The position numbers were made by a program, and so were the translations under genes. Positions 1-64,000 of a DNA stretch of 64,000 bases are shown in pieces; positions within the stretch are counted from its first letter, which is position 1, and each line of letters starts with the position of its first letter. Under the pieces are notes generated by a model, which ran no database searches, was not told the DNA's origin, and saw only the letters and a list, made by a program, of their open reading frames with translations. Source of the stretch: Roseivirga sp. (GTDB lineage Bacteria; Bacteroidota; Bacteroidia; Cytophagales; Cyclobacteriaceae). The stretch is from NCBI GenBank assembly GCA_021404565.1, contig JAAWWF010000026.1:248001-312000 (forward strand), written 5' to 3'.

Positions 1-1
1 T

Positions 2-1198
2 TTTGACCAGCTTAAGGAGCGCATTTTTGATAACCTGAAAGGGGCTGTAAATAATCGTATGCTTAGCGATGTACCGCTCGGGGCATTCCTGAGCGGAGGA
101 GTAGATTCGAGTGCAGTGGTGGCACTGATGAGGGAAAAGAGCAGTGAGAGCATTGATACCTTTTCGATCGGCTTTGAAGATCAGCCCCGGTATGATGAGT
201 TGAAACATGCCAGTCATGTGAGTGAGCTATTTGGTACGCAGCATCATGAAAAGATTGTGAACAAAAATGATCTGCTCTCCTTCATTTCTACCATAGTCGA
301 TATTTTTGACGAGCCCTTGTCGGACACTACCTGTATTCCTATTTACTTTCTGAGTGAGATGGCAAAAGCGGAAGGCATCAAAGTGGTATTGACAGGTGAT
401 GGGGCTGATGAGATATTCGCAGGCTATAGAAACTTTGTAAAGTACGATGGCTATGTAAAGCATGCGAGAAAGTTCAATAGACTGCCCACACCAATCAAAA
501 AATTAGGTGCCGGTGCTTATGGAATATTTAACGCCTCCTCTCCGGCCTACGATATTCTAAACAGACTCTCTAAGGACCAGGAGATGATATGGGTAGGCGC
601 TAATGGGTTTAAAGAAGTAACTAAGCGGAAACTGCTTGGAAAGGCCTTTGATCGGCCCGGTAGAAATTATGATTCCTATGAGGTGGTTAAAAAATTCAAA
701 AGAGACTTTGACCAGATCAATGCACCGCGTTCGCTGAATCACATCGATTGGATGTGCTACATGGGCTACCGGTTTGCAGTGACAGATCAATATCTTTTCA
801 GAGCCGACCGCCTGGGCATGAAACACTCCATAGAAATAAGGTCACCTTTTCTGGATTATCACCTGATCAGCCTGGCCTTGTCCATCCCCTCAAACCAAAA
901 AATTAAGGAAGGAGAGCCCAAATACATACTGAAAAAAGCCCTGGAACCTATACTTTCAAAGGAGATTCTCTATCGTAAAAAACAGGGTTTCAACGTTCCT
1001 TTGCGCGAATGGGCCTCGGATACGCTGACAGATTTTATCGAGACGCACCTTGATAGCTTTTGTAATGACACCGGGCTTTTTGACAAAGGTACCGTGCGCA
1101 CTCAACTCAAGAAGCTCAACGCAGGACAAAAGAACTATACCAACAACATCTGGACTGTCTTCTTTGTGATGAACTGGTTTAACAAATGGTTCAGATGA
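2..1198 (+). CDS. Asparagine synthase-type amidotransferase, 5' truncated by window edge
   Basis: C-terminal part of an AsnB-family glutamine-hydrolysing amidotransferase. The frame is open from base 2, so the true start and the N-terminal glutaminase domain lie left of the window; the ATG at 59 is internal. The synthetase P-loop SGGVDSS is visible about 31 residues from the edge, followed by DGADEIFAGY and, near the C-terminus, the conserved KKQGFNVPLREW. In polysaccharide loci such enzymes usually amidate sugar carboxylates (uronamides) or related groups rather than making free asparagine. Its TGA overlaps the ATG of the next glycosyltransferase (ATGA), so it is translationally coupled to the polysaccharide operon. 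The family is certain; the substrate is unknown. Confidence 0.9.
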   Translation, partial: FDQLKERIFDNLKGAVNNRMLSDVPLGAFLSGGVDSSAVVALMREKSSESIDTFSIGFEDQPRYDELKHASHVSELFGTQHHEKIVNKNDLLSFISTIVDIFDEPLSDTTCIPIYFLSEMAKAEGIKVVLTGDGADEIFAGYRNFVKYDGYVKHARKFNRLPTPIKKLGAGAYGIFNASSPAYDILNRLSKDQEMIWVGANGFKEVTKRKLLGKAFDRPGRNYDSYEVVKKFKRDFDQINAPRSLNHIDWMCYMGYRFAVTDQYLFRADRLGMKHSIEIRSPFLDYHLISLALSIPSNQKIKEGEPKYILKKALEPILSKEILYRKKQGFNVPLREWASDTLTDFIETHLDSFCNDTGLFDKGTVRTQLKKLNAGQKNYTNNIWTVFFVMNWFNKWFR

Positions 1199-2316
1199 AG
1201 GTTTTGCTGATCACAAACATTCCTAACCCCTATCGGCTTCCACTTTTTAATAAGCTGGGAAAAGCCCTCGATACCCGGGGTCATCAGTTTAAGGTGTTGT
1301 TTGGTGCAGAAACCTATGCCGGCAGAAATCACAAAAATGACTACAGTAACTTAAGCTTTGACTATAGCTTTCTGAGGCAAAAGAGCTGGTTGGTGAAAAA
1401 ACTGGTTAAACCTTCAGTGCAAACCTACAGTGGCCTTAGCTCACAGGTCAGAAAGGTGAGGCCGGATAAGATCATCGTAATCGGTTATTCACTGGCTACT
1501 ATAAAACTATGGCTCCTTTCTTTCTTTATGAAATTTGAGCTGATCATCTGGGGGGGCACCATTCCCACATCTCCCGAGGCCAGGTCTAAGAAACGCAGGT
1601 TCATCAGAAAAATTCTTATCAGCAGAGCCAGTGCTTTTCTTGCCTATGGCACTGAGGCAGCCAACTATTTTGAAAACCTTGGCTGTGCCCGGGAAAAAAT
1701 CTTCTATGCTTTCAATACCGTGGATGTAGAATTCTTTTCCAGGATTGCACAAGAGCCCAAACCTCAAAATCAGGGACTTTTGCATCTCACTTACCTCGGC
1801 TATCTCAGCCAAAGAAAGGGGGTGCATGTATTAATTGAAATAATGGAGCAAATCGCCCGGACGAGGAATGATTTTGTGTTGGACATCCTCGGCAGTGGAG
1901 ATGAGCAGGCCTCTCTGGAAAAGCTGGTTGCACAAAAAGGTTTGGCGGATCGAGTAGTCTTCCACGGCTTCAGACAAAAAAGTGAATTGCCGGCATATCT
2001 GGTCAAAAGTGACCTCTTTTTATTTCAAACCACCTTTGACATTTGGGGGCTTGTTTTGAATGAAGCCATGGCTGCAGGTATATGCTGTCTGAGCTCAAAA
2101 AATGCAGGTGCCACCACTGACCTCATAGAACATGGAAAGTCCGGTTTCGTTGTTGATTTTCAGGAGATAACTCAAACGACAGCACTTATTCATGAATTAT
2201 TAGACGACAGGGAGAAAAGAACAGTCACAGGTAGAAATGCTTCTGAAAGAATTATCCGTAATTTCAACCTCGATATTGCTGTAGATGGCTTTCTGCAGTG
2301 TTTGAATACTAAGTAA
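1195..2316 (+). CDS. Glycosyltransferase family 4 protein
   Basis: Predicted retaining GT-B glycosyltransferase adding a sugar to a lipid-linked polysaccharide unit at the cytoplasmic membrane. The start ATG at 1195 overlaps the previous stop and gives MKVLLITNIPNPYRLP, a typical GT4 N-terminus; the frame also opens three codons earlier at 1186. The C-terminal half has the nucleotide-sugar signature: LTYLGYLSQRKGVHVL (donor-domain first strand), then FDIWGLVLNEAMAAG with the acidic residues of the E-x7-E motif, and a GATTDLIEHGKSGFV segment. About 373 residues, normal for the family. Donor and acceptor cannot be told from sequence. It overlaps the next gene by one base (TAATG). Confidence 0.9.
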   Translation: MKVLLITNIPNPYRLPLFNKLGKALDTRGHQFKVLFGAETYAGRNHKNDYSNLSFDYSFLRQKSWLVKKLVKPSVQTYSGLSSQVRKVRPDKIIVIGYSLATIKLWLLSFFMKFELIIWGGTIPTSPEARSKKRRFIRKILISRASAFLAYGTEAANYFENLGCAREKIFYAFNTVDVEFFSRIAQEPKPQNQGLLHLTYLGYLSQRKGVHVLIEIMEQIARTRNDFVLDILGSGDEQASLEKLVAQKGLADRVVFHGFRQKSELPAYLVKSDLFLFQTTFDIWGLVLNEAMAAGICCLSSKNAGATTDLIEHGKSGFVVDFQEITQTTALIHELLDDREKRTVTGRNASERIIRNFNLDIAVDGFLQCLNTK

Positions 2317-3584
2317 TGGCCTTAAGCCTGGTAAGAAAAAATCATCCTCTCTACGAGCAGTATCTGGAAAAATCCAGTGCGTTTCAGCTGCTGTTATGGA
2401 TTATAATGCTCAAGCCCCTGGTCAACACCTTTGTGGGAATGGATGTAATAGGTATTTCTATTAGCATTCTCCAGGTCTTCGGTTTTTTTGTGATCATCGC
2501 GCTGTTATGGGGTCTGCTAAATGAGGCTGGTCAAACCATACGTACGAGCACTTATACCATCTACATCATTTTTTTTATTATCTACATTTTCAATCTGATT
2601 TTAGTAGTCCTTTCCAACTCAGATCTTGGTACAATAAAGGATTTTCTGAAAATTCTCACGACCCCGGTTATTTTTTTCTATTACTACAAAGCACTAAGGA
2701 ACGAAAAAGACCTGGACCTGATATTCTATGCTTTTATCGTATCAATGATACCTCTGAGCATGATTTTTACTTATGATGCTCTTTTTGTAGGTGCCTATGA
2801 ACGTACTCGCGGGATAGACCGGATAGAAACCTCCTTTGGAGACATTGCTACGCTGGGCCTTCATATAAATGTCGTTTGGATCATCACACTATACAAACTG
2901 CTTCAGGCTCAGAAAATATCATCCCGGATAATTATCAGGACGATACTTATTTTCGTTTTCTCTGTCTACTCACTTATCAGTATTGCCCATGGTACTTCGT
3001 TTGCCGTTTTCCTGGGCATTTCCGTCCTGTTTTCAGTTTTTTATTTCCGCAAAAACTTCTTTTTTCTTGTTTTCCTCCTGGTCTTTGTGATGGTGCCCGT
3101 TTTTTTCATCTTCGAGGAATGGTTTATTGTCTTTTATGATAATTTCTATGGTAATGAAGTAGAAGCTCTCAATGCAGGTCAGTCATTAACGGACGATCGT
3201 TTTTTTCATGGTAGAATGGGGCGTTGGCAACGACATTATGAGCTCTTTGCAGATCAGAATTATTTCGATCAGTTTATCGGTGGTCTGGCAATGCGATATC
3301 CCTTTATGATAGGTCACGGGACTCACAATGACTTTCTCAGGATACTCTTTACTACAGGTTTTTTGGGATTGATTTGCTACCTGCTATTTCTGCTTGATGT
3401 CCTAAAAAATGCGCTTACCATAGATGCCCCTGCCGTTAGATTTCTGGCATTAGCAGGACTTTCAAGCCTGATTCTTTTTAGTATATCCCTTACACCATCT
3501 ACCTATATAGATTTCAACTTTTTTCTGATGCCGGCATTTATTTTTGCTGCCAAATATTCTAAATATGAGCGAGTTGATAGCTAA
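2316..3584 (+). CDS. O-antigen polymerase/ligase-like membrane protein (Wzy/WaaL type)
   Basis: Polytopic inner-membrane protein of 422 residues with roughly ten hydrophobic segments. Near residue 330-350 a loop reads GHGTHNDFLRILFTTGFLG, which fits the H-N-x-x-L...G-x-x-G pattern of the Wzy/WaaL O-antigen ligase superfamily. Its likely job is polymerising lipid-linked repeat units in the periplasm or transferring the finished glycan, and it is the only such candidate in the visible part of the cluster. It starts by TAATG overlap with the glycosyltransferase upstream and overlaps the next gene by about 20 bases, so it is within one operon. Polymerase and ligase cannot be told apart by sequence alone. 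Confidence 0.8.
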   Translation: MALSLVRKNHPLYEQYLEKSSAFQLLLWIIMLKPLVNTFVGMDVIGISISILQVFGFFVIIALLWGLLNEAGQTIRTSTYTIYIIFFIIYIFNLILVVLSNSDLGTIKDFLKILTTPVIFFYYYKALRNEKDLDLIFYAFIVSMIPLSMIFTYDALFVGAYERTRGIDRIETSFGDIATLGLHINVVWIITLYKLLQAQKISSRIIIRTILIFVFSVYSLISIAHGTSFAVFLGISVLFSVFYFRKNFFFLVFLLVFVMVPVFFIFEEWFIVFYDNFYGNEVEALNAGQSLTDDRFFHGRMGRWQRHYELFADQNYFDQFIGGLAMRYPFMIGHGTHNDFLRILFTTGFLGLICYLLFLLDVLKNALTIDAPAVRFLALAGLSSLILFSISLTPSTYIDFNFFLMPAFIFAAKYSKYERVDS

Positions 3585-4674
3585 ACCCAAGGTGCTTTTT
3601 TTTGGTAAGGTCCCTCCACCCTACATTGGCCCGGCTGTGGCTACACAGATCATACTCAATTCAAGACTTAAAGAGCATGTCGATCTGGTCCATTTTGATA
3701 CCTCCCATCACAAATCAATCGATGAGCTGTCCAGCAAGAGCCTCAAAAATGTCTTCTTCCCTTTTAAACTTTACCTAAGATTATTTCGGGATATTATCAG
3801 GCATAGTCCTGATATCGTTTACATACCATCACAACAAACCCACATAGGCTACCTCAGAGATATCCCCTATGTCATCATTACCCGGCTGCTTGGTAAAAAG
3901 CTGGTTTTCCATTTAAGAGGAGGCTACTTCCGCAATTGGTATAACAAAGAGTGCGGAGGGTTTATGAAATGGATCATCAGAAGAGTACAGGCACAACTGG
4001 CCGGACAGATTGTACTCGGTGAAAATCTGATTCAGTTGTTCGAAGAAGTGATGTCCAGAGAAAAGATATATGTCATTCCCAATGCAGCCGACTATGTCTA
4101 TCCGGAGGTGCCCAGGAAAAGTGACAAAATAAAGGTGCTGTTTTTAGGCAATTTTATAGAGTCTAAGGGTATCATCGATTTTATCAGTGCTGCTCAGCTC
4201 TTAAAAGATCAGGAGAAACTGAGCTTTTTGTGTGCAGGTAACTATATGGATGAGGAAAGTAAAGCCACCATTCAACAACTGGAAAAAGAAACGGATCAAC
4301 TTACCATTCTGGGGCCGGTATCGGGTAAGGCCAAATTCGAGTTACTGAAAAGCGTTGATATTTTCGTGTTCCCGACTTACTATAGAAATGAAGGACACCC
4401 CTGGGTGATTGTGGAAGCTCTAGGGGCAGGTTTACCGGTTATCAGCACCGACCATGGGGCTATTATTGAAAGTGTGATTGACGGCAGCAACGGGTATATT
4501 ATTAACCCCCAATCTCCACAAGAAATTGTAGATAAAATTTTAGAATTGGCTAACAATGAGGCCTTAAGAACTTCAATGTCAAGGGCAAGCCGGTCCCTCT
4601 ATGAAAGCACTTACAGAGAGGCCAATATTGTGGAGAATTTTGCGCGAGTGTTTAAAGATGTGAATAAAAAGTAG
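3565..4674 (+). CDS. Glycosyltransferase family 4 protein
   Basis: GT-B fold glycosyltransferase of about 369 residues from the ATG at 3565 (MSELIAKPKVLFFGK). The frame also opens at a TTG at 3544, but that would lengthen the overlap with the upstream gene and add residues the family does not need. The N-terminus KVLFFGKVPPPYIGPAVAT is typical of GT4 enzymes with an acceptor-binding Gly-Pro loop. The donor domain shows KVLFLGNFIESKGIIDF and the E-x7-E motif region HPWVIVEALGAGLPVISTDHGA. It acts in stepwise assembly of the lipid-linked glycan. Substrates are unknown. Confidence 0.9.
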   Translation: MSELIAKPKVLFFGKVPPPYIGPAVATQIILNSRLKEHVDLVHFDTSHHKSIDELSSKSLKNVFFPFKLYLRLFRDIIRHSPDIVYIPSQQTHIGYLRDIPYVIITRLLGKKLVFHLRGGYFRNWYNKECGGFMKWIIRRVQAQLAGQIVLGENLIQLFEEVMSREKIYVIPNAADYVYPEVPRKSDKIKVLFLGNFIESKGIIDFISAAQLLKDQEKLSFLCAGNYMDEESKATIQQLEKETDQLTILGPVSGKAKFELLKSVDIFVFPTYYRNEGHPWVIVEALGAGLPVISTDHGAIIESVIDGSNGYIINPQSPQEIVDKILELANNEALRTSMSRASRSLYESTYREANIVENFARVFKDVNKK

Positions 4675-4681
4675 CAGGTGA

Positions 4682-6577
4682 ATGTGCGGAATAGTCGGTT
4701 ATATAAGAACGGGAGATCAGGAACAACTCAGGTCAAGCACTCGATTACTCGATCATCGTGGACCTGATACCTGGGGTACACATTGGTTTGACACTTTGGG
4801 TTCCGGTTTGGGTCATACCCGTCTCTCTATTATGGATCTCTCCGAGAAGGGCAATCAACCGATGTATGATCCTGGTTCCAAAAACTGGATTGTTTTCAAC
4901 GGAGAAATCTACAATTACCAGGATATCCGGAAACGTCTGAAAGGAATGGGAGACTCATTTGTCTCTGATACCGATACGGAAGTGCTGCTCAAAGCCTACG
5001 CCCGCTGGGGTGCCGCCTGCCTTGAGCAATTAAACGGGATGTTTGCTTTTGCCATCTTCAATGAAATCAGCGGCAAGCTGTTTATAGCACGTGACAGGCA
5101 GGGAATTAAGCCGCTCTATTATTATCTCAAAGAGGATCAAATAATTTTTGCCTCCGAAATCAAGGCAATCTTTGGGTCAGACGGATATTCACCCGCTCCG
5201 GATATGCAAGCCCTGTATACACCAGTGCATTATCAGGCAGGCCCTTATACGGGTTTTACAGACATATTAAAATTACCAGCTGCCAGTTACCTAGAGTTGG
5301 AAACTGGCCAGGTAGCACAAATAAAAAAATACTGGCAACTGGAAGTAACCGAAAACGAAACGGATGAACATAAAGCCCTTGAAGAGCTGGATGCTTTACT
5401 GAATGATGCCGTTTCGCTCAACCTGGTATCAGACAGACCTGTCGGGATTATGCTGAGCGGTGGGCTGGATTCTTCATTGCTGGCAGCCCTGATGCAAAAA
5501 AAGAAAAGTGATGCCCTGACTTCATTCACGATCAAATTCAGCCAGGCTGACCTCAAGCGGCAGGGCAACGTGGATGATTCTTATTATGCCAAAAAGATGG
5601 CCGATGAGTTTGGCTTTGATCATTCTGAGATTACCATTCAACCTGATGTTGTAGATCTCTTACCAAAACTAATCTACCATCTGGACGAACCAGTGGCAGA
5701 TCCGGCTATGATCAACACTTATCTGATCTCAAAAGCAGCCAAAGAAAGGGGCATCAGCGTATTGTTGACAGGCATGGGTGCAGATGAGGTTTTCGGGGGC
5801 TACCGGTCCTATCAGGCCTGTATTAAAGCAGACACTTATCAAAGATTCATACCGGGTTTTTTAAGACCTTCCGTTCAGAGAATGGTAGCACAGCTACCGG
5901 AGAATAACAGCAAGAGAAACTTTAAATACATTCGCTGGATCAAGCGGTTTATTGAAATAGCTTCGCTGAACCAGTTCGAACGACAGCTCTTTGTTAAGAA
6001 TTCAACCCTAAATCAGGAAGCCTTTCAACAGTATTTTGTAGACGCACCAACTGTAGAAAAGAGCCATTATTACCAGCTTTCAAAAAACCAATTCGATACA
6101 AACCCGGATGCCTCTTACATCACAAAGATGTGCTACTCAGACACGCTGAATTATATGTGTGACCACAACCTGAACTATTGCGATAAATCCATGATGGCTG
6201 CCAGCGTAGAGGGCAGGCCTACCTTAATAGACCATCGCCTGATCGAATTCATGTTTCGTCAAACACCCGCTCATCGTATCAAAAACAATGAACAGAAATA
6301 CCTGTTGAAAAAAGCATCTGAAAAATACATTCCTAAGGAGATCATTTACCGACCTAAAGCTCCCTTCAGTGCTCCCATGCGGGGCTGGCTGAAAAATGAG
6401 CTTAGAGAAATGGTTCGGGATGTGCTTTCTTTCCAGTCACTGAAAGACAGAGGAATCTACAACCCAAAATATGTTCAGCAATTAATTGAGCGCAACGAGA
6501 ATGGTATAGAAGACAATTCTCAGTTAATTTGGAGGCTCATGGTGAATGAAACCTGGTTTCGAACATTCTTTAAATAA
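4682..6577 (+). CDS. asnB: Asparagine synthase (glutamine-hydrolysing) family amidotransferase
   Basis: Full-length 631-residue AsnB-type enzyme. The N-terminal class II glutaminase domain starts MCGIVGYI, so Cys2 is the free N-terminal nucleophile after Met removal, which fixes the start codon. LDHRGPDTWG, GHTRLSIMDL and FNGEIYNY follow. The synthetase domain carries the pyrophosphatase loop LSGGLDSSLLAAL and GMGADEVFGGY, and ends with an RPKAPFSAPMRGWL segment. It probably takes ammonia from glutamine and amidates an ATP-activated carboxylate. As the second AsnB homologue in one polysaccharide operon, amidation of a uronic acid or amino-acid decoration is more likely than asparagine supply. 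It sits 7 nt after the upstream gene. Confidence 0.92.
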   Translation: MCGIVGYIRTGDQEQLRSSTRLLDHRGPDTWGTHWFDTLGSGLGHTRLSIMDLSEKGNQPMYDPGSKNWIVFNGEIYNYQDIRKRLKGMGDSFVSDTDTEVLLKAYARWGAACLEQLNGMFAFAIFNEISGKLFIARDRQGIKPLYYYLKEDQIIFASEIKAIFGSDGYSPAPDMQALYTPVHYQAGPYTGFTDILKLPAASYLELETGQVAQIKKYWQLEVTENETDEHKALEELDALLNDAVSLNLVSDRPVGIMLSGGLDSSLLAALMQKKKSDALTSFTIKFSQADLKRQGNVDDSYYAKKMADEFGFDHSEITIQPDVVDLLPKLIYHLDEPVADPAMINTYLISKAAKERGISVLLTGMGADEVFGGYRSYQACIKADTYQRFIPGFLRPSVQRMVAQLPENNSKRNFKYIRWIKRFIEIASLNQFERQLFVKNSTLNQEAFQQYFVDAPTVEKSHYYQLSKNQFDTNPDASYITKMCYSDTLNYMCDHNLNYCDKSMMAASVEGRPTLIDHRLIEFMFRQTPAHRIKNNEQKYLLKKASEKYIPKEIIYRPKAPFSAPMRGWLKNELREMVRDVLSFQSLKDRGIYNPKYVQQLIERNENGIEDNSQLIWRLMVNETWFRTFFK

Positions 6578-6589
6578 CAGCCAACAGAT

Positions 6590-8719
6590 TTGCAACAACT
6601 TACGCAACAATTGAAGTCCGGAAAAATGGAGGTACTGGAAGTGCCCTTCCCCACCCTCTACAAGGGTCATGTATTAGTCCGAAATCACTATTCGGTTATC
6701 AGTGCGGGTACCGAGGGTAAAACGGTTACTGATGCTCGCAAGGGCTACATTGCCAAAGCCCGGAGCCGCCAGAAAGAGGTGAAGCAGGTAATAGACATGG
6801 TGAAGCTCAACGGGCCCATGGCTACCTACAAGCTGGTAATGAATAAACTGGAGGCTCCTTCTCAGCTAGGGTATAGTACTGCGGGCGAAGTAATAGCGGT
6901 AGGAGAAGGTATAAAAAACCTGAAAGTCGGAGACAAAGTAGCCTGTGGAGGTGGTGGTGCCTGTCATGCCGATGTCATTGCAGTATCTGAAAATCTTTGT
7001 GCTAAAGTAGCCACAGATGTAGATCTCAAGTATGCAGCCTTTAGTACAATTGCCGCGATTGCTATTCAGGGTATGCGCCAGGCGGATTTGCGCATGGGTG
7101 AAAACTGCCTGATCATAGGCATGGGCTTGCTTGGGCAACTAACTGCCAAAATTCTGATGGCTTCCGGTATCAGGCCCATTTGTGTAGATGTATCTACACA
7201 GCAGGTGGAGCAATCGCTCAAATCGGGCATAAAAGATGTATATGAGCGCAATGCACCAGGCTTAGAGGAAACCATTATGAAGTTTTCGCGCGGGCATGGT
7301 GTAGATGCAATCATCATCACCGCAGGCACCTCATCTCTTGACCCCGTAGAGCTGGCCGGTACAGTAGCAAGGAAAAAGGCCAAAGTGGTCATTGTTGGCG
7401 CTGTACCAACTGGTTTTGACCGGAAGAACTACTATAAAAAAGAGCTGGATTTAAGAATGTCTATGTCTTACGGCCCCGGTAGAGGAGATTTGGATTATGA
7501 ACAAAAAAATATTGATTATCCAATAGGTTATGTACGGTGGACAGAAAACCGAAATATGCAGAGCTATCTGGACCTTCTCGAAACAGGTGCGCTGGATGTT
7601 GAAAAACTGATCTCTCATGTTTATGAGCTGCCTGAAGCCCCGAATGCCTATGACATGATTCTCTCCAGAAGTGAGGCCTATAATGGTGTACTCATCCAGT
7701 ATGATGCTGAGGCCCAAATATCATCCGATCTGGTACTCAGCACCCAGACTATACCACATGGGAAACCCAATGTGGCCATGATTGGTGCCGGCAATTTTGC
7801 TCAGAATGTATTGCTCCCACTGATGAAGGACCATTGCAATTTTGTAGGTCTTACAACAGGCCATGGCAACACAGCAAAATATGTAGCGGAAAAGTACGGT
7901 TTCCAGTATTGTAACGATAGTGCCGAACAACTATTGAAGGATGAAAAGATCAACACCGTTTTTATCACTACGAGACATGATTCTCATGCCAAATACGTAG
8001 TCGACTGTATCAAAAGCAACAAGCATGTCTTTGTGGAAAAGCCACTGGCTTTGACCGAAGATGAGCTGGAGGAAGTAAGAGTTGCATATCAGGAGAGCAA
8101 AAGTCGACAATACGTAATGATAGGCTTTAACCGCAGGTTTGCTCCTGCAGTGCAGCAAATCAAAAACCTGCTTAACGATGATCAGCCAAAGTCCATTAAT
8201 ATAAGAGTAAATGCGGGTATCACACCTCCAGAACATTGGACCAACGATATGGACATTGGTGGTGGACGAATGATAGGAGAGGGCTGTCACTTTATAGATT
8301 TGGCTATGTTCCTGGCTGGAGCCAAAATCACCTCAGTGAGTGCCAATGCTATGGAAGACCCTAATGGCCTGGATAATACTGTAGTGGTCAATTTGGCTTT
8401 TGCCAATGGCAGTGTGGCTTCGGTCAATTACTTCTCCAACGGCAACAAGCGTGTAGCCAAAGAACAGATTGAGGTTTTTTGTGGGGAAACGGTATGCCGG
8501 ATTGATGACTTCAAAACCCTGACCATATTCGGAGCCTCGGAAAAAACCATCAAGTTTAAAGGACAAGACAAGGGTCACCAGGAAGAAATTAAACAGTTTT
8601 TGGGGGCGGTAAATTCAGGATCTGGTCAACCAATAAGCTTTGAAGAATGCTATTTGAGTTCCCTGGCTACGCTCAAGGTGATGCAAAGCCTAAAAGAACA
8701 GCGAACCATTGTACTCTAA
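6590..8719 (+). CDS. Bi-domain oxidoreductase: zinc-type MDR dehydrogenase fused to Gfo/Idh/MocA
   Basis: Two dehydrogenases in one 709-residue chain. Residues 1 to about 365 are a medium-chain alcohol-dehydrogenase-like domain (GYSTAGEVIAVG, then the NAD(P) Rossmann turn CLIIGMGLLGQL). From about residue 393 a Gfo/Idh/MocA domain begins with VAMIGAGNFAQNVLLP and contains HVFVEKPLAL, whose EKP motif is the family hallmark. The TTG at 6590 is taken as start because MQQLTQQLKSGKMEVLEVP matches the usual N-terminus; the next ATG would remove the first strand. This fusion recurs in bacterial surface-polysaccharide clusters, commonly beside a heparinase- or toroid-like gene as here. It probably oxidises or epimerises a sugar; the substrate is unknown. 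Confidence 0.88.
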   Translation: MQQLTQQLKSGKMEVLEVPFPTLYKGHVLVRNHYSVISAGTEGKTVTDARKGYIAKARSRQKEVKQVIDMVKLNGPMATYKLVMNKLEAPSQLGYSTAGEVIAVGEGIKNLKVGDKVACGGGGACHADVIAVSENLCAKVATDVDLKYAAFSTIAAIAIQGMRQADLRMGENCLIIGMGLLGQLTAKILMASGIRPICVDVSTQQVEQSLKSGIKDVYERNAPGLEETIMKFSRGHGVDAIIITAGTSSLDPVELAGTVARKKAKVVIVGAVPTGFDRKNYYKKELDLRMSMSYGPGRGDLDYEQKNIDYPIGYVRWTENRNMQSYLDLLETGALDVEKLISHVYELPEAPNAYDMILSRSEAYNGVLIQYDAEAQISSDLVLSTQTIPHGKPNVAMIGAGNFAQNVLLPLMKDHCNFVGLTTGHGNTAKYVAEKYGFQYCNDSAEQLLKDEKINTVFITTRHDSHAKYVVDCIKSNKHVFVEKPLALTEDELEEVRVAYQESKSRQYVMIGFNRRFAPAVQQIKNLLNDDQPKSINIRVNAGITPPEHWTNDMDIGGGRMIGEGCHFIDLAMFLAGAKITSVSANAMEDPNGLDNTVVVNLAFANGSVASVNYFSNGNKRVAKEQIEVFCGETVCRIDDFKTLTIFGASEKTIKFKGQDKGHQEEIKQFLGAVNSGSGQPISFEECYLSSLATLKVMQSLKEQRTIVL

Positions 8720-8750
8720 ACCAAATTCCTGAACTCAATAAGTTAGGCCA

Positions 8751-9941
8751 TTGATCAATAAAAATAACACATCTGGACTCAGCACAGACGACCCAATTGA
8801 GTGTAGCCGCAGCCTCAAGATGCTTACGAACTACATCGTACGGGAAGGCTATCGTGGCTATGATCCCTATGATGCATTGAAGGCCCCTATTTTCAGGTTA
8901 CCAATTTTAAAAACCAATAAATTATTACGCTTTGGCACACAGCAGTTGGTGAAGCGTCTGCCTTTTAGCATTCGGCCCCTACTTTTCGTTCCCAAAGGTT
9001 ACAACCCCGTCACTTTAGGGCTTTCCATACAGGCTTACTCCTACTTGTATGAGGCAGAACCTGAGAAGAGAACAGAACACCTAAAAACAATTGATTTTCT
9101 AATTGAAGAATTAAAAGCACTAATTCCAACCGGTTTTAATGGTGCCTGTTGGGGGTATGATTTTGATTGGGAATCTCGCTATGCAAAAATTCCTGCCTAC
9201 CAACCCACTGTTGTAGCAACTGGCATTATTACCAACGCGCTATTTATTGCTCATCAACTTACTGACCATAAAGAAGCTGCGCGTTTAGTTGTCAGTGCTG
9301 CTGGTTTTGTGCTAAACGACCTGAATAGAACCTACGCAGGAGATTCGTTATGTTTTTCTTACTCTCCTTTTGATCAAAATCAGGTTTTTAATGCTTCTAT
9401 GAAAGGAGTGAGATTATTAACGCAGGCATATTCAATAAATGGAAATTACGAATATAAAGAAATAGCAAAGCAAGGGGTTGAATTCGTAATAAACCAACAA
9501 AAACACGATGGATCCTGGGGGTATTCTTTATCTAAAGTCGGAGGATGGACAGACAACTACCATACAGGTTATGTATTGGATTGTTTGGATGAATATCAAA
9601 AACTCGCAGGTGATCCTATTTATTCAAAGTTTATAAAAAAGGGCTATGCATTTTATATAAAGCATTTTATAACAGAAGAGGGTGTACCTAAATTTTACCA
9701 CAACAATATTTATCCTCTGGACTGTACATCCGCTTCACAAACAATACTCACAACCATTCGTTTCGGTGACCTTGAATTAGCTAAGAAAGTGGCTCAGCAT
9801 GTTTCTAACACTATGCAGAAATCTAATGGCAGTTTTAAGTTTAGAAGGTTTAAAAATTATACGATTAAAACGTCTTTCATGCGTTGGTCAGATGCCTGGA
9901 TGTTTGCGGCTTTGAGTAATTTAAAACAGTGCGGCATATGA
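8751..9941 (+). CDS. Alpha/alpha-toroid protein of polysaccharide clusters (six-hairpin glycosidase-like)
   Basis: Protein of about 396 residues, mostly helical, with repeated motifs typical of alpha/alpha barrels: GACWGYDFDWESRY near residue 133, QQKHDGSWGYS near 250 and a GGWTDNYHTGYVLDCLDEY segment. The DGSW(G) type motif also occurs in terpene cyclase and six-hairpin glycosidase toroids; similar proteins in exopolysaccharide clusters are sometimes annotated VpsJ-like. No signal peptide is seen, so it is probably cytosolic. The start is uncertain: TTG at 8751 or ATG at 8820 (MLTNYIVREGYRGYDPYDAL), as the frame is open only back to 8742. The position beside the bi-domain oxidoreductase suggests joint work on one sugar intermediate. 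Enzymatic function is not established. Confidence 0.65.
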   Translation: MINKNNTSGLSTDDPIECSRSLKMLTNYIVREGYRGYDPYDALKAPIFRLPILKTNKLLRFGTQQLVKRLPFSIRPLLFVPKGYNPVTLGLSIQAYSYLYEAEPEKRTEHLKTIDFLIEELKALIPTGFNGACWGYDFDWESRYAKIPAYQPTVVATGIITNALFIAHQLTDHKEAARLVVSAAGFVLNDLNRTYAGDSLCFSYSPFDQNQVFNASMKGVRLLTQAYSINGNYEYKEIAKQGVEFVINQQKHDGSWGYSLSKVGGWTDNYHTGYVLDCLDEYQKLAGDPIYSKFIKKGYAFYIKHFITEEGVPKFYHNNIYPLDCTSASQTILTTIRFGDLELAKKVAQHVSNTMQKSNGSFKFRRFKNYTIKTSFMRWSDAWMFAALSNLKQCGI

Positions 9942-10993
9942 AACTATTGTTCCATTTAGGACATCCTGCTCATTTTCATTTATTCAAAAATGTAATTAAG
10001 AAATTCGCTGGTAGAGGACACGAGGTTTGTATTGTTATCAAAAAGAAAGATGTCTTAGAGGAGTTGATCAAAGGTCTTGGAATGGAGTACTTCAATATTC
10101 TACCAGACGGAAGAAAAGACAGCAAATTAGGAATGCTTCTTGGTGTAATTAAACAGAGTTGGCGTTTGTTTCTGTTCAGCAAAAAGGAAAAACCAGATAT
10201 CCTACTGGGTTCTACACCCGCCATCGCCCATGTTGGTAAGCTCTTGAGCATTCCTTCAATCAACCTGAGTGAGGATGATGCCAAAGAAGTGATGTTATTC
10301 GCCAGAATTACTTATCCGTTTAGTACTTTGATACTTTCACCAAAATCATGTGATAATGGCAAGTGGAACTCAAAGACAATCAAACACGAAAGCTATCATG
10401 AATTGGCCTATCTCCACCCCAACCATTTTCAACCAAATATAGATGTGGTCAGGAAATATCTTTCCGGTGAAGAGGATTATTTCATAATGAGGTTTTCCGG
10501 GTTAAATGCTTATCACGATGATGGTATTTCCGGGATTGACCATCAGGTATCGCTCAGGTTGATAGAAATGATGAAACCCTATGGTAGAGTGTTGATTTCT
10601 TCTGAAAAACCGCTTTCTGATGACCTGGAAAAATATCGTTTAAATATCCCTCCGGAATTGATGCATGATTTTATGGCTTTTGCAAAAATATATATAGGTG
10701 ATAGCCAGACCATGGCTGCAGAAGCGGGTGTATTGGGAACTCCATTTATCCGGATCAATGACTTTGTCGGAAGGTTGGGCTATTTGAACGAACTTGAGAA
10801 TGTGTATAAACTTGGTTATGGCATTCGGCCAAAAGATATCAAAGATGTGTTTCCACTGGTTTCTCAATTACTGTCAACCGATACACATGAAGTTTGGGAC
10901 GAAAGAAGAAAAAAAATGCTCTCAGAGAGAACAGATTTTGCGGAATATCTCACCACATTTCTTGATGAGTATAATTTTAAATCCGAAGGTTAA
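9938..10993 (+). CDS. DUF354 family protein (GT-B-like)
   Basis: 351 residues from the ATG at 9938, which overlaps the upstream TGA (ATGA). The N-terminus MKLLFHLGHPAHFHLFKNVI is the hallmark of DUF354, a family with a GT-B/UDP-GlcNAc 2-epimerase-like fold found in polysaccharide and lipid-linked sugar clusters of bacteria and archaea. A second Rossmann-like half contains FAKIYIGDSQTMAAEAGVLG, which resembles the nucleotide-sugar binding turn of epimerases and MurG-type enzymes. It probably acts as a glycosyltransferase or a nucleotide-sugar-processing enzyme in the cytosol; which of these is not known. Confidence 0.8.
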   Translation: MKLLFHLGHPAHFHLFKNVIKKFAGRGHEVCIVIKKKDVLEELIKGLGMEYFNILPDGRKDSKLGMLLGVIKQSWRLFLFSKKEKPDILLGSTPAIAHVGKLLSIPSINLSEDDAKEVMLFARITYPFSTLILSPKSCDNGKWNSKTIKHESYHELAYLHPNHFQPNIDVVRKYLSGEEDYFIMRFSGLNAYHDDGISGIDHQVSLRLIEMMKPYGRVLISSEKPLSDDLEKYRLNIPPELMHDFMAFAKIYIGDSQTMAAEAGVLGTPFIRINDFVGRLGYLNELENVYKLGYGIRPKDIKDVFPLVSQLLSTDTHEVWDERRKKMLSERTDFAEYLTTFLDEYNFKSEG

Positions 10994-11002
10994 ATTGGGA
11001 GC

Positions 11003-12043
11003 ATGTTAACGAAAAAAAAGATACCGGTCAGATCAATTTTGATATATGGATTCTTGCCCTCATTTCTAAAAAGGATTGTCTATAGAATCAAGGGATATAA
11101 GTTGTCCAAAGGGGTCAAAATAGGTATTGGTAGTGTCATAATTGGGGAAGATGTTACAATAGGGGAAAACTCAAGTGTTGGGTTTTTTACCATTATAAGA
11201 GCCAAAACCATTAAGATTGATCGTTTTGTACAAATTGGATCTCTCAGTTATATAGACACTGAAAGACTAGAAATTGGTGATGATACAAGAATTAGAGAAA
11301 ATGTATTTGTTGCTGGTATAACATCACCAAAGTCTTTGCTGAAACTTGGCCAAAGGTGTTTAATTGGACAGTATAGCTTTTTTAATCCTTCAGAACCTAT
11401 TGTGATTGGTGATGATTGTGGAATTGGTGGTGGGTGCAAGTTATTTACCCATGGTTCTTTTCTTTCCGTACTTGATGGTTATCCGGTTTCGTTTGCGCCA
11501 ATTACCCTGGGTTCGAACGTTTGGATTGCCTGGGACGTTTTCGTTCTGCCAGGAGTTTCAATTGGAAGCGATGTTGTGGTGGGGGCCAGGTCATTTGTAA
11601 CCAAAAACATTCCATCAAAAACATTGGTATCAGGCAATCCGGCAAAAGTCAAAGTGAAAAACTTTCCTGCCCCAACCTCCTTACAAGATCAATTGGAAGT
11701 TTTGAGAAATACATTGGATGAGTTTAAATCCTTTTTAGAGTATAATAAAATACAGTGTTCATTAGATACTGTTTCTGATGGTAAGGTATTGGAAGTTCGG
11801 GTCAAGAGAAAGTACAGTAGATTGACATACCTCGATACCAAAGATGTTCTTCGTAACCCTCAAAATTCACAAACAATTGTCTCCTTTTATAAACCAGAAG
11901 GTTTAGAAGATTTATTGAAAAACTCTTCGGTTGAAATGATAATTTGCATAGAATCCAAAGAGCGAATTGGCACAAGTGAATTAGGCGAAGAATTTGCGAA
12001 GTTTATATCAAAATATGGAATTCGGTTTAGAAGATCAGATTAA
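11003..12043 (+). CDS. Left-handed beta-helix acyltransferase with C-terminal extension
   Basis: 346 residues. From about residue 38 to 215 there are many hexapeptide repeats (IGSVIIGEDVTIGENSSVG, VIGDDCGIGGGCKLF and others) that form a left-handed beta-helix trimer. The segment FTHGSF carries the His expected of the catalytic base in xenobiotic/maltose O-acetyltransferase-type enzymes, and IGSDVVVGARSFVTKNIPS closes the helix. About 120 further residues after SGNPAKVKV are not recognised. It leads the acyl cassette and is followed 14 nt later by an acyl carrier protein, so I infer that it transfers an ACP-bound acyl group to a sugar hydroxyl or amine. Transfer from acetyl-CoA remains possible. 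Low GC begins around here. Confidence 0.8.
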   Translation: MLTKKKIPVRSILIYGFLPSFLKRIVYRIKGYKLSKGVKIGIGSVIIGEDVTIGENSSVGFFTIIRAKTIKIDRFVQIGSLSYIDTERLEIGDDTRIRENVFVAGITSPKSLLKLGQRCLIGQYSFFNPSEPIVIGDDCGIGGGCKLFTHGSFLSVLDGYPVSFAPITLGSNVWIAWDVFVLPGVSIGSDVVVGARSFVTKNIPSKTLVSGNPAKVKVKNFPAPTSLQDQLEVLRNTLDEFKSFLEYNKIQCSLDTVSDGKVLEVRVKRKYSRLTYLDTKDVLRNPQNSQTIVSFYKPEGLEDLLKNSSVEMIICIESKERIGTSELGEEFAKFISKYGIRFRRSD

Positions 12044-12057
12044 TACGATAAAAAATT

Positions 12058-12282
12058 ATGGAAAGGTTTATTTCAAAGTTTGAAGAACTTTTGGAGTTAG
12101 ATGACGGCACAATCAAAAAGACAGATGTCTTTAGAGAGTTTAGTGAATGGGATTCTCTTGCTGTACTTGGCTTCTCAGTTATGGTAAATGAAGAGTATAA
12201 TGTTATAATACCTAAAGTTGAATTCGATAAACTAATAACAATAGGTGATGTCTATAATTATATTCAATCAAAAAAAGTGTAA
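12058..12282 (+). CDS. Acyl carrier protein
   Basis: 74-residue acidic carrier protein with the four-helix ACP pattern. The 4'-phosphopantetheine attachment motif is EWDSLAVLGF with Asp32-Ser33-Leu34, at the start of helix II as in all ACPs, and a C-terminal IGDVYNYIQSKK helix. It would hold growing or finished acyl chains as thioesters for the neighbouring KAS III, SDRs, ligase and acyltransferase. It differs from housekeeping AcpP in length and in the lack of the DELGADSL context, so it is a dedicated cluster ACP. It lies immediately before a second carrier protein with no intergenic space. Confidence 0.88.
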   Translation: MERFISKFEELLELDDGTIKKTDVFREFSEWDSLAVLGFSVMVNEEYNVIIPKVEFDKLITIGDVYNYIQSKKV

Positions 12283-12576
12283 ATGAAAGAACAGGAAATT
12301 AAGCAATTAATAATTTGTTGTATTAATGAGTACCTGGAATTAAATGAAACCAAGATAGATATCAATGAGAATACTGCGCTTATAGGATCAAATGCTATAG
12401 TTAATTCTATGGGTTTAGTAAATATCATTGTGGATGTCGAATCCAGCTTATTGGATAGTGACATTGAAATTTCATTAACAAGTGAAAAAGCCATGTCAAG
12501 AGTTGTAAGTCCATTCCGAAGTATTAGTTCATTGGTAAATTTCATAAATGAGGAAATCAATGAAGAATCGAAATGA
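12283..12576 (+). CDS. Second, divergent acyl carrier protein
   Basis: 97-residue ACP-like protein starting directly after the stop of the first ACP. The region corresponding to the prosthetic-group site reads AIVNSMGLVNIIVDVE: the serine is kept (Ser42), but Asp-Ser-Leu is replaced by Asn-Ser-Met. DSL-like variants are known in cluster-borne carrier proteins, so it may still be modified. Two adjacent ACPs suggest that one loads the starter acid through the adenylate-forming ligase and the other carries the extended chain, or that they hand substrate to different partners. The 3' end overlaps the next SDR gene by 29 bases. Confidence 0.72.
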   Translation: MKEQEIKQLIICCINEYLELNETKIDINENTALIGSNAIVNSMGLVNIIVDVESSLLDSDIEISLTSEKAMSRVVSPFRSISSLVNFINEEINEESK

Positions 12577-13267
12577 GATTTTTCTGATAACAGGCACTCG
12601 TAAAGGATTAGGCCAATCATTGGCCTTGCATTACCTACAGACGGGGAAAATTGTAATTGGCTGTAGTAGAAACAATGCATCCATTGAACATAAAAACTAT
12701 ACCCATTTCAAGTTAGATGTAAGCGATGAAAAAGAGGTGCAAAAAATGATCAGGGTCATTTCAAAAAGGCACAAAAAGGTTGATGTACTTATTAATAATG
12801 CCGGTATAGCATTAATGAATCATGTCCTGCTTACTGCGAAGAGTTCTGTGAACGATATTTTTAATACAAACTTTCTGGGGACATTTTTATTTATACGCGA
12901 GGCCTCTCGCTTAATGATTAAGAATAAGTATGGTAGAATAGTTAATTTTTCTACTGTTGCAGTGCCTTTAAACCTGGAAGGTGAAGCAATCTACGCTTCC
13001 AGTAAATCTGCCGTTGAAACTTTTACACGGGTTAGTTCCAAAGAGCTTGGTCAATTTGGTATTACGGTAAATGCAATAGGCCCCTCACCTGTTTTAACCG
13101 ATTTAATACGACTGGTTCCTAAAGAAAAAATAGACTCACTGATTGAAAGTCAGGCTATTAAGCGTTTCGGAGAAACCGAGGATATACTTAACGTAGTCGA
13201 TTTCTTTATCAACGAGAAAAGTGATTTTATCACGGGCCAAACTATATATCTGGGAGGAATAAGCTAA
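12548..13267 (+). CDS. SDR family oxidoreductase (FabG-like)
   Basis: Classical short-chain dehydrogenase/reductase of 239 residues. The cofactor turn is TGTRKGLG at about residues 15-22, NNAG at 83-86, catalytic Ser135 and the YASSK pair Tyr149/Lys153. It starts inside the upstream ACP gene; an alternative ATG at 12560 would shorten it by four residues. Beside ACPs and a KAS III, the likely reaction is NAD(P)H-dependent reduction of a 3-ketoacyl-ACP to a 3-hydroxyacyl-ACP, but a sugar-modifying role cannot be excluded. It ends 2 nt before the ligase gene. Confidence 0.85.
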   Translation: MRKSMKNRNEIFLITGTRKGLGQSLALHYLQTGKIVIGCSRNNASIEHKNYTHFKLDVSDEKEVQKMIRVISKRHKKVDVLINNAGIALMNHVLLTAKSSVNDIFNTNFLGTFLFIREASRLMIKNKYGRIVNFSTVAVPLNLEGEAIYASSKSAVETFTRVSSKELGQFGITVNAIGPSPVLTDLIRLVPKEKIDSLIESQAIKRFGETEDILNVVDFFINEKSDFITGQTIYLGGIS

Positions 13268-13269
13268 TT

Positions 13270-14625
13270 ATGAATTGGTTGCTGAAAAGGTTTGAAGCTT
13301 ACTCCGGTAAAACTTTTATTTGCAGTGAGTCTGACCATAAGACCTATGGTGATTTATTAAAACAAGTTCAAGACTATAAAGACACTCTTGTTGACCATGC
13401 AGTCCAAAGAAATAGTGTAGTTGCAATTGTAGGCGATTATTGCTTTGAAACGATTGCGTTGTTTTTTGCACTCGCTGAACATAAATGTATTGTAGTTCCT
13501 ATCACTTCGACCGCAGATAACGAGGTTAAATATAGACTAGAGGAGGGAAAGGTAGATCACATTATTACTCTTAGACCAACAGAGGTAGCCTTTGCTCAGA
13601 GCAGTCGCTCAAATGAATCATCAAATAATAAGTATGTTTTAAAATTAACTCAAGAAAATAAATCGGGGCTCATATTATTCAGTAGTGGATCCTCTGGCAA
13701 ACCAAAAGCCATGATTCATGATTTAGAGACACTGATAAATTCGTTTGAAGATAGAAAAGGAAAGAACCTCAATTTCCTTGTTTTTTTGATGTTTGATCAC
13801 ATTGGAGGGCTCAATACGCTCTTGAACTCTCTTGCTATGGGAGTTGCTATTACAATTCCAAAAGAAAGGGACCCAGAGCATGTTTGTTTTCTTATTGAAA
13901 AGTATAAAGTCAACGTACTTCCCGCATCTCCAACCTTTCTAAACTTGCTTTTATTAAGTCAGGCTCACACAAAATTCGACCTTTCAAGTCTGAAATTAAT
14001 TACTTACGGCACCGAACCCATGCCAGAAACTGTCTTGCTAAAAGTTAAAGAGGCGCTTCCTTTTGTGAAATTGCTACAGACATTTGGTACAAGTGAGACA
14101 GGCATAGCAAAAATTTCAAGCAAGTCTTCAACCAGTAATTTAATTCGATTTGATGATCCTGATTATGAATTTAAAATTGTGAATCAAGAATTGTGGTTAA
14201 GAAGTAAAACCCAAATTTCAGGATACCTGAATGCTTCAAATCAAAATTTCACCGAAGACGGATGGTTTATGACAGGTGATATTGTTGAAGAATATGAAGA
14301 TGGCTATTTAAGGATCATTGGAAGAAACAGTGACTTAATAAATGTGGGTGGCTTGAAGGTATTGCCATCTGAAGTTGAAAGTATTTTGATTCAAATCCCA
14401 CTAATTGCTGATTGCATGGTTTTCTCAGAATCAAACCCCATTACCGGGCAAATAGTTGTCGCACAAATTGTGACAAAGTCTGAAATTTCAAGTAAGGAGT
14501 TAAAAAAAGAAATACACAGGTTCTGCAAAAACCGACTCGATCAATATAAAATTCCAGCAAAAATCAAGATTGTGGATGAAGCCAATTATTCTAATAGGTA
14601 CAAAAAAATAAGAAGATGGGATTAA
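13270..14625 (+). CDS. Adenylate-forming acyl ligase (AMP-binding)
   Basis: 451-residue ANL-superfamily enzyme. The P-loop is LILFSSGSSGKPKAM, followed by QTFGTSETG, FMTGDIVEEYEDGYLRIIGR and the C-terminal hinge region ending in YKKIRRW, where a lysine fits the catalytic A10 lysine. It is shorter than typical acyl-CoA synthetases (500-600 residues). Expected reaction: ATP-dependent activation of a carboxylic acid to the acyl-AMP and transfer to the phosphopantetheine of one of the cluster ACPs. This would supply the starter unit for the neighbouring KAS III. Its 3' end overlaps the KAS III gene by 10 bases. Confidence 0.85.
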   Translation: MNWLLKRFEAYSGKTFICSESDHKTYGDLLKQVQDYKDTLVDHAVQRNSVVAIVGDYCFETIALFFALAEHKCIVVPITSTADNEVKYRLEEGKVDHIITLRPTEVAFAQSSRSNESSNNKYVLKLTQENKSGLILFSSGSSGKPKAMIHDLETLINSFEDRKGKNLNFLVFLMFDHIGGLNTLLNSLAMGVAITIPKERDPEHVCFLIEKYKVNVLPASPTFLNLLLLSQAHTKFDLSSLKLITYGTEPMPETVLLKVKEALPFVKLLQTFGTSETGIAKISSKSSTSNLIRFDDPDYEFKIVNQELWLRSKTQISGYLNASNQNFTEDGWFMTGDIVEEYEDGYLRIIGRNSDLINVGGLKVLPSEVESILIQIPLIADCMVFSESNPITGQIVVAQIVTKSEISSKELKKEIHRFCKNRLDQYKIPAKIKIVDEANYSNRYKKIRRWD

Positions 14626-15674
14626 TCTCTTTTGACAATATTGGAATTAGTGGTATGAGTGCTACCGTTCCCCAACGAATTATTTCGAATAATTCGTTTA
14701 CAGAAGTCTTTAACGAAAAAGAAATAAAGAATGCAATAGCGACAACCGGGATAAAAGAAAGAAGGTTTGTTGACTCTGATGTTTGTTCTTCGGATTTATG
14801 TTGTGACTCCGCAAACAATTTACTTGACGAACTAAACATTGACAGAGACTCTGTAGATATTCTTATATTTCTATCTCAGACACCCGATTATGCCCAGCCC
14901 GCAACAGCTCCAAGCATTCAAAAAAGATTAGGCCTGTCTAAAAAGACCGCTTCATTTGATATTAATATGGCCTGTTCTGGCTATATCTATGGTTTGTCCA
15001 CCGCTTTCGCTTATTGTAGTTCCCCGGATGTCAAGAAAGTACTGTTGCTCGTAGGAGAAACAATGTCTAAAGCAATTTCCCTGAAAGATCGGGCTACCTG
15101 CTTACTATTTGGAGATGCTGGTTCGGCAACACTGATTGAAAAAAACGAAAAATATGGAAAGTCATATTTTTCACTCAATTCTGACGGATCGGGAAATTCA
15201 GTTCTAAAAATTCCTGCCGGGGGTTATAGAGTTCCAGGTTCTCCCGACACTACTCAAGAAAAAGAATATTCTGATGGTAGTATTCGAACGGATGAACAAC
15301 TTTACATGGATGGAATGGAGGTCTTCAACTTTACAATGAGGGTCGTGCCAAAAGATATTAAGGAGGTATTGGAGTTTGCAAAAAGAACGGAAAAGGATAT
15401 AGACTATCTGGTTTTTCACCAGGCTAATAAATATATGACTGACTACTTGGCCAAAAAGTCAAGATTCCCAATAAACAAAGTTCCTTACTCGCTACAAAAA
15501 TATGGCAATACTAGTGCAGTAACCATTCCTTTGACAATAGTGAGTGAGTTATTTACCGGGGCTCCATTAAATGCCAAAATGTTGTTTTCCGGTTTTGGAG
15601 CAGGACTATCATGGGGCTCTGCAATACTAGATTTGAGTGATTGCCATATTTCTAAATTAAATGAATTAGCTTGA
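14616..15674 (+). CDS. Beta-ketoacyl-ACP synthase III (FabH-like)
   Basis: 352-residue thiolase-fold condensing enzyme with a complete KAS III triad: Cys120 in NMACSGYIYG, His268 in FHQANKYM and Asn298 in YGNTSAVTIPL. It would condense an acyl starter with malonyl-ACP to give a 3-ketoacyl-ACP. Location between an acyl ligase and an SDR, with two ACPs upstream, indicates a dedicated short-chain synthase for a glycan acyl decoration rather than the housekeeping FabH. It overlaps genes on both sides by a few bases, so the cassette is tightly coupled. The starter specificity cannot be read from the sequence. Confidence 0.88.
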   Translation: MGLISFDNIGISGMSATVPQRIISNNSFTEVFNEKEIKNAIATTGIKERRFVDSDVCSSDLCCDSANNLLDELNIDRDSVDILIFLSQTPDYAQPATAPSIQKRLGLSKKTASFDINMACSGYIYGLSTAFAYCSSPDVKKVLLLVGETMSKAISLKDRATCLLFGDAGSATLIEKNEKYGKSYFSLNSDGSGNSVLKIPAGGYRVPGSPDTTQEKEYSDGSIRTDEQLYMDGMEVFNFTMRVVPKDIKEVLEFAKRTEKDIDYLVFHQANKYMTDYLAKKSRFPINKVPYSLQKYGNTSAVTIPLTIVSELFTGAPLNAKMLFSGFGAGLSWGSAILDLSDCHISKLNELA

Positions 15675-16429
15675 ACGACTTATTCTCTCTATCGGGTAAA
15701 AACATTTTAATAACCGGGGGGTCTTCAGGCATAGGTCTGCAGTGTGTCCGAACTTGCCTGCAAATGGGTGCCAATACAATTGTCATTTCACGAAATAAGG
15801 ATAAACTAGAACAGATACACCAAGAACTAAATACGCAAAACAGTATTTTCTATCCGCAAGATATTACTGACCATGAAAAGTTGGAGCCAATAATTAAAGA
15901 TGCTGTTTCTAAGGTTGGCAAAATTGACGGGTTTATTCATTCTGCCGGCATTGAAATGACCTCACCATTGAGACTACTTACCCCGGATAAATTTGAGTCT
16001 ATATTTTCATTAAACGTGATTTCAGCATTTATAATCGCTAAAATTATTTCAAAAAATAAGTACAAAGGCACTAATGCGAGCTATATCTTTATAGCGTCCA
16101 TAATGGCAGAATTGGGTCAGGCAGGGAAAGTCGGTTATTGCTCAAGTAAAGGCGCCCTTACTGCCGGAGCCAGGGCAATGGCTTTGGAGTTTGCAAGCAA
16201 AGGCATTAGAGTTAATTCCATTCTCCCTGGGATGATATCTACCGATATGTCATCTAAACTTTTGGATACTCTATCACCTGAAGCTCAAACTGAAATTGAA
16301 AAAATGCATCCCCTTGGAATTGGTAAAGTAGAAGATGTCGCAAATGCCTGTATTTATTTATTATCAGATGCGTCTAAATGGATAACAGGAACAAACCTGA
16401 TTGTAGACGGAGGGTATTCTGCAAAATAA
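15671..16429 (+). CDS. SDR family oxidoreductase (second reductase of acyl cassette)
   Basis: 252-residue classical SDR. TGGSSGIG cofactor motif at residues 15-22, SAG at 91-93, Ser143, Tyr156 and Lys160 in YCSSKG. The start is a TTG at 15671 whose last two bases form the TGA of the KAS III gene (TTGA overlap), giving MNDLFSLSGKNILITGG. As the second reductase with a KAS III and ACPs it could reduce a 3-keto group; one SDR per round would suffice, so two may mean two reductions, as in a dihydroxyacyl product. This is inference. It is the last gene of the AT-rich acyl cassette. Confidence 0.85.
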   Translation: MNDLFSLSGKNILITGGSSGIGLQCVRTCLQMGANTIVISRNKDKLEQIHQELNTQNSIFYPQDITDHEKLEPIIKDAVSKVGKIDGFIHSAGIEMTSPLRLLTPDKFESIFSLNVISAFIIAKIISKNKYKGTNASYIFIASIMAELGQAGKVGYCSSKGALTAGARAMALEFASKGIRVNSILPGMISTDMSSKLLDTLSPEAQTEIEKMHPLGIGKVEDVANACIYLLSDASKWITGTNLIVDGGYSAK

Positions 16430-16584
16430 CTTAACACCTACTTACTCAGTGATTGCCATTATTTAAAAGGAATCTCAGTGCTTTAAGAAAGCTTGCTTTG
16501 GACAATGAAGTGGCTAACTTTGATCGATGGCTTACAAAGCTGAGATAGTTCCTCCAAATATTTAATCAGCATCCGGAAAATATT

Positions 16585-17346
16585 ATGCGAGATTTCACCC
16601 TGTCCAAATACAAGGAACTTCTACTTACGCTTAAAAATCAATCCTATACTTTCTTACCTTATCGAGAGTTTATTTTAAATCAAGCTTCTCCTTGTATAGT
16701 TCTAAGACATGACGTTGATTTACGACCTCAGAATTCTCTTCAATTTGCCAGAATTCAACATGAGAACTCTATTCGGGGTACCTATTATTTCCGCGCTGTA
16801 CCGCAGAGCTGGGACGAGGACATTATTCTGGAAATTGCATCGCTGGGTCACGAAATAGGATATCACTACGAATGCCTGACCACCACCAATGGCAACCCGA
16901 AGGCTGCCATAGTTGACTTTGAAAGAAACCTTGAAAAACTTAGAAAGCTTGCCCCTGTAGATACCATATGTATGCATGGCAGCCCTATGTCCAAATACGA
17001 TTCCAAAGACCTCTGGAATTTTAACGATTATCGTGATTTTGACATCATAGGCGAACCTTATTTTGATGTTGATTTTGATAGGGTTTTTTATATTACCGAC
17101 ACGGGGCGCAGGTGGGATGGTGACAAGGTAAGTGTCCGAGACAAAGTCATGACATCTATCGATCTCTCTTTTAAAAGAACTCAGGAAATTATTGAAGCTG
17201 CCGAATCGGGTAGTTTGCCCGATCAAATAATGTTTACCTTTCACCCTCAGCGCTGGGACGATCAACTGCCCGTTTGGGTCAAAGAATTGGTTTTTCAAAA
17301 AATCAAAAATATCATCAAAAAAACCATATTTGTCAAAAAGGCCTAA
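16585..17346 (+). CDS. Polysaccharide deacetylase-like protein (CE4/NodB fold)
   Basis: 253 residues. The NodB-type metal site is suggested by VLRHDVDLRP (HDVD, with the first conserved Asp), GHEIGYHYE (the H-x(3)-H-like pair) and a C-terminal TFHPQRW motif. No signal peptide is present, so it is probably cytoplasmic or membrane-peripheral, acting on a lipid-linked or nucleotide-linked N-acetylated sugar. Deacetylation would free an amine that the cassette-made acyl group could occupy, an attractive but unproven link. It is preceded by 155 bases without a gene, so it may be a new transcription unit. Similar short CE4-like proteins occur in many Bacteroidota polysaccharide loci. Confidence 0.8.
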   Translation: MRDFTLSKYKELLLTLKNQSYTFLPYREFILNQASPCIVLRHDVDLRPQNSLQFARIQHENSIRGTYYFRAVPQSWDEDIILEIASLGHEIGYHYECLTTTNGNPKAAIVDFERNLEKLRKLAPVDTICMHGSPMSKYDSKDLWNFNDYRDFDIIGEPYFDVDFDRVFYITDTGRRWDGDKVSVRDKVMTSIDLSFKRTQEIIEAAESGSLPDQIMFTFHPQRWDDQLPVWVKELVFQKIKNIIKKTIFVKKA

Positions 17347-17503
17347 TCCTATCAAAAAGTCTATAAAGGGCCATTTATGCTGATTATCTCCAGACAAACC
17401 GTATACAGAAGCATCATTACCTTCCGATTAATCAGAATCCTCAAAAAAACTTCCGTATTTTAGTGAGGCCTCATTCGAATTTTTAAAATGAAACCGTCAA
17501 AGT

Positions 17504-18664
17504 ATGCATTTTTTTGATGCGCCAAATGGCAGAACTGTTCCGGAAAATATCTATCAGGATGAGCTATTGCGAAATTTAACAAATACCGAAAATGATTCTC
17601 TCGAGGCAACCCTTGAAGCTCTATCATCCAGTGACGTTTCAGGTCCACTAAAACAGTTTATAATCTCTCAGGCCGATTTTAATAAAAGTACCTGTGTTGC
17701 TCTCCTCAAGACCTCTGACGCTTTTAATGTCCAGCATTTTCCTGACTGCCGGAAATCCAATACTGGTTATAACCTCATGGTCAATCTCAAGTCCATCAAT
17801 GATACAAGGCTCATTAATAAGCTATTTTCCTCATTCAACGAGAAGCTTGCTAAGGATGGTATTTTCATAGGTTGCGTAGAAACTTATCAGTTAAGAAAAA
17901 AACGAATTCTTCAGAAATATCCGGTAGGCTTTAATTACATCTATTACTTTTTTGACTACCTATTCAAGCGGGTTTTTCCGAAAATCATGCTGCTTGACAA
18001 GTTATATTTTTTCATAACCGCAGGAAGAAACCGTGCGATTTCAGAAACTGAAGCCTTAGGCAGGCTTAGCTACTGCGGCTACGATATTGTCGATTCTCTT
18101 ATCGACAATAAGCTTATGTATTTCGCTGCGAAAAAGAAGGTTGAGTCATTTAAAACCAAAGAAAAAAGTTATGGTGTTTTCCTCAAGCTACCTCGCAGGG
18201 GTAAGGGTGGAAAACGGATAGACGTTTATAAACTAAGAACGATGTTTCCTTATTCGGAATACATCCAGGGCTATGTTTATAAGCAAAACCACCTGCAGTC
18301 AGGAGGAAAGTTTCAAAATGACTTCCGCATTTCTCTGCTGGGGCGATTTTTCAGAAAATACTTTCTGGATGAGATTCCTATGTTAATTAACCTGCTGAAG
18401 GGAGATCTAAAACTAGTAGGTGTCAGACCATTGAGTCAGCAGTATTTTAGCCTCTATAGTGAGGAGTTAAAAACCAGAAGACTTAAGCACAAACCAGGTC
18501 TCATACCCCCGTACTATGCTGATCTTCCTGAAACTCTGGATGAAATCCAGGATTCCGAAGAAAAGTATTTAATCGCTCATGAGAAATCTCCGTTCAAAAC
18601 GGATGTCAGGTATTTCTTTGTGGCTTTCGGAAATATTCTGATTAAAAAGGCTCGTAGTAAGTAA
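17504..18664 (+). CDS. Initiating sugar-phosphate transferase with unusual N-terminal domain
   Basis: 386 residues. The C-terminal half, from about residue 223, matches the bacterial sugar transferase family (polyprenyl-phosphate hexose-1-phosphate transferase): a GVFLKLPRRGKGG strand, KLRTM, then FLDEIPMLINLLKGDLKLVGVRPL with the catalytic Asp-Glu and the VGxRP motif. This family starts repeat-unit assembly on undecaprenyl phosphate. The first half is odd: the usual re-entrant membrane helix is not clear. Instead there is a soluble-looking domain with DGIFIGCVETYQLRKKR that recalls the last strands of a Rossmann methyltransferase, then hydrophobic FNYIYYFFDYLFKRVFP. The real membrane anchor may be this segment. 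It is the last gene of the locus. Confidence 0.8.
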   Translation: MHFFDAPNGRTVPENIYQDELLRNLTNTENDSLEATLEALSSSDVSGPLKQFIISQADFNKSTCVALLKTSDAFNVQHFPDCRKSNTGYNLMVNLKSINDTRLINKLFSSFNEKLAKDGIFIGCVETYQLRKKRILQKYPVGFNYIYYFFDYLFKRVFPKIMLLDKLYFFITAGRNRAISETEALGRLSYCGYDIVDSLIDNKLMYFAAKKKVESFKTKEKSYGVFLKLPRRGKGGKRIDVYKLRTMFPYSEYIQGYVYKQNHLQSGGKFQNDFRISLLGRFFRKYFLDEIPMLINLLKGDLKLVGVRPLSQQYFSLYSEELKTRRLKHKPGLIPPYYADLPETLDEIQDSEEKYLIAHEKSPFKTDVRYFFVAFGNILIKKARSK

Positions 18665-18668
18665 ACAT

Positions 18669-18872
18669 TCAGACGAGACCTTCAATGTCAAAATCCTCTC
18701 CCTTACCAAAGCTCATTAAATCATAGAGTTTATAGAGTTCCAGGGTATTGATATCTTTCAATAAGCAATCTCCGTTACCCATAATTTCCACCACTTCAAA
18801 TTCCGAGATTTCTCCAAAATTAACCAGGCGGAATTTTTTACCTACCCTTAGATTGTTGAACGATTTTGACAT
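18669..18872 (-). CDS. Small conserved hypothetical protein
   Basis: 67 residues, acidic, no signal peptide or membrane segment. The sequence FRLVNFGEISEFEVVEIMGNGDCLLKDINTLELY-type pattern (short beta-strands around a Gly turn) suggests a small barrel-like domain, and similar short proteins are familiar from other Bacteroidota genomes, although I cannot name a family. It converges with the sugar transferase gene (4 nt between the stop codons) and lies 12 nt after the acyl-CoA synthetase end region in the opposite reading order, so it is upstream-independent. Function unknown. Confidence 0.6.
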   Translation of the reverse strand: MSKSFNNLRVGKKFRLVNFGEISEFEVVEIMGNGDCLLKDINTLELYKLYDLMSFGKGEDFDIEGLV

Positions 18873-18884
18873 CGCACGAAGATA

Positions 18885-20648
18885 TTATACATCATATATC
18901 TTCTCTATCACATCGCCATATTTTTGTTTGATAATTCTGCGCTTCAATTTGAGAGTTGGTGTGAGTTCACCGGTATCAATGCCCCAGGCCTCCTCCATAA
19001 TTTCAAACTTCTTTATCTGCTCCCACTGACCAAAGTTTTTGTTGGCTGCACTCACCTCCTCTTCTATCTTGGATACCAGGCTGGTGTTTTTCAATAATGC
19101 CGAATCGTTTTTATCCACACCATGCCTTTCGCACCAGCTGTTCACCGCATCCATATTGAGCACAAGTAAGCCGGCAGGGAATTTTTTGTTCTCTCCTATC
19201 ACCATAGCTTGCTCTATCATGATAGATTCTTTGAGCTTGTTCTCTATCACTTGTGGGGCAATATATTTACCGCCTGAGGTTTTGAACATTTCCTTTTTGC
19301 GGTCTGTAATCTTCAGGTAATTATCTGATGAAAGTACACCGATATCACCTGTATGAAACCAATCTCCAGTCATCACTTCAGCTGTTTTTTCGGGTGCTTT
19401 AAAATATCCCTGCATCACGTTGGGTCCTTTCACGAGTACCTCCCCGTCCTCGGCAATTTTTACATCAACTCCTTCGAGCAGAGGTCCCACAAAATCCAGT
19501 TTAGCCTGGCCAGCCAGCGGCAAGCCTATACATACCCCGGGAGAGGTTTCCGTGAGCCCATAGCCTTCCATAATTTTAATATCAGCTGCCCAAAACACAC
19601 GCTTTAGCCTGTTTTGAATAGCCGAAGCTCCTACGATAATGTGCTTTATGTTTCCTCCAAGAGCCGCCTGCCATTTACTAAATATCAGTTTACGGGCCAT
19701 CTTAAGTTTCCAATTGTAGAAACCACCTATGTTTTTGTCAGGATCGTAGGTAAGACCCATATTGACGGCCCAGAAAAAGAGACTCTTCTTAGCCCCGGAA
19801 AGGGCATAGCCCTTTTCCATGATTTTGTCATACACCTTTTCAATCAGTCTGGGCACTGTATTGAAACCATGGGGTTTAATTTCCTGCAGGTTGGCACTAA
19901 TGGTTTCCAGGCTTTCAGCATAATAAATGCCCAGGCCCAGTTGAAAGTAGAAGTAAATAGCAGTACGTTCAAAAATATGGCAGAGGGGCAGAAAGCTCAG
20001 AACTCTGTCCTTTCCATGCTCATAGCCTGCTCTTTGGGCAACAGCCCGAGAGTTTGAGAGAATATTCTTATGAGAGAGCATTACCCCTTTGGGTCGGCCT
20101 GTTGTACCCGAAGTATAAATGATGGTGGCGAGGTCATTTTCAGCGATACCTGCTTTGCGATTTTCTACCTCGGCTTTTGCTTCCTCAGAACCCTCCTGCA
20201 GCAAAGCGCTCCAATGCTCTACGCTATCAATCTTATTAAAGGAGTAGATAGGAATATCATCTGGTAATCTATCGACAGCTGCCCGGGCTCGTTTATAGAT
20301 ATCCTCATTTGCGACAAAGACCAGCCTGGTTTCAGAATGTTCAAAAATATAAGCGTAGTCATCGGTAGAAATAGTCGGGTACATGGGTACTCCTATCCCC
20401 GCACATTGTTGAATGGCTATATCCGCAAAGTTCCACTCGGTTCTGTTTTCGCTAATAATTGCCACCTTCTCTCCGGGAGCAATACCTTTGGCCAGAAGGC
20501 CGAAAGAAAGCCGGTTACAAATGTCTATTACTTCTTGGGTAGTGTGCTTTTGCCATTCACCGTCTTTTTTGTCGGCCAGGCAAACTTCAAGATCGAACTT
20601 CTCCAATTGATAGGGAAGCAACTCGAACAATCGGGTCGGATATTCCAT
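18885..20648 (-). CDS. Long-chain acyl-CoA synthetase (AMP-binding)
   Basis: 587-residue long-chain fatty acid:CoA ligase. The AMP-binding signature is IIYTSGTTGRPKGVMLSH, followed by GYGLTETSPGVCIG, WFHTGDIGVLSSDNYLKITDRKKEMFK and the C-terminal lysine-containing tail TPTLKLKRRIIKQKY. The length and motif set fit the FadD15/FAA-like clade common in Bacteroidota. It activates fatty acids with ATP and CoA for lipid synthesis or beta-oxidation, acting at the inner membrane face. It is unrelated to the acyl cassette ligase on the other strand (much longer and with different motifs). The start is ATG at 20648. Confidence 0.9.
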   Translation of the reverse strand: MEYPTRLFELLPYQLEKFDLEVCLADKKDGEWQKHTTQEVIDICNRLSFGLLAKGIAPGEKVAIISENRTEWNFADIAIQQCAGIGVPMYPTISTDDYAYIFEHSETRLVFVANEDIYKRARAAVDRLPDDIPIYSFNKIDSVEHWSALLQEGSEEAKAEVENRKAGIAENDLATIIYTSGTTGRPKGVMLSHKNILSNSRAVAQRAGYEHGKDRVLSFLPLCHIFERTAIYFYFQLGLGIYYAESLETISANLQEIKPHGFNTVPRLIEKVYDKIMEKGYALSGAKKSLFFWAVNMGLTYDPDKNIGGFYNWKLKMARKLIFSKWQAALGGNIKHIIVGASAIQNRLKRVFWAADIKIMEGYGLTETSPGVCIGLPLAGQAKLDFVGPLLEGVDVKIAEDGEVLVKGPNVMQGYFKAPEKTAEVMTGDWFHTGDIGVLSSDNYLKITDRKKEMFKTSGGKYIAPQVIENKLKESIMIEQAMVIGENKKFPAGLLVLNMDAVNSWCERHGVDKNDSALLKNTSLVSKIEEEVSAANKNFGQWEQIKKFEIMEEAWGIDTGELTPTLKLKRRIIKQKYGDVIEKIYDV

Positions 20649-20655
20649 AAATAAG

Positions 20656-20684
20656 TTTGGCTAAAGAATTATAAGATAGCCAAA
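20656..20684 (-). terminator. Possible weak terminator hairpin
   Basis: Inverted repeat TTTGGCTA (20656-20663) and TAGCCAAA (20677-20684), 8-bp stem with a 13-base loop, between the stop of the TPR gene and the start of the acyl-CoA synthetase, both on the minus strand. There is no clean U-tract after it, so termination may be partial. Confidence 0.3.
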
Positions 20685-20704
20685 AATAGAGAAGGAAAAA
20701 ATCT

Positions 20705-22567
20705 TCAGAAGTCTCCTCTCAATTCACGGAAACGCTTGCGGGCTTCTGATACAAAAATGCTACCGGGAAACTTATTAAGTAATTCAGTATACAGCTCCAT
20801 GGACTTCTCAGGATCTTTCAAATCATCTTCATGAATAACGGCTGTTAGAAACAGAGCATCATCTCCCAGGATTTCGAAATAGAAACCTTCATTGATTTTA
20901 TTCAGCGCTTCCACCGCTTTACCTGCATCACCCAATTCCCTGTAGGTTTTTGCCTTCAGAAAATACACCTCATCCACAATTGAATGCTGTGGGTACTTCT
21001 CAATCATATCGTCAAGGGCATTGAGGGCTTCTTGTTTTTGATTCTGAAAGAGCATCAACTCGATATTGGCATATTCCTGCATCACCACATCGGTAGAATC
21101 AAAAACCGTATTGTTCTTGATCAGAATACTCAGATTCAGGGCATCATTAGCAATTTCTCTGGAGGTAGCCAATTTGAGAATATCAAGGTGCCCCTGGGCC
21201 AGTTCAAACTCGCCTTTGAAATATGAAAGTTTAGCGCTTTTGAGCTTAGCCTGGTAACCAAGAGGCTCATCCTTAAACATGCGCTCTACCTGGGCATAAA
21301 GTAAAATAGACTCCCATGGCTGCTTGTCCAGAAGATAAATATCTGCCAGATCCATTTTCGACTCTGCAATGATTCTGTGTTTACCCACCGGCTGACTCAC
21401 GAGGTCGGACAGTATTTCTATCGATTCGGGTATTTCATTGAGGTAGAAGGCATGCAATAGTGCTTTCCTACGCTGAGCATCAAGTGCAGTAAACAAATCG
21501 CGTGACTGGCCTTTAAATGCATCGTACTTGGCTATAAGCTCTCGAACTGCAGCAGTGTCTACTGGGTAACTCGCTTTGACTACTTCCTCTTCCGACAAAA
21601 GCACATACTTTTTCGCCAGTCTGCTGCTCGGGCTTTCCGGATAATCTTTGATAATGTAATTGAATGCTTTTTCGGCTGTCTTATAATCTGAATTACGGTA
21701 AGCGATGAGCCCTACATTGATGATATTCTCTCCTTCATTTCGCGCGCGTTCTCTCGGGGTTTCCTCTGTTTGAACTCTTGCATTCCGTTTATCCAGTGCA
21801 TAGGCCTGTCTTAGCGCAGCTGGAAAATTTTTCTGTTGAAGGTGGGTCCAGATAAGCATCTCATTATAAATGGGGTCTCCATCGGCCTCCTGCATAAAAT
21901 CATATAAGATTGTTTCAAGTGTATCAAGATCAGCCGGCTCCCGAAGTACCCGCTGAAAAGAGTTCTTAACATAATTCAGATTCTGTGGCTGTGATTTGGA
22001 AAAAGTAAGATACTCTTTGATCATAAGCTGCTTCTTATTCATCAGTCGATAAGCATTTGCCAGCTCAAGAGAAAACAGGCTTGGTCTGTTCAGAGCCTCT
22101 CTCCCTTTCTCATAAGTCAGCAGCGCTTTCTCCCTGAGGTTCTTCTCAAAAAAAGTTTGCGCCAGTACCCTGACGTCATTGGTCTTTCTTTCATCCCTTG
22201 CCTTCTTCGCTACCTTTTTGATGATATTGTCAAAGTGCTTTTCAGCAGCACCTTCTTTTTGCTGCGCCTGGTATACAATACCCAGGTCTATTTCATATAT
22301 GTAATTCTGAGGAAACTGCTTCAGCACATTCTTCACATATTTTTCTGCACCGTCAAAATCCTGGATGGTCAACAGTAGCTTGAAGTAGTTATCATGTATC
22401 CTGGTAACATTCCGTTTGTTCCTGGCCAGCTTTTTATATTGCTCCTCCGCCTTCTCAAGATCACCCTGTCTATAATACTCGTTGGCCAATGCCACCGGAT
22501 CACTTGACTGTGCTGCGAGCGTAACTGTTATTAAAACCAGCGTAAGTGCTGAAACGATTCTCCTCAT
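20705..22567 (-). CDS. Secreted tetratricopeptide repeat protein
   Basis: About 620 residues from the ATG at 22567 (MRRIVSALTLVLITVTLAAQ), a clear signal peptide with the Ala-Gln end common in Bacteroidota; six more codons are open upstream to 22585. The mature part is a series of TPR-like helices: DPVALANEYYRQGDLEKAEEQYKKL near the N-terminus, NVGLIAYRNSDYKTAEKAFNYII in the middle and KAVEALNKINEGFYFEILGD at the end. It is probably a periplasmic scaffold; the last third resembles YbgF/BamD-type TPRs. The partner is unknown. The upstream region is the candidate origin, so its promoter must lie in or beside the DnaA-box cluster. Confidence 0.85.
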   Translation of the reverse strand: MRRIVSALTLVLITVTLAAQSSDPVALANEYYRQGDLEKAEEQYKKLARNKRNVTRIHDNYFKLLLTIQDFDGAEKYVKNVLKQFPQNYIYEIDLGIVYQAQQKEGAAEKHFDNIIKKVAKKARDERKTNDVRVLAQTFFEKNLREKALLTYEKGREALNRPSLFSLELANAYRLMNKKQLMIKEYLTFSKSQPQNLNYVKNSFQRVLREPADLDTLETILYDFMQEADGDPIYNEMLIWTHLQQKNFPAALRQAYALDKRNARVQTEETPRERARNEGENIINVGLIAYRNSDYKTAEKAFNYIIKDYPESPSSRLAKKYVLLSEEEVVKASYPVDTAAVRELIAKYDAFKGQSRDLFTALDAQRRKALLHAFYLNEIPESIEILSDLVSQPVGKHRIIAESKMDLADIYLLDKQPWESILLYAQVERMFKDEPLGYQAKLKSAKLSYFKGEFELAQGHLDILKLATSREIANDALNLSILIKNNTVFDSTDVVMQEYANIELMLFQNQKQEALNALDDMIEKYPQHSIVDEVYFLKAKTYRELGDAGKAVEALNKINEGFYFEILGDDALFLTAVIHEDDLKDPEKSMELYTELLNKFPGSIFVSEARKRFRELRGDF

Positions 22568-22618
22568 ACTTATTAACATAATCAACAGGCTAGTAATTAA
22601 AGATAGTTAATTAATAAA

Positions 22619-22958
22619 TTATACTATTCTCTATTAGGGATGTGGATATGTGTATAACGTGACTACTCACAAATCTGGTTTGAATTTGTGTATGAATGGT
22701 CTGCTTATTTTGACTTATCAACAAGTTATCTACTTGTAAGTATTTGATAATTAATTACTTACATATTATTTGTGGTAAGTAAGATTTTTTGTGGATAAGA
22801 GATGTGGACTTTATACACTGTGGATTACTTATGAATAGTTTCTTAAGAATTCGTTTTCTGCAAGTACTTATCAATAATTACCTGCCCTTGTGTGTATGAC
22901 TGTGTATATCTATGAGATAGGCAACAGATTTATACACAAAACTCACTGGTTATTCACA
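22619..22958. other. Candidate chromosomal replication origin (oriC), DnaA-box cluster
   Basis: AT-rich gene gap with four perfect TTATNCACA-type DnaA boxes: 22649-22657 (minus, TGTGTATAA), 22790-22798 (minus, TGTGGATAA), 22930-22938 (plus, TTATACACA) and 22950-22958 (plus, TTATTCACA, within the 3' end of the lipoprotein gene). One-mismatch boxes lie at 22641-22649, 22715-22723, 22811-22819, 22819-22827, 22891-22899 and 22901-22909. The stretch 22736-22764 is very AT-rich with GTAAGT/ACTTAC inverted repeats and could be the unwinding element. mnmG and two parS-like sites lie within 5 kb. No dnaA gene is in the window, which is common in this phylum. GC skew was not computed. Confidence 0.65.
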
Positions 22959-24589
22959 GTGTATGAAACGTTGATATCATCAACAATCCAGTTTTTTCGA
23001 AGTTCTATAATCCGCGTATTGGTGAAGTCATCAAGGTAGTATATGACGGGTTCTGCCTGGGTGCGCTCGAGTATATTACCAATATCCCAAACTCCGTTTC
23101 CATTGGTATCAATGATGACCTTTAAGAAATAGGTACCGGCATCCAAATATTCGAAAGAGAAGCTGGGTTCATTATACTTAGTTTGAATTACTTCTAAAGA
23201 TCTTGAGTTGAGCAGCTGGATGATATAAGTTGGTGCATTGGTATTGACCGATCCATTGATAATGCCTGCATCGTCAAGCTTGTAAGGCCGGAGGTTTTTA
23301 ATGCGTGCGTTGGAGGTATCGTTCTCTATACTGAAGAAGGCTCCCGGTTTAAGGAGCATTTTCAGATTTTCGTCCTCTTTGATATAATCCTTCAGGTTCA
23401 TGTCCCAGGAGACTTGTGTGCGGGTGGTGTTCCACGTGAAAAGGGAGTCATCCAGGTTGAAGAAATTGAGAGAGTCTATTTCAAAAATGAGACTATCTCT
23501 ATCGTAGGATCTGACGGGTTTGGTAAAATCCAGCGTGACCTTCGCATTGGGTACCAGTGAACTGGAGGTTGGAGAGATTGTATAGTCAAATTTGTCGGCT
23601 TCTATTTCAGATTCGTTAAAGTAAAATTTAACAGTATCCTGCAGCTGACTATTGATAGAATCGCTGGCTGTGATAATTAATGGAATGGTATCGTTGTATG
23701 CGAAGCCGGTATTATAGAAGCGTAATTTTTTGTCTTCTAAAGAAATATAGGCCACGGTGTCGTTATTAAGCACCTCGTAAGAGGTAATAGCTTTGTTAAA
23801 TTCGATATCGAAGTACTTACCGAAGTGCCTTGCGGAGCTGACTTTTAATGGGGTAATATCGAGTCTTTGAATGTCAAAGTTGATGCCTGTAATATTAGAT
23901 ACCAGGTTGAGGGAATCAGAATAGAATCCATAGAGCTCCTCGTCAGGATCAGCCTTCTGGTTATTGTTTTTATCAAGGGCGCTGTAGATGTAATACTCTC
24001 CAGGGGGTAGATTTTTGAATCGATAGAAACCACTGGTATCTGTTCGGGCATAGTACGAAGCTGAGCCTGATGTAATGTCTAGAGTATCAGTCAGGGTATA
24101 AAGAGATACCAGTGCTTCTTCCACTGGATCTTTTGAGTATAGATTCGTAATGGTCCCTGAAATTTGCAATGAGTCTATATAATCACCGGTAGAAAAGCTG
24201 AGGTTCAGATCCGGTGGTATATTTCTGTTGGTAACATCCTGAATTGTATTACCAAAATTGATATTATAGGTGGTATTCTCTTTCCATGGATCCTGGAAAG
24301 TAAGTATTACCGACTTCTTCTTGATCTTACTTTTAATGGCTCCTTCCCCTTCGAGAGCTGGCGTTATAATAAGATTGTTTTCAATGGCTTGTGTATTAAC
24401 ATATTCATCAAAGGTTAGCACTATCGTATTGCCTGTATAATTGGTTTGTTCATTGCCAGGAACAGACGAAACCAATACCGGTGGTGTTAAATCCTCAGGA
24501 CCACCTTCTGGTGAGGTAATACGGGCACAGCCAAAGATGATGGCAAACAATAAGAGTACAGAGAAGAGTTGTGTGTACAGTCTTTTCAT
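22943..24589 (-). CDS. Big_5 (SbsA Ig-like) domain lipoprotein
   Basis: 548-residue predicted lipoprotein. The signal peptide ends FAIIFGC with the acylated Cys21, followed by the ARITSPEGGPEDLTPP segment typical of this Bacteroidota family. Residues about 35-130 form a Big_5 Ig-like domain (PVLVSSVPGNEQTNYTGNTI..., YNINFGNTIQDVTNRN). Around 155-230 a carboxypeptidase-regulatory-like fold is suggested by YARTDTSGFYRFKNLPPGEYYIYSALDKNNN, and the C-terminus has a second such element (DAGTYFLKVIIDTNGNGVWD). Probably attached to the outer membrane; function unknown. Its ATG overlaps the methyltransferase stop (ATGA), and its 3' end carries one DnaA box. Confidence 0.85.
   Translation of the reverse strand: MKRLYTQLFSVLLLFAIIFGCARITSPEGGPEDLTPPVLVSSVPGNEQTNYTGNTIVLTFDEYVNTQAIENNLIITPALEGEGAIKSKIKKKSVILTFQDPWKENTTYNINFGNTIQDVTNRNIPPDLNLSFSTGDYIDSLQISGTITNLYSKDPVEEALVSLYTLTDTLDITSGSASYYARTDTSGFYRFKNLPPGEYYIYSALDKNNNQKADPDEELYGFYSDSLNLVSNITGINFDIQRLDITPLKVSSARHFGKYFDIEFNKAITSYEVLNNDTVAYISLEDKKLRFYNTGFAYNDTIPLIITASDSINSQLQDTVKFYFNESEIEADKFDYTISPTSSSLVPNAKVTLDFTKPVRSYDRDSLIFEIDSLNFFNLDDSLFTWNTTRTQVSWDMNLKDYIKEDENLKMLLKPGAFFSIENDTSNARIKNLRPYKLDDAGIINGSVNTNAPTYIIQLLNSRSLEVIQTKYNEPSFSFEYLDAGTYFLKVIIDTNGNGVWDIGNILERTQAEPVIYYLDDFTNTRIIELRKNWIVDDINVSYTVNNQ
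23428..23443. promoter_or_regulatory. Degenerate parS-like sequence
   Basis: TGTTCCACGTGAAAAG inside the Big_5 lipoprotein gene. It matches the ParB site consensus TGTTNCACGTGAAACA except at the last two bases. It lies 0.5 kb from the DnaA-box cluster and may be a low-affinity ParB site or chance. Confidence 0.35.
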
Positions 24590-25461
24590 TGTGTAAGTAC
24601 ATAGATGAGACTACTATATTCTCTTGTGCGTTTTGCTTGTTTGTTCGAACGATAGCCCTGGATCATACCGCGCATAAATGTTGATGTGTTTCCCATATAT
24701 TTTTCTGAGAGCATACTTACGTAATAACTGTCGAATTTCATGGGAATGGTAGATACAATATTCAGACCATATTTTTTGGAGAGTTGAAAAATGGATTTCT
24801 GTTCGAAATGGTAAAGGTGCCGTGGAACGTCATAACCAGCCCAGTGCGCCTGATATCTTTTGGCGTCAGCACTTTTGTAATTGGGTAAAGCCAGAAATAT
24901 CACACCATTCCTGTTCAGTCGCGAAATTAAGTCGTTAAGGGTTTCTTCCAGATTATGTACGTGTTCCAGAACATGGAAAAGTGTAATTACGTCAAAGCCT
25001 TTGTCTTCCAATTCTGGTAGTGATGAAGACACGTATGAAGTGAGATTATCAGATATCTGACTACGTGCCGTGTCATCCGGCTCAATGCCCCTGACGTTCC
25101 ATCCGTGTTGTGAGGCATAGGAAAGAAAATGACCTGTGCCACAACCGTAATCCAGGAGCTTCCCCTTAAAAGCAAAGCGCTCCAGCATCTTTAACTTCCG
25201 CTTTAGAGTAATGGATCGGACCGTTTTGTAAATAGTGTTGATCAGAGAGTTAGATTGGTTGCTGTGAGATATATAACTATCTGATTTATAGTATCTTACA
25301 ATAGATTCCTGATCAGGGCGTGGGTTTGTAAAGAGAGTATTACAATTGGTACACCTCTGAAGGTTGAAAACCTCTTTTGAAAGGAAATGATCAGGACATT
25401 CGAAACTTTTTTCGAATTGTGTTCCGTTGCAAACCGGACAGGCGTTAAGTGTTTCTAACAT
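24586..25461 (-). CDS. Class I SAM-dependent methyltransferase with N-terminal zinc ribbon
   Basis: 291 residues. An N-terminal Cys4 zinc ribbon (ACPVCNGTQ near residue 8 and CTNCNTLF near 38) is followed by a Methyltransf_23-type Rossmann domain: GKLLDYGCGTGHFLSYA (motif I), FDVITLFHVLEHVHN and NGVIFLALPNYKS. The substrate is unknown; related proteins modify quinone precursors, glycans or small molecules. Its stop overlaps the start of the Big_5 lipoprotein and its start is 1 nt from the mnmG stop, so mnmG, this gene and the lipoprotein probably form one minus-strand operon. Confidence 0.85.
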   Translation of the reverse strand: MLETLNACPVCNGTQFEKSFECPDHFLSKEVFNLQRCTNCNTLFTNPRPDQESIVRYYKSDSYISHSNQSNSLINTIYKTVRSITLKRKLKMLERFAFKGKLLDYGCGTGHFLSYASQHGWNVRGIEPDDTARSQISDNLTSYVSSSLPELEDKGFDVITLFHVLEHVHNLEETLNDLISRLNRNGVIFLALPNYKSADAKRYQAHWAGYDVPRHLYHFEQKSIFQLSKKYGLNIVSTIPMKFDSYYVSMLSEKYMGNTSTFMRGMIQGYRSNKQAKRTREYSSLIYVLTQ

Positions 25462-25462
25462 G

Positions 25463-27328
25463 TTATCGACCCATGAATACCATTAGTACTGAAATGTCTG
25501 CAGGAGATACTCCGCTGATACGCGAAGCCTGTCCAATTGTTTTTGGCTTGATCTTTTTGAACTTCTCACGAGCTTCAGAGCTCAATGCTTTTATAGAATC
25601 GAAGTCGAAATCGTTAGATATTTTGACGGCTTCCAGGCTCGAGATCTTCTCTGCCATTTTGTGCTCCTTATCTATATAGTCTTCATACTTAAGTATGATC
25701 TCAGCCTGCTCCAGAATTTCAGGGTCATATTTGCTGAGATAGTCAGCCATATCAGATTGAAAAGCGGGTAAATCCATGATGGAAACCTGAGGTCGCTTTA
25801 CCAGTTTGGCATAGGTTGTTCTATGTTGAATGGCCGAGGTACTGAGGTTTTCAAGAGCTGGATTGGCTACGGCAGGTACTACCTTTTTCTGTTTTAAATC
25901 GTTGATGAGTTTAGCCGTGTCCAGCTTTTTTTCTTCTACTGCTTTCAACCGTTGGTCGTCAGCAAGTCCTATCACATGACCCTTTTCCGTTAACCTGATA
26001 TCAGCATTGTCTTGTCTTAGAAGAATACGATACTCAGCCCTTGAGGTAAACATGCGGTATGGTTCATCGGTACCTTTGTTGATAAGATCATCTATGAGCA
26101 CACCGATATAGGCTTCCGATCTGGAGAGTGTGAACTCTTCCTTTGCGTTGATTTTGTGATGTGCATTAATGCCCGCCATAAGACCCTGGCAGGCGGCCTC
26201 TTCATAACCTGTTGTTCCATTAATCTGTCCTGCGAAATAGAGGTTTTCTACCAGGTGTGTTTCCAGTGTCGATGAGAGCTGGGTGGGTGGAAAATAGTCG
26301 TACTCTATGGCATAGCCTGGCCTGAACATCTTGGCATTTTCAAAACCTGCAATCTGTCTCATGGCCTTGATCTGCACATCCTCGGGTAAGGAAGTTGAGA
26401 AGCCGTTGACATAGATTTCTACTGTGTTCCAACCTTCAGGTTCCACGAATATCTGGTGTCTGCTACGTTCAGCAAAGCGGTTGATTTTATCCTCTATCGA
26501 TGGGCAATACCTGGGGCCTAGTCCCTGAATGCGCCCGTTGAACATGGGTGATCGATCGAAACCGGTTTCCAGAATTCCATGAACGTCCGGATTGGTATAA
26601 GTGATATAACAGCTTCTTTGCTGGCTGAGAGATCGGGTATCGGAAGAGTATGAGAATTTGCCCGGGCTTTGATCTCCGGCTTGTTCCTCCATTTTGCTAT
26701 AGTCAAGGGACCTTCCGTCTACGCGGGGAGGAGTCCCTGTTTTCATCCTTCCTGACTCAAAACCAAGTTGTACGAGCTGTTCAGTGATGCCTTTAGCAGC
26801 GCGTTCACCTGTCCTTCCTCCGCCAAACTGCTTTTCTCCGATGTGTATAATACCGTTGAGAAAGGTGCCATTAGTGAGAACTACAGCCTTGGCTCTGAAT
26901 TCAATGCCCATTCCTGTGCTGACGCCAACAACTCGATTGTTCTCTACAATAATGCCAGTAACCATCTCTTGCCAGAAATCAACATTGGGATTGGCTTCCA
27001 GAGCAAGACGCCATTCTTCGGCAAAACGCATGCGATCATTTTGTGTCCGTGGACTCCACATAGCAGGGCCTTTTGACTTATTGAGCATACGAAACTGGAT
27101 CATTGACTTGTCTGATATAATACCAGACATACCACCGAGGGCATCTATCTCACGAACGATCTGCCCTTTAGCTACTCCACCCATGGCTGGATTACAGGAC
27201 ATCTGAGCAATGGTGTTCATGTTCATGGTGATGAGCATGACTTTCGATCCCATCTTGGCGGCTGCATGAGCCGCCTCACAACCGGCATGGCCGGCTCCTA
27301 CTACTATAATATCATACTGTGAAAACAT
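25463..27328 (-). CDS. mnmG: tRNA uridine-5-carboxymethylaminomethyl(34) synthesis enzyme MnmG
   Basis: FAD-dependent tRNA modification enzyme that with MnmE installs (carboxymethyl)aminomethyl at U34. Motifs: FAD-binding IIVVGAGHAGCEAAHAA, MSCNPAMGGVAKGQIVREID, PRYCPSIEDKI and FAGQINGTTGYEEAACQGLMAG. About 621 residues from ATG 27328 (MFSQYDIIVVG), normal for the family. The frame is open to an ATG at 27358, but the extra residues MFHVEHLSSS come from reading through the parS-like palindrome, so that start is probably wrong. Frequently found near oriC in bacteria. The leader holds two parS-like sites. Confidence 0.97.
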   Translation of the reverse strand: MFSQYDIIVVGAGHAGCEAAHAAAKMGSKVMLITMNMNTIAQMSCNPAMGGVAKGQIVREIDALGGMSGIISDKSMIQFRMLNKSKGPAMWSPRTQNDRMRFAEEWRLALEANPNVDFWQEMVTGIIVENNRVVGVSTGMGIEFRAKAVVLTNGTFLNGIIHIGEKQFGGGRTGERAAKGITEQLVQLGFESGRMKTGTPPRVDGRSLDYSKMEEQAGDQSPGKFSYSSDTRSLSQQRSCYITYTNPDVHGILETGFDRSPMFNGRIQGLGPRYCPSIEDKINRFAERSRHQIFVEPEGWNTVEIYVNGFSTSLPEDVQIKAMRQIAGFENAKMFRPGYAIEYDYFPPTQLSSTLETHLVENLYFAGQINGTTGYEEAACQGLMAGINAHHKINAKEEFTLSRSEAYIGVLIDDLINKGTDEPYRMFTSRAEYRILLRQDNADIRLTEKGHVIGLADDQRLKAVEEKKLDTAKLINDLKQKKVVPAVANPALENLSTSAIQHRTTYAKLVKRPQVSIMDLPAFQSDMADYLSKYDPEILEQAEIILKYEDYIDKEHKMAEKISSLEAVKISNDFDFDSIKALSSEAREKFKKIKPKTIGQASRISGVSPADISVLMVFMGR

Positions 27329-27341
27329 GCTGCTTGATAAG

Positions 27342-27357
27342 TGTTCCACGTGGAACA
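27342..27357. promoter_or_regulatory. parS: parS-like ParB-binding site 1
   Basis: Perfect 16-bp palindrome TGTTCCACGTGGAACA, a variant of the conserved bacterial parS consensus TGTTNCACGTGAAACA. It sits just before the mnmG start in the gap to ybeY. ParB bound here would nucleate the partition complex for origin segregation; no parA/parB gene lies in the window. Confidence 0.75.
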
Positions 27358-27378
27358 TTTACCCTTTTACGAGTAAGG

Positions 27379-27394
27379 TGTTTCACGTGGAACA
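27379..27394. promoter_or_regulatory. parS: parS-like ParB-binding site 2
   Basis: TGTTTCACGTGGAACA, 21 bases after the first site, with one half identical to the standard parS half-site and the other to the site 1 half-site. Two sites this close in a 70-base gap are unlikely by chance. Confidence 0.7.
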
Positions 27395-27398
27395 GTGC

Positions 27399-27833
27399 TT
27401 AGTGGTAATTTGGGTGCAAAGATAAGCAAGCTTCTTCTTTTTCTCTCATCACCTGTTTTTGCTCATCTGTTTTATCATTCCAACCAAGTAAATGAAGAAT
27501 GCCATGAATGATTACTCGGTGGAGTTCACGACCAAAGCTGATATTCATATCTCTTGCGTTATCGCGAATTCGATCTATTGAAATGAAGATGTCGGATTCA
27601 ATATCCGATGTTCCCGGTTCCCGGTTGTCGAAAGTAATAATGTCAGTGTAGTAATCGTGATCAAGGTAGGTGCGGTTGATATCGAGAAGGTAGTCATCAG
27701 AGCAGAAGATGAAGTTGATGGCTTCAACATTTAATTCATGATCAGAAATAATACTGTCGATCCAGCTTTGGGTAAGGGAGGGTGCTTCTAATGTAAAGGT
27801 GATGTCTTCGTAAAAGAAATGGATGGACTCCAT
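27399..27833 (-). CDS. ybeY: Endoribonuclease YbeY (rRNA maturation)
   Basis: 144-residue UPF0054-family metalloprotein, involved in 16S rRNA 3'-end processing and ribosome quality control. The zinc site region reads HRVIIHGILHLLGWNDKTDEQ; the third ligand His of E. coli YbeY is replaced by the N-D context usual in Bacteroidota members. The N-terminal IDSIISDHELNVEAINFIFCSDDYLL and TDIITFDN segments fit. Its start overlaps the upstream ATP-binding gene by one base (TGATG), indicating translational coupling. The 3' end is 5 nt from parS site 2. Confidence 0.92.
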   Translation of the reverse strand: MESIHFFYEDITFTLEAPSLTQSWIDSIISDHELNVEAINFIFCSDDYLLDINRTYLDHDYYTDIITFDNREPGTSDIESDIFISIDRIRDNARDMNISFGRELHRVIIHGILHLLGWNDKTDEQKQVMREKEEACLSLHPNYH

Positions 27834-28234
27834 CAGTTAAGATAAAAGGTGAGTTCTACCTTTTGGCCATCGTTTTTAAAGCTAACCTCATCCGCCAGGT
27901 GCTTCATAAGAAAAATACCTCTGCCACCGGTTCGTTCAAGATTTTCAGGAGCCGTAGGGTCTGGTAAGTCACTGATATTGAATCCGTTACCTTCATCTTT
28001 GATGATAAACCTGATTTGTTCTTCGTCCAGAAACAGAGAAAGATCAACATTCTTTTCTTTATCAGCGCTATTACCATGGACGATGGCATTATTGACAGAT
28101 TCGATGACCGCAATCATGATGTTGCCGTAAATATCATCATCTAGATCGTACTTGTCCTTGGCGTTATCTATAAAGCTCTCGACTATTCGAATGTTCTCCA
28201 GCAAAGAAGGAATCTGTATATTAATCGTGTTCAT
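27833..28234 (-). CDS. RsbW/SpoIIAB-like ATP-binding protein (anti-sigma-factor kinase type)
   Basis: 133-residue GHKL ATPase domain alone. N-box AVIESVNNAIVHGN, G1 IKDEGNGFN and G2 RTGGRGIFLMKHLADE are all present. Such stand-alone domains are serine kinases or anti-sigma factors in partner-switching systems, but in Bacteroidota this gene is often next to ybeY with no sigma factor, so the partner is unknown. One-base overlap with ybeY, 11 nt from DUF4175 stop/start. Confidence 0.85.
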   Translation of the reverse strand: MNTINIQIPSLLENIRIVESFIDNAKDKYDLDDDIYGNIMIAVIESVNNAIVHGNSADKEKNVDLSLFLDEEQIRFIIKDEGNGFNISDLPDPTAPENLERTGGRGIFLMKHLADEVSFKNDGQKVELTFYLN

Positions 28235-28245
28235 TTACGGTTGTG

Positions 28246-31200
28246 TCAGTTCTGCTGCTTAATCTTTTTGAAGTACTTGTTAGTTTCCTTTTTGTAATAG
28301 GGGTTCAATTTAGCAGGTATTGTTTTTAAAAGTTCAATTTCTTTCTCTTTTGCTTTGAGATACTCGTTAATAGACTCTGGTACCGAGAGTTCGTAGTCGT
28401 ATGCTGTGGCCGCCTTACGCTCTTCTTCCTGTCCCCTTTCTTTTACAGCACTTTCAGCTTCAAGAAGACGAGTAAGAATCTCTTGCTGTCTTTCTACAGT
28501 TTCGTCTGTGATGTTCTTATTGATAAGGTCTTCCTCATTCTTCTCCATTTGATCTATGAGCTTATCTATCTTATCTCCGAGATTCTTGCCACCGTCCAGG
28601 CCTGTCTCCATTTCCTGAAGTGCGTTTCTTAATCTTTCCTGCTGTGCGGCAAGACGAGCGAGTTCTTCAGAAAGTGCCCGGCCGGATTTCCCACTCTTTT
28701 TGAGTTGTTGAATTTGTTGACTGAGCTGCTTTTGCAGATCGCTGAGGCCTCCGGGCATGGGTTTGTTTTTGCCCTTTCCTTTCTGTCCCATACCCATTTG
28801 CTGGGCCATTTGCTCCTGCATTTGCTGAAGTACGTCATCCAGAAGTAAAGCAAGGTTGTTGATGGACGTCATTGTAAACTGCTGTTTCCCAGTGGCTTGG
28901 TTCAATCTTTTTTCCTTGAGGGCGTCAAGAGCACCATCCATTTGGCGGTTCATCTCATTCAACTCACGCATCACGAAAGACGAGATTTGGAATACTCGTT
29001 TGGAGAGGGATACAAGACTGTCCTGAGTAATTTTTGAGTCATCCTTCAGTTTTAGCTGTCGTTGAGATAGCTCAACAAAACGAGGGTCACTCTGTCTTAT
29101 TTCCTTGAATTCATTCATTAAATCCTCCTGGTTAAAAGAGAGTGTGACCAGGTTATCGACAAGATCTTTAAGAAAGCTAAGGTCTTCCTGCTGCTGCTCC
29201 ATGCCCATGCTGTTTTGCATAGCTTGCAGGCTCTTCTGTAGCTTTTTCATTTGTTGGGTGGCCTTCTGCTGAGATTGTCCGGCTTTCTTGCGCTTTTTAT
29301 TCTCAAGCTGCTCTTGTGCATTTTGTTGCTCTTGTTTGATCTGCTCAAGCTGCTCTTGCATATCCTCGGGAAGGGCATCCGGATTTTCTCTTTTTTGATT
29401 AAGCTCGTTGAGTTTCTCGAGTTGCTCCTCCAGGTCTTCAGTATCGTTCTTCTCCTCTTCTTGTTTTTCGCTGAGTTCTTCGGTGTCGTTTTTGCGGTCT
29501 CCAGTTTCCTCGTTGAGCTTTTCCTGATCTTCTATCTGCTGCTGTAAATCCTGAATATTCTCTTCGAGCTTCATGTCGAACTGCATTTTCTTAAAGAGCT
29601 CAAGTGTGCGCTCTAATTCCTGTTCCAGGTCTTCTTCTTTGCCTTTAAGCTCTTCCATCTTATCGCGGAATTCAGACATATCTGCCTGTTCTTCAAGTAG
29701 TTGCTTCAGTTCGTCATAGAGTTTCTTGGTCTCTTCATCGAGGATGTTTTCCATCAACTCCTGAAGTTGTTCCATTTTTTTCTTGACGCTTTCATCCTGG
29801 GGCGTAAACTGCTCGCGCTTCAGGTTGTTAAGTTGGTTTTCTTTTTTGAGCTCTTCTATTTTCTCGGCAAGCTCTTCTTTTTGCTTGATGATGTCCTGCA
29901 TGAGCTTCTCATCCTGCCAATCCATTTGCTTTTTGGTCTTGAGGCGTTCATCAGCTTCAGCTATCTTTTCATTGAGCTCTTTGGCTTCCTGTAGCGTCTT
30001 GTCGATTTCGTCCTGTACTTGCTGAGAACTTTTTTCGAGGTCTTCCTCTATTTCTTTCTGGGAAGGTATTTTGAATGAGTAAGTACCGGTTTTACTGGAT
30101 TTAGAACCATTAACCCCATCATTATCAGATACTTGCAGATAATAGGACAGTTCAGAACCAGCTTTGACCCTTGCAGAATCCAGGTTAAAGACTTGATAAT
30201 AACTCTGACTACTTAGGTTTCTGTTAATCTCGAAGGGAACAATGGTGTATTCGTCTTCTGACTCATATTTGTAGTGGAAGGCAAGTCTGGCAAAGCCATA
30301 ATCGTCTGAAATGTTACCTGCCAGCACGAGGTTTTGGAAAAGTACGGTGTCTTGATATTGTTCAAGTGTAATTTCCGGATATCTGTCTTTTATCGTTTCT
30401 ATACCAAACTGTAGAGAGTCACGATTGGTGCTATACTCATTTTCCAATTGAATGGAATAAGGGGTTGAGAGCTTAAAACCTTTTTCGAAGCTAAATGAGC
30501 TTGTACCTGTTTTTTGGGCATTTACCTGCTCTCCTAGTTTGCTGAAATTCATGGTCACAGTCTCGGCACTTTCAGTGGTGAAACTCCATTTCACATTGGT
30601 GCCTTCCGGGATAGATACATTACCGGAATTTTCGATCGTTTCAGGTTCGCGATTTAAGTAACGGGGAAAATCAAGCTCCAGGTTAAAGAGGGACAGGCTG
30701 GGTCTGGATACGACTTGTATTTCATAATCAATCGAGAAAATACTTTCAGCTTCGAGCTTGAACTCCGTGTCTGACTGTAATCTGTTGAAAATATACTCAA
30801 ATGAGCCAGGGCCGACTTTTTGTGCTTTTACTTTTCTGTTGTTAGACCAAACATATAGGTTGGCGGGAGCTGAGCGTCCTTCTGTATTTATTTTGAGTGT
30901 ATAGCTTTCTCCTTTGAAAGCGAGGAGTTTCTCGTTTTGCAGGGAGATGCTAAAGGGGGCTTCGGGAATGAAGTCAGTATTATAGTTAATGATACGTGCA
31001 GAACTGTCTGTAATGAATTTTGGAATGAAGACTAGTAGCAATACAATGATGGAGGCCGGTACTATGGCGTAACGAAAATACTTTCTGTTTTTAGAATAGT
31101 CGATAGCAGAAACAAAAGGAACTTTGGAAATCTCCTGGCTTTTTTGACGGATACTTGCCATCAGAAGCTCGTTTTGCCGATCAGTGAGCTGTTCTAACTG

Positions 31201-31536
31201 TATGATATTCAGAAGTTTATCGGAAACTTCAGGAAAATGATTTCCAATTTGCACGGCAGCTTCTTCATTGGAGAGTTGACGTGAAGTATTCTTTAAAAGC
31301 AATAGGTATTTGCCAACCCAAAAGTAGAAAGCTAAGAGAGAACCAGCGAGGAAACTATAGAACAGCAGTGCTCTTCCACCGGAATCAAACCTGGCTGAAA
31401 ACTCCAGCGTGTTGGTTAGAATAAAGAAGGAAAGGACAAATGCAAGCAGCAGAATAGCCCCTTTGATTGCCTTGTTTTTATAGAACTTTTGCTTGTATGC
31501 TTTTAACTGAGATTTTAATGCTTCGTTTGATCCCAT
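28246..31536 (-). CDS. DUF4175 family membrane protein with long coiled coil
   Basis: 1096 residues. Two or three hydrophobic segments near the N-terminus (GAILLLAFVLSFFILTNT, ALLFYSFLAGSLLAFYFWVG, YAIVPASIIVLLLVFIP), then beta-rich regions up to about residue 500 and a very long Gln/Glu/Lys-rich coiled coil from roughly 500 to 900 (EKIEELKKENQLNNL, EEQLEKLNELNQKR, QQEDLSFLKDL), with a short helical tail. This layout is that of DUF4175, widespread in Bacteroidota and of unknown function. It lies between the RsbW-like gene and exodeoxyribonuclease III. Highly charged top-strand composition here explains the long antisense open frames. Confidence 0.85.
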   Translation of the reverse strand: MGSNEALKSQLKAYKQKFYKNKAIKGAILLLAFVLSFFILTNTLEFSARFDSGGRALLFYSFLAGSLLAFYFWVGKYLLLLKNTSRQLSNEEAAVQIGNHFPEVSDKLLNIIQLEQLTDRQNELLMASIRQKSQEISKVPFVSAIDYSKNRKYFRYAIVPASIIVLLLVFIPKFITDSSARIINYNTDFIPEAPFSISLQNEKLLAFKGESYTLKINTEGRSAPANLYVWSNNRKVKAQKVGPGSFEYIFNRLQSDTEFKLEAESIFSIDYEIQVVSRPSLSLFNLELDFPRYLNREPETIENSGNVSIPEGTNVKWSFTTESAETVTMNFSKLGEQVNAQKTGTSSFSFEKGFKLSTPYSIQLENEYSTNRDSLQFGIETIKDRYPEITLEQYQDTVLFQNLVLAGNISDDYGFARLAFHYKYESEDEYTIVPFEINRNLSSQSYYQVFNLDSARVKAGSELSYYLQVSDNDGVNGSKSSKTGTYSFKIPSQKEIEEDLEKSSQQVQDEIDKTLQEAKELNEKIAEADERLKTKKQMDWQDEKLMQDIIKQKEELAEKIEELKKENQLNNLKREQFTPQDESVKKKMEQLQELMENILDEETKKLYDELKQLLEEQADMSEFRDKMEELKGKEEDLEQELERTLELFKKMQFDMKLEENIQDLQQQIEDQEKLNEETGDRKNDTEELSEKQEEEKNDTEDLEEQLEKLNELNQKRENPDALPEDMQEQLEQIKQEQQNAQEQLENKKRKKAGQSQQKATQQMKKLQKSLQAMQNSMGMEQQQEDLSFLKDLVDNLVTLSFNQEDLMNEFKEIRQSDPRFVELSQRQLKLKDDSKITQDSLVSLSKRVFQISSFVMRELNEMNRQMDGALDALKEKRLNQATGKQQFTMTSINNLALLLDDVLQQMQEQMAQQMGMGQKGKGKNKPMPGGLSDLQKQLSQQIQQLKKSGKSGRALSEELARLAAQQERLRNALQEMETGLDGGKNLGDKIDKLIDQMEKNEEDLINKNITDETVERQQEILTRLLEAESAVKERGQEEERKAATAYDYELSVPESINEYLKAKEKEIELLKTIPAKLNPYYKKETNKYFKKIKQQN

Positions 31537-31625
31537 CTTACTTGTTTCTTAGCCTCAGTATTAATACGAGCAAATTGTTTATTTGATTGTAAAACAATTG
31601 ATTAACGGAGGAATATACGATATAA

Positions 31626-32393
31626 TCACTCAATTTCCAGTAGAATCGGGCAGTGGTCAGAGTGAACGGCCTCAGGTAATATACTGGCATTGACCAGGCG
31701 GGATTGCATAGGAGCAGTGGCCATATGATAATCTATGCGCCAGCCTTTGTTATTGGCTCGGGAATTGGCCCGGTAACTCCACCATGAATAATGGTGTGGT
31801 TCGGGGTTGAAGTGGCGAAAGGTATCTATGAAGCCAGAGTCGATATATTTGCTGAGCCAGGCGCGTTCTTCGGGTAGAAAGCCAGAGGACTTTTTGTTCG
31901 AAACCGGGTTGTGAATATCGATGGCCTCGTGAGCAATATTATAATCTCCGCTAATGATCAGGTTGGGATGAGTTTTTCTAAGCTCGTTGGCGTAGTCATA
32001 GAAAAAATCCAGCCAGTCGTATTTGAAATCCTGTCTTACGTCCCCACTGGTGCCACTGGGCATATAAACGCTTATAACCGAGAAGTCTTCATAGTCAGCA
32101 CGGATTACCCTGCCCTCAAAGTCATACAGCTCATTTCCACAGCCATGTTCCACGTGGAGCGGAGTTTGTTTGGTAAATATGGCTACACCGCTATAACCTT
32201 TTTTTTGGGCAGGCTCCCAATAAAGCTGGTAACCCAGCTCTTCAAAGACAGCTGGCTCTATTTGCTCTGGCAGTGCTTTTAGCTCTTGTAGGCAAAGGAC
32301 ATCCGGCTTTTCTGTCATGAGCCATTTAATAAAGTCTTTTTTCAAAGCGGCCCGAATGCCGTTCACATTATAGGAAATGATCTTTTTGGACAT
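31626..32393 (-). CDS. xth: Exodeoxyribonuclease III (AP endonuclease)
   Basis: 255-residue EEP-family nuclease for base-excision repair. KIISYNVNGIRAA (metal/phosphate contact Asn), LCLQELKA (metal Glu), VYMPSG, ISGDYNIAHEAIDIHNP (catalytic Asp/Asn) and the C-terminal HSDHCPILLEI with the catalytic His are all present. It cuts 5' of abasic sites and has 3'-5' exonuclease activity. A degenerate parS-like sequence lies inside it. It is followed 8 nt downstream on the same strand by a hypothetical gene. Confidence 0.95.
   Translation of the reverse strand: MSKKIISYNVNGIRAALKKDFIKWLMTEKPDVLCLQELKALPEQIEPAVFEELGYQLYWEPAQKKGYSGVAIFTKQTPLHVEHGCGNELYDFEGRVIRADYEDFSVISVYMPSGTSGDVRQDFKYDWLDFFYDYANELRKTHPNLIISGDYNIAHEAIDIHNPVSNKKSSGFLPEERAWLSKYIDSGFIDTFRHFNPEPHHYSWWSYRANSRANNKGWRIDYHMATAPMQSRLVNASILPEAVHSDHCPILLEIE
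32146..32161. promoter_or_regulatory. Degenerate parS-like sequence
   Basis: TGTTCCACGTGGAGCG inside the exodeoxyribonuclease III gene; it differs from parS site 1 at two positions in one arm. It may be a weak ParB site or coincidence. Confidence 0.3.
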
Positions 32394-32401
32394 ATCAAAT
32401 T

Positions 32402-32767
32402 TCAGGTTGTGGTAGCTATTCCATACTCTTTCTCAAAATATTCAAGAACATGCATTTTCAATAGTTTTTCTTGTTCTAATAAGTCAAAATGAGGAAGCTG
32501 CCTTTTTGGTTTCCAATGTGGCCAGCCGTCTTCATCAGTGCCCTCCAGCTCATAAAAGCCCGAATAGCTTAGCACTTTGCAAATGGCTATGTGCATCAGG
32601 TCTTGCTTTTCTTCCTTTGAGAAATTTCGCTGTCCCTGACCCAGCTCCTGCACACCAATCAGAAAGAGCATGCTATTCATGTCTTTGGGGCGTTTGCCAA
32701 TCATTTTTTCCACCAGACCCATGAGTCTGGCCCAGGACTGTTGGAGCTGCAGGTCTTTTTTATACAC
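32402..32767 (-). CDS. Conserved hypothetical protein
   Basis: 121 residues, no signal peptide or membrane segment. Recognisable features: a helical N-terminus (LQQSWARLMGLVEKMIG), FLIGVQELGQG, and a central GFYELEGTDEDGWPHWKP segment. Similar short proteins are seen in other Bacteroidota genomes, but no family function is known to me. It overlaps the stop of the AhpD-like gene upstream by 8 bases, so the two are co-transcribed, followed by exodeoxyribonuclease III. Confidence 0.7.
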   Translation of the reverse strand: MYKKDLQLQQSWARLMGLVEKMIGKRPKDMNSMLFLIGVQELGQGQRNFSKEEKQDLMHIAICKVLSYSGFYELEGTDEDGWPHWKPKRQLPHFDLLEQEKLLKMHVLEYFEKEYGIATTT

Positions 32768-33110
32768 TTTGTTCGCTTTGCAGTACCTCCCAATATTCCA
32801 CGGCTTTTCTCAGGTGTGGAATTACAATTGTGCCACCAATAAGGTTGGCGATTGAAAAGATCTCAAAAACCTCTGCTGTAGTCACCCCTATCTCGTGACA
32901 CTTGCCTAAATGGTAGCGGATGCAATCATCACACCTAAGCACCATAGAACTGGAAAGCCCCACAAGCTCTTTGGTTTTTACTTCCAGAGCACCCGGAGCA
33001 AAGGCGTTGGTGTCAAGGTTGAAGATACGCTTAAGGACCGTGTTGTTTTCAGAGAGTATCTTCTCGTTCATTTTGGCCCTGTAATCATTGAATTCTTCTA
33101 CGATACTCAT
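32760..33110 (-). CDS. Carboxymuconolactone decarboxylase family protein (AhpD-like)
   Basis: 116-residue all-helical CMD/AhpD-type protein. The active-site region is LRCDDCIRYHLGKCHEIGVT, with the Cys-x-x-Cys and downstream His typical of the alkylhydroperoxidase/CMD group. The likely role is a small thiol peroxidase or reductase; the exact substrate is not known. First gene of a minus-strand set running to exodeoxyribonuclease III; its promoter lies in the 38-base divergent gap with comF, where TATATTTG (minus, 33127-33134) fits the Bacteroidota -7 element. Confidence 0.85.
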   Translation of the reverse strand: MSIVEEFNDYRAKMNEKILSENNTVLKRIFNLDTNAFAPGALEVKTKELVGLSSSMVLRCDDCIRYHLGKCHEIGVTTAEVFEIFSIANLIGGTIVIPHLRKAVEYWEVLQSEQSV

Positions 33111-33148
33111 TATTTTAATCTTTAATCAAATATACAGGCAATTAACAA

Positions 33149-33850
33149 ATGGCCTCCCAACAAGATTCACTGCTTAACGATTTTGTCTCCTTATTTTTTC
33201 CGAATACTTGTGTCGGCTGTGATGAGGCACTACCCAGAGGGGTTCGCTTTGTTTGTCCATCTTGCCAACTGGAGCTACCTAAAACAGGAAACCATAAAAT
33301 AGAGGTGCCGGAGTTTGAGCAAAAGCTCAGAAACCTGATTGAGTTTAAGCATGTGCTCGTTTACATGCATTTTCATAAGCAAGGTATTGTACAAAAGCTC
33401 ATGCATGAGCTCAAATACAACCATAAACCGGAAATAGGTGAACTGCTCGGCCGCTGGTATGGTGCTGAACTTGCTGATGCAGGTTATCAGGAAGAATTTG
33501 ATTGTGTAGTGCCTGTGCCGCTCCACAAGAGCAAGCTCAGAAAACGCGGTTACAACCAAAGTGAGGGTTTTGCCAAAGGCCTGGCCGAAGCTTTATCGGC
33601 AGAGTGCTTACCGGATGCACTTATAAGAAATCGGGCTAATCAAACACAGACCAGGAAGAACCGGCTTGAAAGATGGGAGAATGTAGAGAGGCTTTTTGAA
33701 CCAAAAGAGAAGGGTGTCCTTTCGGCCAGAAAAGTATTGTTGGTAGATGATGTATTGACTACCGGATCTACACTTCTTTCATGTGGTGAGGCGGTACTCC
33801 GGGCGAAGCCCGCTTCCCTGAGCTTTGGGTTGATCGCTGCAGCCAGGTAG
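33149..33850 (+). CDS. comF: ComF family phosphoribosyltransferase-like protein
   Basis: 233 residues. N-terminal zinc finger (NTCVGCDEALPRG, FVCPSCQL) and a C-terminal type I phosphoribosyltransferase fold with the PRPP loop VLLVDDVLTTGSTL and KRGYNQSEGFAKGLAE, matching ComF/GntX. In naturally competent bacteria ComF helps bring DNA across the inner membrane; in others the role is unclear. It is divergent from the AhpD-like gene and converges with the GldJ/K-like gene across a strong terminator. Confidence 0.92.
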   Translation: MASQQDSLLNDFVSLFFPNTCVGCDEALPRGVRFVCPSCQLELPKTGNHKIEVPEFEQKLRNLIEFKHVLVYMHFHKQGIVQKLMHELKYNHKPEIGELLGRWYGAELADAGYQEEFDCVVPVPLHKSKLRKRGYNQSEGFAKGLAEALSAECLPDALIRNRANQTQTRKNRLERWENVERLFEPKEKGVLSARKVLLVDDVLTTGSTLLSCGEAVLRAKPASLSFGLIAAAR

Positions 33851-33869
33851 CGTTTGAGCAAGACATAAA

Positions 33870-33899
33870 AAAAGCCCTGACGGTTCCGCCAGGGCTTTT
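33870..33899. terminator. Bidirectional intrinsic terminator
   Basis: Stem AAAAGCCCTG (33870-33879) with CAGGGCTTTT (33890-33899), extended by CGG/CCG after one A-C mismatch, flanked by A-tract and T-tract. It lies between convergent comF and the GldJ/K-like gene and can stop transcription from both sides. Confidence 0.85.
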
Positions 33900-33915
33900 C
33901 AAATATCGTTATTCG

Positions 33916-35382
33916 TTATTTTCCACCGAGGATACCACTGAAGATGCCTCCTCCGGAATCAAGTCTTTCAAAGCCTACGGAGATCATTGCACATCTGAAA
34001 CCTAAGGTATTGGTAGCCTTATCCTGATCAAGGTATCTTCTTGTACCAGGCGACATCCAGTAGGCAACATCTTTCCATGAGCCTCCTTTGTAAACCTTAG
34101 AGCGGTCATTGATCAATGAACGGAATGTGTTTCTACCAGCTGCCCAGCCATAATTACTTTCAGGGTCGTTGGTACCATCTTTTCTAACAGGGTTTAAATC
34201 TTCGAAATCGTCAAACGAAAGAGGTCGGTAGGTGTCATTTACCCACTCGCTTACATTGCCTCCCATATTGAAGAGACCGAAATCATTAGGCTCATAAGTA
34301 CCAACTCTCGAAGGAATCACATCACTATCATTGTTGATAGTACCGGCTATACCTGCATAATCACCTCTTCCTCTTTTAAAGTTGGCAAGGAAATCACCTC
34401 TTCTTTTACCATAAGGGTTCCTTACTCCTCTTCCATCCCATGGATAGATTCTACCATACTCCTCATTTTCATCAAGATACTGTGTACCCACTGTAGCTTT
34501 GGCAGCATATTCCCACTCTGCTTCGTTGGGCAGTCTGAATTCCGGAAGGTAAAGTCCCTTCTCGATAAACATCTTTTTGTTCTGATTGATGTACGCAATG
34601 ATGTCTTGCTGTAGCTGATCCAACTCATCGAGGAAAATTTCCTGAGTTCCTGAATTACTGGCAGAAGCACCGAGCATCTGGAGACTTCCGTCAGGGTTAT
34701 AGAATTCCAGCTTAAATTCATCTGGTAACTCATCAAAATCTACTGTAGCAATAATTTTAGTATAGTTTACAAAATCTGTTCTCCATGCACAGTAGTCAAC
34801 CACCTGCCTCCAGGTAACACCTACTACAGGGTAATCATTAAAACCAGGGTTGCTGTAATAGTTCTGACTATAAACATCATTAAAGGAGAAATCACTTGAC
34901 CAAACACTGTCGTTGGGTACCAGGTCTTTCAGCTCCTGACCATTGTGAGAGGTCGTTGCGGGAATAAAGGGGTTATTCGGATCATCCTTGATCTCTGTGT
35001 CTTTTCCCATCTGTTCGGTCATCGGACGGAACTGATAAAAGACATATTCTTTCCAGTCTTTGTTGGTAATCTCGGTTTCATCCATGTAGAATGAGTTTAC
35101 CGTTACTGTTCTCTCAATATTGTCGCGAGAACCAAACAGGTCTTGCTCGAAAGAACCCAGGATGGTTCGACCACCCTGAACGAAAACCATTCCCGGAGGG
35201 TTTGGTAGATTTTGAATATCATAAGGACTGAAGCTGGTTGTATCTTTACCATAACCATAAGCCGCTCCAGTGGTGCTGCTCACTCCTCCTCCTTTCTTCC
35301 CAAGCAGGGAACATGATTGTAATATTGAGGTTGACAGCAAAACAACTACTGTCACTTTCAAAAACCTCGCTATATTCTTCAT
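33916..35382 (-). CDS. GldJ/GldK-like SUMF1-domain lipoprotein
   Basis: 488-residue lipoprotein: the signal peptide ends LQSC (Cys24). A formylglycine-generating-enzyme (SUMF1) type domain follows, with PPGMVFVQGGRTILG, the SFYMDETEITNKDWKEYV strand, YPVVGVTWRQVVDYCAWRT, GGNVSEWVNDTY and the C-terminal KGGSWKDVAYWMSPGTRRY / LGFRCA. This arrangement is that of the gliding-motility lipoproteins GldJ and GldK, which support type IX secretion. It is alone here, without gldLMN, and ends with a Gly-rich tail; GldJ-like is the better guess. The presumed catalytic Cys pair of real FGEs is not conserved, as usual for Gld proteins. Confidence 0.8.
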   Translation of the reverse strand: MKNIARFLKVTVVVLLSTSILQSCSLLGKKGGGVSSTTGAAYGYGKDTTSFSPYDIQNLPNPPGMVFVQGGRTILGSFEQDLFGSRDNIERTVTVNSFYMDETEITNKDWKEYVFYQFRPMTEQMGKDTEIKDDPNNPFIPATTSHNGQELKDLVPNDSVWSSDFSFNDVYSQNYYSNPGFNDYPVVGVTWRQVVDYCAWRTDFVNYTKIIATVDFDELPDEFKLEFYNPDGSLQMLGASASNSGTQEIFLDELDQLQQDIIAYINQNKKMFIEKGLYLPEFRLPNEAEWEYAAKATVGTQYLDENEEYGRIYPWDGRGVRNPYGKRRGDFLANFKRGRGDYAGIAGTINNDSDVIPSRVGTYEPNDFGLFNMGGNVSEWVNDTYRPLSFDDFEDLNPVRKDGTNDPESNYGWAAGRNTFRSLINDRSKVYKGGSWKDVAYWMSPGTRRYLDQDKATNTLGFRCAMISVGFERLDSGGGIFSGILGGK

Positions 35383-35769
35383 ATTTAGTTTCTTTAATGA
35401 ATTCGTCCAGGTGAAATTGGACCGGCTAATATACGCTTATCTATATACTATACCAAAATCATCACATGGACATTTTCTTTAGCAAAAACGTGAATGAGCG
35501 CCTCATATTTTGTCCCAGGGCCTTAAATTATAAAGATTGCTCAATCGTGCTGCTACTGGCTGGTGGTTTTTGATACTCAAGTAGTCTGCTGGAATTGACC
35601 TAACTTGGAAATAGACAGGTTCAACAGCAGAATAAACCACTCAGTCAATTCTAAAGGTGATTGTTCTTTAATTGCACTTGTTTTATGTTGTCAAAAGAAT
35701 CTTTGAGTTAGCCAGGGGCTAATCTCTGGGTTAAACGAACGCAATGACTATTTAAAGCCAGCAGGCCTT
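35383..35769. other. Divergent intergenic region
   Basis: 387 bases between the GldJ/K-like gene (-) and the histidine kinase gene (+). It must hold the promoters of both. No RNA gene, repeat or convincing open frame was seen, and no full TTTG/TAnnTTTG promoter pair could be placed with confidence. Confidence 0.5.
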
Positions 35770-37209
35770 ATGAAAAAGAATCAACTGTATTGGGTGCTTC
35801 AGTTTGGAGGTTGGGGTGGATTGATGGTCACCAACTTTCTGGCATCGGCTATGCTGTTTCCGGTATTACCATTGCTGCTGATCAGCCTTTTTACTTTGTG
35901 TCTGGCTGTTTTCAGCAGTCACCTTTATCGCTTATATGTAAAAAAACGTAAATGGCTTGAGTTTAAAATTGTAAAGCTTATACCCAGGGTTTTCCTTGCC
36001 AGCCTCATGCAGGGGGCGATTACGGCAATTCTCAGCCTTTCGGCCCTCGCTTTTGCCATTGTGGTTCATATTCAATCCGATCCGGAGGCCTTACTGCAAA
36101 TGATGGGTTTACCCGTGGGTTCGGTCATTAACCTGGAGACACTTAAGGCCATTGAACCTCAGGTACTGCTGGATATGATGGGTTGGTCTGCCGGATCTGT
36201 GGTGGACGTGGCCCCATTGCAGGCAATTGACCCAAGTGAACTACTTGACTTGATGAATGTGCCGGAAGGGACTAGCCTGGACCTGGAATCACTGGTGAGC
36301 CTCACTCCCGACAGACTTACAGAAATGATGGGTCTGGCTAACGGGGCTACCGTGAATATGGAGACTTTAGTGGCCATCGACAACAAGACACTCTTGCTGG
36401 GAATGGGAGTTCCCAGCGGCATGTTGGTTGACATGGATACATTAAAGGCCATTGAACAAGCCAGTCTTGCCCAGTTTTCACCCGGGGTTATTTTTGGGCT
36501 GATTGCCAGCTTTGTTTCACAGTATTCAATCTTCTATATCTCCTGGTCGGCCTTATACTTTGCCTACCAGTTTTTGCAGAAGAACCGACAGGTAGAAATT
36601 GAAAAATGGAAGCTACAGGCTTCGTTTAAAGATGCCGAGCTAAGTGCGTTGAAATCTCAAATTAACCCTCACTTTATCTTTAACAGCCTGAATAATATTC
36701 GGTCGCTCGTGGCAGAGGATGGCGAAAAGGCCAGGGACTCCATTACCCATTTATCTGATCTGCTGCGTTTTTCGATTCAGTTTGATCAATATGAAAAGGT
36801 GAGCCTTGAAAAGGAGATGGAAGTAGTAAAGGACTATCTGGAGCTCGAATCTATTCAACTGGAGGAGCGCCTCGATTATAAATTTGTCATTGCCAAAGAC
36901 TCACAGGAGATGAACCTTCCTCCTATGATTGTGCAGACTTTGGTAGAAAATGCAATCAAGCATAGCATCAATGAGCTGCCCAATGGTGGTAAGGTCATTG
37001 TTGAATCCGAGCTTTCAGATGAGTATCTTAAGATTTTTGTCAAGAACTCGGGTCAACTGAAAAATGATAAGCCCGGCAAACGCAAGGGGATTGGCATTAA
37101 GAACTCTCGCGAGAGATTGCGCCTGCTATATGGTGAAAAGGCTTCTCTTGCAGTAGAGAATATGAATGAAGAAATGGTTTGCGCCACAATCAGAATACCC
37201 CTTAATTGA
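35770..37209 (+). CDS. LytS-type sensor histidine kinase with periplasmic 25-residue tandem repeats
   Basis: 479 residues. Four predicted membrane helices at about 10-32, 33-52, 74-99 and 238-262; the basic YVKKRKWLEFK loop between helices 2 and 3 is cytoplasmic. The loop between helices 3 and 4, normally short in this family, carries five 25-residue repeats (residues 108-232) and would be periplasmic. The His_kinase domain has LKSQINPHFIFNSLNN with phospho-acceptor His301, VENAIKHSI (N-box) and a GIGIKNSRERL G-box. Such kinases act as dimers with LytTR regulators, here the next gene. The repeats are a likely ligand- or partner-sensing element not seen in standard members. Confidence 0.92.
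   Translation: MKKNQLYWVLQFGGWGGLMVTNFLASAMLFPVLPLLLISLFTLCLAVFSSHLYRLYVKKRKWLEFKIVKLIPRVFLASLMQGAITAILSLSALAFAIVVHIQSDPEALLQMMGLPVGSVINLETLKAIEPQVLLDMMGWSAGSVVDVAPLQAIDPSELLDLMNVPEGTSLDLESLVSLTPDRLTEMMGLANGATVNMETLVAIDNKTLLLGMGVPSGMLVDMDTLKAIEQASLAQFSPGVIFGLIASFVSQYSIFYISWSALYFAYQFLQKNRQVEIEKWKLQASFKDAELSALKSQINPHFIFNSLNNIRSLVAEDGEKARDSITHLSDLLRFSIQFDQYEKVSLEKEMEVVKDYLELESIQLEERLDYKFVIAKDSQEMNLPPMIVQTLVENAIKHSINELPNGGKVIVESELSDEYLKIFVKNSGQLKNDKPGKRKGIGIKNSRERLRLLYGEKASLAVENMNEEMVCATIRIPLN
36091..36465 (+). repeat. Five 75-bp/25-residue tandem repeats in kinase sensor loop
   Basis: Units start LLQMMGLPVG, LLDMMGWSAG, LLDLMNVPEG, LTEMMGLANG and LLLGMGVPSG. Each is exactly 25 residues with the shared pattern L-L-x-M-M-G-x-x-x-G-x-x-V-x-x-E-T-L-x-A-I-(D/E). 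The DNA copies have diverged, so the repeats are old and under protein-level selection. Confidence 0.9.
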
Positions 37210-37259
37210 TTCAGAAATATTAAAAAGAGGCTTTCTGGCTTCGACATAAAAATAAATAC

Positions 37260-37985
37260 ATGAAAACACTGGTAGTTGATGACTCAAGGCTCGCTCGAAA
37301 CGAATTGAAGCGATTATTAAAGGAATTTGATAATGTTCAGGTAGTGGGAGAGGCCGCGAGTGTAGATGAGGCAAAGGAGAAAATTGCCGAGCTGAAACCT
37401 GATTTAATCTTTCTGGATATTCAAATGCCTGGAAAAAGTGGTTTCGATTTATTGGAAGAGCTCGAGGTGGTACCAGAAGTAATCTTTTCAACGGCCTATG
37501 ATGAACATGCCCTGAAGGCATTTGAGTATAATGCATTGGATTACCTCGTAAAACCTGTTCAGAAACAGCGTTTGGCCGGCTCAGTGGCCAAAGTTTTTGA
37601 AAAAATGAAGAAAAAGGCCAGGGAAGAAGAAGGTGATGGAGAAGATAAACTTACCTCTGATGACCAGGTTTTTGTAAAAGATGGCGAGAGGTGCTGGTTT
37701 GTACAGCTCTCAGAAATTCGATTGTTCGAAGTCAGTGGTAACTATACCACAGTATACTTTGACACCTCGAAGCCGATGATTACACGTACGCTGAATTATC
37801 TGGAAACCCGACTGGATGATAAGACTTTTTTCAGGGCCAACCGCCAGCAGATCATCAACCTGAAGTGGATTGAGCGTATCGAACCCTGGTTTAGTGGAAG
37901 CTTGCGGATTTATATGAAAGGTGGAGAAGAAATAGATGTTTCCAGAAGACAAACGTTGAAGTTTAAAGAGCTGATGAGCTTCTAA
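37260..37985 (+). CDS. LytTR-family response regulator
   Basis: 241 residues. N-terminal receiver domain with KTLVVDDSRLARNEL, phospho-acceptor Asp53 in LIFLDIQMPG and a conserved STAYDEHALKAFEYNALDYLVKP segment. The C-terminal LytTR DNA-binding domain has the beta-strand set EIRLFEVSGNYTTVYFD, FFRANRQQIINLKWIE and ISRRQTLKFKEL. It is the partner of the upstream kinase (50-nt gap). LytTR regulators bind direct repeats; its target is unknown, but the two downstream genes are likely candidates. Confidence 0.93.
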   Translation: MKTLVVDDSRLARNELKRLLKEFDNVQVVGEAASVDEAKEKIAELKPDLIFLDIQMPGKSGFDLLEELEVVPEVIFSTAYDEHALKAFEYNALDYLVKPVQKQRLAGSVAKVFEKMKKKAREEEGDGEDKLTSDDQVFVKDGERCWFVQLSEIRLFEVSGNYTTVYFDTSKPMITRTLNYLETRLDDKTFFRANRQQIINLKWIERIEPWFSGSLRIYMKGGEEIDVSRRQTLKFKELMSF

Positions 37986-37997
37986 CCAGCTTTATAT

Positions 37998-38600
37998 ATG
38001 AAGGTAAACACCCGGAAGGCGATTTTTGAATTTAGTTCTATCGTGATAGCGGTAGTGCTGGCTATGGGCCTGACGGAATGGAGACAGTCTTACCTGAATC
38101 ACAAGATGGCCGAGGCCTCCTTTGAGAAGATCGTACAGGAAGTAAGAGAGAACGTGGCGGAACTTAAGACAGACTCTCTCAAAATGGCGAATGACCTTAA
38201 GGCCATGACAGAATGGGTAAGGCAATGGACCTTAAAGGAAAAGAAGGTTCCTCTTGGTGCCAATTTTAGTTATTCATTTCTCAGCAAATCTGCGCTAGAG
38301 GTAGCCAGAATTAATCAATCGCTTACCTTTTTGCCTGGCGATAAGGTGCTGGCCATTGCGGAAATTTATGCGACACAGGATTTCTATTCAGAAAATGCTG
38401 CCGAAATATTCCATCTCATGGGTGATTTGCAGGGCGAGATTAATCGCTCAGAATCACAGGAATTCTTTGCAAGTGTACAGAAGCTCAGGTTTCATATGCG
38501 GTTGGTATTCAACACGGTGAAGGCTTACCTGAATGAAAGCGAAGACTTTCTGGAAAAATACGGTACAGGGATAAATTCGGAACAGACAACAGATGAGTGA
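37998..38600 (+). CDS. Single-TM protein, first of tandem paralogues downstream of LytTR system
   Basis: 200 residues. One N-terminal membrane helix (FSSIVIAVVLAMGLTEW, about residues 11-28) followed by a soluble, mostly helical domain of about 165 residues: YLNHKMAEASFEKIVQEVRENVAEL, LSKSALEVARINQSLTFLPGDK and a C-terminal helix pair. It is a clear paralogue of the next gene and lies 12 nt after the response regulator, so both are in the regulator's operon. The soluble part is probably periplasmic. No function is known; the TM-then-WxxxxL pattern recalls DUF6090-type proteins only loosely. Confidence 0.8.
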   Translation: MKVNTRKAIFEFSSIVIAVVLAMGLTEWRQSYLNHKMAEASFEKIVQEVRENVAELKTDSLKMANDLKAMTEWVRQWTLKEKKVPLGANFSYSFLSKSALEVARINQSLTFLPGDKVLAIAEIYATQDFYSENAAEIFHLMGDLQGEINRSESQEFFASVQKLRFHMRLVFNTVKAYLNESEDFLEKYGTGINSEQTTDE

Positions 38601-39184
38601 TGAAAGGTGGGGCCAGAAAAGTAGTATTTGAGTTTTTGTCTATTGTAATAGCGGTGGTGCTGGCAATGGGCCTGACAGAATGGAGACAGGATATTCTGAA
38701 CCACAGGCAGGCTGAAGAGTCGTATAAGAACATCATCGAGGAAATTCGAAGTAACTACAACAACCTGGAACCTGACTCTGTGCAAATGGCCAACACTATT
38801 GAACTCATTGGCCAATGGCTGGAAACGTCAGCAGCAAAGAGAGACACGCTGGCCGAGCTCGATTATACTTTAAAGCTGCTGAGCAAGTCTGCCTGGGAGG
38901 TGGCGAAAATGAATCAATCTCTCACTTTTTTAGATAACCAGAGGGTGTTGCAAGCTTCTTTGGTTTACGAATTCCATGAGCTGTATGCTGAGAGTGGTCG
39001 TGATGTATTTGAAATATTGCGCGAGATGCAAAAAGTAGATGGTAATAGTGAAGCTTTTGAAGGGGAGATGAAAGCCTTGAGAATGAGTCTCGGACTTACT
39101 TACAATGCTATGATGGGGTATATGCAGATGGCCCGAAGAGTGCTAAAGCCTGCTAACCCCCCATCTGAGTCAGCAACTGAATAG
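38600..39184 (+). CDS. Single-TM protein, second tandem paralogue
   Basis: 194 residues from ATG 38600, which shares one base with the upstream TGA (TGATG). It matches the previous gene along its length: FLSIVIAVVLAMGLTEWRQ, KNIIEEIRSNYNNLEPDSVQMAN, LLSKSAWEVAKMNQSLTFLDNQ. Duplication and divergence in place is the simplest origin. The 3' end overlaps the convergent mfd gene by 32 bases. Function unknown; the pair may form a membrane hetero-oligomer. Confidence 0.8.
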   Translation: MKGGARKVVFEFLSIVIAVVLAMGLTEWRQDILNHRQAEESYKNIIEEIRSNYNNLEPDSVQMANTIELIGQWLETSAAKRDTLAELDYTLKLLSKSAWEVAKMNQSLTFLDNQRVLQASLVYEFHELYAESGRDVFEILREMQKVDGNSEAFEGEMKALRMSLGLTYNAMMGYMQMARRVLKPANPPSESATE

Positions 39185-42100
39185 CAGCTTCCACTGAGCT
39201 AATTTCTTCAACTCTCAGGATCAGGCGTTTTTTGTACTCCTTCATTTTGTAAAGCCTGGGTTGCTGCTGAACAAAGGCCAGCACTTTGCCAAAAGTATCT
39301 GATTGGAAATAGGCTTCATTGTCTGATGGCAGGAAGTAACATTTCATGGATTCTCCCTTCAAGGTCACTTTTTCGAAGCCGAGATGTTCTGCCAGCCAGC
39401 GGAGCCTCACGGTTTCTATCAGATCTTCCACCGGTTCAGGAATAGGACCAAAACGGTCCTGCATGCTGGTGATAAATTTAGCGAGTGCTCCTTCATTCCT
39501 GATGCTATCCAACTTGGAATAAAGGCTCAGTCGCTCAGCAATATTCGAAACATAGGTTTCCGGAATGAGTATCTCCAGATCTGTTTCAATAGTGCAGTCT
39601 TGTGCTACAATTTTTGCAGCCTCTTTAGCCAGGTCTTTGGTAAAAAGATCCTTGAACTCCGTTTCCTTTAGCTCCTGTACCGCCTCATCCAGAATCTTAT
39701 GATACATATCAAAGCCCAGGTCAGAGATAAAACCGCTTTGTTCAGCTCCCAGCAGGTTGCCCGCTCCGCGGATATCCAAATCGCGCATGGCTACTTTAAA
39801 GCCATCACCCAGGTCAGAGAACTCTTCCAGGGCGCTCAGTCTTTTTCTAGAGTCTGAACTCAGCCCTATGGTAGGGGGAGTAAGCAGGTAGCAAAATGCT
39901 TTCCTGTTAGACCTACCAACCCGGCCACGCATTTGGTGGAGATCGGAGAGCCCAAACATATGAGCATGATTGATAATGATGGTATTGGCATTTGGTATGT
40001 CAAGTCCCGATTCAATGATATTGGTTGAAACGAGTACATCATATTCTCCCTCGATAAACTTCACCATTCGCTTTTCCAGCTTGCTGCCCTCCATTTGGCC
40101 ATGGGCGATACCAATACGGGCATCAGGTACCAGTTTTAGAATGATATTGCCTACCTGTTCAATATCCCCAATGCGGTTGTGCACAAAAAATACCTGGCCA
40201 CCCCGTCTCAGCTCGAAAGAAACGGCATCGCGAATGAGGGTCTCATTGAAATGATGAATCTCGGTAGTAACAGGTTGTCTGTTGGGAGGAGGCGTGGCAA
40301 TAACGCTGAGGTCACGAGCACCCATAAGCGAGAAGTGCAGGGTACGCGGAATGGGAGTAGCTGTAAGGGTGAGTACGTCTACATTCACCTTCATTTCCTT
40401 AAGTTTGTCCTTAACCTTTACACCAAATTTTTGCTCTTCATCTATGACCAGCAAACCTAGGTCTTTGAACTGCACATCCTTGTTAACAATCCGGTGGGTA
40501 CCGATGAGTATTTCTGTTTTTCCTTCTTTGACCCGCTGCAAGGTCTCTTTAATCTGTTTTGTGGTCCGAAAGCGGTTGATATATTCCACCTTTACCGGGA
40601 AGTTGGAAAGCCGCTCTGCAAAGGTACGATGGTGCTGCATCGCCAAAATAGTTGTTGGCACAAGTACTGCTGCTTGTTTACCATTCACCACTGACTTAAA
40701 AGCGGCCCGAATGGCTACTTCGGTCTTACCAAAACCAACATCTCCACAAACCAGGCGGTCCATTGGATGTGACAGCCCCATGTCTGCTTTTACGTCTTCA
40801 GTTGCCTTCGCCTGATCAGGCGTGTCTTCATATAGGAATGAAGACTCCAGCTCGGCTTGCATAAAACCATCCTGAGCAAAAGCGAAACCCGGTGCATTCT
40901 TTCTTTTGGCGTAAAGGCTGATCAGGTCCTTCGCTATGTCTTTTACCTGCTTCTTGGCTCTCTTTTTCTTGTTTTCCCAATCAGGTGAGCCAAGCTTGCT
41001 CAGGCTGGGGGGCGTTCCTTCTTTTCCTGTGTACTTGGAAATTTTATGCAGAGAGTGGATGCTTACATAAACCAAATCATCATCCCGATAGACGAGCCGA
41101 ATGGTCTCCTGGTCATTTCCATTCACCTCAATCTTTTCCATACCCACAAAGCGCCCTACGCCATGATCTATGTGGGTAACATAATCACCCGGGGAAAGGT
41201 CTCTCAGCTCTTTAAGGGTCAGGGCTTTTGACTTGCTGTGCCGGGTTTTGGTTTTGTATTTATGAAAACGGTCAAAGAGCTGGTGATCGGTATAGCAAAG
41301 CATCTCCAGGCTTTTGTCAATAAAGCCCTGGCGCAGGCCCGTATTCAGTGGCTGGATTTTGATGGTGGGGTCCAGCTCAATGAAAATGGTTTCCAATCGG
41401 TTGATCTGATTAGGAGACTCTGCTGCAATCAGCAAGGTAGACCCCTGCATTTGCCAGTTGCTGAGGTTTTCGGCAATCAGGTCGAAGTTTTTGTTGAAAG
41501 AGGTTTGTGGCTCTGCTTCAAACTGGGTGACATATTTGGCCGTGTTATAAAAACGGTTGCCAAACTCTACCTGGGCAAATGAGTGCAGTTCTTGAGAAAA
41601 GCTCTCTCCCGTTTCGAACAGCTCTTTGGGGTCCAGCACTACCTGTGTATCGGTAACAGAAAGCACCTGATCAAAGTTGTTCTCAGCTTTGTCGAAATAG
41701 GCGTCAATTGTATCGATCGTCTGCTGGTAGTCCTTAAACCAGAATTTGGAGTTGCGCGGAATAAAGCTCAGAAAAGACTGCCTCACTTCTTCCAGCAAGC
41801 GGGTCTGGATGTTTGGAATGATGTTGATCTGCTTTACCGATTCTTCACTTAGCTGTGAAACCGGATCGAATGTACGGATGCTTTCCACCTCGTTTCCAAA
41901 AAGCTCTATACGATAAGGAAGATCATGTGCATAGGAAAACACATCGATGATACCGCCTCTGACTGAAAACTGGCCCGCTTCGTATACAAAGTCTGCTTTT
42001 TCAAAATCGTAGGTCTGCAAGAGTTCTGTTAAAAAACCTACGTCCAGCTTTTCCGCTACTTTCACAGACAGGGTATTACTGGCAAGCGACTTTTTGTTAA

Positions 42101-42503
42101 TCACCTTTTCAGTCAGCGCTTCCGGATAGGTCACAATTAATTCTCCGGTAGAGGCTTTGTGATTGATGCGGTTGAGAATCTCGGCCCTCATCAATATGTT
42201 GGCGTTCTCTGTTTCGTCAAACTGATAGGGCCGCTTATAAGACGTGGGGAAAAGCAACACTTCTTTACCTCGCATGAGGTTTTGCAAGTCGTTATGGAAA
42301 TAAGCTGCCTCTTCCTTGTCGTGCAGCACAAATATGGTGGTCTGCTTATTGAGTTGATAAACGCTGGCGGCTATCACGGCATCCAGGCTTCCGACCAAAC
42401 CCTTGAGGTGAATGTTCAGCTCTTCATTTGGCTTAATCCGCTCCGCTATTGTTTGTACAATAGGGTCTTCTTTATAAACTCTTATGAAATCTTGTATTTT
42501 CAA
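39153..42503 (-). CDS. mfd: Transcription-repair coupling factor Mfd
   Basis: 1116-residue superfamily 2 translocase that removes RNA polymerase stalled at DNA damage and recruits UvrA. N-terminal UvrB-like homology region, CarD-type RNA-polymerase-interaction domain (YVTHIDHGVGRFVGMEKI), then the helicase core: Walker A GDVGFGKTEVAIRAAF, DEEQKFG (DEEQ box), TATPIPRTLHFSLMG and the motif VI HQMRGRVGRSNRKA. C-terminal TRCF domain present. The start is ATG 42503. It converges with the tandem-paralogue gene and overlaps it by 32 bases; both ends may interfere. Confidence 0.97.
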   Translation of the reverse strand: MKIQDFIRVYKEDPIVQTIAERIKPNEELNIHLKGLVGSLDAVIAASVYQLNKQTTIFVLHDKEEAAYFHNDLQNLMRGKEVLLFPTSYKRPYQFDETENANILMRAEILNRINHKASTGELIVTYPEALTEKVINKKSLASNTLSVKVAEKLDVGFLTELLQTYDFEKADFVYEAGQFSVRGGIIDVFSYAHDLPYRIELFGNEVESIRTFDPVSQLSEESVKQINIIPNIQTRLLEEVRQSFLSFIPRNSKFWFKDYQQTIDTIDAYFDKAENNFDQVLSVTDTQVVLDPKELFETGESFSQELHSFAQVEFGNRFYNTAKYVTQFEAEPQTSFNKNFDLIAENLSNWQMQGSTLLIAAESPNQINRLETIFIELDPTIKIQPLNTGLRQGFIDKSLEMLCYTDHQLFDRFHKYKTKTRHSKSKALTLKELRDLSPGDYVTHIDHGVGRFVGMEKIEVNGNDQETIRLVYRDDDLVYVSIHSLHKISKYTGKEGTPPSLSKLGSPDWENKKKRAKKQVKDIAKDLISLYAKRKNAPGFAFAQDGFMQAELESSFLYEDTPDQAKATEDVKADMGLSHPMDRLVCGDVGFGKTEVAIRAAFKSVVNGKQAAVLVPTTILAMQHHRTFAERLSNFPVKVEYINRFRTTKQIKETLQRVKEGKTEILIGTHRIVNKDVQFKDLGLLVIDEEQKFGVKVKDKLKEMKVNVDVLTLTATPIPRTLHFSLMGARDLSVIATPPPNRQPVTTEIHHFNETLIRDAVSFELRRGGQVFFVHNRIGDIEQVGNIILKLVPDARIGIAHGQMEGSKLEKRMVKFIEGEYDVLVSTNIIESGLDIPNANTIIINHAHMFGLSDLHQMRGRVGRSNRKAFCYLLTPPTIGLSSDSRKRLSALEEFSDLGDGFKVAMRDLDIRGAGNLLGAEQSGFISDLGFDMYHKILDEAVQELKETEFKDLFTKDLAKEAAKIVAQDCTIETDLEILIPETYVSNIAERLSLYSKLDSIRNEGALAKFITSMQDRFGPIPEPVEDLIETVRLRWLAEHLGFEKVTLKGESMKCYFLPSDNEAYFQSDTFGKVLAFVQQQPRLYKMKEYKKRLILRVEEISSVEAAIQLLTQMGG

Positions 42504-42525
42504 GGGATCGTGCTTGCAGGGGCAG

Positions 42526-42559
42526 CAAATGTAATTAATAATTAATTTATGTGACCAAA
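42526..42559 (-). promoter_or_regulatory. Candidate mfd promoter (Bacteroidota type)
   Basis: On the minus strand TTTG (42559-42556), 22-base spacer and TACATTTG (42533-42526) fit the -33 TTTG / -7 TAnnTTTG pattern of this phylum, within the known spacing range. The transcript would start near the mfd ATG with a leader of about 20 bases. Confidence 0.4.
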
Positions 42560-42640
42560 CTAAAGAAAAGTCGTTTGTAAATTAGATAGCATTTATGCCA
42601 ACCTTTTGGCTGGAATAAATGTTACCAGCACCTATCACCC

Positions 42641-43267
42641 ATGAGGAAAGAAAAAGTCAGGTTTGATCTGAGGCAGGAGGCCTATAAAAAGATGGAGCTC
42701 TTGCACCCACATCAGGTAATGCTGTATGTGAGCATGGTCGGCAGTGCGATTGTCTTTCTTTTTATGATTGTGGCCTTTGCAGCCAGCAGGCCTGAAGCTA
42801 CCGAGCTGATTAATCACAGATTTCCGAAATCTTTTGTGTTGAGCACCATAGTGATACTACTATCGAGCTTCTGTGTATCCAGGGTAATTCCTGCCTTTGA
42901 GAAAGACGACCTTGAAGAACTCAAAAAGTGGATGGGCCTTACTTTTTTGCTGGGCCTTATTTTCTCAATGTGCCAGCTTACAGGCTGGCAGGAGCTTGAG
43001 CGAAACGGTATTTCCTTTTCCGGAGATCGGAGTCGTGTGTATCTCTACGTCATTTCAGGGCTGCATGTATTACATATGGCAGGGGTAATGATATTTCTGC
43101 TGGCTTCATTAATGCACAGCCACAAGGTGTCAAAAGATGTTGTGAATCAGCTGATGTATACCACCAACCCATACCAGAAAGTGAAGCTCAAAATGCTGAC
43201 GGATTTTTGGCATTTTGTGGATGTATTGTGGGTGATAGTCTTTCTGTATTTCCTGTATACCTTTTGA
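42641..43267 (+). CDS. Cytochrome c oxidase subunit III-like protein
   Basis: 208 residues, five predicted membrane helices (MLYVSMVGSAIVFLFMIVAF, FVLSTIVILLSSFCVS, FLLGLIFSMCQLTGWQEL, ISGLHVLHMAGVMIFLLASL, WHFVDVLWVIVFLYFLYTF). The WHFVDVLWV C-terminal helix is the hallmark of heme-copper oxidase subunit III. It is an orphan here: no subunit I, II or IV is adjacent, and an S41-like gene follows. It may be an accessory subunit for an oxidase encoded elsewhere. Confidence 0.85.
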   Translation: MRKEKVRFDLRQEAYKKMELLHPHQVMLYVSMVGSAIVFLFMIVAFAASRPEATELINHRFPKSFVLSTIVILLSSFCVSRVIPAFEKDDLEELKKWMGLTFLLGLIFSMCQLTGWQELERNGISFSGDRSRVYLYVISGLHVLHMAGVMIFLLASLMHSHKVSKDVVNQLMYTTNPYQKVKLKMLTDFWHFVDVLWVIVFLYFLYTF

Positions 43268-43295
43268 TGAATGAAGACGCTCAAAGTCTGAAGTT

Positions 43296-43332
43296 CAGGT
43301 CAAATTATAGACCTTGACAGGTCAAAATTATA
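43296..43332 (+). repeat. Short direct repeat upstream of S41-like gene
   Basis: CAGGTCAAATTATA (43296-43309) and CAGGTCAAAATTATA (43318-43332) with a GACCTTGACAGGTC inverted repeat between them, about 15 bases before the likely start of the next gene. It could be a regulator site; no regulator is known. Confidence 0.35.
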
Positions 43333-43346
43333 AAAACCATAACAGT

Positions 43347-44315
43347 ATGAAATCTGTCTTGAACCACTCTGGCTTTACACTGCTCCTCGTACTCGGAGCT
43401 GTTTCGTTTCTTGGCTGTGGAGAACCGGAAGACAGCTCGGTGGACGAGGATGTTCTTGCCATTGAAGAAGTGATTCAGGTGGCACAACAAAGAGGGTTGA
43501 ACCGACTCACGATTGATTGGGATGCCCTGAGAACTGAAATGCTTGAGGTAAGAGCGAGCGATGGTTTTGACGAAGCAATCCGAACATTTCTACGTGCCCT
43601 GGGAGACAACCAGAGCTTCTACTCTCGCCTGAATGGCAATAATATCTTTGAATCAACAGCCAACTGTAATGGGAACGGCTATGACTTTGGCGGTCTGGCC
43701 GCAAATATTGGTTATATCCAGATGCGTGCTTTTATAGGCACCAATCAGCAGGCCACACTTTTTGCCGGTGATCGCCATAACCGGGCCCGGGTCCAGGACG
43801 GACCCGATACCAAAGGTTGGGTGATTGACCTGAGTACGGTTAACGGAGGTAATATCTATCCGATCATTGCTTCTCTGGGGCCATTTTATCAGCAAGAAAC
43901 ACTGGGTTACTTCATTGATGCGGAGGGCACGGAAATTCCCTGGGGCTATTCGGATGATGCAGCCTTCGTCAGATCTCCTACCGACAAGCAAACCGTGGTA
44001 ACTGACCCTTATACCATAATGGATGCAAATGCGAAGGTAGTTGTGGTGATAGACTTGCCTACGGCAGGGGCGGGAGAGGCAGCTATGCTCTCTTTAAAAA
44101 ACAGACCTAACACCCTGATTATTGGCAGACCTTCCTGTGGTCTGGCATCGGTTACAGAATCATTCACACTCTCAAACAGCGATATCCTCGTATTGGCTAC
44201 TAACTACATTGCCGATAGTGAGAAGGAAGTTTTCTCTGGTAGGCTAATGCCGGATGAACAGATTGGGAACTCTGCTGAATTGCTGGCCCGAATAGAGGAA
44301 TATATTGGTAACTGA
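43347..44315 (+). CDS. S41 peptidase-like lipoprotein, expected catalytic Ser replaced by Gly
   Basis: About 322 residues from ATG 43347. The signal peptide ends SFLGC, so it is a probable outer-membrane lipoprotein. The distal half resembles the tail-specific protease (S41) domain: NIGYIQMRAF, KGWVIDLSTVNGG, VVVVIDLPTAGAGEAAMLSL, IIGRPSCGLASVTESFTLSNSD and a SGRLMPDEQI tail. In S41 enzymes the segment equivalent to PTAGAGE reads GTASASE, where the first Ser is the nucleophile; here it is Gly (codon 44067-44069). It is therefore probably an inactive binding protein or uses another residue. The frame is open to 43314 but the shorter start gives a proper signal peptide. Confidence 0.75.
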   Translation: MKSVLNHSGFTLLLVLGAVSFLGCGEPEDSSVDEDVLAIEEVIQVAQQRGLNRLTIDWDALRTEMLEVRASDGFDEAIRTFLRALGDNQSFYSRLNGNNIFESTANCNGNGYDFGGLAANIGYIQMRAFIGTNQQATLFAGDRHNRARVQDGPDTKGWVIDLSTVNGGNIYPIIASLGPFYQQETLGYFIDAEGTEIPWGYSDDAAFVRSPTDKQTVVTDPYTIMDANAKVVVVIDLPTAGAGEAAMLSLKNRPNTLIIGRPSCGLASVTESFTLSNSDILVLATNYIADSEKEVFSGRLMPDEQIGNSAELLARIEEYIGN

Positions 44316-44453
44316 TTCCTGTTAATCCCTTTGTGAAACTCCAACAAAAAACGAGGCCACACTGACCAGCGTGACCCCGAGTAATTGACCTATGAAGAGT
44401 AAATTCTTGACCTTGTTCCCCGCCTCCGGGGTGGGCTCTGTATTATTGACCGA

Positions 44454-45680
44454 TTAATTGAATGTAATTTCTTTTACGTCTTCCCATCTTACATAAGTTG
44501 GGTCGCCTTTTGAGGTGAAGACCAGTATACCATCGTTGTCTTCGCTTACATCTCTGGCTTCTCCCAACATTAACTCTGTTCCGTTTTTCAGAATGACCTC
44601 AGAGTTATCGTAGTTCTTAGGGATGATGGTTTTAATGCTTTCCATTGGGATGATGTATTCCACATCATCGTCTTTGCCCTGCAGCATTTCGAAAGTGTAT
44701 TCTTCGTCCAGGTCAAAGATGATATCCCCGCTCAACGTCTCACCATCAGCTGTTTTTACAGTTCCTGACAGTTTTTTCAGGTTGCTGAATGAGCTGTAGC
44801 TTTTTACAGATTTAGGAGCATCTGCGAAAGTCACCTTCTTGAACTCTCTCCATGGAATATCCACTCGACCGAAATCCGTAGTGACAATGATACCTCTGTT
44901 TTCGCTGTTCACATCGTTCGACCCTCTCAGGTAAAGCTCGCGACCCGACTTGGTTACCACATTACTGCCTGATCTGTCTCTTTCGATTGATCTTAGCTTG
45001 CCGAATTCGATAGCCATGTCACCATCACGGGTGTCACCGTCCAGCTTATCGGTAGAAAGTCTCTCATCATGATCCCATTGGATAATGCCTGTAAGTTCTC
45101 CACCGTAGTATTGTACAGTTCCATACAATGGCTCACCTAATTTAGAGCTCATATTGCTCGGAGCATCCTTAAACTCTACCATTTCCACGCGGCTCCAGCG
45201 AAACTTCATTTTGCCCATTTCATCATCCATAATGGTAATGTCTGTGCCGAAGTCGTTTGAGCCATCTTTCACGTAGAGTTGGTTACCATCTCTAAGTGTA
45301 ATTTCCACCTCAGACCTTCTTCTCATCTCAATCTTAGAGAGATCTCCGAAACGTACCTGAAACTCATGTGTGGTTTCGTAGTCACTGTTCCAGTTCACCC
45401 TGATGCCGCTCCATCTCCAACCGTTTCTGCGACCACGGTCATCTCTAAGCTCATCCCGCTCGTCCCTTGTCAGGTAGCGGTAGTTTTCGTTCTCCTCTTT
45501 GTTTCCGTTAAAAATGTCAGTCCAGTAGGCTTCCTCTTTGCCCCAGCGGATTTGACCAGTGTAGGTGTCACCATCAATAGTGGTAAGTGTGCCATAGATG
45601 AAGCCTTCATCCTGGCCCTGTAATGTAAAGGTAGTTAAGGCGAAGATTGCCAGTATGACCGATTTAGTAAATAATCTCAT
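44454..45680 (-). CDS. Secreted protein with three copies of an unrecognised beta domain (copy A)
   Basis: 408 residues with an N-terminal signal peptide (SVILAIFALTTFTLQGQ). The mature protein consists of three homologous units at about residues 28-170, 186-285 and 305-407. Each starts G-T-(L/V) ... DGxxxxGxI, has a DEE/DER acidic turn, a central I-x-(M/P)-x-x-I strand and ends with an L-x-(N/S)-G-x-x-L-x-(L/V)...DV...GI.V and a V-x-W-x-x-(V/F)-x-x-(V/I)-x-F. The fold is predicted beta-rich, outside the inner membrane. It is a paralogue of the gene at 47788 on the other side of a LytS/LytTR pair. No family is recognised; a stress or surface-binding role is only a guess. Confidence 0.75.
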   Translation of the reverse strand: MRLFTKSVILAIFALTTFTLQGQDEGFIYGTLTTIDGDTYTGQIRWGKEEAYWTDIFNGNKEENENYRYLTRDERDELRDDRGRRNGWRWSGIRVNWNSDYETTHEFQVRFGDLSKIEMRRRSEVEITLRDGNQLYVKDGSNDFGTDITIMDDEMGKMKFRWSRVEMVEFKDAPSNMSSKLGEPLYGTVQYYGGELTGIIQWDHDERLSTDKLDGDTRDGDMAIEFGKLRSIERDRSGSNVVTKSGRELYLRGSNDVNSENRGIIVTTDFGRVDIPWREFKKVTFADAPKSVKSYSSFSNLKKLSGTVKTADGETLSGDIIFDLDEEYTFEMLQGKDDDVEYIIPMESIKTIIPKNYDNSEVILKNGTELMLGEARDVSEDNDGILVFTSKGDPTYVRWEDVKEITFN

Positions 45681-45979
45681 TGTTGTGTTGTTTATTTTGA
45701 GTTGTTCTTAATAGACAATCAAATATGTAGGGAAACTTTTGGGTTGGAAATGCTCTGTGGCTATACCGGTTATTTTTGCAACCGAATCGGGACTTGCTTG
45801 AACTGAACCCGACTGCCTGATTCAGTTCTTTAGCGACTGTGAACGGTAGATACTAGTATTTTGACAGAAGCCAAAGCTGTTTATGCTAAGACAGAAGACA
45901 TCTAACAGGAATTGACCTGCCCGGGCTAATGCTGAGCAGATGACAATGTGGTGGTCCAATGCTATTTTTGAGGATTTAT
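45681..45979. other. Intergenic region between LytTR regulator and copy A gene
   Basis: 299 bases, upstream of copy A and downstream of the regulator gene (all minus strand), so it must contain the copy A promoter. No LytTR direct repeat could be picked out by eye, and no RNA gene or repeat is evident. Confidence 0.4.
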
Positions 45980-46741
45980 CTACTGATCCAGCCAGCGCTT
46001 AAACACCGGGGTTTTCTCAGAGCTGACTACAATTTCCTCATCGGTATGCGGGCTCAGGCCGAGCTTTACCCTGCCTTTGAAGTAAGGGTGAATGTCTGCC
46101 ACGGAATTGAAGTGAACTACAAACTTTCGGTTAACCCGGAAAAACTCTCTCGGGTTAATGAGGCCTTCCAGTTCTTCCAAGGTCTGGTCAATGGGGTATT
46201 TCTGATTTTCGAAGGTGACGATATAGGTAAGTTTGTCACGAGAAAAGAAGTAGGCCACCTTTTCAATAGGAATGGCACGGATGCGCTGCCCTACTTTGAC
46301 CAGAAATCTGGATTTATATTCGGGAGTGTTTGAGCTTAACAGGCTTCTGATCTGCTCTATATCAAAACCAGCGGCATTTCCGCTACTTGCTTTGGCTTCG
46401 AACTTTTCAATAGCGGCCGCCAGTTTGTCCTGCCCTATGGGTTTGAGCAAATAGTCCACACTGTTTACTTCAAATGCCTTGATAGCATATTGGTCATAGG
46501 CAGTGGTAAATATCACCGGACAAGCCACCTGAACCTGAGAGAAAATTTCGAAGCTGGTACCATCCAGCAGCTGAATATCACTGATGATCAGATCAGGCTG
46601 CTCGTTGTTTTCCAGCCAGAGTACTGCTGCCTCTACAGACTTAACGCTTGCCACCACTTGCATAGAAGGTCTTAGCTCTTTCAGCAGTTCTACCAACCTT
46701 TCAGAGGCCAGCTTTTCATCTTCAAAAATCAGTACGTTCAT
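45980..46741 (-). CDS. LytTR-family response regulator
   Basis: 253 residues. Receiver domain with NVLIFEDEKLASERLVELL, Asp55 in LIISDIQLLDG and TTAYDQYAIKAFEVNSVDYLLKP, then a LytTR domain (KVAYFFSRDKLTYIVTF, FFRVNRKFVVHFN, YFKGRVKLGL). The pattern is the same as in the regulator at 37260, but the pair is a separate system. It follows the kinase gene by 10 bases and both lie between the two triple-domain secreted proteins, which are plausible targets. Confidence 0.92.
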   Translation of the reverse strand: MNVLIFEDEKLASERLVELLKELRPSMQVVASVKSVEAAVLWLENNEQPDLIISDIQLLDGTSFEIFSQVQVACPVIFTTAYDQYAIKAFEVNSVDYLLKPIGQDKLAAAIEKFEAKASSGNAAGFDIEQIRSLLSSNTPEYKSRFLVKVGQRIRAIPIEKVAYFFSRDKLTYIVTFENQKYPIDQTLEELEGLINPREFFRVNRKFVVHFNSVADIHPYFKGRVKLGLSPHTDEEIVVSSEKTPVFKRWLDQ

Positions 46742-46751
46742 GATGCGCTTT

Positions 46752-47774
46752 TTAGATGGTGGTAATATCGATTAAGGGTACTTTGACTATAAATGACTGG
46801 TCGTTTTTAATAACCTCCACCTTTTTGTCGGTGAAGTAGGAATAACGCCTTTCAATGTTTTTAAGACCTGATTTGCCACTGTTTTTAGACTCCACCTTCT
46901 TTTCCTGGAGGTTGTTTTTGATCACCAGGTACTGATCGCGGCATTCAATGTTCATTTTCAATGGACGGATTTCTGTGATCACATTATGCTTAATGGCATT
47001 CTCAATCAGCATTTGTAAGGTAAGCGGAGGCAGGTAGTGCTGCTTGTTTTCGGGTTTGATGTCGATATCCAATTGGATAGTATCTTCAAACCTGATCTGC
47101 AGCAGGTACATATAGGCTCCTATGAAATTGAGCTCCTCATGTAAGGCGACAAGCTCTTCTGAACTGCTCTGTAGAATAATGCGATAGACCTCAGCGAATT
47201 TTTCCAGGTAAGACTGCGAGAGCTTTTGGTCCTTGGAAATCAAAGAGGAAAGAATGTTCAGGTTATTGAATAAGAAATGTGGATCAAGGTGGTTTTTTAA
47301 GGCTTCCAGTTCCGCTTTGATCGATTCTTTTTGAAACTCCTCTGAGGCCAGCTGTGCATTTTTCCAGTTTTTCAGAAACTGAATACCAAAGTTGATAGAG
47401 ATTGTCGGTAAAAGAATGAGTGTACCCATGGCATTCATGGCAGTGATTTGAGCCATATCCGGTGGGTCCTGTGTCAAGACCAACTTAAAGATGAGATAGC
47501 TGATATTGATAATAAGGAGAGACAGCAAAATCCCGATAGACAGCTGCCAGTAGAAACGCTTGTTACCATGTTGCAGCCATGGAAGCTTTCGGTCCAGCAC
47601 CTTTGTCAAAAGCCTGTTGCCCAGAAAAATCAGGGCCAGAACAGCGATGACCCAGCCCGTGGTAAGATAGAGCTCAGGGGCCGCATCGGTATTATACAGT
47701 ACGAGAAAAATCGCTGCAATAATCACCAAAACGATAACCCCCTGGATTATCTGTGAACGGGTAAGAGAATTCAA
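46752..47774 (-). CDS. LytS-type sensor histidine kinase
   Basis: 340 residues, four membrane helices at about 9-27, 38-52, 77-98 and 110-131 with short loops, then the His_kinase core ALKNHLDPHFLFNNLNILSSL with phospho-acceptor His166, an IENAIKHNV N-box and a C-terminal GLKNIERRYSYF G-box. In contrast to the kinase at 35770 there is no large periplasmic domain, so it likely senses membrane-associated signals or partner proteins. It lies 13 nt after copy B and 10 nt before its regulator, on the same strand. Confidence 0.92.
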   Translation of the reverse strand: MNSLTRSQIIQGVIVLVIIAAIFLVLYNTDAAPELYLTTGWVIAVLALIFLGNRLLTKVLDRKLPWLQHGNKRFYWQLSIGILLSLLIINISYLIFKLVLTQDPPDMAQITAMNAMGTLILLPTISINFGIQFLKNWKNAQLASEEFQKESIKAELEALKNHLDPHFLFNNLNILSSLISKDQKLSQSYLEKFAEVYRIILQSSSEELVALHEELNFIGAYMYLLQIRFEDTIQLDIDIKPENKQHYLPPLTLQMLIENAIKHNVITEIRPLKMNIECRDQYLVIKNNLQEKKVESKNSGKSGLKNIERRYSYFTDKKVEVIKNDQSFIVKVPLIDITTI

Positions 47775-47787
47775 TGGTACTTAGGAA

Positions 47788-49038
47788 TTAGTCAAAAATG
47801 ATCTCATCGATCCTGGACCAGCGAACGTATACGGGTTCACTGTCTTTAGAAGTAAATATAAGTACTCCGCTATTATTTTCTGACACATCTCTGTGGTCTC
47901 CCAAAAGCAGGTCGGTGCCATCTCGCAGTACTATGGTAGAATAGTCGCTGTTTTTAGGGATGATATTTTTGATATTCCGCATGGGAATCTTGAATTCCAC
48001 ATTGTCATCTTTGGCATCAAGAATTTCAAATTCCCAGGCTTCGTCCAGGTCAAAGGCGATTAGGCCGTTGTGCTCGTCACCATCTATGGTGACGATTGTA
48101 GCCGAAAGGCCCTGAGAAACCGGAAAATCACTATAAGCAAGGCCTGAGCCTGTCTTAAGTATCTCCATTTCTTCAAAATCCCTCCATGGAATCTGGACCT
48201 GACCCAGGCCGGGAGCATTGACCACAATGCCTGAGTTCTGGCTGTTTACATCATTGGTGCCTGTAAGTATAAGCTGTCTTCCTGAATGCAGGGTTACCTC
48301 AGAGCCACTTCGGCCCTTGGCAATTTTGCTGATGCTGCGGAAAGGAATTTCTTTATCCCCATTCCGGTCTTTACCGTCCAGAATTTCCTCCATAAAACGT
48401 TCATCCTTGTCCCACTGAATCAGGCCTTCAAAGACACCTTTTCGACCTGCATCTACCCTGGCAAAAATGGGTTTGCCAAAGCTGTGAGATGGCATGGAAT
48501 CAGGCTCCATAAAGTCTACTTTTTCAATACGGCTCCAGTTAAGTTTTACCTCACCCAGCTCTTCGTCATATACCCTAACGGCAGTTCCCACATCTTCATA
48601 GCCACTTCCGTTTACTTCCAGAATCACCCCGTTTTTAAGGGTAATGCGGGCTCTTTCTTTACCCGTAGGTTCTACGGATTTTATATCACCAAACTGTGTA
48701 TCAAACTGATGGTTGCTACGACTGAATTTATTCTCCCAGATATTGAGTGACCTGAGGTCTATTCCCATCCAGGACTTTCGTTCGCTTTCATTTGAAATGG
48801 CTTCTGCCTCGCTTTTTGACAAGAACCTCAGAAAATCATTGGATGTTTTTTGAGCATTGAACGTCTCCATCCAATATACCTCATCACTTCCCCAGCGAAT
48901 GGGGCCTGTATAGCTGTCACCCGAAATGGTGGTCACCTTTCCATACATAAACACATTCTTCTCCTGTGCATTGGCCTGAGTGACAATGACCAGCATTCCC
49001 ACGGCTATCCCTACTGCTAAAAGCACCTTCCTCATCAT
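47788..49038 (-). CDS. Secreted protein with three copies of an unrecognised beta domain (copy B)
   Basis: 416 residues from ATG 49038, chosen because it gives a clean signal peptide (MMRKVLLAVGIAVGMLVIVTQANAQ); the frame extends upstream to 49125 but those residues are hydrophilic. The mature part has the same three-unit build as copy A: YGKVTTISGDSYTGPIRWGSDE ... KLNWSRIEKVDF, then ARVDAG ... FEGLIQWDKDER ... IPWRDFEEMEI, then SATIVTIDGDEHNGLIAFDLDEAW ... YVRWSRIDEIIF. First gene of a kinase/regulator operon on the minus strand. Function is unknown. Confidence 0.75.
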   Translation of the reverse strand: MMRKVLLAVGIAVGMLVIVTQANAQEKNVFMYGKVTTISGDSYTGPIRWGSDEVYWMETFNAQKTSNDFLRFLSKSEAEAISNESERKSWMGIDLRSLNIWENKFSRSNHQFDTQFGDIKSVEPTGKERARITLKNGVILEVNGSGYEDVGTAVRVYDEELGEVKLNWSRIEKVDFMEPDSMPSHSFGKPIFARVDAGRKGVFEGLIQWDKDERFMEEILDGKDRNGDKEIPFRSISKIAKGRSGSEVTLHSGRQLILTGTNDVNSQNSGIVVNAPGLGQVQIPWRDFEEMEILKTGSGLAYSDFPVSQGLSATIVTIDGDEHNGLIAFDLDEAWEFEILDAKDDNVEFKIPMRNIKNIIPKNSDYSTIVLRDGTDLLLGDHRDVSENNSGVLIFTSKDSEPVYVRWSRIDEIIFD

Positions 49039-49184
49039 TGCTATGCGCGTTTGTTTATGCTTATACATACTACAAACATAGTTGTTCAGTTGGCCTGGCT
49101 GAAGGCTTTCGTACTGGATCAGCATAATACGCGGATGAATCGGGAAGTAGAGATACTAAGCATAATTGGTCAATTTATCGGAAA

Positions 49185-50273
49185 CTACTCCGGAAAGATA
49201 GAGGAGTCAATATCCGGAACTATGCGAAGTGCATTCTTATAATAGATCTTTTTCAACACATTGTCAGACAGACCAAGTCCGTACATTTTCCAGAAGGCAT
49301 GGTAGCGCTTGTAATAAGGGAAATACTCGTCCTCAGTCTCCAAGACCCTGAAATAAGTAGCATATTCGCCCGGGTTATAGGCGTCTTTTCCAAATAGCAC
49401 ACGGTCCTGATACTTCTCCAGAAACTTCTTGGCAAATCTCGGCTGACGGCCTAATTCGGCAATCACGGCTCCTATTTCCACCATCATATTGGGCATTTCA
49501 TCCAGCAGACTCCCGAGTTTGACCAGGTCATTGGCAAACCAGGCCATATGAGCAGCAATGAAAATCGTGTTCTTATGCTTCTTAAACACATTGTGTTGTT
49601 CCTGAATCAGAGTTTCCCAGGGTACAGGGTTGTTTGCATCTCGTTTTCTGCGAGGTCTCAGTTTTAATTCCAGCCATCTTTCGTTGTTGGCATCGTGTTC
49701 ATCCCAAAAGGGCTTTGGATCTGCTGTGTGAATGAGTACAGGAATGCCCAGCTCACCACATTTGGCCCATACCGGATCGATGCGCGAATCGTCAACAGCT
49801 ACCCGGTTGCCATCTTTGTCCTTAACAGAAAAACCCAGGCTTTTGAAAATCTTCAAACCCCGGGCACCCTGATCATAGTCTCTTTGAAGCTGGGCAGCAG
49901 CACGCTCTCCCCAACCATCATCCCCAATGTTGCTGAAGTTCACGTTGGCGAATACGATGAAGCGTTTGGGCTGATTGGTCTTGATATTTTTAATAGCATC
50001 TACAATGTTTTTGCCACTGCCGCCACTGAGGTTGACCATGAGGCCCATATTGATACCATCCATTTCTGAGGCCAGCTTATTCAGGTCGCGCTCACCCATA
50101 CGCCACTGATGGCTGTGGATATCAATAAAAGGGAATTTGGCTCGCGTAAGCGGATTCTCCGGTACTTTGAGTGTTGATGGTGGATCGTATTCTTCGAAAG
50201 TTACCGTTTGAGCAGATAGGGCTGCGCCAAAGGTGATAAGGAATAAAAGCAGGAAACCGGCCTTTTTGTACAT
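49185..50273 (-). CDS. Secreted amidohydrolase family protein
   Basis: 362 residues with a signal peptide (FLLLFLITFGAALSAQ). The TIM-barrel metal-dependent hydrolase fold (Amidohydro_2 type) is shown by FIDIHSHQW (H-x-H metal pair after strand 1), PVLIHTADPKPFWD, FIAAHMAW and FGKDAYNPGEYA with the final Asp. Reaction and substrate are unknown; such exported members often act on lactones or aromatic/carbohydrate carboxylates. It is divergent from an SDR gene. Confidence 0.85.
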   Translation of the reverse strand: MYKKAGFLLLFLITFGAALSAQTVTFEEYDPPSTLKVPENPLTRAKFPFIDIHSHQWRMGERDLNKLASEMDGINMGLMVNLSGGSGKNIVDAIKNIKTNQPKRFIVFANVNFSNIGDDGWGERAAAQLQRDYDQGARGLKIFKSLGFSVKDKDGNRVAVDDSRIDPVWAKCGELGIPVLIHTADPKPFWDEHDANNERWLELKLRPRRKRDANNPVPWETLIQEQHNVFKKHKNTIFIAAHMAWFANDLVKLGSLLDEMPNMMVEIGAVIAELGRQPRFAKKFLEKYQDRVLFGKDAYNPGEYATYFRVLETEDEYFPYYKRYHAFWKMYGLGLSDNVLKKIYYKNALRIVPDIDSSIFPE

Positions 50274-50469
50274 GATCAGTGTTTTAGTTTAAGTCTTTCT
50301 ATCTGGCGGCTTCTGGCGGCAAGCCACATTCAGTTGTATATAATCGTATTTAAGCTTACAAGGTTTACCTCAGCCGACTAATACCTTGCTTAGCGGGATA
50401 AAAGGCAGACAATGGGATGAATTTCTTCCGCTGAAAACAATTTCGATTTTCAATGCCGGCTGCTCCCGC

Positions 50470-50477
50470 TAGTTTTG
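50470..50477 (+). promoter_or_regulatory. Possible -7 promoter element for the SDR gene
   Basis: TAGTTTTG fits the Bacteroidota TAnnTTTG element, about 40 bases before the SDR start. The -33 element is poor (TTTTC at 50447-50451 is about the right distance). Confidence 0.3.
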
Positions 50478-50516
50478 GTATAATAGGTTAATATATTCTA
50501 CTCAATCACAGCTATA

Positions 50517-51275
50517 ATGGAAATTTCTTTAAAAGGGCAGGTTATTTTGGTAACGGGAGGATCACGGGGTATTGGTGCAGGCATCACCCGGCAATTGCTG
50601 GAAGCAGGGGCTACCGTGGCCGTTCACTATAACAGCAATCAAAAGCAGGCACAGCAGCTATGCGAAGGCTATGAGGCTGAATCTCATTTATTTCAGGCAA
50701 ACCTTGCTCATGCTCAAGCTACCATTAATTTGTTTAAACAAGTAATTGATCGTTTTGGCCGATTGGATTGCCAGGTAAACAATGCAGGTGTGGCAGTTTC
50801 ATCAGCGGAAGACAAGCAGGAGGATAAATGGGTAGAGGATTGGGATTTTACCATGAACGTAAACCTGAGAGCCTGCGGGCTCTTGTGCAAAATGGCTGTT
50901 GAGCATTTTCAAACACAGGAGGGGGGGCGCATTATCAATATCTCATCCAGGGCGGCTTTTCGGGGTGATACTGCTGATTACCTGGCCTATGCTGCTTCAA
51001 AGGGAGGAGTCGTTGCCCTGACCCGGTCTATTGCAAGGGCTTATGGTAAGCAGAATATCAAGGCCTTTAATATTGCTCCCGGCTTTGTGCGTACTGATAT
51101 GGCGCAAGATTTTATGGACCAGTACGGTGAGGATTATGCTTTGAATGATATAGCATTGAATCAACTGACAGAACCCAAAGACCTGGCTCCGACTGTGGCT
51201 TTTCTGGCCAGCGGCCTGGCAGATCACGCTACGGGTTGCACCATTGATATTAATGCCGGGAGTTACGTGCATTAG
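50517..51275 (+). CDS. SDR family oxidoreductase
   Basis: 252-residue classical SDR: cofactor motif TGGSRGIGAGI, NNAGVAVS, INISSRAAFRG and a YAASKGG catalytic Tyr-Lys pair, with a C-terminal TGCTIDINAGSYVH. Such enzymes oxidise or reduce sugars, steroids or hydroxyacyl compounds; sequence alone does not pick one. It starts a likely plus-strand operon with a VOC protein and a TIM-barrel isomerase-like protein. Confidence 0.9.
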   Translation: MEISLKGQVILVTGGSRGIGAGITRQLLEAGATVAVHYNSNQKQAQQLCEGYEAESHLFQANLAHAQATINLFKQVIDRFGRLDCQVNNAGVAVSSAEDKQEDKWVEDWDFTMNVNLRACGLLCKMAVEHFQTQEGGRIINISSRAAFRGDTADYLAYAASKGGVVALTRSIARAYGKQNIKAFNIAPGFVRTDMAQDFMDQYGEDYALNDIALNQLTEPKDLAPTVAFLASGLADHATGCTIDINAGSYVH

Positions 51276-51297
51276 GAGTTTATATGTTTAAGCCACC

Positions 51298-51645
51298 ATG
51301 AAACTGAACCTGATTGTTATACGAACCGAGAACCCGGAGGTACTGAAGTCACAATATGAATTGCTCGGTTTAAGGTTTGATTACCATAGACATGAAAACG
51401 GCCCATATCATTATGCAGCTGAGAGTGAGGGCCTGGTCTTTGAAATATACCCATTGTCAAAATCAATGAAAAAAGCTGATGGAAGCCTGAGGTTAGGTTT
51501 TGATATAGACAATCTGGAAAAGGTTATAGCTGTTGTCAGAAGCTCCAATTGGTTGATTTCAACCGAGGTAAGAGAAACCCCTTGGGGAAGAGTAGCAGTA
51601 ATTCAAGACATGGATGGAAGGAAGGTTGAGCTGAGGTCTGTTTGA
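51298..51645 (+). CDS. Glyoxalase/bleomycin resistance (VOC) family protein
   Basis: 115 residues with one beta-alpha-beta3 VOC repeat pair: LIVIRTENPEVLKSQYELLGLRFDYHRH, then YAAESEGLVFEIYPLSK and a WGRVAVIQDMDGRKVELRS ending that fits the second module. The metal-ligand set is not obvious. Could act on a small ketone, lactone or antibiotic; function not assigned. 22 nt after the SDR. Confidence 0.8.
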   Translation: MKLNLIVIRTENPEVLKSQYELLGLRFDYHRHENGPYHYAAESEGLVFEIYPLSKSMKKADGSLRLGFDIDNLEKVIAVVRSSNWLISTEVRETPWGRVAVIQDMDGRKVELRSV

Positions 51646-51734
51646 AATCTGTAAGCTTTGATAAAGGGATGAACCTACAATTACGATTCCCCTGAAAAGG
51701 TTAAATTTAGACAAAGGTAACCCAATAAACCCCT

Positions 51735-52664
51735 ATGACCACTCGTAGACTTTTTCTTAAACAATCTGTCCTTTCAGGTATGGCTATGACACTGCCCGTT
51801 TCCATTTTCTCTGCAGATCATGCTGTCCCTAAGATTTCTTTGGCACAATGGTCTATGAACCGTGCTATCAAGGATGGGTCTGTTAAAGCGGAGGACTTTG
51901 CGGCTATTACTAAACGTGAGTATGGCATTGAGGCCATAGAGTTTGTCAATGGTTTCTACAAAGACCACAAAAATGACATGTCCTATTGGGACAATATGTT
52001 GAGGCGTTCAGGAAATGAGGGGGTAACGAATCTTCTGATCATGGTGGATGAAGAAGGAGATCTGGGTTCAACCAGGAAAGAAGAGCGACTTCAGGCTGTG
52101 GAAAACCACTATGGCTGGGTAGACATCGCCAAAAGAATGAAATGCCACTCGATCAGAGTGAATGCTTTTGGCACCGGTTCCCGGGAAAAGGTAAAGACAG
52201 CCCTGGTAGATGGTATGGGAAGACTGGCTGAGTATGGAGCGAAAGCCGGCATTAATATCCTGATCGAAAACCATGGCCTTTACAGCTCTGAGGCCGACTT
52301 TGTCGTGGAAATGATCAAAGAAGTAAATAACCCCTATATGGGCACCCTGCCTGATTTTGGCAACTGGTGCACTTCTGAGAAATGGGGAGGTACCCGGGAT
52401 GATTCCTGTGGTAATGTCTATGATATTCAAAAAGGAGTGGAAGAATTTATGCCTTATGCCAAAGGTGTAAGTGCCAAAACCTATGATTTTGATTCGGAGG
52501 GTAACCAACCCCGTCTGGATTATGCGGGCTTGCTCAAAGCAGTAAAGGCTACGGGTTATGATGGCTATATCGGTATAGAGTACGAGGGCAATAACCTAAG
52601 TGAGCCCGAAGGAATTATGGCTACTAAACGGCTGATAGAAAAGGTTTGGGCTGAGCTTGAATAG
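51735..52664 (+). CDS. Tat-exported sugar phosphate isomerase/epimerase-like TIM-barrel protein
   Basis: 309 residues. The N-terminus MTTRRLFLKQSVLSGMAMTL is a twin-arginine signal (R-R-x-F-L-K). The AP endonuclease 2/xylose-isomerase-like barrel has AIEFVNGF, INILIENHGLYSS, MGTLPDFGNW and GIEYEGN, giving the Glu/Asp/His/Glu metal positions of this fold. Periplasmic relatives act on unusual sugars or inositols. The exact reaction is unknown. Confidence 0.87.
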   Translation: MTTRRLFLKQSVLSGMAMTLPVSIFSADHAVPKISLAQWSMNRAIKDGSVKAEDFAAITKREYGIEAIEFVNGFYKDHKNDMSYWDNMLRRSGNEGVTNLLIMVDEEGDLGSTRKEERLQAVENHYGWVDIAKRMKCHSIRVNAFGTGSREKVKTALVDGMGRLAEYGAKAGINILIENHGLYSSEADFVVEMIKEVNNPYMGTLPDFGNWCTSEKWGGTRDDSCGNVYDIQKGVEEFMPYAKGVSAKTYDFDSEGNQPRLDYAGLLKAVKATGYDGYIGIEYEGNNLSEPEGIMATKRLIEKVWAELE

Positions 52665-52952
52665 TCTTTTTTTGGCAAGTCCATAGGCTGGTGAAAGTGG
52701 CTTATGTCACTCGGCAGAGCCGAAGCGACTGGCTTGATCTAATTCGAATTATTTTCCGCTTGCCCGCATTCCTGAACGTGAAAATTGCCCAGCATTCTGC
52801 TATAATAAAGAGAGCCAATTCCCTATGTTTTTTAGCAAGAGACACAACAATAATGATCCCTATCGGCTTGAAGGCATGATTTATTTTACTGACAAAAGTA
52901 AACTTAATCAGAATCTTCCCGTATATTGCTGACAAAAGTAAATTTAATCGCA
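52665..52952. other. Intergenic region upstream of PadR gene
   Basis: 288 bases with no convincing gene; a 62-codon frame at 52691 looks like chance because an equal-length frame runs on the other strand. The distal end contains the 21-bp direct repeats described separately. Confidence 0.5.
52889..52949 (+). repeat. 21-bp direct repeat pair upstream of PadR gene
   Basis: CTGACAAAAGTAAACTTAATC (52889-52909) recurs with one change (C to T) at 52929-52949, a 40-bp step. The second copy ends 4 bases before the PadR ATG. It fits an operator or duplicated promoter; classical PadR operators are palindromic instead. Confidence 0.6.
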
Positions 52953-53291
52953 ATGGGAAGATCTCATCTCGGAGAATTCGAAGAACTTGTTTTGCTAACC
53001 GTGGGCGTACTGTATGATGACGCTTATGCTGTGGCCATTACCAAAGAAATCGCCAATCAGTCGGGGCGATCGGTGGCGGTAAGTGCCGTACACAAGTCGC
53101 TATATCGCCTGGAAGAAAAAGGCATGCTGAAATCGCGTCTGGGTGAAGCCGAATCGAAACGTGGAGGAAAACGCAAACGACTTTTTAACATCACTCCTTT
53201 TGGTAAGAAGGCAATCGATGAGTCTATGGACCTGCGCGTACACCTGAGAAATCAGATTTCCGACCTGGCTTTTAACTGGCAGGCTGATTGA
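52953..53291 (+). CDS. PadR family transcriptional regulator
   Basis: 112 residues from ATG 52953 (MGRSHLGEFEELVLLTVGVL); nine more codons are open upstream but disrupt the repeat. The winged-helix PadR fold shows ISALYRLEEKG-type region as VSAVHKSLYRLEEKGMLKSRLGEAE and GGKRKRLFNITPFGKKAI (wing plus helix). It lies directly before three permease genes (1-nt gap), a linkage typical of these transporters, and presumably represses the operon. The inducer is unknown. Confidence 0.92.
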   Translation: MGRSHLGEFEELVLLTVGVLYDDAYAVAITKEIANQSGRSVAVSAVHKSLYRLEEKGMLKSRLGEAESKRGGKRKRLFNITPFGKKAIDESMDLRVHLRNQISDLAFNWQAD

Positions 53292-53292
53292 A

Positions 53293-55884
53293 ATGAAAAA
53301 ACAGGTCAACATACCGAAGCTGGTACATGCCTTTTTTAAATGGTACTGCAAAAGTGATCGCTATGAAGAGCTTCATGGCGACCTGGAAGAGTTCTTTTAT
53401 GAAAGAGCAGAAGAAATGGGTTTGGTCAAAGCCCGGTTCTACTATCTGCGCGATGTGATTCGCTGCTGCCAACCTTATGCCTGGAAGAAACCCAAGGTCT
53501 ACTCAAACTCAAATATCATTATGTTTAAAAACTACTTCAAGACTTCGCTCAGGAGCATGACCAGGAACCCACTCGGCTCCTTTATCAACGTATTCGGGCT
53601 TTCTGTAGCCATTGGCATTTGCCTGGTCGTTTACTCCTTTGTCGCCTACGACTATAGCCTCGATCAATTCCATGAGAACAAGAACGAGGTGTATCTCACT
53701 ACCATCAGGGCCGATCGCAATGGTGCTGAGGTTCAGTACGGACTGAGTCCTACACCACTCGGTGAATTGCTCAAAGATGACTTTGCCCAGATTAGTAAAG
53801 TAGCCAGGGTCAAAGATGTGAGTGTGGTGATGAAATACGAAGACAAGGTGTTTTATGAAAACCTCAGGTTTACGGACCCTGAATTTTTAGAGATGCTCAC
53901 TTTTCCACTGAAATGGGGAAGCCCTGATGCCCTAATCGATGTGAACAGCATCATTTTAAGTGAGCCGATGTCGGTGAAATACTTTGGTGACGAAAACCCC
54001 ATTGGCGAAGACATCCTGGTGAAATTTGGCGAGGAGGGTCGAAAAATATTCAGAGTAGCGGGTGTGGCAGAAGCCTTTCCTGATGCCCACATAATCGAAT
54101 TTGGATTTCTGGCCAACTTCAAAAACATGAAAGTAGCTGATCCTGCTTTTGATGAAGCCAATTGGGCCGACCTGCTTGATGCCACACTTATTCAGGTGCC
54201 CGATCCTATGGACATTGAGGCTATCAGGGCTGGTATGGTTAAATACAAGGCCCTGCAAAATGATATAGAGAATGATTGGAAGATCAACTCCTTTGACTTT
54301 GAGCCATTGGCTAGTCTGCACCTGAACGCGGGCGGTATTGAAGATGCCATTTCATATGATTACACCGAGCCTGGTAGGGTGATACTGCCAATTATTGCCT
54401 TGCTGATGATCTTTATGGCCTGTTTCAATTACATCAACGTGGCCATAGTATCATCTGCCAGGCGACTCAAAGAAATCGGGGTAAGAAAAGTAATTGGAGC
54501 CAACAGAGGCAAAGTCATTGTCCAGTTTCTGGCAGAAAACATCCTCCTTACTTTTTTTGCCATGCTGGTGGGTATCCTTCTTGCCTATACCCTCTTCCTG
54601 CCCTGGCTTGCAAATCAGGCGGCCCTGCCTTTGCGTCTGTCACCTACCGACCTGAATTTGTGGCTTTTCCTGATATTCATCTTGCTCCTGACGGGCCTGG
54701 CCTCAGGTATCTACCCTGCTCTGTATATCTCTAAATTTGATGTGGCTCGTATTTTCAGAGGCTCCATTCGCTTTGGTAAGAAGAGCCCTCTCACCAAAGT
54801 ATTTCTTGGCTTTCAGCTGGTGGTGGCTTGTATTACCATTACCGGGGCGATCGCTTTTACCCAAAATACCCTACACATAAATTCGCGCAGCTGGGGCTAT
54901 GACCAGACCGGTGCCCTATATACCAGTATCACTGACAAATCCGCCTTTGATCAACTCTATAGTGCCATGAGCCAGAACCCCAATGTTCTGTCTGTATCAG
55001 GTTCGCGCGATCATTTGGGGATGGTGAAATCACAGGCCGTATTGCGCCTGCCCGACCGTCAATATGAGGTCGATCAGCTGTCAATAGATGCTCAATACTT
55101 TGAAACTATGGGTTTGCAGCTTACAACAGGCCGCAATTTCAAACCAGACCCCGAAAGTGACCGGCAGTCCATTATAGTCAACAAGGCGTTGGTAGAAAAC
55201 ATGGCCTGGGCTGAACCTCTGACTGAAGTGGTGACCATCGACAGTGCACGCTATCAGGTGGTAGGTGTAACAGAAGACTTTCAGTTTAACAGCTTTTACT
55301 CACCCGTAAAACCCACACTCTTTAAGGTAGCGGACAAGGATGACTACCGTTTCCTTTCGGTAAGAGCCCGGGCAGGTGCAGAAAGAGAAACCTATGATGC
55401 CCTGAAAGCAGAATGGGTTCAACTTTTTCCGGAGGTGCCTTTTCAAGGGGGCTACCAGGAAGACGTATGGCCGGGGTTTTTTGAGGATGTGGCGATTCAG
55501 GAGAGATTTATGAAAGTTGTAGCCTTTATAGCCATCCTACTCTCAAGCCTCGGTTTATATGGCTTGGTCACCCTCAATGTGGCAGGCAGGGTAAGAGAGT
55601 TCAGCATTCGTAAAGCCCTGGGAGCTGGTGTTAAGAATATCGCCTTTAGCATTCTGCGTCAATACATGTTATTGTCAGTAATAGCCTTGCTCATTGCGGC
55701 TCCTCTAAGCTATATCGCCATCAATGCAAATATCAATATGCTTTACGCTGAGCCTATGCCGCTGACCTATACGGTGGTAACCCTGGCTGTAGTGTTGCTG
55801 ATTTTCATTTTGCTGACGGTTATTTCTACCCAAATCAGAAAAGTATCCAAATCTAGCCCTGTGGTGGGGCTTAGAACGGAATAA
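53293..55884 (+). CDS. ABC transporter permease with PadR-linked prefix domain (1 of 3)
   Basis: 863 residues. Residues 1-75 are a cytoplasmic prefix (HAFFKWYCKSDRYEELHGDLEEFFYE ... IRCCQPYAWKK), the type called permease prefix domain 2. A MacB/FtsX-type permease follows: TM at about residue 100 (GSFINVFGLSVAIGICLVVYSF), a large periplasmic MacB core, FtsX domain 1 near residue 360 (RVILPIIALLMIFMACFNYINVAIV), a second core and FtsX domain 2 near the C-terminus (GLYGLVTLNVAGRVREFSIRKALGAG). No ATPase gene is nearby. Export of lipids, peptides or antimicrobials is the usual guess; the substrate is unknown. Confidence 0.9.
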   Translation: MKKQVNIPKLVHAFFKWYCKSDRYEELHGDLEEFFYERAEEMGLVKARFYYLRDVIRCCQPYAWKKPKVYSNSNIIMFKNYFKTSLRSMTRNPLGSFINVFGLSVAIGICLVVYSFVAYDYSLDQFHENKNEVYLTTIRADRNGAEVQYGLSPTPLGELLKDDFAQISKVARVKDVSVVMKYEDKVFYENLRFTDPEFLEMLTFPLKWGSPDALIDVNSIILSEPMSVKYFGDENPIGEDILVKFGEEGRKIFRVAGVAEAFPDAHIIEFGFLANFKNMKVADPAFDEANWADLLDATLIQVPDPMDIEAIRAGMVKYKALQNDIENDWKINSFDFEPLASLHLNAGGIEDAISYDYTEPGRVILPIIALLMIFMACFNYINVAIVSSARRLKEIGVRKVIGANRGKVIVQFLAENILLTFFAMLVGILLAYTLFLPWLANQAALPLRLSPTDLNLWLFLIFILLLTGLASGIYPALYISKFDVARIFRGSIRFGKKSPLTKVFLGFQLVVACITITGAIAFTQNTLHINSRSWGYDQTGALYTSITDKSAFDQLYSAMSQNPNVLSVSGSRDHLGMVKSQAVLRLPDRQYEVDQLSIDAQYFETMGLQLTTGRNFKPDPESDRQSIIVNKALVENMAWAEPLTEVVTIDSARYQVVGVTEDFQFNSFYSPVKPTLFKVADKDDYRFLSVRARAGAERETYDALKAEWVQLFPEVPFQGGYQEDVWPGFFEDVAIQERFMKVVAFIAILLSSLGLYGLVTLNVAGRVREFSIRKALGAGVKNIAFSILRQYMLLSVIALLIAAPLSYIAINANINMLYAEPMPLTYTVVTLAVVLLIFILLTVISTQIRKVSKSSPVVGLRTE

Positions 55885-55912
55885 GATTGATACACCAAGG
55901 ACAAAACAGGTC

Positions 55913-58501
55913 ATGAGCCAGAAGATTCACATACCGAAAATCCCGCATGCCTTTTTCAAGTGGTATTGCAAGAAGGACAGGTATGAGGAATTACATGGGG
56001 ATCTCGAAGAGTTCTTTTATGAAAGAGTAGCTGAATCAGGCCCGGTCAAAGCCCGGCTGCTCTATTGGCGCGATGTCATGCGCTGTTGCCAGCCATATGC
56101 CTGGAAAAAACCGCAAGGTCGCTTAAACTCAAATATCGTTATGTTAAAAAATTACTTTAAAACTTCGCTCAGAAGCATGGTGAGAAACCCGCTGAGCTCC
56201 TTTATCAATGTTTTCGGCCTGGCCGTGGCCATTGGTGTTTGCATAGTGGTCTATTCCATGGTGCAGTTCTCTTATAGTACCGACCAGTTTCACGAACATA
56301 AGAATGAGGTTTTTCTGACCACTTTTGAAGCAGACAGGGATGGTACCTCCACGCGATATGGCTTTACACCCACTCCATTGGGTGAGCTACTGGCACAGGA
56401 TTTTGCCCAAATCACAAAAATGGCCAGGATCAAAGACGAGGCCGTGGTGGTCAAGCAGGGAGAAAATGTATTTCACGAAACCATCAGGTTCACAGATTCT
56501 GACTTTCTGGATATGCTCTCATTTCCATTGAAATGGGGTGACAAGTCTTCCCTTAATGATCCGAACAGTATTATTCTGAGCTCCGATATGGCCATCAAGT
56601 ATTTTGGTGAGACAGAGCCTTTAGGCGAGGAAGTACTGGTCAAGTTTAGTGAAGAAAGAAAGAAGGTGTTTAAAGTAGCCGGTGTAGCCGAAGCCTTTCC
56701 AGGTGCACATGCCATCAGCTTCGATTTTCTGATCAACTTTGAGAACCTCAGACAAGCCGATCCTGATTTTTCCGCTACTAACTGGGCTGCTTTTGTGCAG
56801 GCTACTTTGATTCAGGTAGACCAAGCCTCGGCCATTGCCTCTATTGCAGCAGGGATGGAAAAATACCGGGTACTTCAGAATGAGGTGGATAACGAATGGA
56901 AGATCACAGGCTTTGGTTTTGAACCTATCGCTTCTCTTCATGAAAACTCTTCAACCATCAGCGGTGATATCTCATCAGACCAGGCTGACGAAATCTTGAT
57001 AGGGTTACCTATTATGGGCATTTTCATGCTGGCACTGGCCTGCTTCAACTATATGAACATGGCCATTGGCTCTGCCACCAAAAGACTTAAAGAAATTGGT
57101 GTCAGAAAGGTAATCGGAGCCAGTCGCAATAAGGTAATCTTCCAGTTTTTAGCTGAAAATGTCTTTGTGACTTTCTTTGCGCTGATCCTGGGCCTTTTTC
57201 TTACCTCCACCCTGTTTTTACCCTGGTTCAGTGAAATAGCCGGGGCCCAGTTGAGCCTAAGCCTCCTTAACACCGATCTGTGGTCATTTCTTATTGGTAT
57301 ACTATTGCTGACGGGTCTGGTCTCCGGTTTTTATCCGGCCTTGTACATCTCTGGCTTTCAGGTGGTGAAAATCTTCAAGGGTACCGTAAAGTTTGGAAAG
57401 AAAAACCCCATCATGAAGACCTTTCTGGGCGTTCAGATGATCCTGGCCTTTGTCTTCATTACCATGGCTGTCATGTTCAAACAGAACTCCGATTTTCAGG
57501 CCAAAAGGCCCTGGGGGTACAATCAGAATGGAGTGCTCTATGTAGGAGTACCCGATGAAAGTGCCTATGACCAGCTGCTGGCTGCCATGGAGCAAAACCC
57601 GAATGTGGAATCTGTTTCTGGTTCGGGCGATCATCTGGGTAAAAGTATCTCCAGTGCAGTCGTGAGTTTTGCTGACCGCTCTTATGACGTACAGCGTATG
57701 TTGATACATGCCAATTACTTTGAAACTCTGGGTATTCCGATGGCTTCGGGAGCCATTTTCAATGATCAGCCAGGAGCCACAAAACAGGTTGTGGTCAATG
57801 AGCTGTTCGTAAAAAATACCCTGCTGGACGAACCTATAGGTCATTTATTCAAAATTGATAGTACACAATATCAGATCATCGGAGTAGCAAAGGACTTCCA
57901 CGCTTTTAACTTTTACTACCCAATGAAACCTATGGTTTTTCAGGCGGCCGCTAAAGCTGATTATCGCTTTATATCTATGCGGGTAACCAGCGGATCGGAG
58001 CTGGCGGTTTACGAAGACCTGAAAGAAAACTGGGCAAACTTATTTCCTGAATCACCATTTCAGGGCGGTGAACAAATTGACCTTTGGGCCAAGTTTTATG
58101 CAGACCTGGCCCAGATGAAACGCTTCACCCGCACAGTTGCTTTTATTGCCATTATGCTGGCTGCATTAGGGCTATATGGTCTGGTTACCTTGAACGTATC
58201 GGGCCGGATCAAGGAGTTTAGCATCAGAAAAATTTTGGGAGCGGGGCTCCTGAATATCAGCCGAAGTATTGGCCGCCAGTACCTGCTGTTGATGGTTGTG
58301 GCACTGTTGCTGGGTGCTCCCCTGGCCTATATCATGAATATCGGGCTCGTCAAAATGATGTTTGCCTACCCATTACCCCATGGCCATTGGAGTGTGGCGC
58401 TCGCTTTTGTCCTGCTTGTCTTTGTTATGCTCATGGTCATAGCCACTCAAATCAAAAAAGTCTCCAGGTCCAATCCGGCCAAAGGCCTGCGAGCCGAATA
58501 G
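55913..58501 (+). CDS. ABC transporter permease with PadR-linked prefix domain (2 of 3)
   Basis: 862 residues, closely related to the first copy in prefix (HAFFKWYCKKDRYEELHGDLEEFFYE) and core (GLAVAIGVCIVVYSM; RLKEIGVRKVIGASRNKVIFQFLAENVF; GLYGLVTLNVSGRIKEFSIRKILGAG). A duplication of the first copy is the likely origin. It begins 28 nt after copy 1. The heavy divergence of the two periplasmic cores suggests different ligands for otherwise similar pumps. Confidence 0.9.
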   Translation: MSQKIHIPKIPHAFFKWYCKKDRYEELHGDLEEFFYERVAESGPVKARLLYWRDVMRCCQPYAWKKPQGRLNSNIVMLKNYFKTSLRSMVRNPLSSFINVFGLAVAIGVCIVVYSMVQFSYSTDQFHEHKNEVFLTTFEADRDGTSTRYGFTPTPLGELLAQDFAQITKMARIKDEAVVVKQGENVFHETIRFTDSDFLDMLSFPLKWGDKSSLNDPNSIILSSDMAIKYFGETEPLGEEVLVKFSEERKKVFKVAGVAEAFPGAHAISFDFLINFENLRQADPDFSATNWAAFVQATLIQVDQASAIASIAAGMEKYRVLQNEVDNEWKITGFGFEPIASLHENSSTISGDISSDQADEILIGLPIMGIFMLALACFNYMNMAIGSATKRLKEIGVRKVIGASRNKVIFQFLAENVFVTFFALILGLFLTSTLFLPWFSEIAGAQLSLSLLNTDLWSFLIGILLLTGLVSGFYPALYISGFQVVKIFKGTVKFGKKNPIMKTFLGVQMILAFVFITMAVMFKQNSDFQAKRPWGYNQNGVLYVGVPDESAYDQLLAAMEQNPNVESVSGSGDHLGKSISSAVVSFADRSYDVQRMLIHANYFETLGIPMASGAIFNDQPGATKQVVVNELFVKNTLLDEPIGHLFKIDSTQYQIIGVAKDFHAFNFYYPMKPMVFQAAAKADYRFISMRVTSGSELAVYEDLKENWANLFPESPFQGGEQIDLWAKFYADLAQMKRFTRTVAFIAIMLAALGLYGLVTLNVSGRIKEFSIRKILGAGLLNISRSIGRQYLLLMVVALLLGAPLAYIMNIGLVKMMFAYPLPHGHWSVALAFVLLVFVMLMVIATQIKKVSRSNPAKGLRAE

Positions 58502-58510
58502 ATTCCGTTT

Positions 58511-61102
58511 ATGAGCAAAAACCATAAAGTACCTGCTGTTCCTCATGCTTTTTTCAAATGGTATTGTAAGAGAGATCGCTATGAAGAATTGCATGGAGAC
58601 TTAGAGGAATTCTTCTACGAGAATATAACGGAGCGGGGTTTGCTGAGGGCCCGGCTTTATTACCTGAGCGATATTATTCGCTGTTGCCAGCCGTATGCCT
58701 GGAAAAAACCCAAAGTGTATTCAAACGCCCATATCATCATGATCAGAAACTATTTTAAAACGGCCCTTCGCAGTGCCTTAAGAAACCCTTTAAGTTCATT
58801 TATCAATGTTTTCGGGCTTTCGGTAGCGATCGGCATTTGCCTGGTGGTATATGCCTTTATGAAGAATGATGCCGATATAGACAGGTTTCATGAGCACAAA
58901 GACAAGGTGTTTCTGACTACTTTTTATGCAGATCGCAACGGTGACCTGGACCAATATGGCGCCACTCCAGCACCTCTGGCTAAAATGCTTGAGCAAGATC
59001 AGCCACACATCGAAAAAGTAGGCCGTCTCAAGAATAGCAATGTGGTCGTCAAGTACGGTGACCACGTGTTTTATGAATTGTTGAAATCAGTTGATCCCGA
59101 GTTTCTGGAAATGCTCACCTTCCCGCTTAAATGGGGTGACCCGGGTTCATTGAAGGATTTAAATAGTGTGATCCTGAGCGAGAACGCTTCAGTTAAGTAC
59201 TTTGGGGATAAGAACCCGCTCGGTGAAGAGATCCTGATTAAATATAACAGTGGAGAAAAGAAGTTTTTCAAAGTAACCGGTGTAGCCAAAGCATTTCCTG
59301 ACGCCCGCATTATTGATTTTAACTTTCTGGTCAATTTTGAAAATGTATGGCTTGCTGATCCGGCTTTCGATAGTAGAGATTGGCGGGATTATGTCGGGGC
59401 CACGCTCATTCAGCTGGATGACCCGGCAGCGATTGATGATGTGAAAGCAGGAATGGAAAAGTACAGGGAGCTGCAAAACCCGGTAGGCAGCGACTGGGCC
59501 ATTGCCTCATTTGACTTTCACTCAATACACAACCTACATTACAGTTCGGCCGACATCATCAATGGTATCTCCAATGATACAACATCGGCAGGCCGCCTTG
59601 TCTTACCCATCATCGGGCTTTTCATGCTGGCACTGGCCTGTTTTAACTACATCAACATGGCGATTGGTTCAGCCGCCAAAAGGCTGAAGGAAATTGGAGT
59701 CCGTAAAGTAATTGGTGCTAACAAAGGCAGGGTCGTTGTACAGTTTTTGGCGGAAAATATCTTTATGACGTTTTTCGCACTTTTGATCGGGATCATACTC
59801 AGTGTGACCCTTTTCTTACCCTGGTTTGGTGGCATTTCGGATATGCAGATGGACCTAAGTCTGATGGATGCCAACCTTTGGGTCTTTCTTATCTCCTTGT
59901 TACTTGTTACCGGAATCATATCCGGTGCATATCCTGCTTTTTACATTGCCAGATTTCAGGCAGTCAAAATCTTTAAAGGAAGCACCCGCTTTGGCAAGAA
60001 GAACCCATTGACCAAAGTCTTCCTGGCCTTTCAGCTGATTCTAGCTTGTATCACCATTACAGGTGCAGTCACCTTTACCCAAAACACCCAATACCAGTCC
60101 GAGCGAAGCTGGGGCTACAATCAGGAAGAAACGCTTTATGCGACCGTGACCAATGGACAGGCACATGATCAACTGGCGGCTGTTATGTCGCAAAACCCCG
60201 ACATAGTATCCATGGCCGGAACGACCCACCATCTGGGCAGAGGTTATAGTCAGGCGATTGTACAGCTACCCGAACGAAAGTATGAGGTGATCGAAATGTA
60301 TGTAAGCCCGCAGTATTTCGAAACCATGGGTCTGCCCCTGAAGCATGGCAGAACTTTCGAACAAACCCCTTTGAGTGATCAACAGGCATTGGTGGTAAAC
60401 GAAACGTTCGTGAGGAGGCTGGGCTTATCAGAACCTGTCGACCATATTGTCAACATTGACAGCACGCGATATCAGATTATTGGTGTAGTGAAAGACGCTC
60501 ACGCTTATAACTTCGGAAATCCTATCAGGCCCACCATTTACAGGGTGGCTTTAAAGGATAACTACTACTTTTTAACGATGCAAGCCAGACCGGGAAAGCA
60601 AATAGAAGTACTCAACGACATGAAGGAAGAATGGCTGAAACTGTTTCCTGAAGAACCCCTTTTAGGAGGCTTACAGGAAGATGTCTGGACGGGCTATTTT
60701 GAACGAGTAGACAGCTATGAAAGGTTCAACAAAGCCATTGCCATGGTAGCTGTGCTGCTGGCAGGCTTAGGTTTATATGGTCTTGTGTCGCTCAATGTTT
60801 CCGGAAGAATCAGGGAGTTTAGCATTCGAAAGGTTTTAGGCGCCAGCCGCAAGCATATTGCTTCCAATATCGCCAGGCAATACACTGTTTTGACCATTAT
60901 TGCCTTGTTGATCGGGGCTCCTGTGAGCTATATGCTGGTGGAGGCCGAGTTGAATCTGCTCTTCGTTTATGCTTTGCCTATGAATTTCTATGGGGTGATT
61001 ATGGCTCTTTTGGTCCTTGTGAGTGTTTTGATATTTGTGATCGGCACCCGGGTTTTCAAAGTGTCGCGGGCAAACCCTGTCAACGGCCTGCGAACCGAAT
61101 AG
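58511..61102 (+). CDS. ABC transporter permease with PadR-linked prefix domain (3 of 3)
   Basis: 863 residues, same build: prefix HAFFKWYCKRDRYEELHGDLEEFFYE, core GLSVAIGICLVVYAFMKND, FtsX domain RLKEIGVRKVIGANKGRVVVQFLAENIF and C-terminal GLYGLVSLNVSGRIREFSIRKVLGAS. Nine nt after copy 2, last of the row. Its stop is 2 nt from the stop of the convergent fourth copy, so both stop without any terminator space. Confidence 0.9.
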   Translation: MSKNHKVPAVPHAFFKWYCKRDRYEELHGDLEEFFYENITERGLLRARLYYLSDIIRCCQPYAWKKPKVYSNAHIIMIRNYFKTALRSALRNPLSSFINVFGLSVAIGICLVVYAFMKNDADIDRFHEHKDKVFLTTFYADRNGDLDQYGATPAPLAKMLEQDQPHIEKVGRLKNSNVVVKYGDHVFYELLKSVDPEFLEMLTFPLKWGDPGSLKDLNSVILSENASVKYFGDKNPLGEEILIKYNSGEKKFFKVTGVAKAFPDARIIDFNFLVNFENVWLADPAFDSRDWRDYVGATLIQLDDPAAIDDVKAGMEKYRELQNPVGSDWAIASFDFHSIHNLHYSSADIINGISNDTTSAGRLVLPIIGLFMLALACFNYINMAIGSAAKRLKEIGVRKVIGANKGRVVVQFLAENIFMTFFALLIGIILSVTLFLPWFGGISDMQMDLSLMDANLWVFLISLLLVTGIISGAYPAFYIARFQAVKIFKGSTRFGKKNPLTKVFLAFQLILACITITGAVTFTQNTQYQSERSWGYNQEETLYATVTNGQAHDQLAAVMSQNPDIVSMAGTTHHLGRGYSQAIVQLPERKYEVIEMYVSPQYFETMGLPLKHGRTFEQTPLSDQQALVVNETFVRRLGLSEPVDHIVNIDSTRYQIIGVVKDAHAYNFGNPIRPTIYRVALKDNYYFLTMQARPGKQIEVLNDMKEEWLKLFPEEPLLGGLQEDVWTGYFERVDSYERFNKAIAMVAVLLAGLGLYGLVSLNVSGRIREFSIRKVLGASRKHIASNIARQYTVLTIIALLIGAPVSYMLVEAELNLLFVYALPMNFYGVIMALLVLVSVLIFVIGTRVFKVSRANPVNGLRTE

Positions 61103-61104
61103 CC

Positions 61105-63465
61105 TTAGTCGTTCCTTAAACCCTGCGTGGGGTTGGCCCTGATCAGCTTTCTGATTTGTGTAAAGGTTGTGAGCCACACCATCAAGAGCACGATAAAAAT
61201 GGTTGTCAATACAGGCAGCCAGGTGATGGGCATATGATACACATACAGCTGTCCTATCAATGAGCTCATCAGGTTATAGCTGATTACACCTCCGATTATC
61301 AGAGCAATGAGAATGAATGGGGTGAACTGTTTGTGAATCAGTCGGAATAGGTGGGAACGATGGGCTCCAAGCACTTTTCTGATACTGAATTCTTTGATCC
61401 GATTGGTCGTGTGCAGTGATAAGATCCCGAACAAACCCAGGCAGGCCAGTACCACAGCCATGATGGCGATGGTGCTTAGCAGCTTGCCGTGACCATTGGC
61501 TTCTTTCAGGAAAAAGTCAAAGCGCTGACCCTGAATGGAACCATTAAAGGGCGTATCAGGCATAAGCTCAGACCATTTATTTTGAAGGCTTTCGAAGGTG
61601 CTTTCAACCCGGCCTTCGCGCACCTTCAGAGAGAGAAACCTCAGGTTATCTTCGGCTAGCCTGAAAAAGGCAGGCTCGATTTTCTCCGCAAAAGAGCGGT
61701 GGTGGAAGTCTTCTGCTACCCCGATCACCGTGTAGACAAGTGAGTCAATTCTGAACTGGGCTCCAATCGCAGAGGATTCCTCCAAAAGGCCTGCCATGGT
61801 TTCATTCACTATGACGTTACCGCTTTTAGCAGATTGGCCCCCGGCAAATGAGCTGCCTGCTTTCAATCTGATACCCAGGGTTGGCAGATAATCAGCGTCA
61901 ACGGCTAACACTCGTGCCCGGTATTGCTCACCGGATTGTTCGATATTTACCGAACCCCAGGACCTGCCGATATGATGTGCAGAAGCTGACAATGCCAGCA
62001 CATCAGGGTTCATGCGTATTTCAGCCTTCAACTGTTGAAGAGAGGACGAATCGGGCAAGGTGGCTACCAGCACATTCTCTTTGTCATAACCCCAGTCACG
62101 TTTTTCCTGGTAGTTGGCATTTTGAGTAAATACCAGGCCAGCTACCACGGTAATACACGAAAGCACAAATTGAACTGTCAGAAAAACCCTGGCCAATACG
62201 TTTTTGGTACCGAACCTTAATTTGCCCTTGAAGATTTTCAAGGCACTGAACTTCGATAAGTAGAGTGCCGGGTAGGCTCCTGAGCTTAACCCGATAATTA
62301 AGACGGTCAGTACCAAAAAGAACCACAGCTGTGGTTCCTGATAGGGGAGTTCAAGCCCTCCGAAGAATATGGTATTGAAACCCGGAATAAAGACTACTGC
62401 TGCCATCAGAAAGCCAATGAGACCGGCAAAGAAGGTGAGTACCAGGTTTTCTACCAGGAATTGAAATGTCAGCGACTTTCTTTGCCCTCCCATCACCTTT
62501 CGCACGGCAATTTCCCGGAGGCGTTTAGCTCCTGAAGCGATGGAGATATTGATGTAATTGAAGCTGGCGAGGAGCAAAATGAAGGCAGCAAGACTCACCA
62601 GAATCTTCGTGGCCAGGGGGTCGGATTCCCCGATAATACTATTCCTGATGTTTTGTCCATTAAGGTAAACAGAACTCCAGGGTTCGAACTCGAATGAAGT
62701 GATGGGAAGTTCTTTTCTGGCGGCATTTTGAACGGGAATGTATTGCCTGGCCTGTTTGGTTATGGTTGCGATGTCAGCAGGGTCATTGAGCTCTATGAAA
62801 GTGGCATTGATAAAACCGCTCCAATCGGCAGGATTAAAGCCCGGTTCAGCTGCTGCCAAACTGTTGAAGTTGGAAAGAATACCAAACCTCAGGTTACTTT
62901 TGGCCTTAAAACGCTTTGCCACAGCCCCTACTTCAAAGCTTGCTTTTTGTCCATTGCCGAAATCAAAGGAAATGCGCTCGCCCAGAGGGTTTTGGTCACC
63001 AAAATACTTGAGAGATACAGGCTCGCTGATAATTACCTTTGAATGATCATTTAGGGCACTCTTGTCTCCCCATTTCAAGGCGAATGAGAATATATCGAGA
63101 AACTCAGGGTCTGTAAAGGAAATCCGCTCGTTGAAAACCTGCCCCTGGCTTTTGGCCACACAGGAACGGTTTTCGAAACGCGCCACGTTGCTGATTTGAG
63201 GAAAGTCACTTTTCAACCTTTCACCATAGGCCATGGGTGAGATACCATACTTTGAGTTATTATCTCCCTGGTTTATGACCACCGTAGACATAAATATTTT
63301 ATCACTCTTTGGGTGGTATTGATCCATAGAGAGCTCCTGATCAACGAAAGTATAAACCAACAGGCAGCAACCGATGGCCAGAGCCAGTCCTAAAATGTGA
63401 ATGAATGAGTTCAGAGGGTGCCTGGAGAAGATTCTCAGGCTGGTTTTGATATAGCTTTTAAACAT
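61105..63465 (-). CDS. ABC transporter permease of the same family without prefix domain
   Basis: 787 residues from ATG 63465 (MFKSYIKTSLRIFSRHPLNSF), where the permease core begins; 21 further codons are open upstream (to 63528) but their sequence (CKTTSLACIKHHE) is not prefix-like. TM NSFIHILGLALAIGCCLLVYTF, FtsX domain RLREIAVRKVMGGQRKSLTFQFLVENLV and C-terminal LGILSLHTTNRIKEFSIRKVLGA-type region as GLFGILSLHTTNRIKEFSIRKVLG. It is thus a MacB/FtsX permease relative of the three plus-strand copies, convergent with the third. It either lost the prefix or belongs to the standard family. ATPase partner not in window. Confidence 0.88.
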   Translation of the reverse strand: MFKSYIKTSLRIFSRHPLNSFIHILGLALAIGCCLLVYTFVDQELSMDQYHPKSDKIFMSTVVINQGDNNSKYGISPMAYGERLKSDFPQISNVARFENRSCVAKSQGQVFNERISFTDPEFLDIFSFALKWGDKSALNDHSKVIISEPVSLKYFGDQNPLGERISFDFGNGQKASFEVGAVAKRFKAKSNLRFGILSNFNSLAAAEPGFNPADWSGFINATFIELNDPADIATITKQARQYIPVQNAARKELPITSFEFEPWSSVYLNGQNIRNSIIGESDPLATKILVSLAAFILLLASFNYINISIASGAKRLREIAVRKVMGGQRKSLTFQFLVENLVLTFFAGLIGFLMAAVVFIPGFNTIFFGGLELPYQEPQLWFFLVLTVLIIGLSSGAYPALYLSKFSALKIFKGKLRFGTKNVLARVFLTVQFVLSCITVVAGLVFTQNANYQEKRDWGYDKENVLVATLPDSSSLQQLKAEIRMNPDVLALSASAHHIGRSWGSVNIEQSGEQYRARVLAVDADYLPTLGIRLKAGSSFAGGQSAKSGNVIVNETMAGLLEESSAIGAQFRIDSLVYTVIGVAEDFHHRSFAEKIEPAFFRLAEDNLRFLSLKVREGRVESTFESLQNKWSELMPDTPFNGSIQGQRFDFFLKEANGHGKLLSTIAIMAVVLACLGLFGILSLHTTNRIKEFSIRKVLGAHRSHLFRLIHKQFTPFILIALIIGGVISYNLMSSLIGQLYVYHMPITWLPVLTTIFIVLLMVWLTTFTQIRKLIRANPTQGLRND

Positions 63466-63550
63466 CTCATGGTGCTTGATGCATGCTAAAGATGTGGTTT
63501 TGCACTTATAAGTTGCGTCTGACTCCACAACCAGCGGATTCTGATGTGTT

Positions 63551-63633
63551 TTTTGACTTGATGTTAAGTATTTTTGACATGAAGTAAAACATTTTAATCT
63601 TTGTGTCCGTAATAAATGACATCAAGTAAAATA
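63551..63633. repeat. Three copies of an ACATSAAGT-type motif in a divergent promoter gap
   Basis: TGACATGAAGTAAAACA at 63575-63591 and TGACATCAAGTAAAATA at 63617-63633 form a direct repeat 42 bp apart. A third copy, ACATCAAGTCAAAA, runs on the minus strand at 63564-63551. The gap separates the minus-strand permease from the last plus-strand gene, so these are likely regulator sites. The core resembles the repeat before the PadR gene. Confidence 0.55.
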
Positions 63634-63655
63634 GAACAGACAAATTATATATCTT

Positions 63656-64000
63656 ATGTCTTATCAGGAAAAACGAAGTATTCTTAATTTGATCAGCTCG
63701 GTGCTGATCTCAGGCATTTACTTTTGGTATGTTTTTCGGGGTGACCCTACTGCCGGAATGGACACAGATGAGTTAATGCATTTTTGGGGCAAATCGATTC
63801 TGATTCTGATTCCCGTCACCATCGTAGCCAAGATTGTGATAGCCATTTTCTTTGCAGTTGGTAATACTGTAGCGACCAGGGAGAAAATTCCCTCTGCTGA
63901 TGAGCGTGACAAGCTGATAGAGTTAAAATCACTTCGAAACTCGCGTTATATGTTTGGTTTTGGCTTTATATTGGCCATGGTAGCTCTGACCATGAATATG
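63656..64000 (+). CDS. Small membrane protein, 3' end beyond window edge
   Basis: The ATG at 63656 opens a frame without stop to base 64000 (115 codons). It starts MSYQEKRSILNLISSVLISGIYFWYVF with an N-terminal membrane helix; a second helix (LILIPVTIVAKIVIAIFFAVG) and a third (YMFGFGFILAMVALTMNM) follow, with an acidic loop (KIPSADERDKLIELKS) between. It resembles DUF2178-like membrane proteins that often precede a small XRE-type regulator; that gene would be off the window. Function unknown. Confidence 0.75.
   Translation, partial: MSYQEKRSILNLISSVLISGIYFWYVFRGDPTAGMDTDELMHFWGKSILILIPVTIVAKIVIAIFFAVGNTVATREKIPSADERDKLIELKSLRNSRYMFGFGFILAMVALTMNM

Follow-up and report, generated by a model that had tools for sequence, protein, structure and literature searches.

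In a LytS-type sensor histidine kinase of Roseivirga sp., the loop between the third and fourth predicted transmembrane (TM) segments consists of five consecutive units of 25 residues without gaps, and the best reading of the sequence comparisons is that this array arose by in-frame amplification, from one copy to five and in a single lineage, of a loop that the kinase already possessed. The gene lies in a stretch of 64,000 nucleotides, here called the window. We think it probable that the protein is a sensor of the LytS/LytTR type in which a TM3-TM4 loop of about 25 residues was multiplied in frame to five, giving an input domain that is elongated, lies outside the cytoplasm and acts on TM4. 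A further proposal, which we put forward only tentatively, is that this would be a new alpha-helical repeat sensor domain, extracytoplasmic and solenoid-like, which originated from a lone loop of 25 residues within the genus and whose state before amplification is preserved in the single-copy relatives.

The kinase gene (35770..37209, forward strand) encodes 479 amino acids with four predicted TM segments, and was assigned from its open reading frame and its match to PF06580; its N-terminus resembles the MKKNQLYW of orthologs. The NPHFIFN motif is typical of the His_kinase domain (PF06580), which the protein matches in Pfam with E 6.2e-26 and 90.9 bits against a curated cut-off of 25.2, while residues 387-478 give a weak match to the C-terminal ATPase PF02518 (15.7 bits, below the cut-off of 26.4). 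Next to it on the same strand, at 37260..37985, is a LytTR response regulator, the presumed partner, with PF00072 (6.9e-23) and PF04397 (3.4e-24) both over cut-off. The identification as a LytS-type kinase, originally made from the letters of the window, is supported by the PF06580 score and by the LytTR regulator next door. Kyte-Doolittle hydropathy with a 19-residue window placed hydrophobic stretches at residues 17-53 (TM1-TM2, 35818..35928, forward strand), 70-104 (TM3, 35977..36081, forward) and 231-258 (TM4, 36460..36543, forward, leading into the phosphoacceptor region), with none within the array. A K/R-rich linker at residues 53-73 precedes TM3, so by the positive-inside rule the array should face the extracytoplasmic side; hydropathy and linker together agree with the earlier placement of the repeat loop between helices 3 and 4, probably outside the cytoplasm. 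No 5TMR/7TM or other named membrane sensor domain appeared among the four Pfam matches of the kinase up to E 1.

The repeat was first described at 36091-36465, corresponding to residues 108-232, as five units of exactly 25 residues, and the periodicity there is gapless. At a lag of 25 residues the mean BLOSUM62 score is 1.73, a value reached in none of 20000 shuffles, which average -0.72 (sd 0.22); even when the best of all lags from 10 to 60 was taken for each shuffle, the observed score was attained in 0 of 2000. Within the window the units share 24-48% identity with one another in protein and 43-60% in DNA, and Tandem Repeats Finder listed no array at the loop even at score 30. The repeat is therefore visible in the protein and not in the DNA, and an array produced by slippage at the DNA level was ruled out on the same Tandem Repeats Finder result. 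The residue pattern proposed in the sequence-only reading stands in part: M5, G10 and L18 are present in all five window units and G6 in four of the five, but the "ETL" element is found in just two.

Evidence on the origin of the array came from its orthologs. A search with residues 1-99 found the kinase in 19 of 19 genus genomes, and in 17 of these the loop is a single unit (16 loops have 25 residues and that of L020 has 28), with five units in the remaining two, which agrees with the earlier expectation of short loops in related kinases. The second carrier beside the window genome is G009, which appears to be the same as locus L017 (Roseivirga sp. UBA6061, DIYF01000072.1), so that carriers total two. 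Open frames are correspondingly 378-393 amino acids in the 17 single-unit orthologs versus 491 and 500 in the five-unit kinases, and among the matches listed in a family-wide search with residues 1-99 they run from 341 to 410, with one of 134, versus 500 and 491. When 16 of the 17 single loops (L020, with its 3-residue insert, was omitted) were slid along both five-unit proteins, the top five of 455 possible starts were the five unit starts, ranked 104, 154, 179, 129 and 204 in the window kinase and 104, 129, 154, 179 and 204 in that of L017, and when redundancy was removed, leaving 13 single loops, the same starts again ranked highest in each of the two proteins. The array is therefore taken to be the native loop amplified. 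The register that fits the ancestral loop is 36079-36453, four residues earlier than the original one, and all five units are on the forward strand. Unit 1 (DPEALLQMMGLPVGSVINLETLKAI, 36079..36153) is closest to the single loops, ranking 1 of 455 positions with a score of 33.1, followed along the protein by unit 2 (EPQVLLDMMGWSAGSVVDVAPLQAI, 36154..36228, rank 4 of 455, score 18.2), unit 3 (DPSELLDLMNVPEGTSLDLESLVSL, 36229..36303, rank 2, score 26.3), unit 4 (TPDRLTEMMGLANGATVNMETLVAI, 36304..36378, rank 3, score 21.0) and unit 5 (DNKTLLLGMGVPSGMLVDMDTLKAI, 36379..36453, rank 5, score 14.8). The last of these continues into an exit segment before TM4, EQASLAQFSPG, which aligns with the 17 single-copy orthologs.

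Compared with the single loops, each of the ten units in the two carriers scored 3.4 to 5.4 sd above its own shuffles, and at most 5 of 10000 shuffles reached the observed value, although the units are similar to one another and the ten tests are accordingly not independent. The aligned array is continuous with native sequence on either side, entering from DPEAL and leaving through QASLAQFSPG. With tblastn of the window kinase against nine single-copy loci, the loop of the relative was used twice in eight of the nine (the exception was L056), once by an alignment piece whose end falls within or close to unit 1 and once by a piece whose start falls within unit 5 or just ahead of it. Some features of the single loop depart from the repeats: its glycine is at position 16 and not at position 14, and a profile HMM built from the single loops matched half of unit 1 (residues 104-115, 6.6 bits) and no other unit. 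The comparison with the 17 single-copy orthologs does not bear out the idea of the repeat as a separate sensor module, the unit being the kinase's own loop multiplied.

The surroundings of the gene and its phylogeny indicate the direction of change. Nine stretches drawn from the 17 single-copy genomes were compared, and in all nine the regulator adjoins the kinase and the gene order is the same, namely comF-like, gldJ, kinase, regulator and mfd-like, where the names comF and mfd are our presumed assignments. Over the aligned part, which runs from roughly unit 5 to the C-terminal end, the window kinase is 63-79% identical to those of the nine loci. A tree of the catalytic region was built from 32 kinases, 13 of them beyond the genus orthologs (two paralogs from the window genome and 11 from other genera), and in the loops of these 13 no repeat of the five-unit type was seen by eye. 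The two five-unit kinases pair with support of 100/99 and are nested among single-copy kinases at 94/92, just below the threshold of 95 and 80, with G005 and G011 outside the nested group. Since the five-unit kinases fall inside the single-copy ones, five units are likely the derived state, with moderate support from this tree.

Patterns of divergence between the two carriers bear on the age of the array and on the forces that maintain it. For each window unit the closest L017 unit at the DNA level is the same-numbered one (0.72, 0.60, 0.53, 0.65 and 0.72 for units 1 to 5, the pairing of unit 2 being narrow on the L017 side at 0.60 versus 0.59), from which it follows that the five copies most likely predate the split of the two carriers. 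Synonymous sites between window and L017 are at or near saturation, pS ranging from 0.66 to 0.87 among regions. The two arrays are 67% identical in protein, compared with 91% in TM1-3, 91% in TM4 and 95% in the catalytic part, and dN is 0.244 in the array versus 0.053, 0.067 and 0.039 in the same three regions, such that the rate of protein change in the array is about four to six times that of the remaining kinase. The units most conserved between the species are 1 and 5 (84 and 80%), which adjoin the membrane segments, and the least conserved is unit 3 (48% of amino acids in the original register). Over the ten units of both carriers, M5 is present in 10, L18 and L1 in 9 each, and positions 13 and 21 are always I, L or V. 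Array length, copy number and core residues have thus been kept while the remainder changes fast. Such rapid change within a fixed frame fits a shifting specificity for a partner or ligand, and would also fit partly relaxed constraint.

An alternative explanation could be near-neutral expansion, in which the loop multiplied by chance and persists as a tolerated spacer with no new role. The elevated dN of the array is what this would predict, as is the restriction of the array to one lineage, the one richest in PF06580 matches, where one kinase may drift freely. Drift alone would not readily account for the retention of five 25-residue units in both species over a distance at which synonymous sites are close to saturated, for the near-invariant core positions, or for the finding that pN is below pS in every unit (pN 0.10-0.35, pS 0.76-0.85 between window and L017). 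The earlier argument that selection keeps the protein pattern despite diverged DNA is supported to the extent of some constraint in all five units, and we regard near-neutral expansion as rather unlikely, although it is the most serious competitor to an amplified input domain.

The fold of the array was approached through AlphaFold models and composition. Alignments for the models consisted of two rows each, the window kinase and L017, and mean pLDDT was 38.6 for the full-length kinase and 41.5 for the loop alone; in blocks of ten residues the array gave 26-39 in the full-length model and 33-52 in the loop-only model. DSSP applied to these very-low-confidence models assigned two helices in four of five units (loop-only) or three of five (full-length), and such helix pairs fit a helical repeat but do not prove one. 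Neither of the structures that the sequence-only reading had considered for the loop, a helical solenoid or a disordered segment, was borne out, both predictions being of very low confidence and the composition of the array speaking mildly against disorder. A second alternative is that the array is an intrinsically disordered or flexible extracytoplasmic tether. Its pLDDT is low and averages below that of the catalytic part in the same run, but the catalytic part, whose fold is well known, itself reaches just 25-59 per block of ten in the full-length model; low array values in a two-row model therefore do not mean disorder. Composition points the other way: 42% of array residues are I, L, M, V, F or W, 18 are acidic versus 4 basic, and the charge-hydropathy value of 0.554 versus a boundary of 0.454 is on the folded side, which makes the array mildly unlike a typical disordered tether. 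We consider the tether improbable.

The repeat appears to be rare, within the reach of the searches. Family and phylum genomes were searched as samples, and a profile of the five units matched 2 of 295 family genomes at E 0.01, these being the two known kinases, and among 395 phylum genomes the window genome together with two weak matches (E 0.026 and 0.047). This profile is blind to single units, missing the 15 single-copy genus genomes in the family sample, and may also miss strongly diverged arrays. A pattern scan of genome contigs, which detects close relatives only, gave one relative locus (L017) of 47 matching stretches. Six weak matches to the loop (E 0.02-0.8) were set aside after the four loci inspected among them (L011, L012, L013 and L015) proved to hold unrelated-looking proteins. 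As to known repeat families, the best Pfam match was DIMCO_N at 14.7 bits against a cut-off of 36.7, NCBIfam gave no match to the array up to E 0.1, and the best PDB sequences had E 0.35 for the array and 0.086 for the unit profile, so that no known family was matched in the three collections. In the accessible literature, a coverage that excludes most subscription journals, no account of a LytS-type kinase with a repeat of this sort was found, and the suggestion that the repeat had not been described holds within that coverage and within Pfam, NCBIfam and PDB. A ready-made repeat domain inserted from another protein might be suspected from the presence of the array in two genomes only and from the weak match of the single-loop HMM, but this is very improbable given that in the sampled family and phylum genomes the five-unit profile matched nothing beyond the two kinases and the two weak matches, that unit length and register are those of the native loop, and that both array ends run into native flanks.

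Several features of the neighborhood may be described at least preliminarily. Downstream of the regulator are two small genes on the forward strand, sm1 (37998..38600, 200 amino acids, N-terminus hydrophobic by eye) and sm2 (38597..39184, 195 amino acids), which overlap and are paralogous; neither product has a family over cut-off, and sm2 is a diverged paralog 41% identical to sm1. They are possible partners of the kinase. Among 11 loci compared, both copies occur in the two five-unit genomes only, with one copy in six of nine single-copy loci and none in three; in L058 a different gene occupies the position, and in L056 and L060 there is no room for one. A duplication confined to the five-unit lineage was considered and rejected on the basis of a tree of ten sm rows, which puts sm2 next to the copies of G005/G011 and sm1 next to those of four further genomes. 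This topology is consistent with an earlier duplication followed by losses, and suggests that one copy was lost in each of the six single-loop genomes that retain an sm gene. Upstream of the kinase, at about 35618-35655, 11 aligned genomes share a conserved non-coding block, roughly TTaATCag...ACCattCAGtcAAT, with its two parts about 21 bases apart, and this could be a LytTR operator or promoter and is a candidate for one. The gliding-motility lipoprotein gene gldJ (33916-35382, reverse strand; TIGR03530, 481 bits versus a cut-off of 383) is divergent from the kinase and adjoins it in all nine fetched genus loci, and a regulatory link between the two is possible. Another LytS-type kinase core, 28% identical to the five-unit kinase, lies at 46815-47423 on the reverse strand. 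PF06580 matches number 72 in the window genome and 69 in G009, whereas each of the 17 single-copy genomes of the genus has between 2 and 43 (lowest in the two least complete), and the five-unit genomes are the largest of the genus, at 8.6 and 8.2 Mb versus 2.1-5.8 Mb.

By its domains the window kinase is of a known kind, a LytS-type kinase with a LytTR partner, but its input region differs. BtsS/BtsR and YpdA/YpdB (see also PMC5552118) are LytS-type systems with LytTR partners, which the window kinase resembles in its His_kinase domain, the adjacent LytTR gene and the multi-pass membrane sensor. BtsS is reported as a 7-transmembrane receptor binding pyruvate (PMC10653868). Unlike the BtsS-type kinases, the window kinase has four predicted TM segments, a five-fold loop repeat, and no named sensor domain found. 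TPR and HEAT are helical-repeat (solenoid) domains, and the array resembles them, by analogy only, in being built of short units in tandem whose hydrophobic pattern is conserved, but its unit is 25 residues and is without a Pfam match.

If the array is indeed an amplified input domain, each unit may form a short helix, a Gly/Pro turn and a second short helix, and the five together would make an elongated structure outside the cytoplasm. A ligand or partner, located in the envelope or outside the cell, could then bind the array and shift TM3 against TM4, and as TM4 continues into the phosphoacceptor (histidine) region, such a shift would determine the phosphorylation of the LytTR regulator encoded next door. 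In 17 species a single unit is enough, and amplification is therefore best seen as enlarging an existing input element, perhaps by widening the surface available for binding, by multiplying the sites on it or by letting the sensor reach further, with the output half left untouched.

With one gene in two species, the weight of these findings is moderate. New input domains of sensor kinases are mostly explained through domain shuffling. In the present case a kinase would have gone from one copy of its own loop to five, and the 17 orthologs with a single copy represent the state before.
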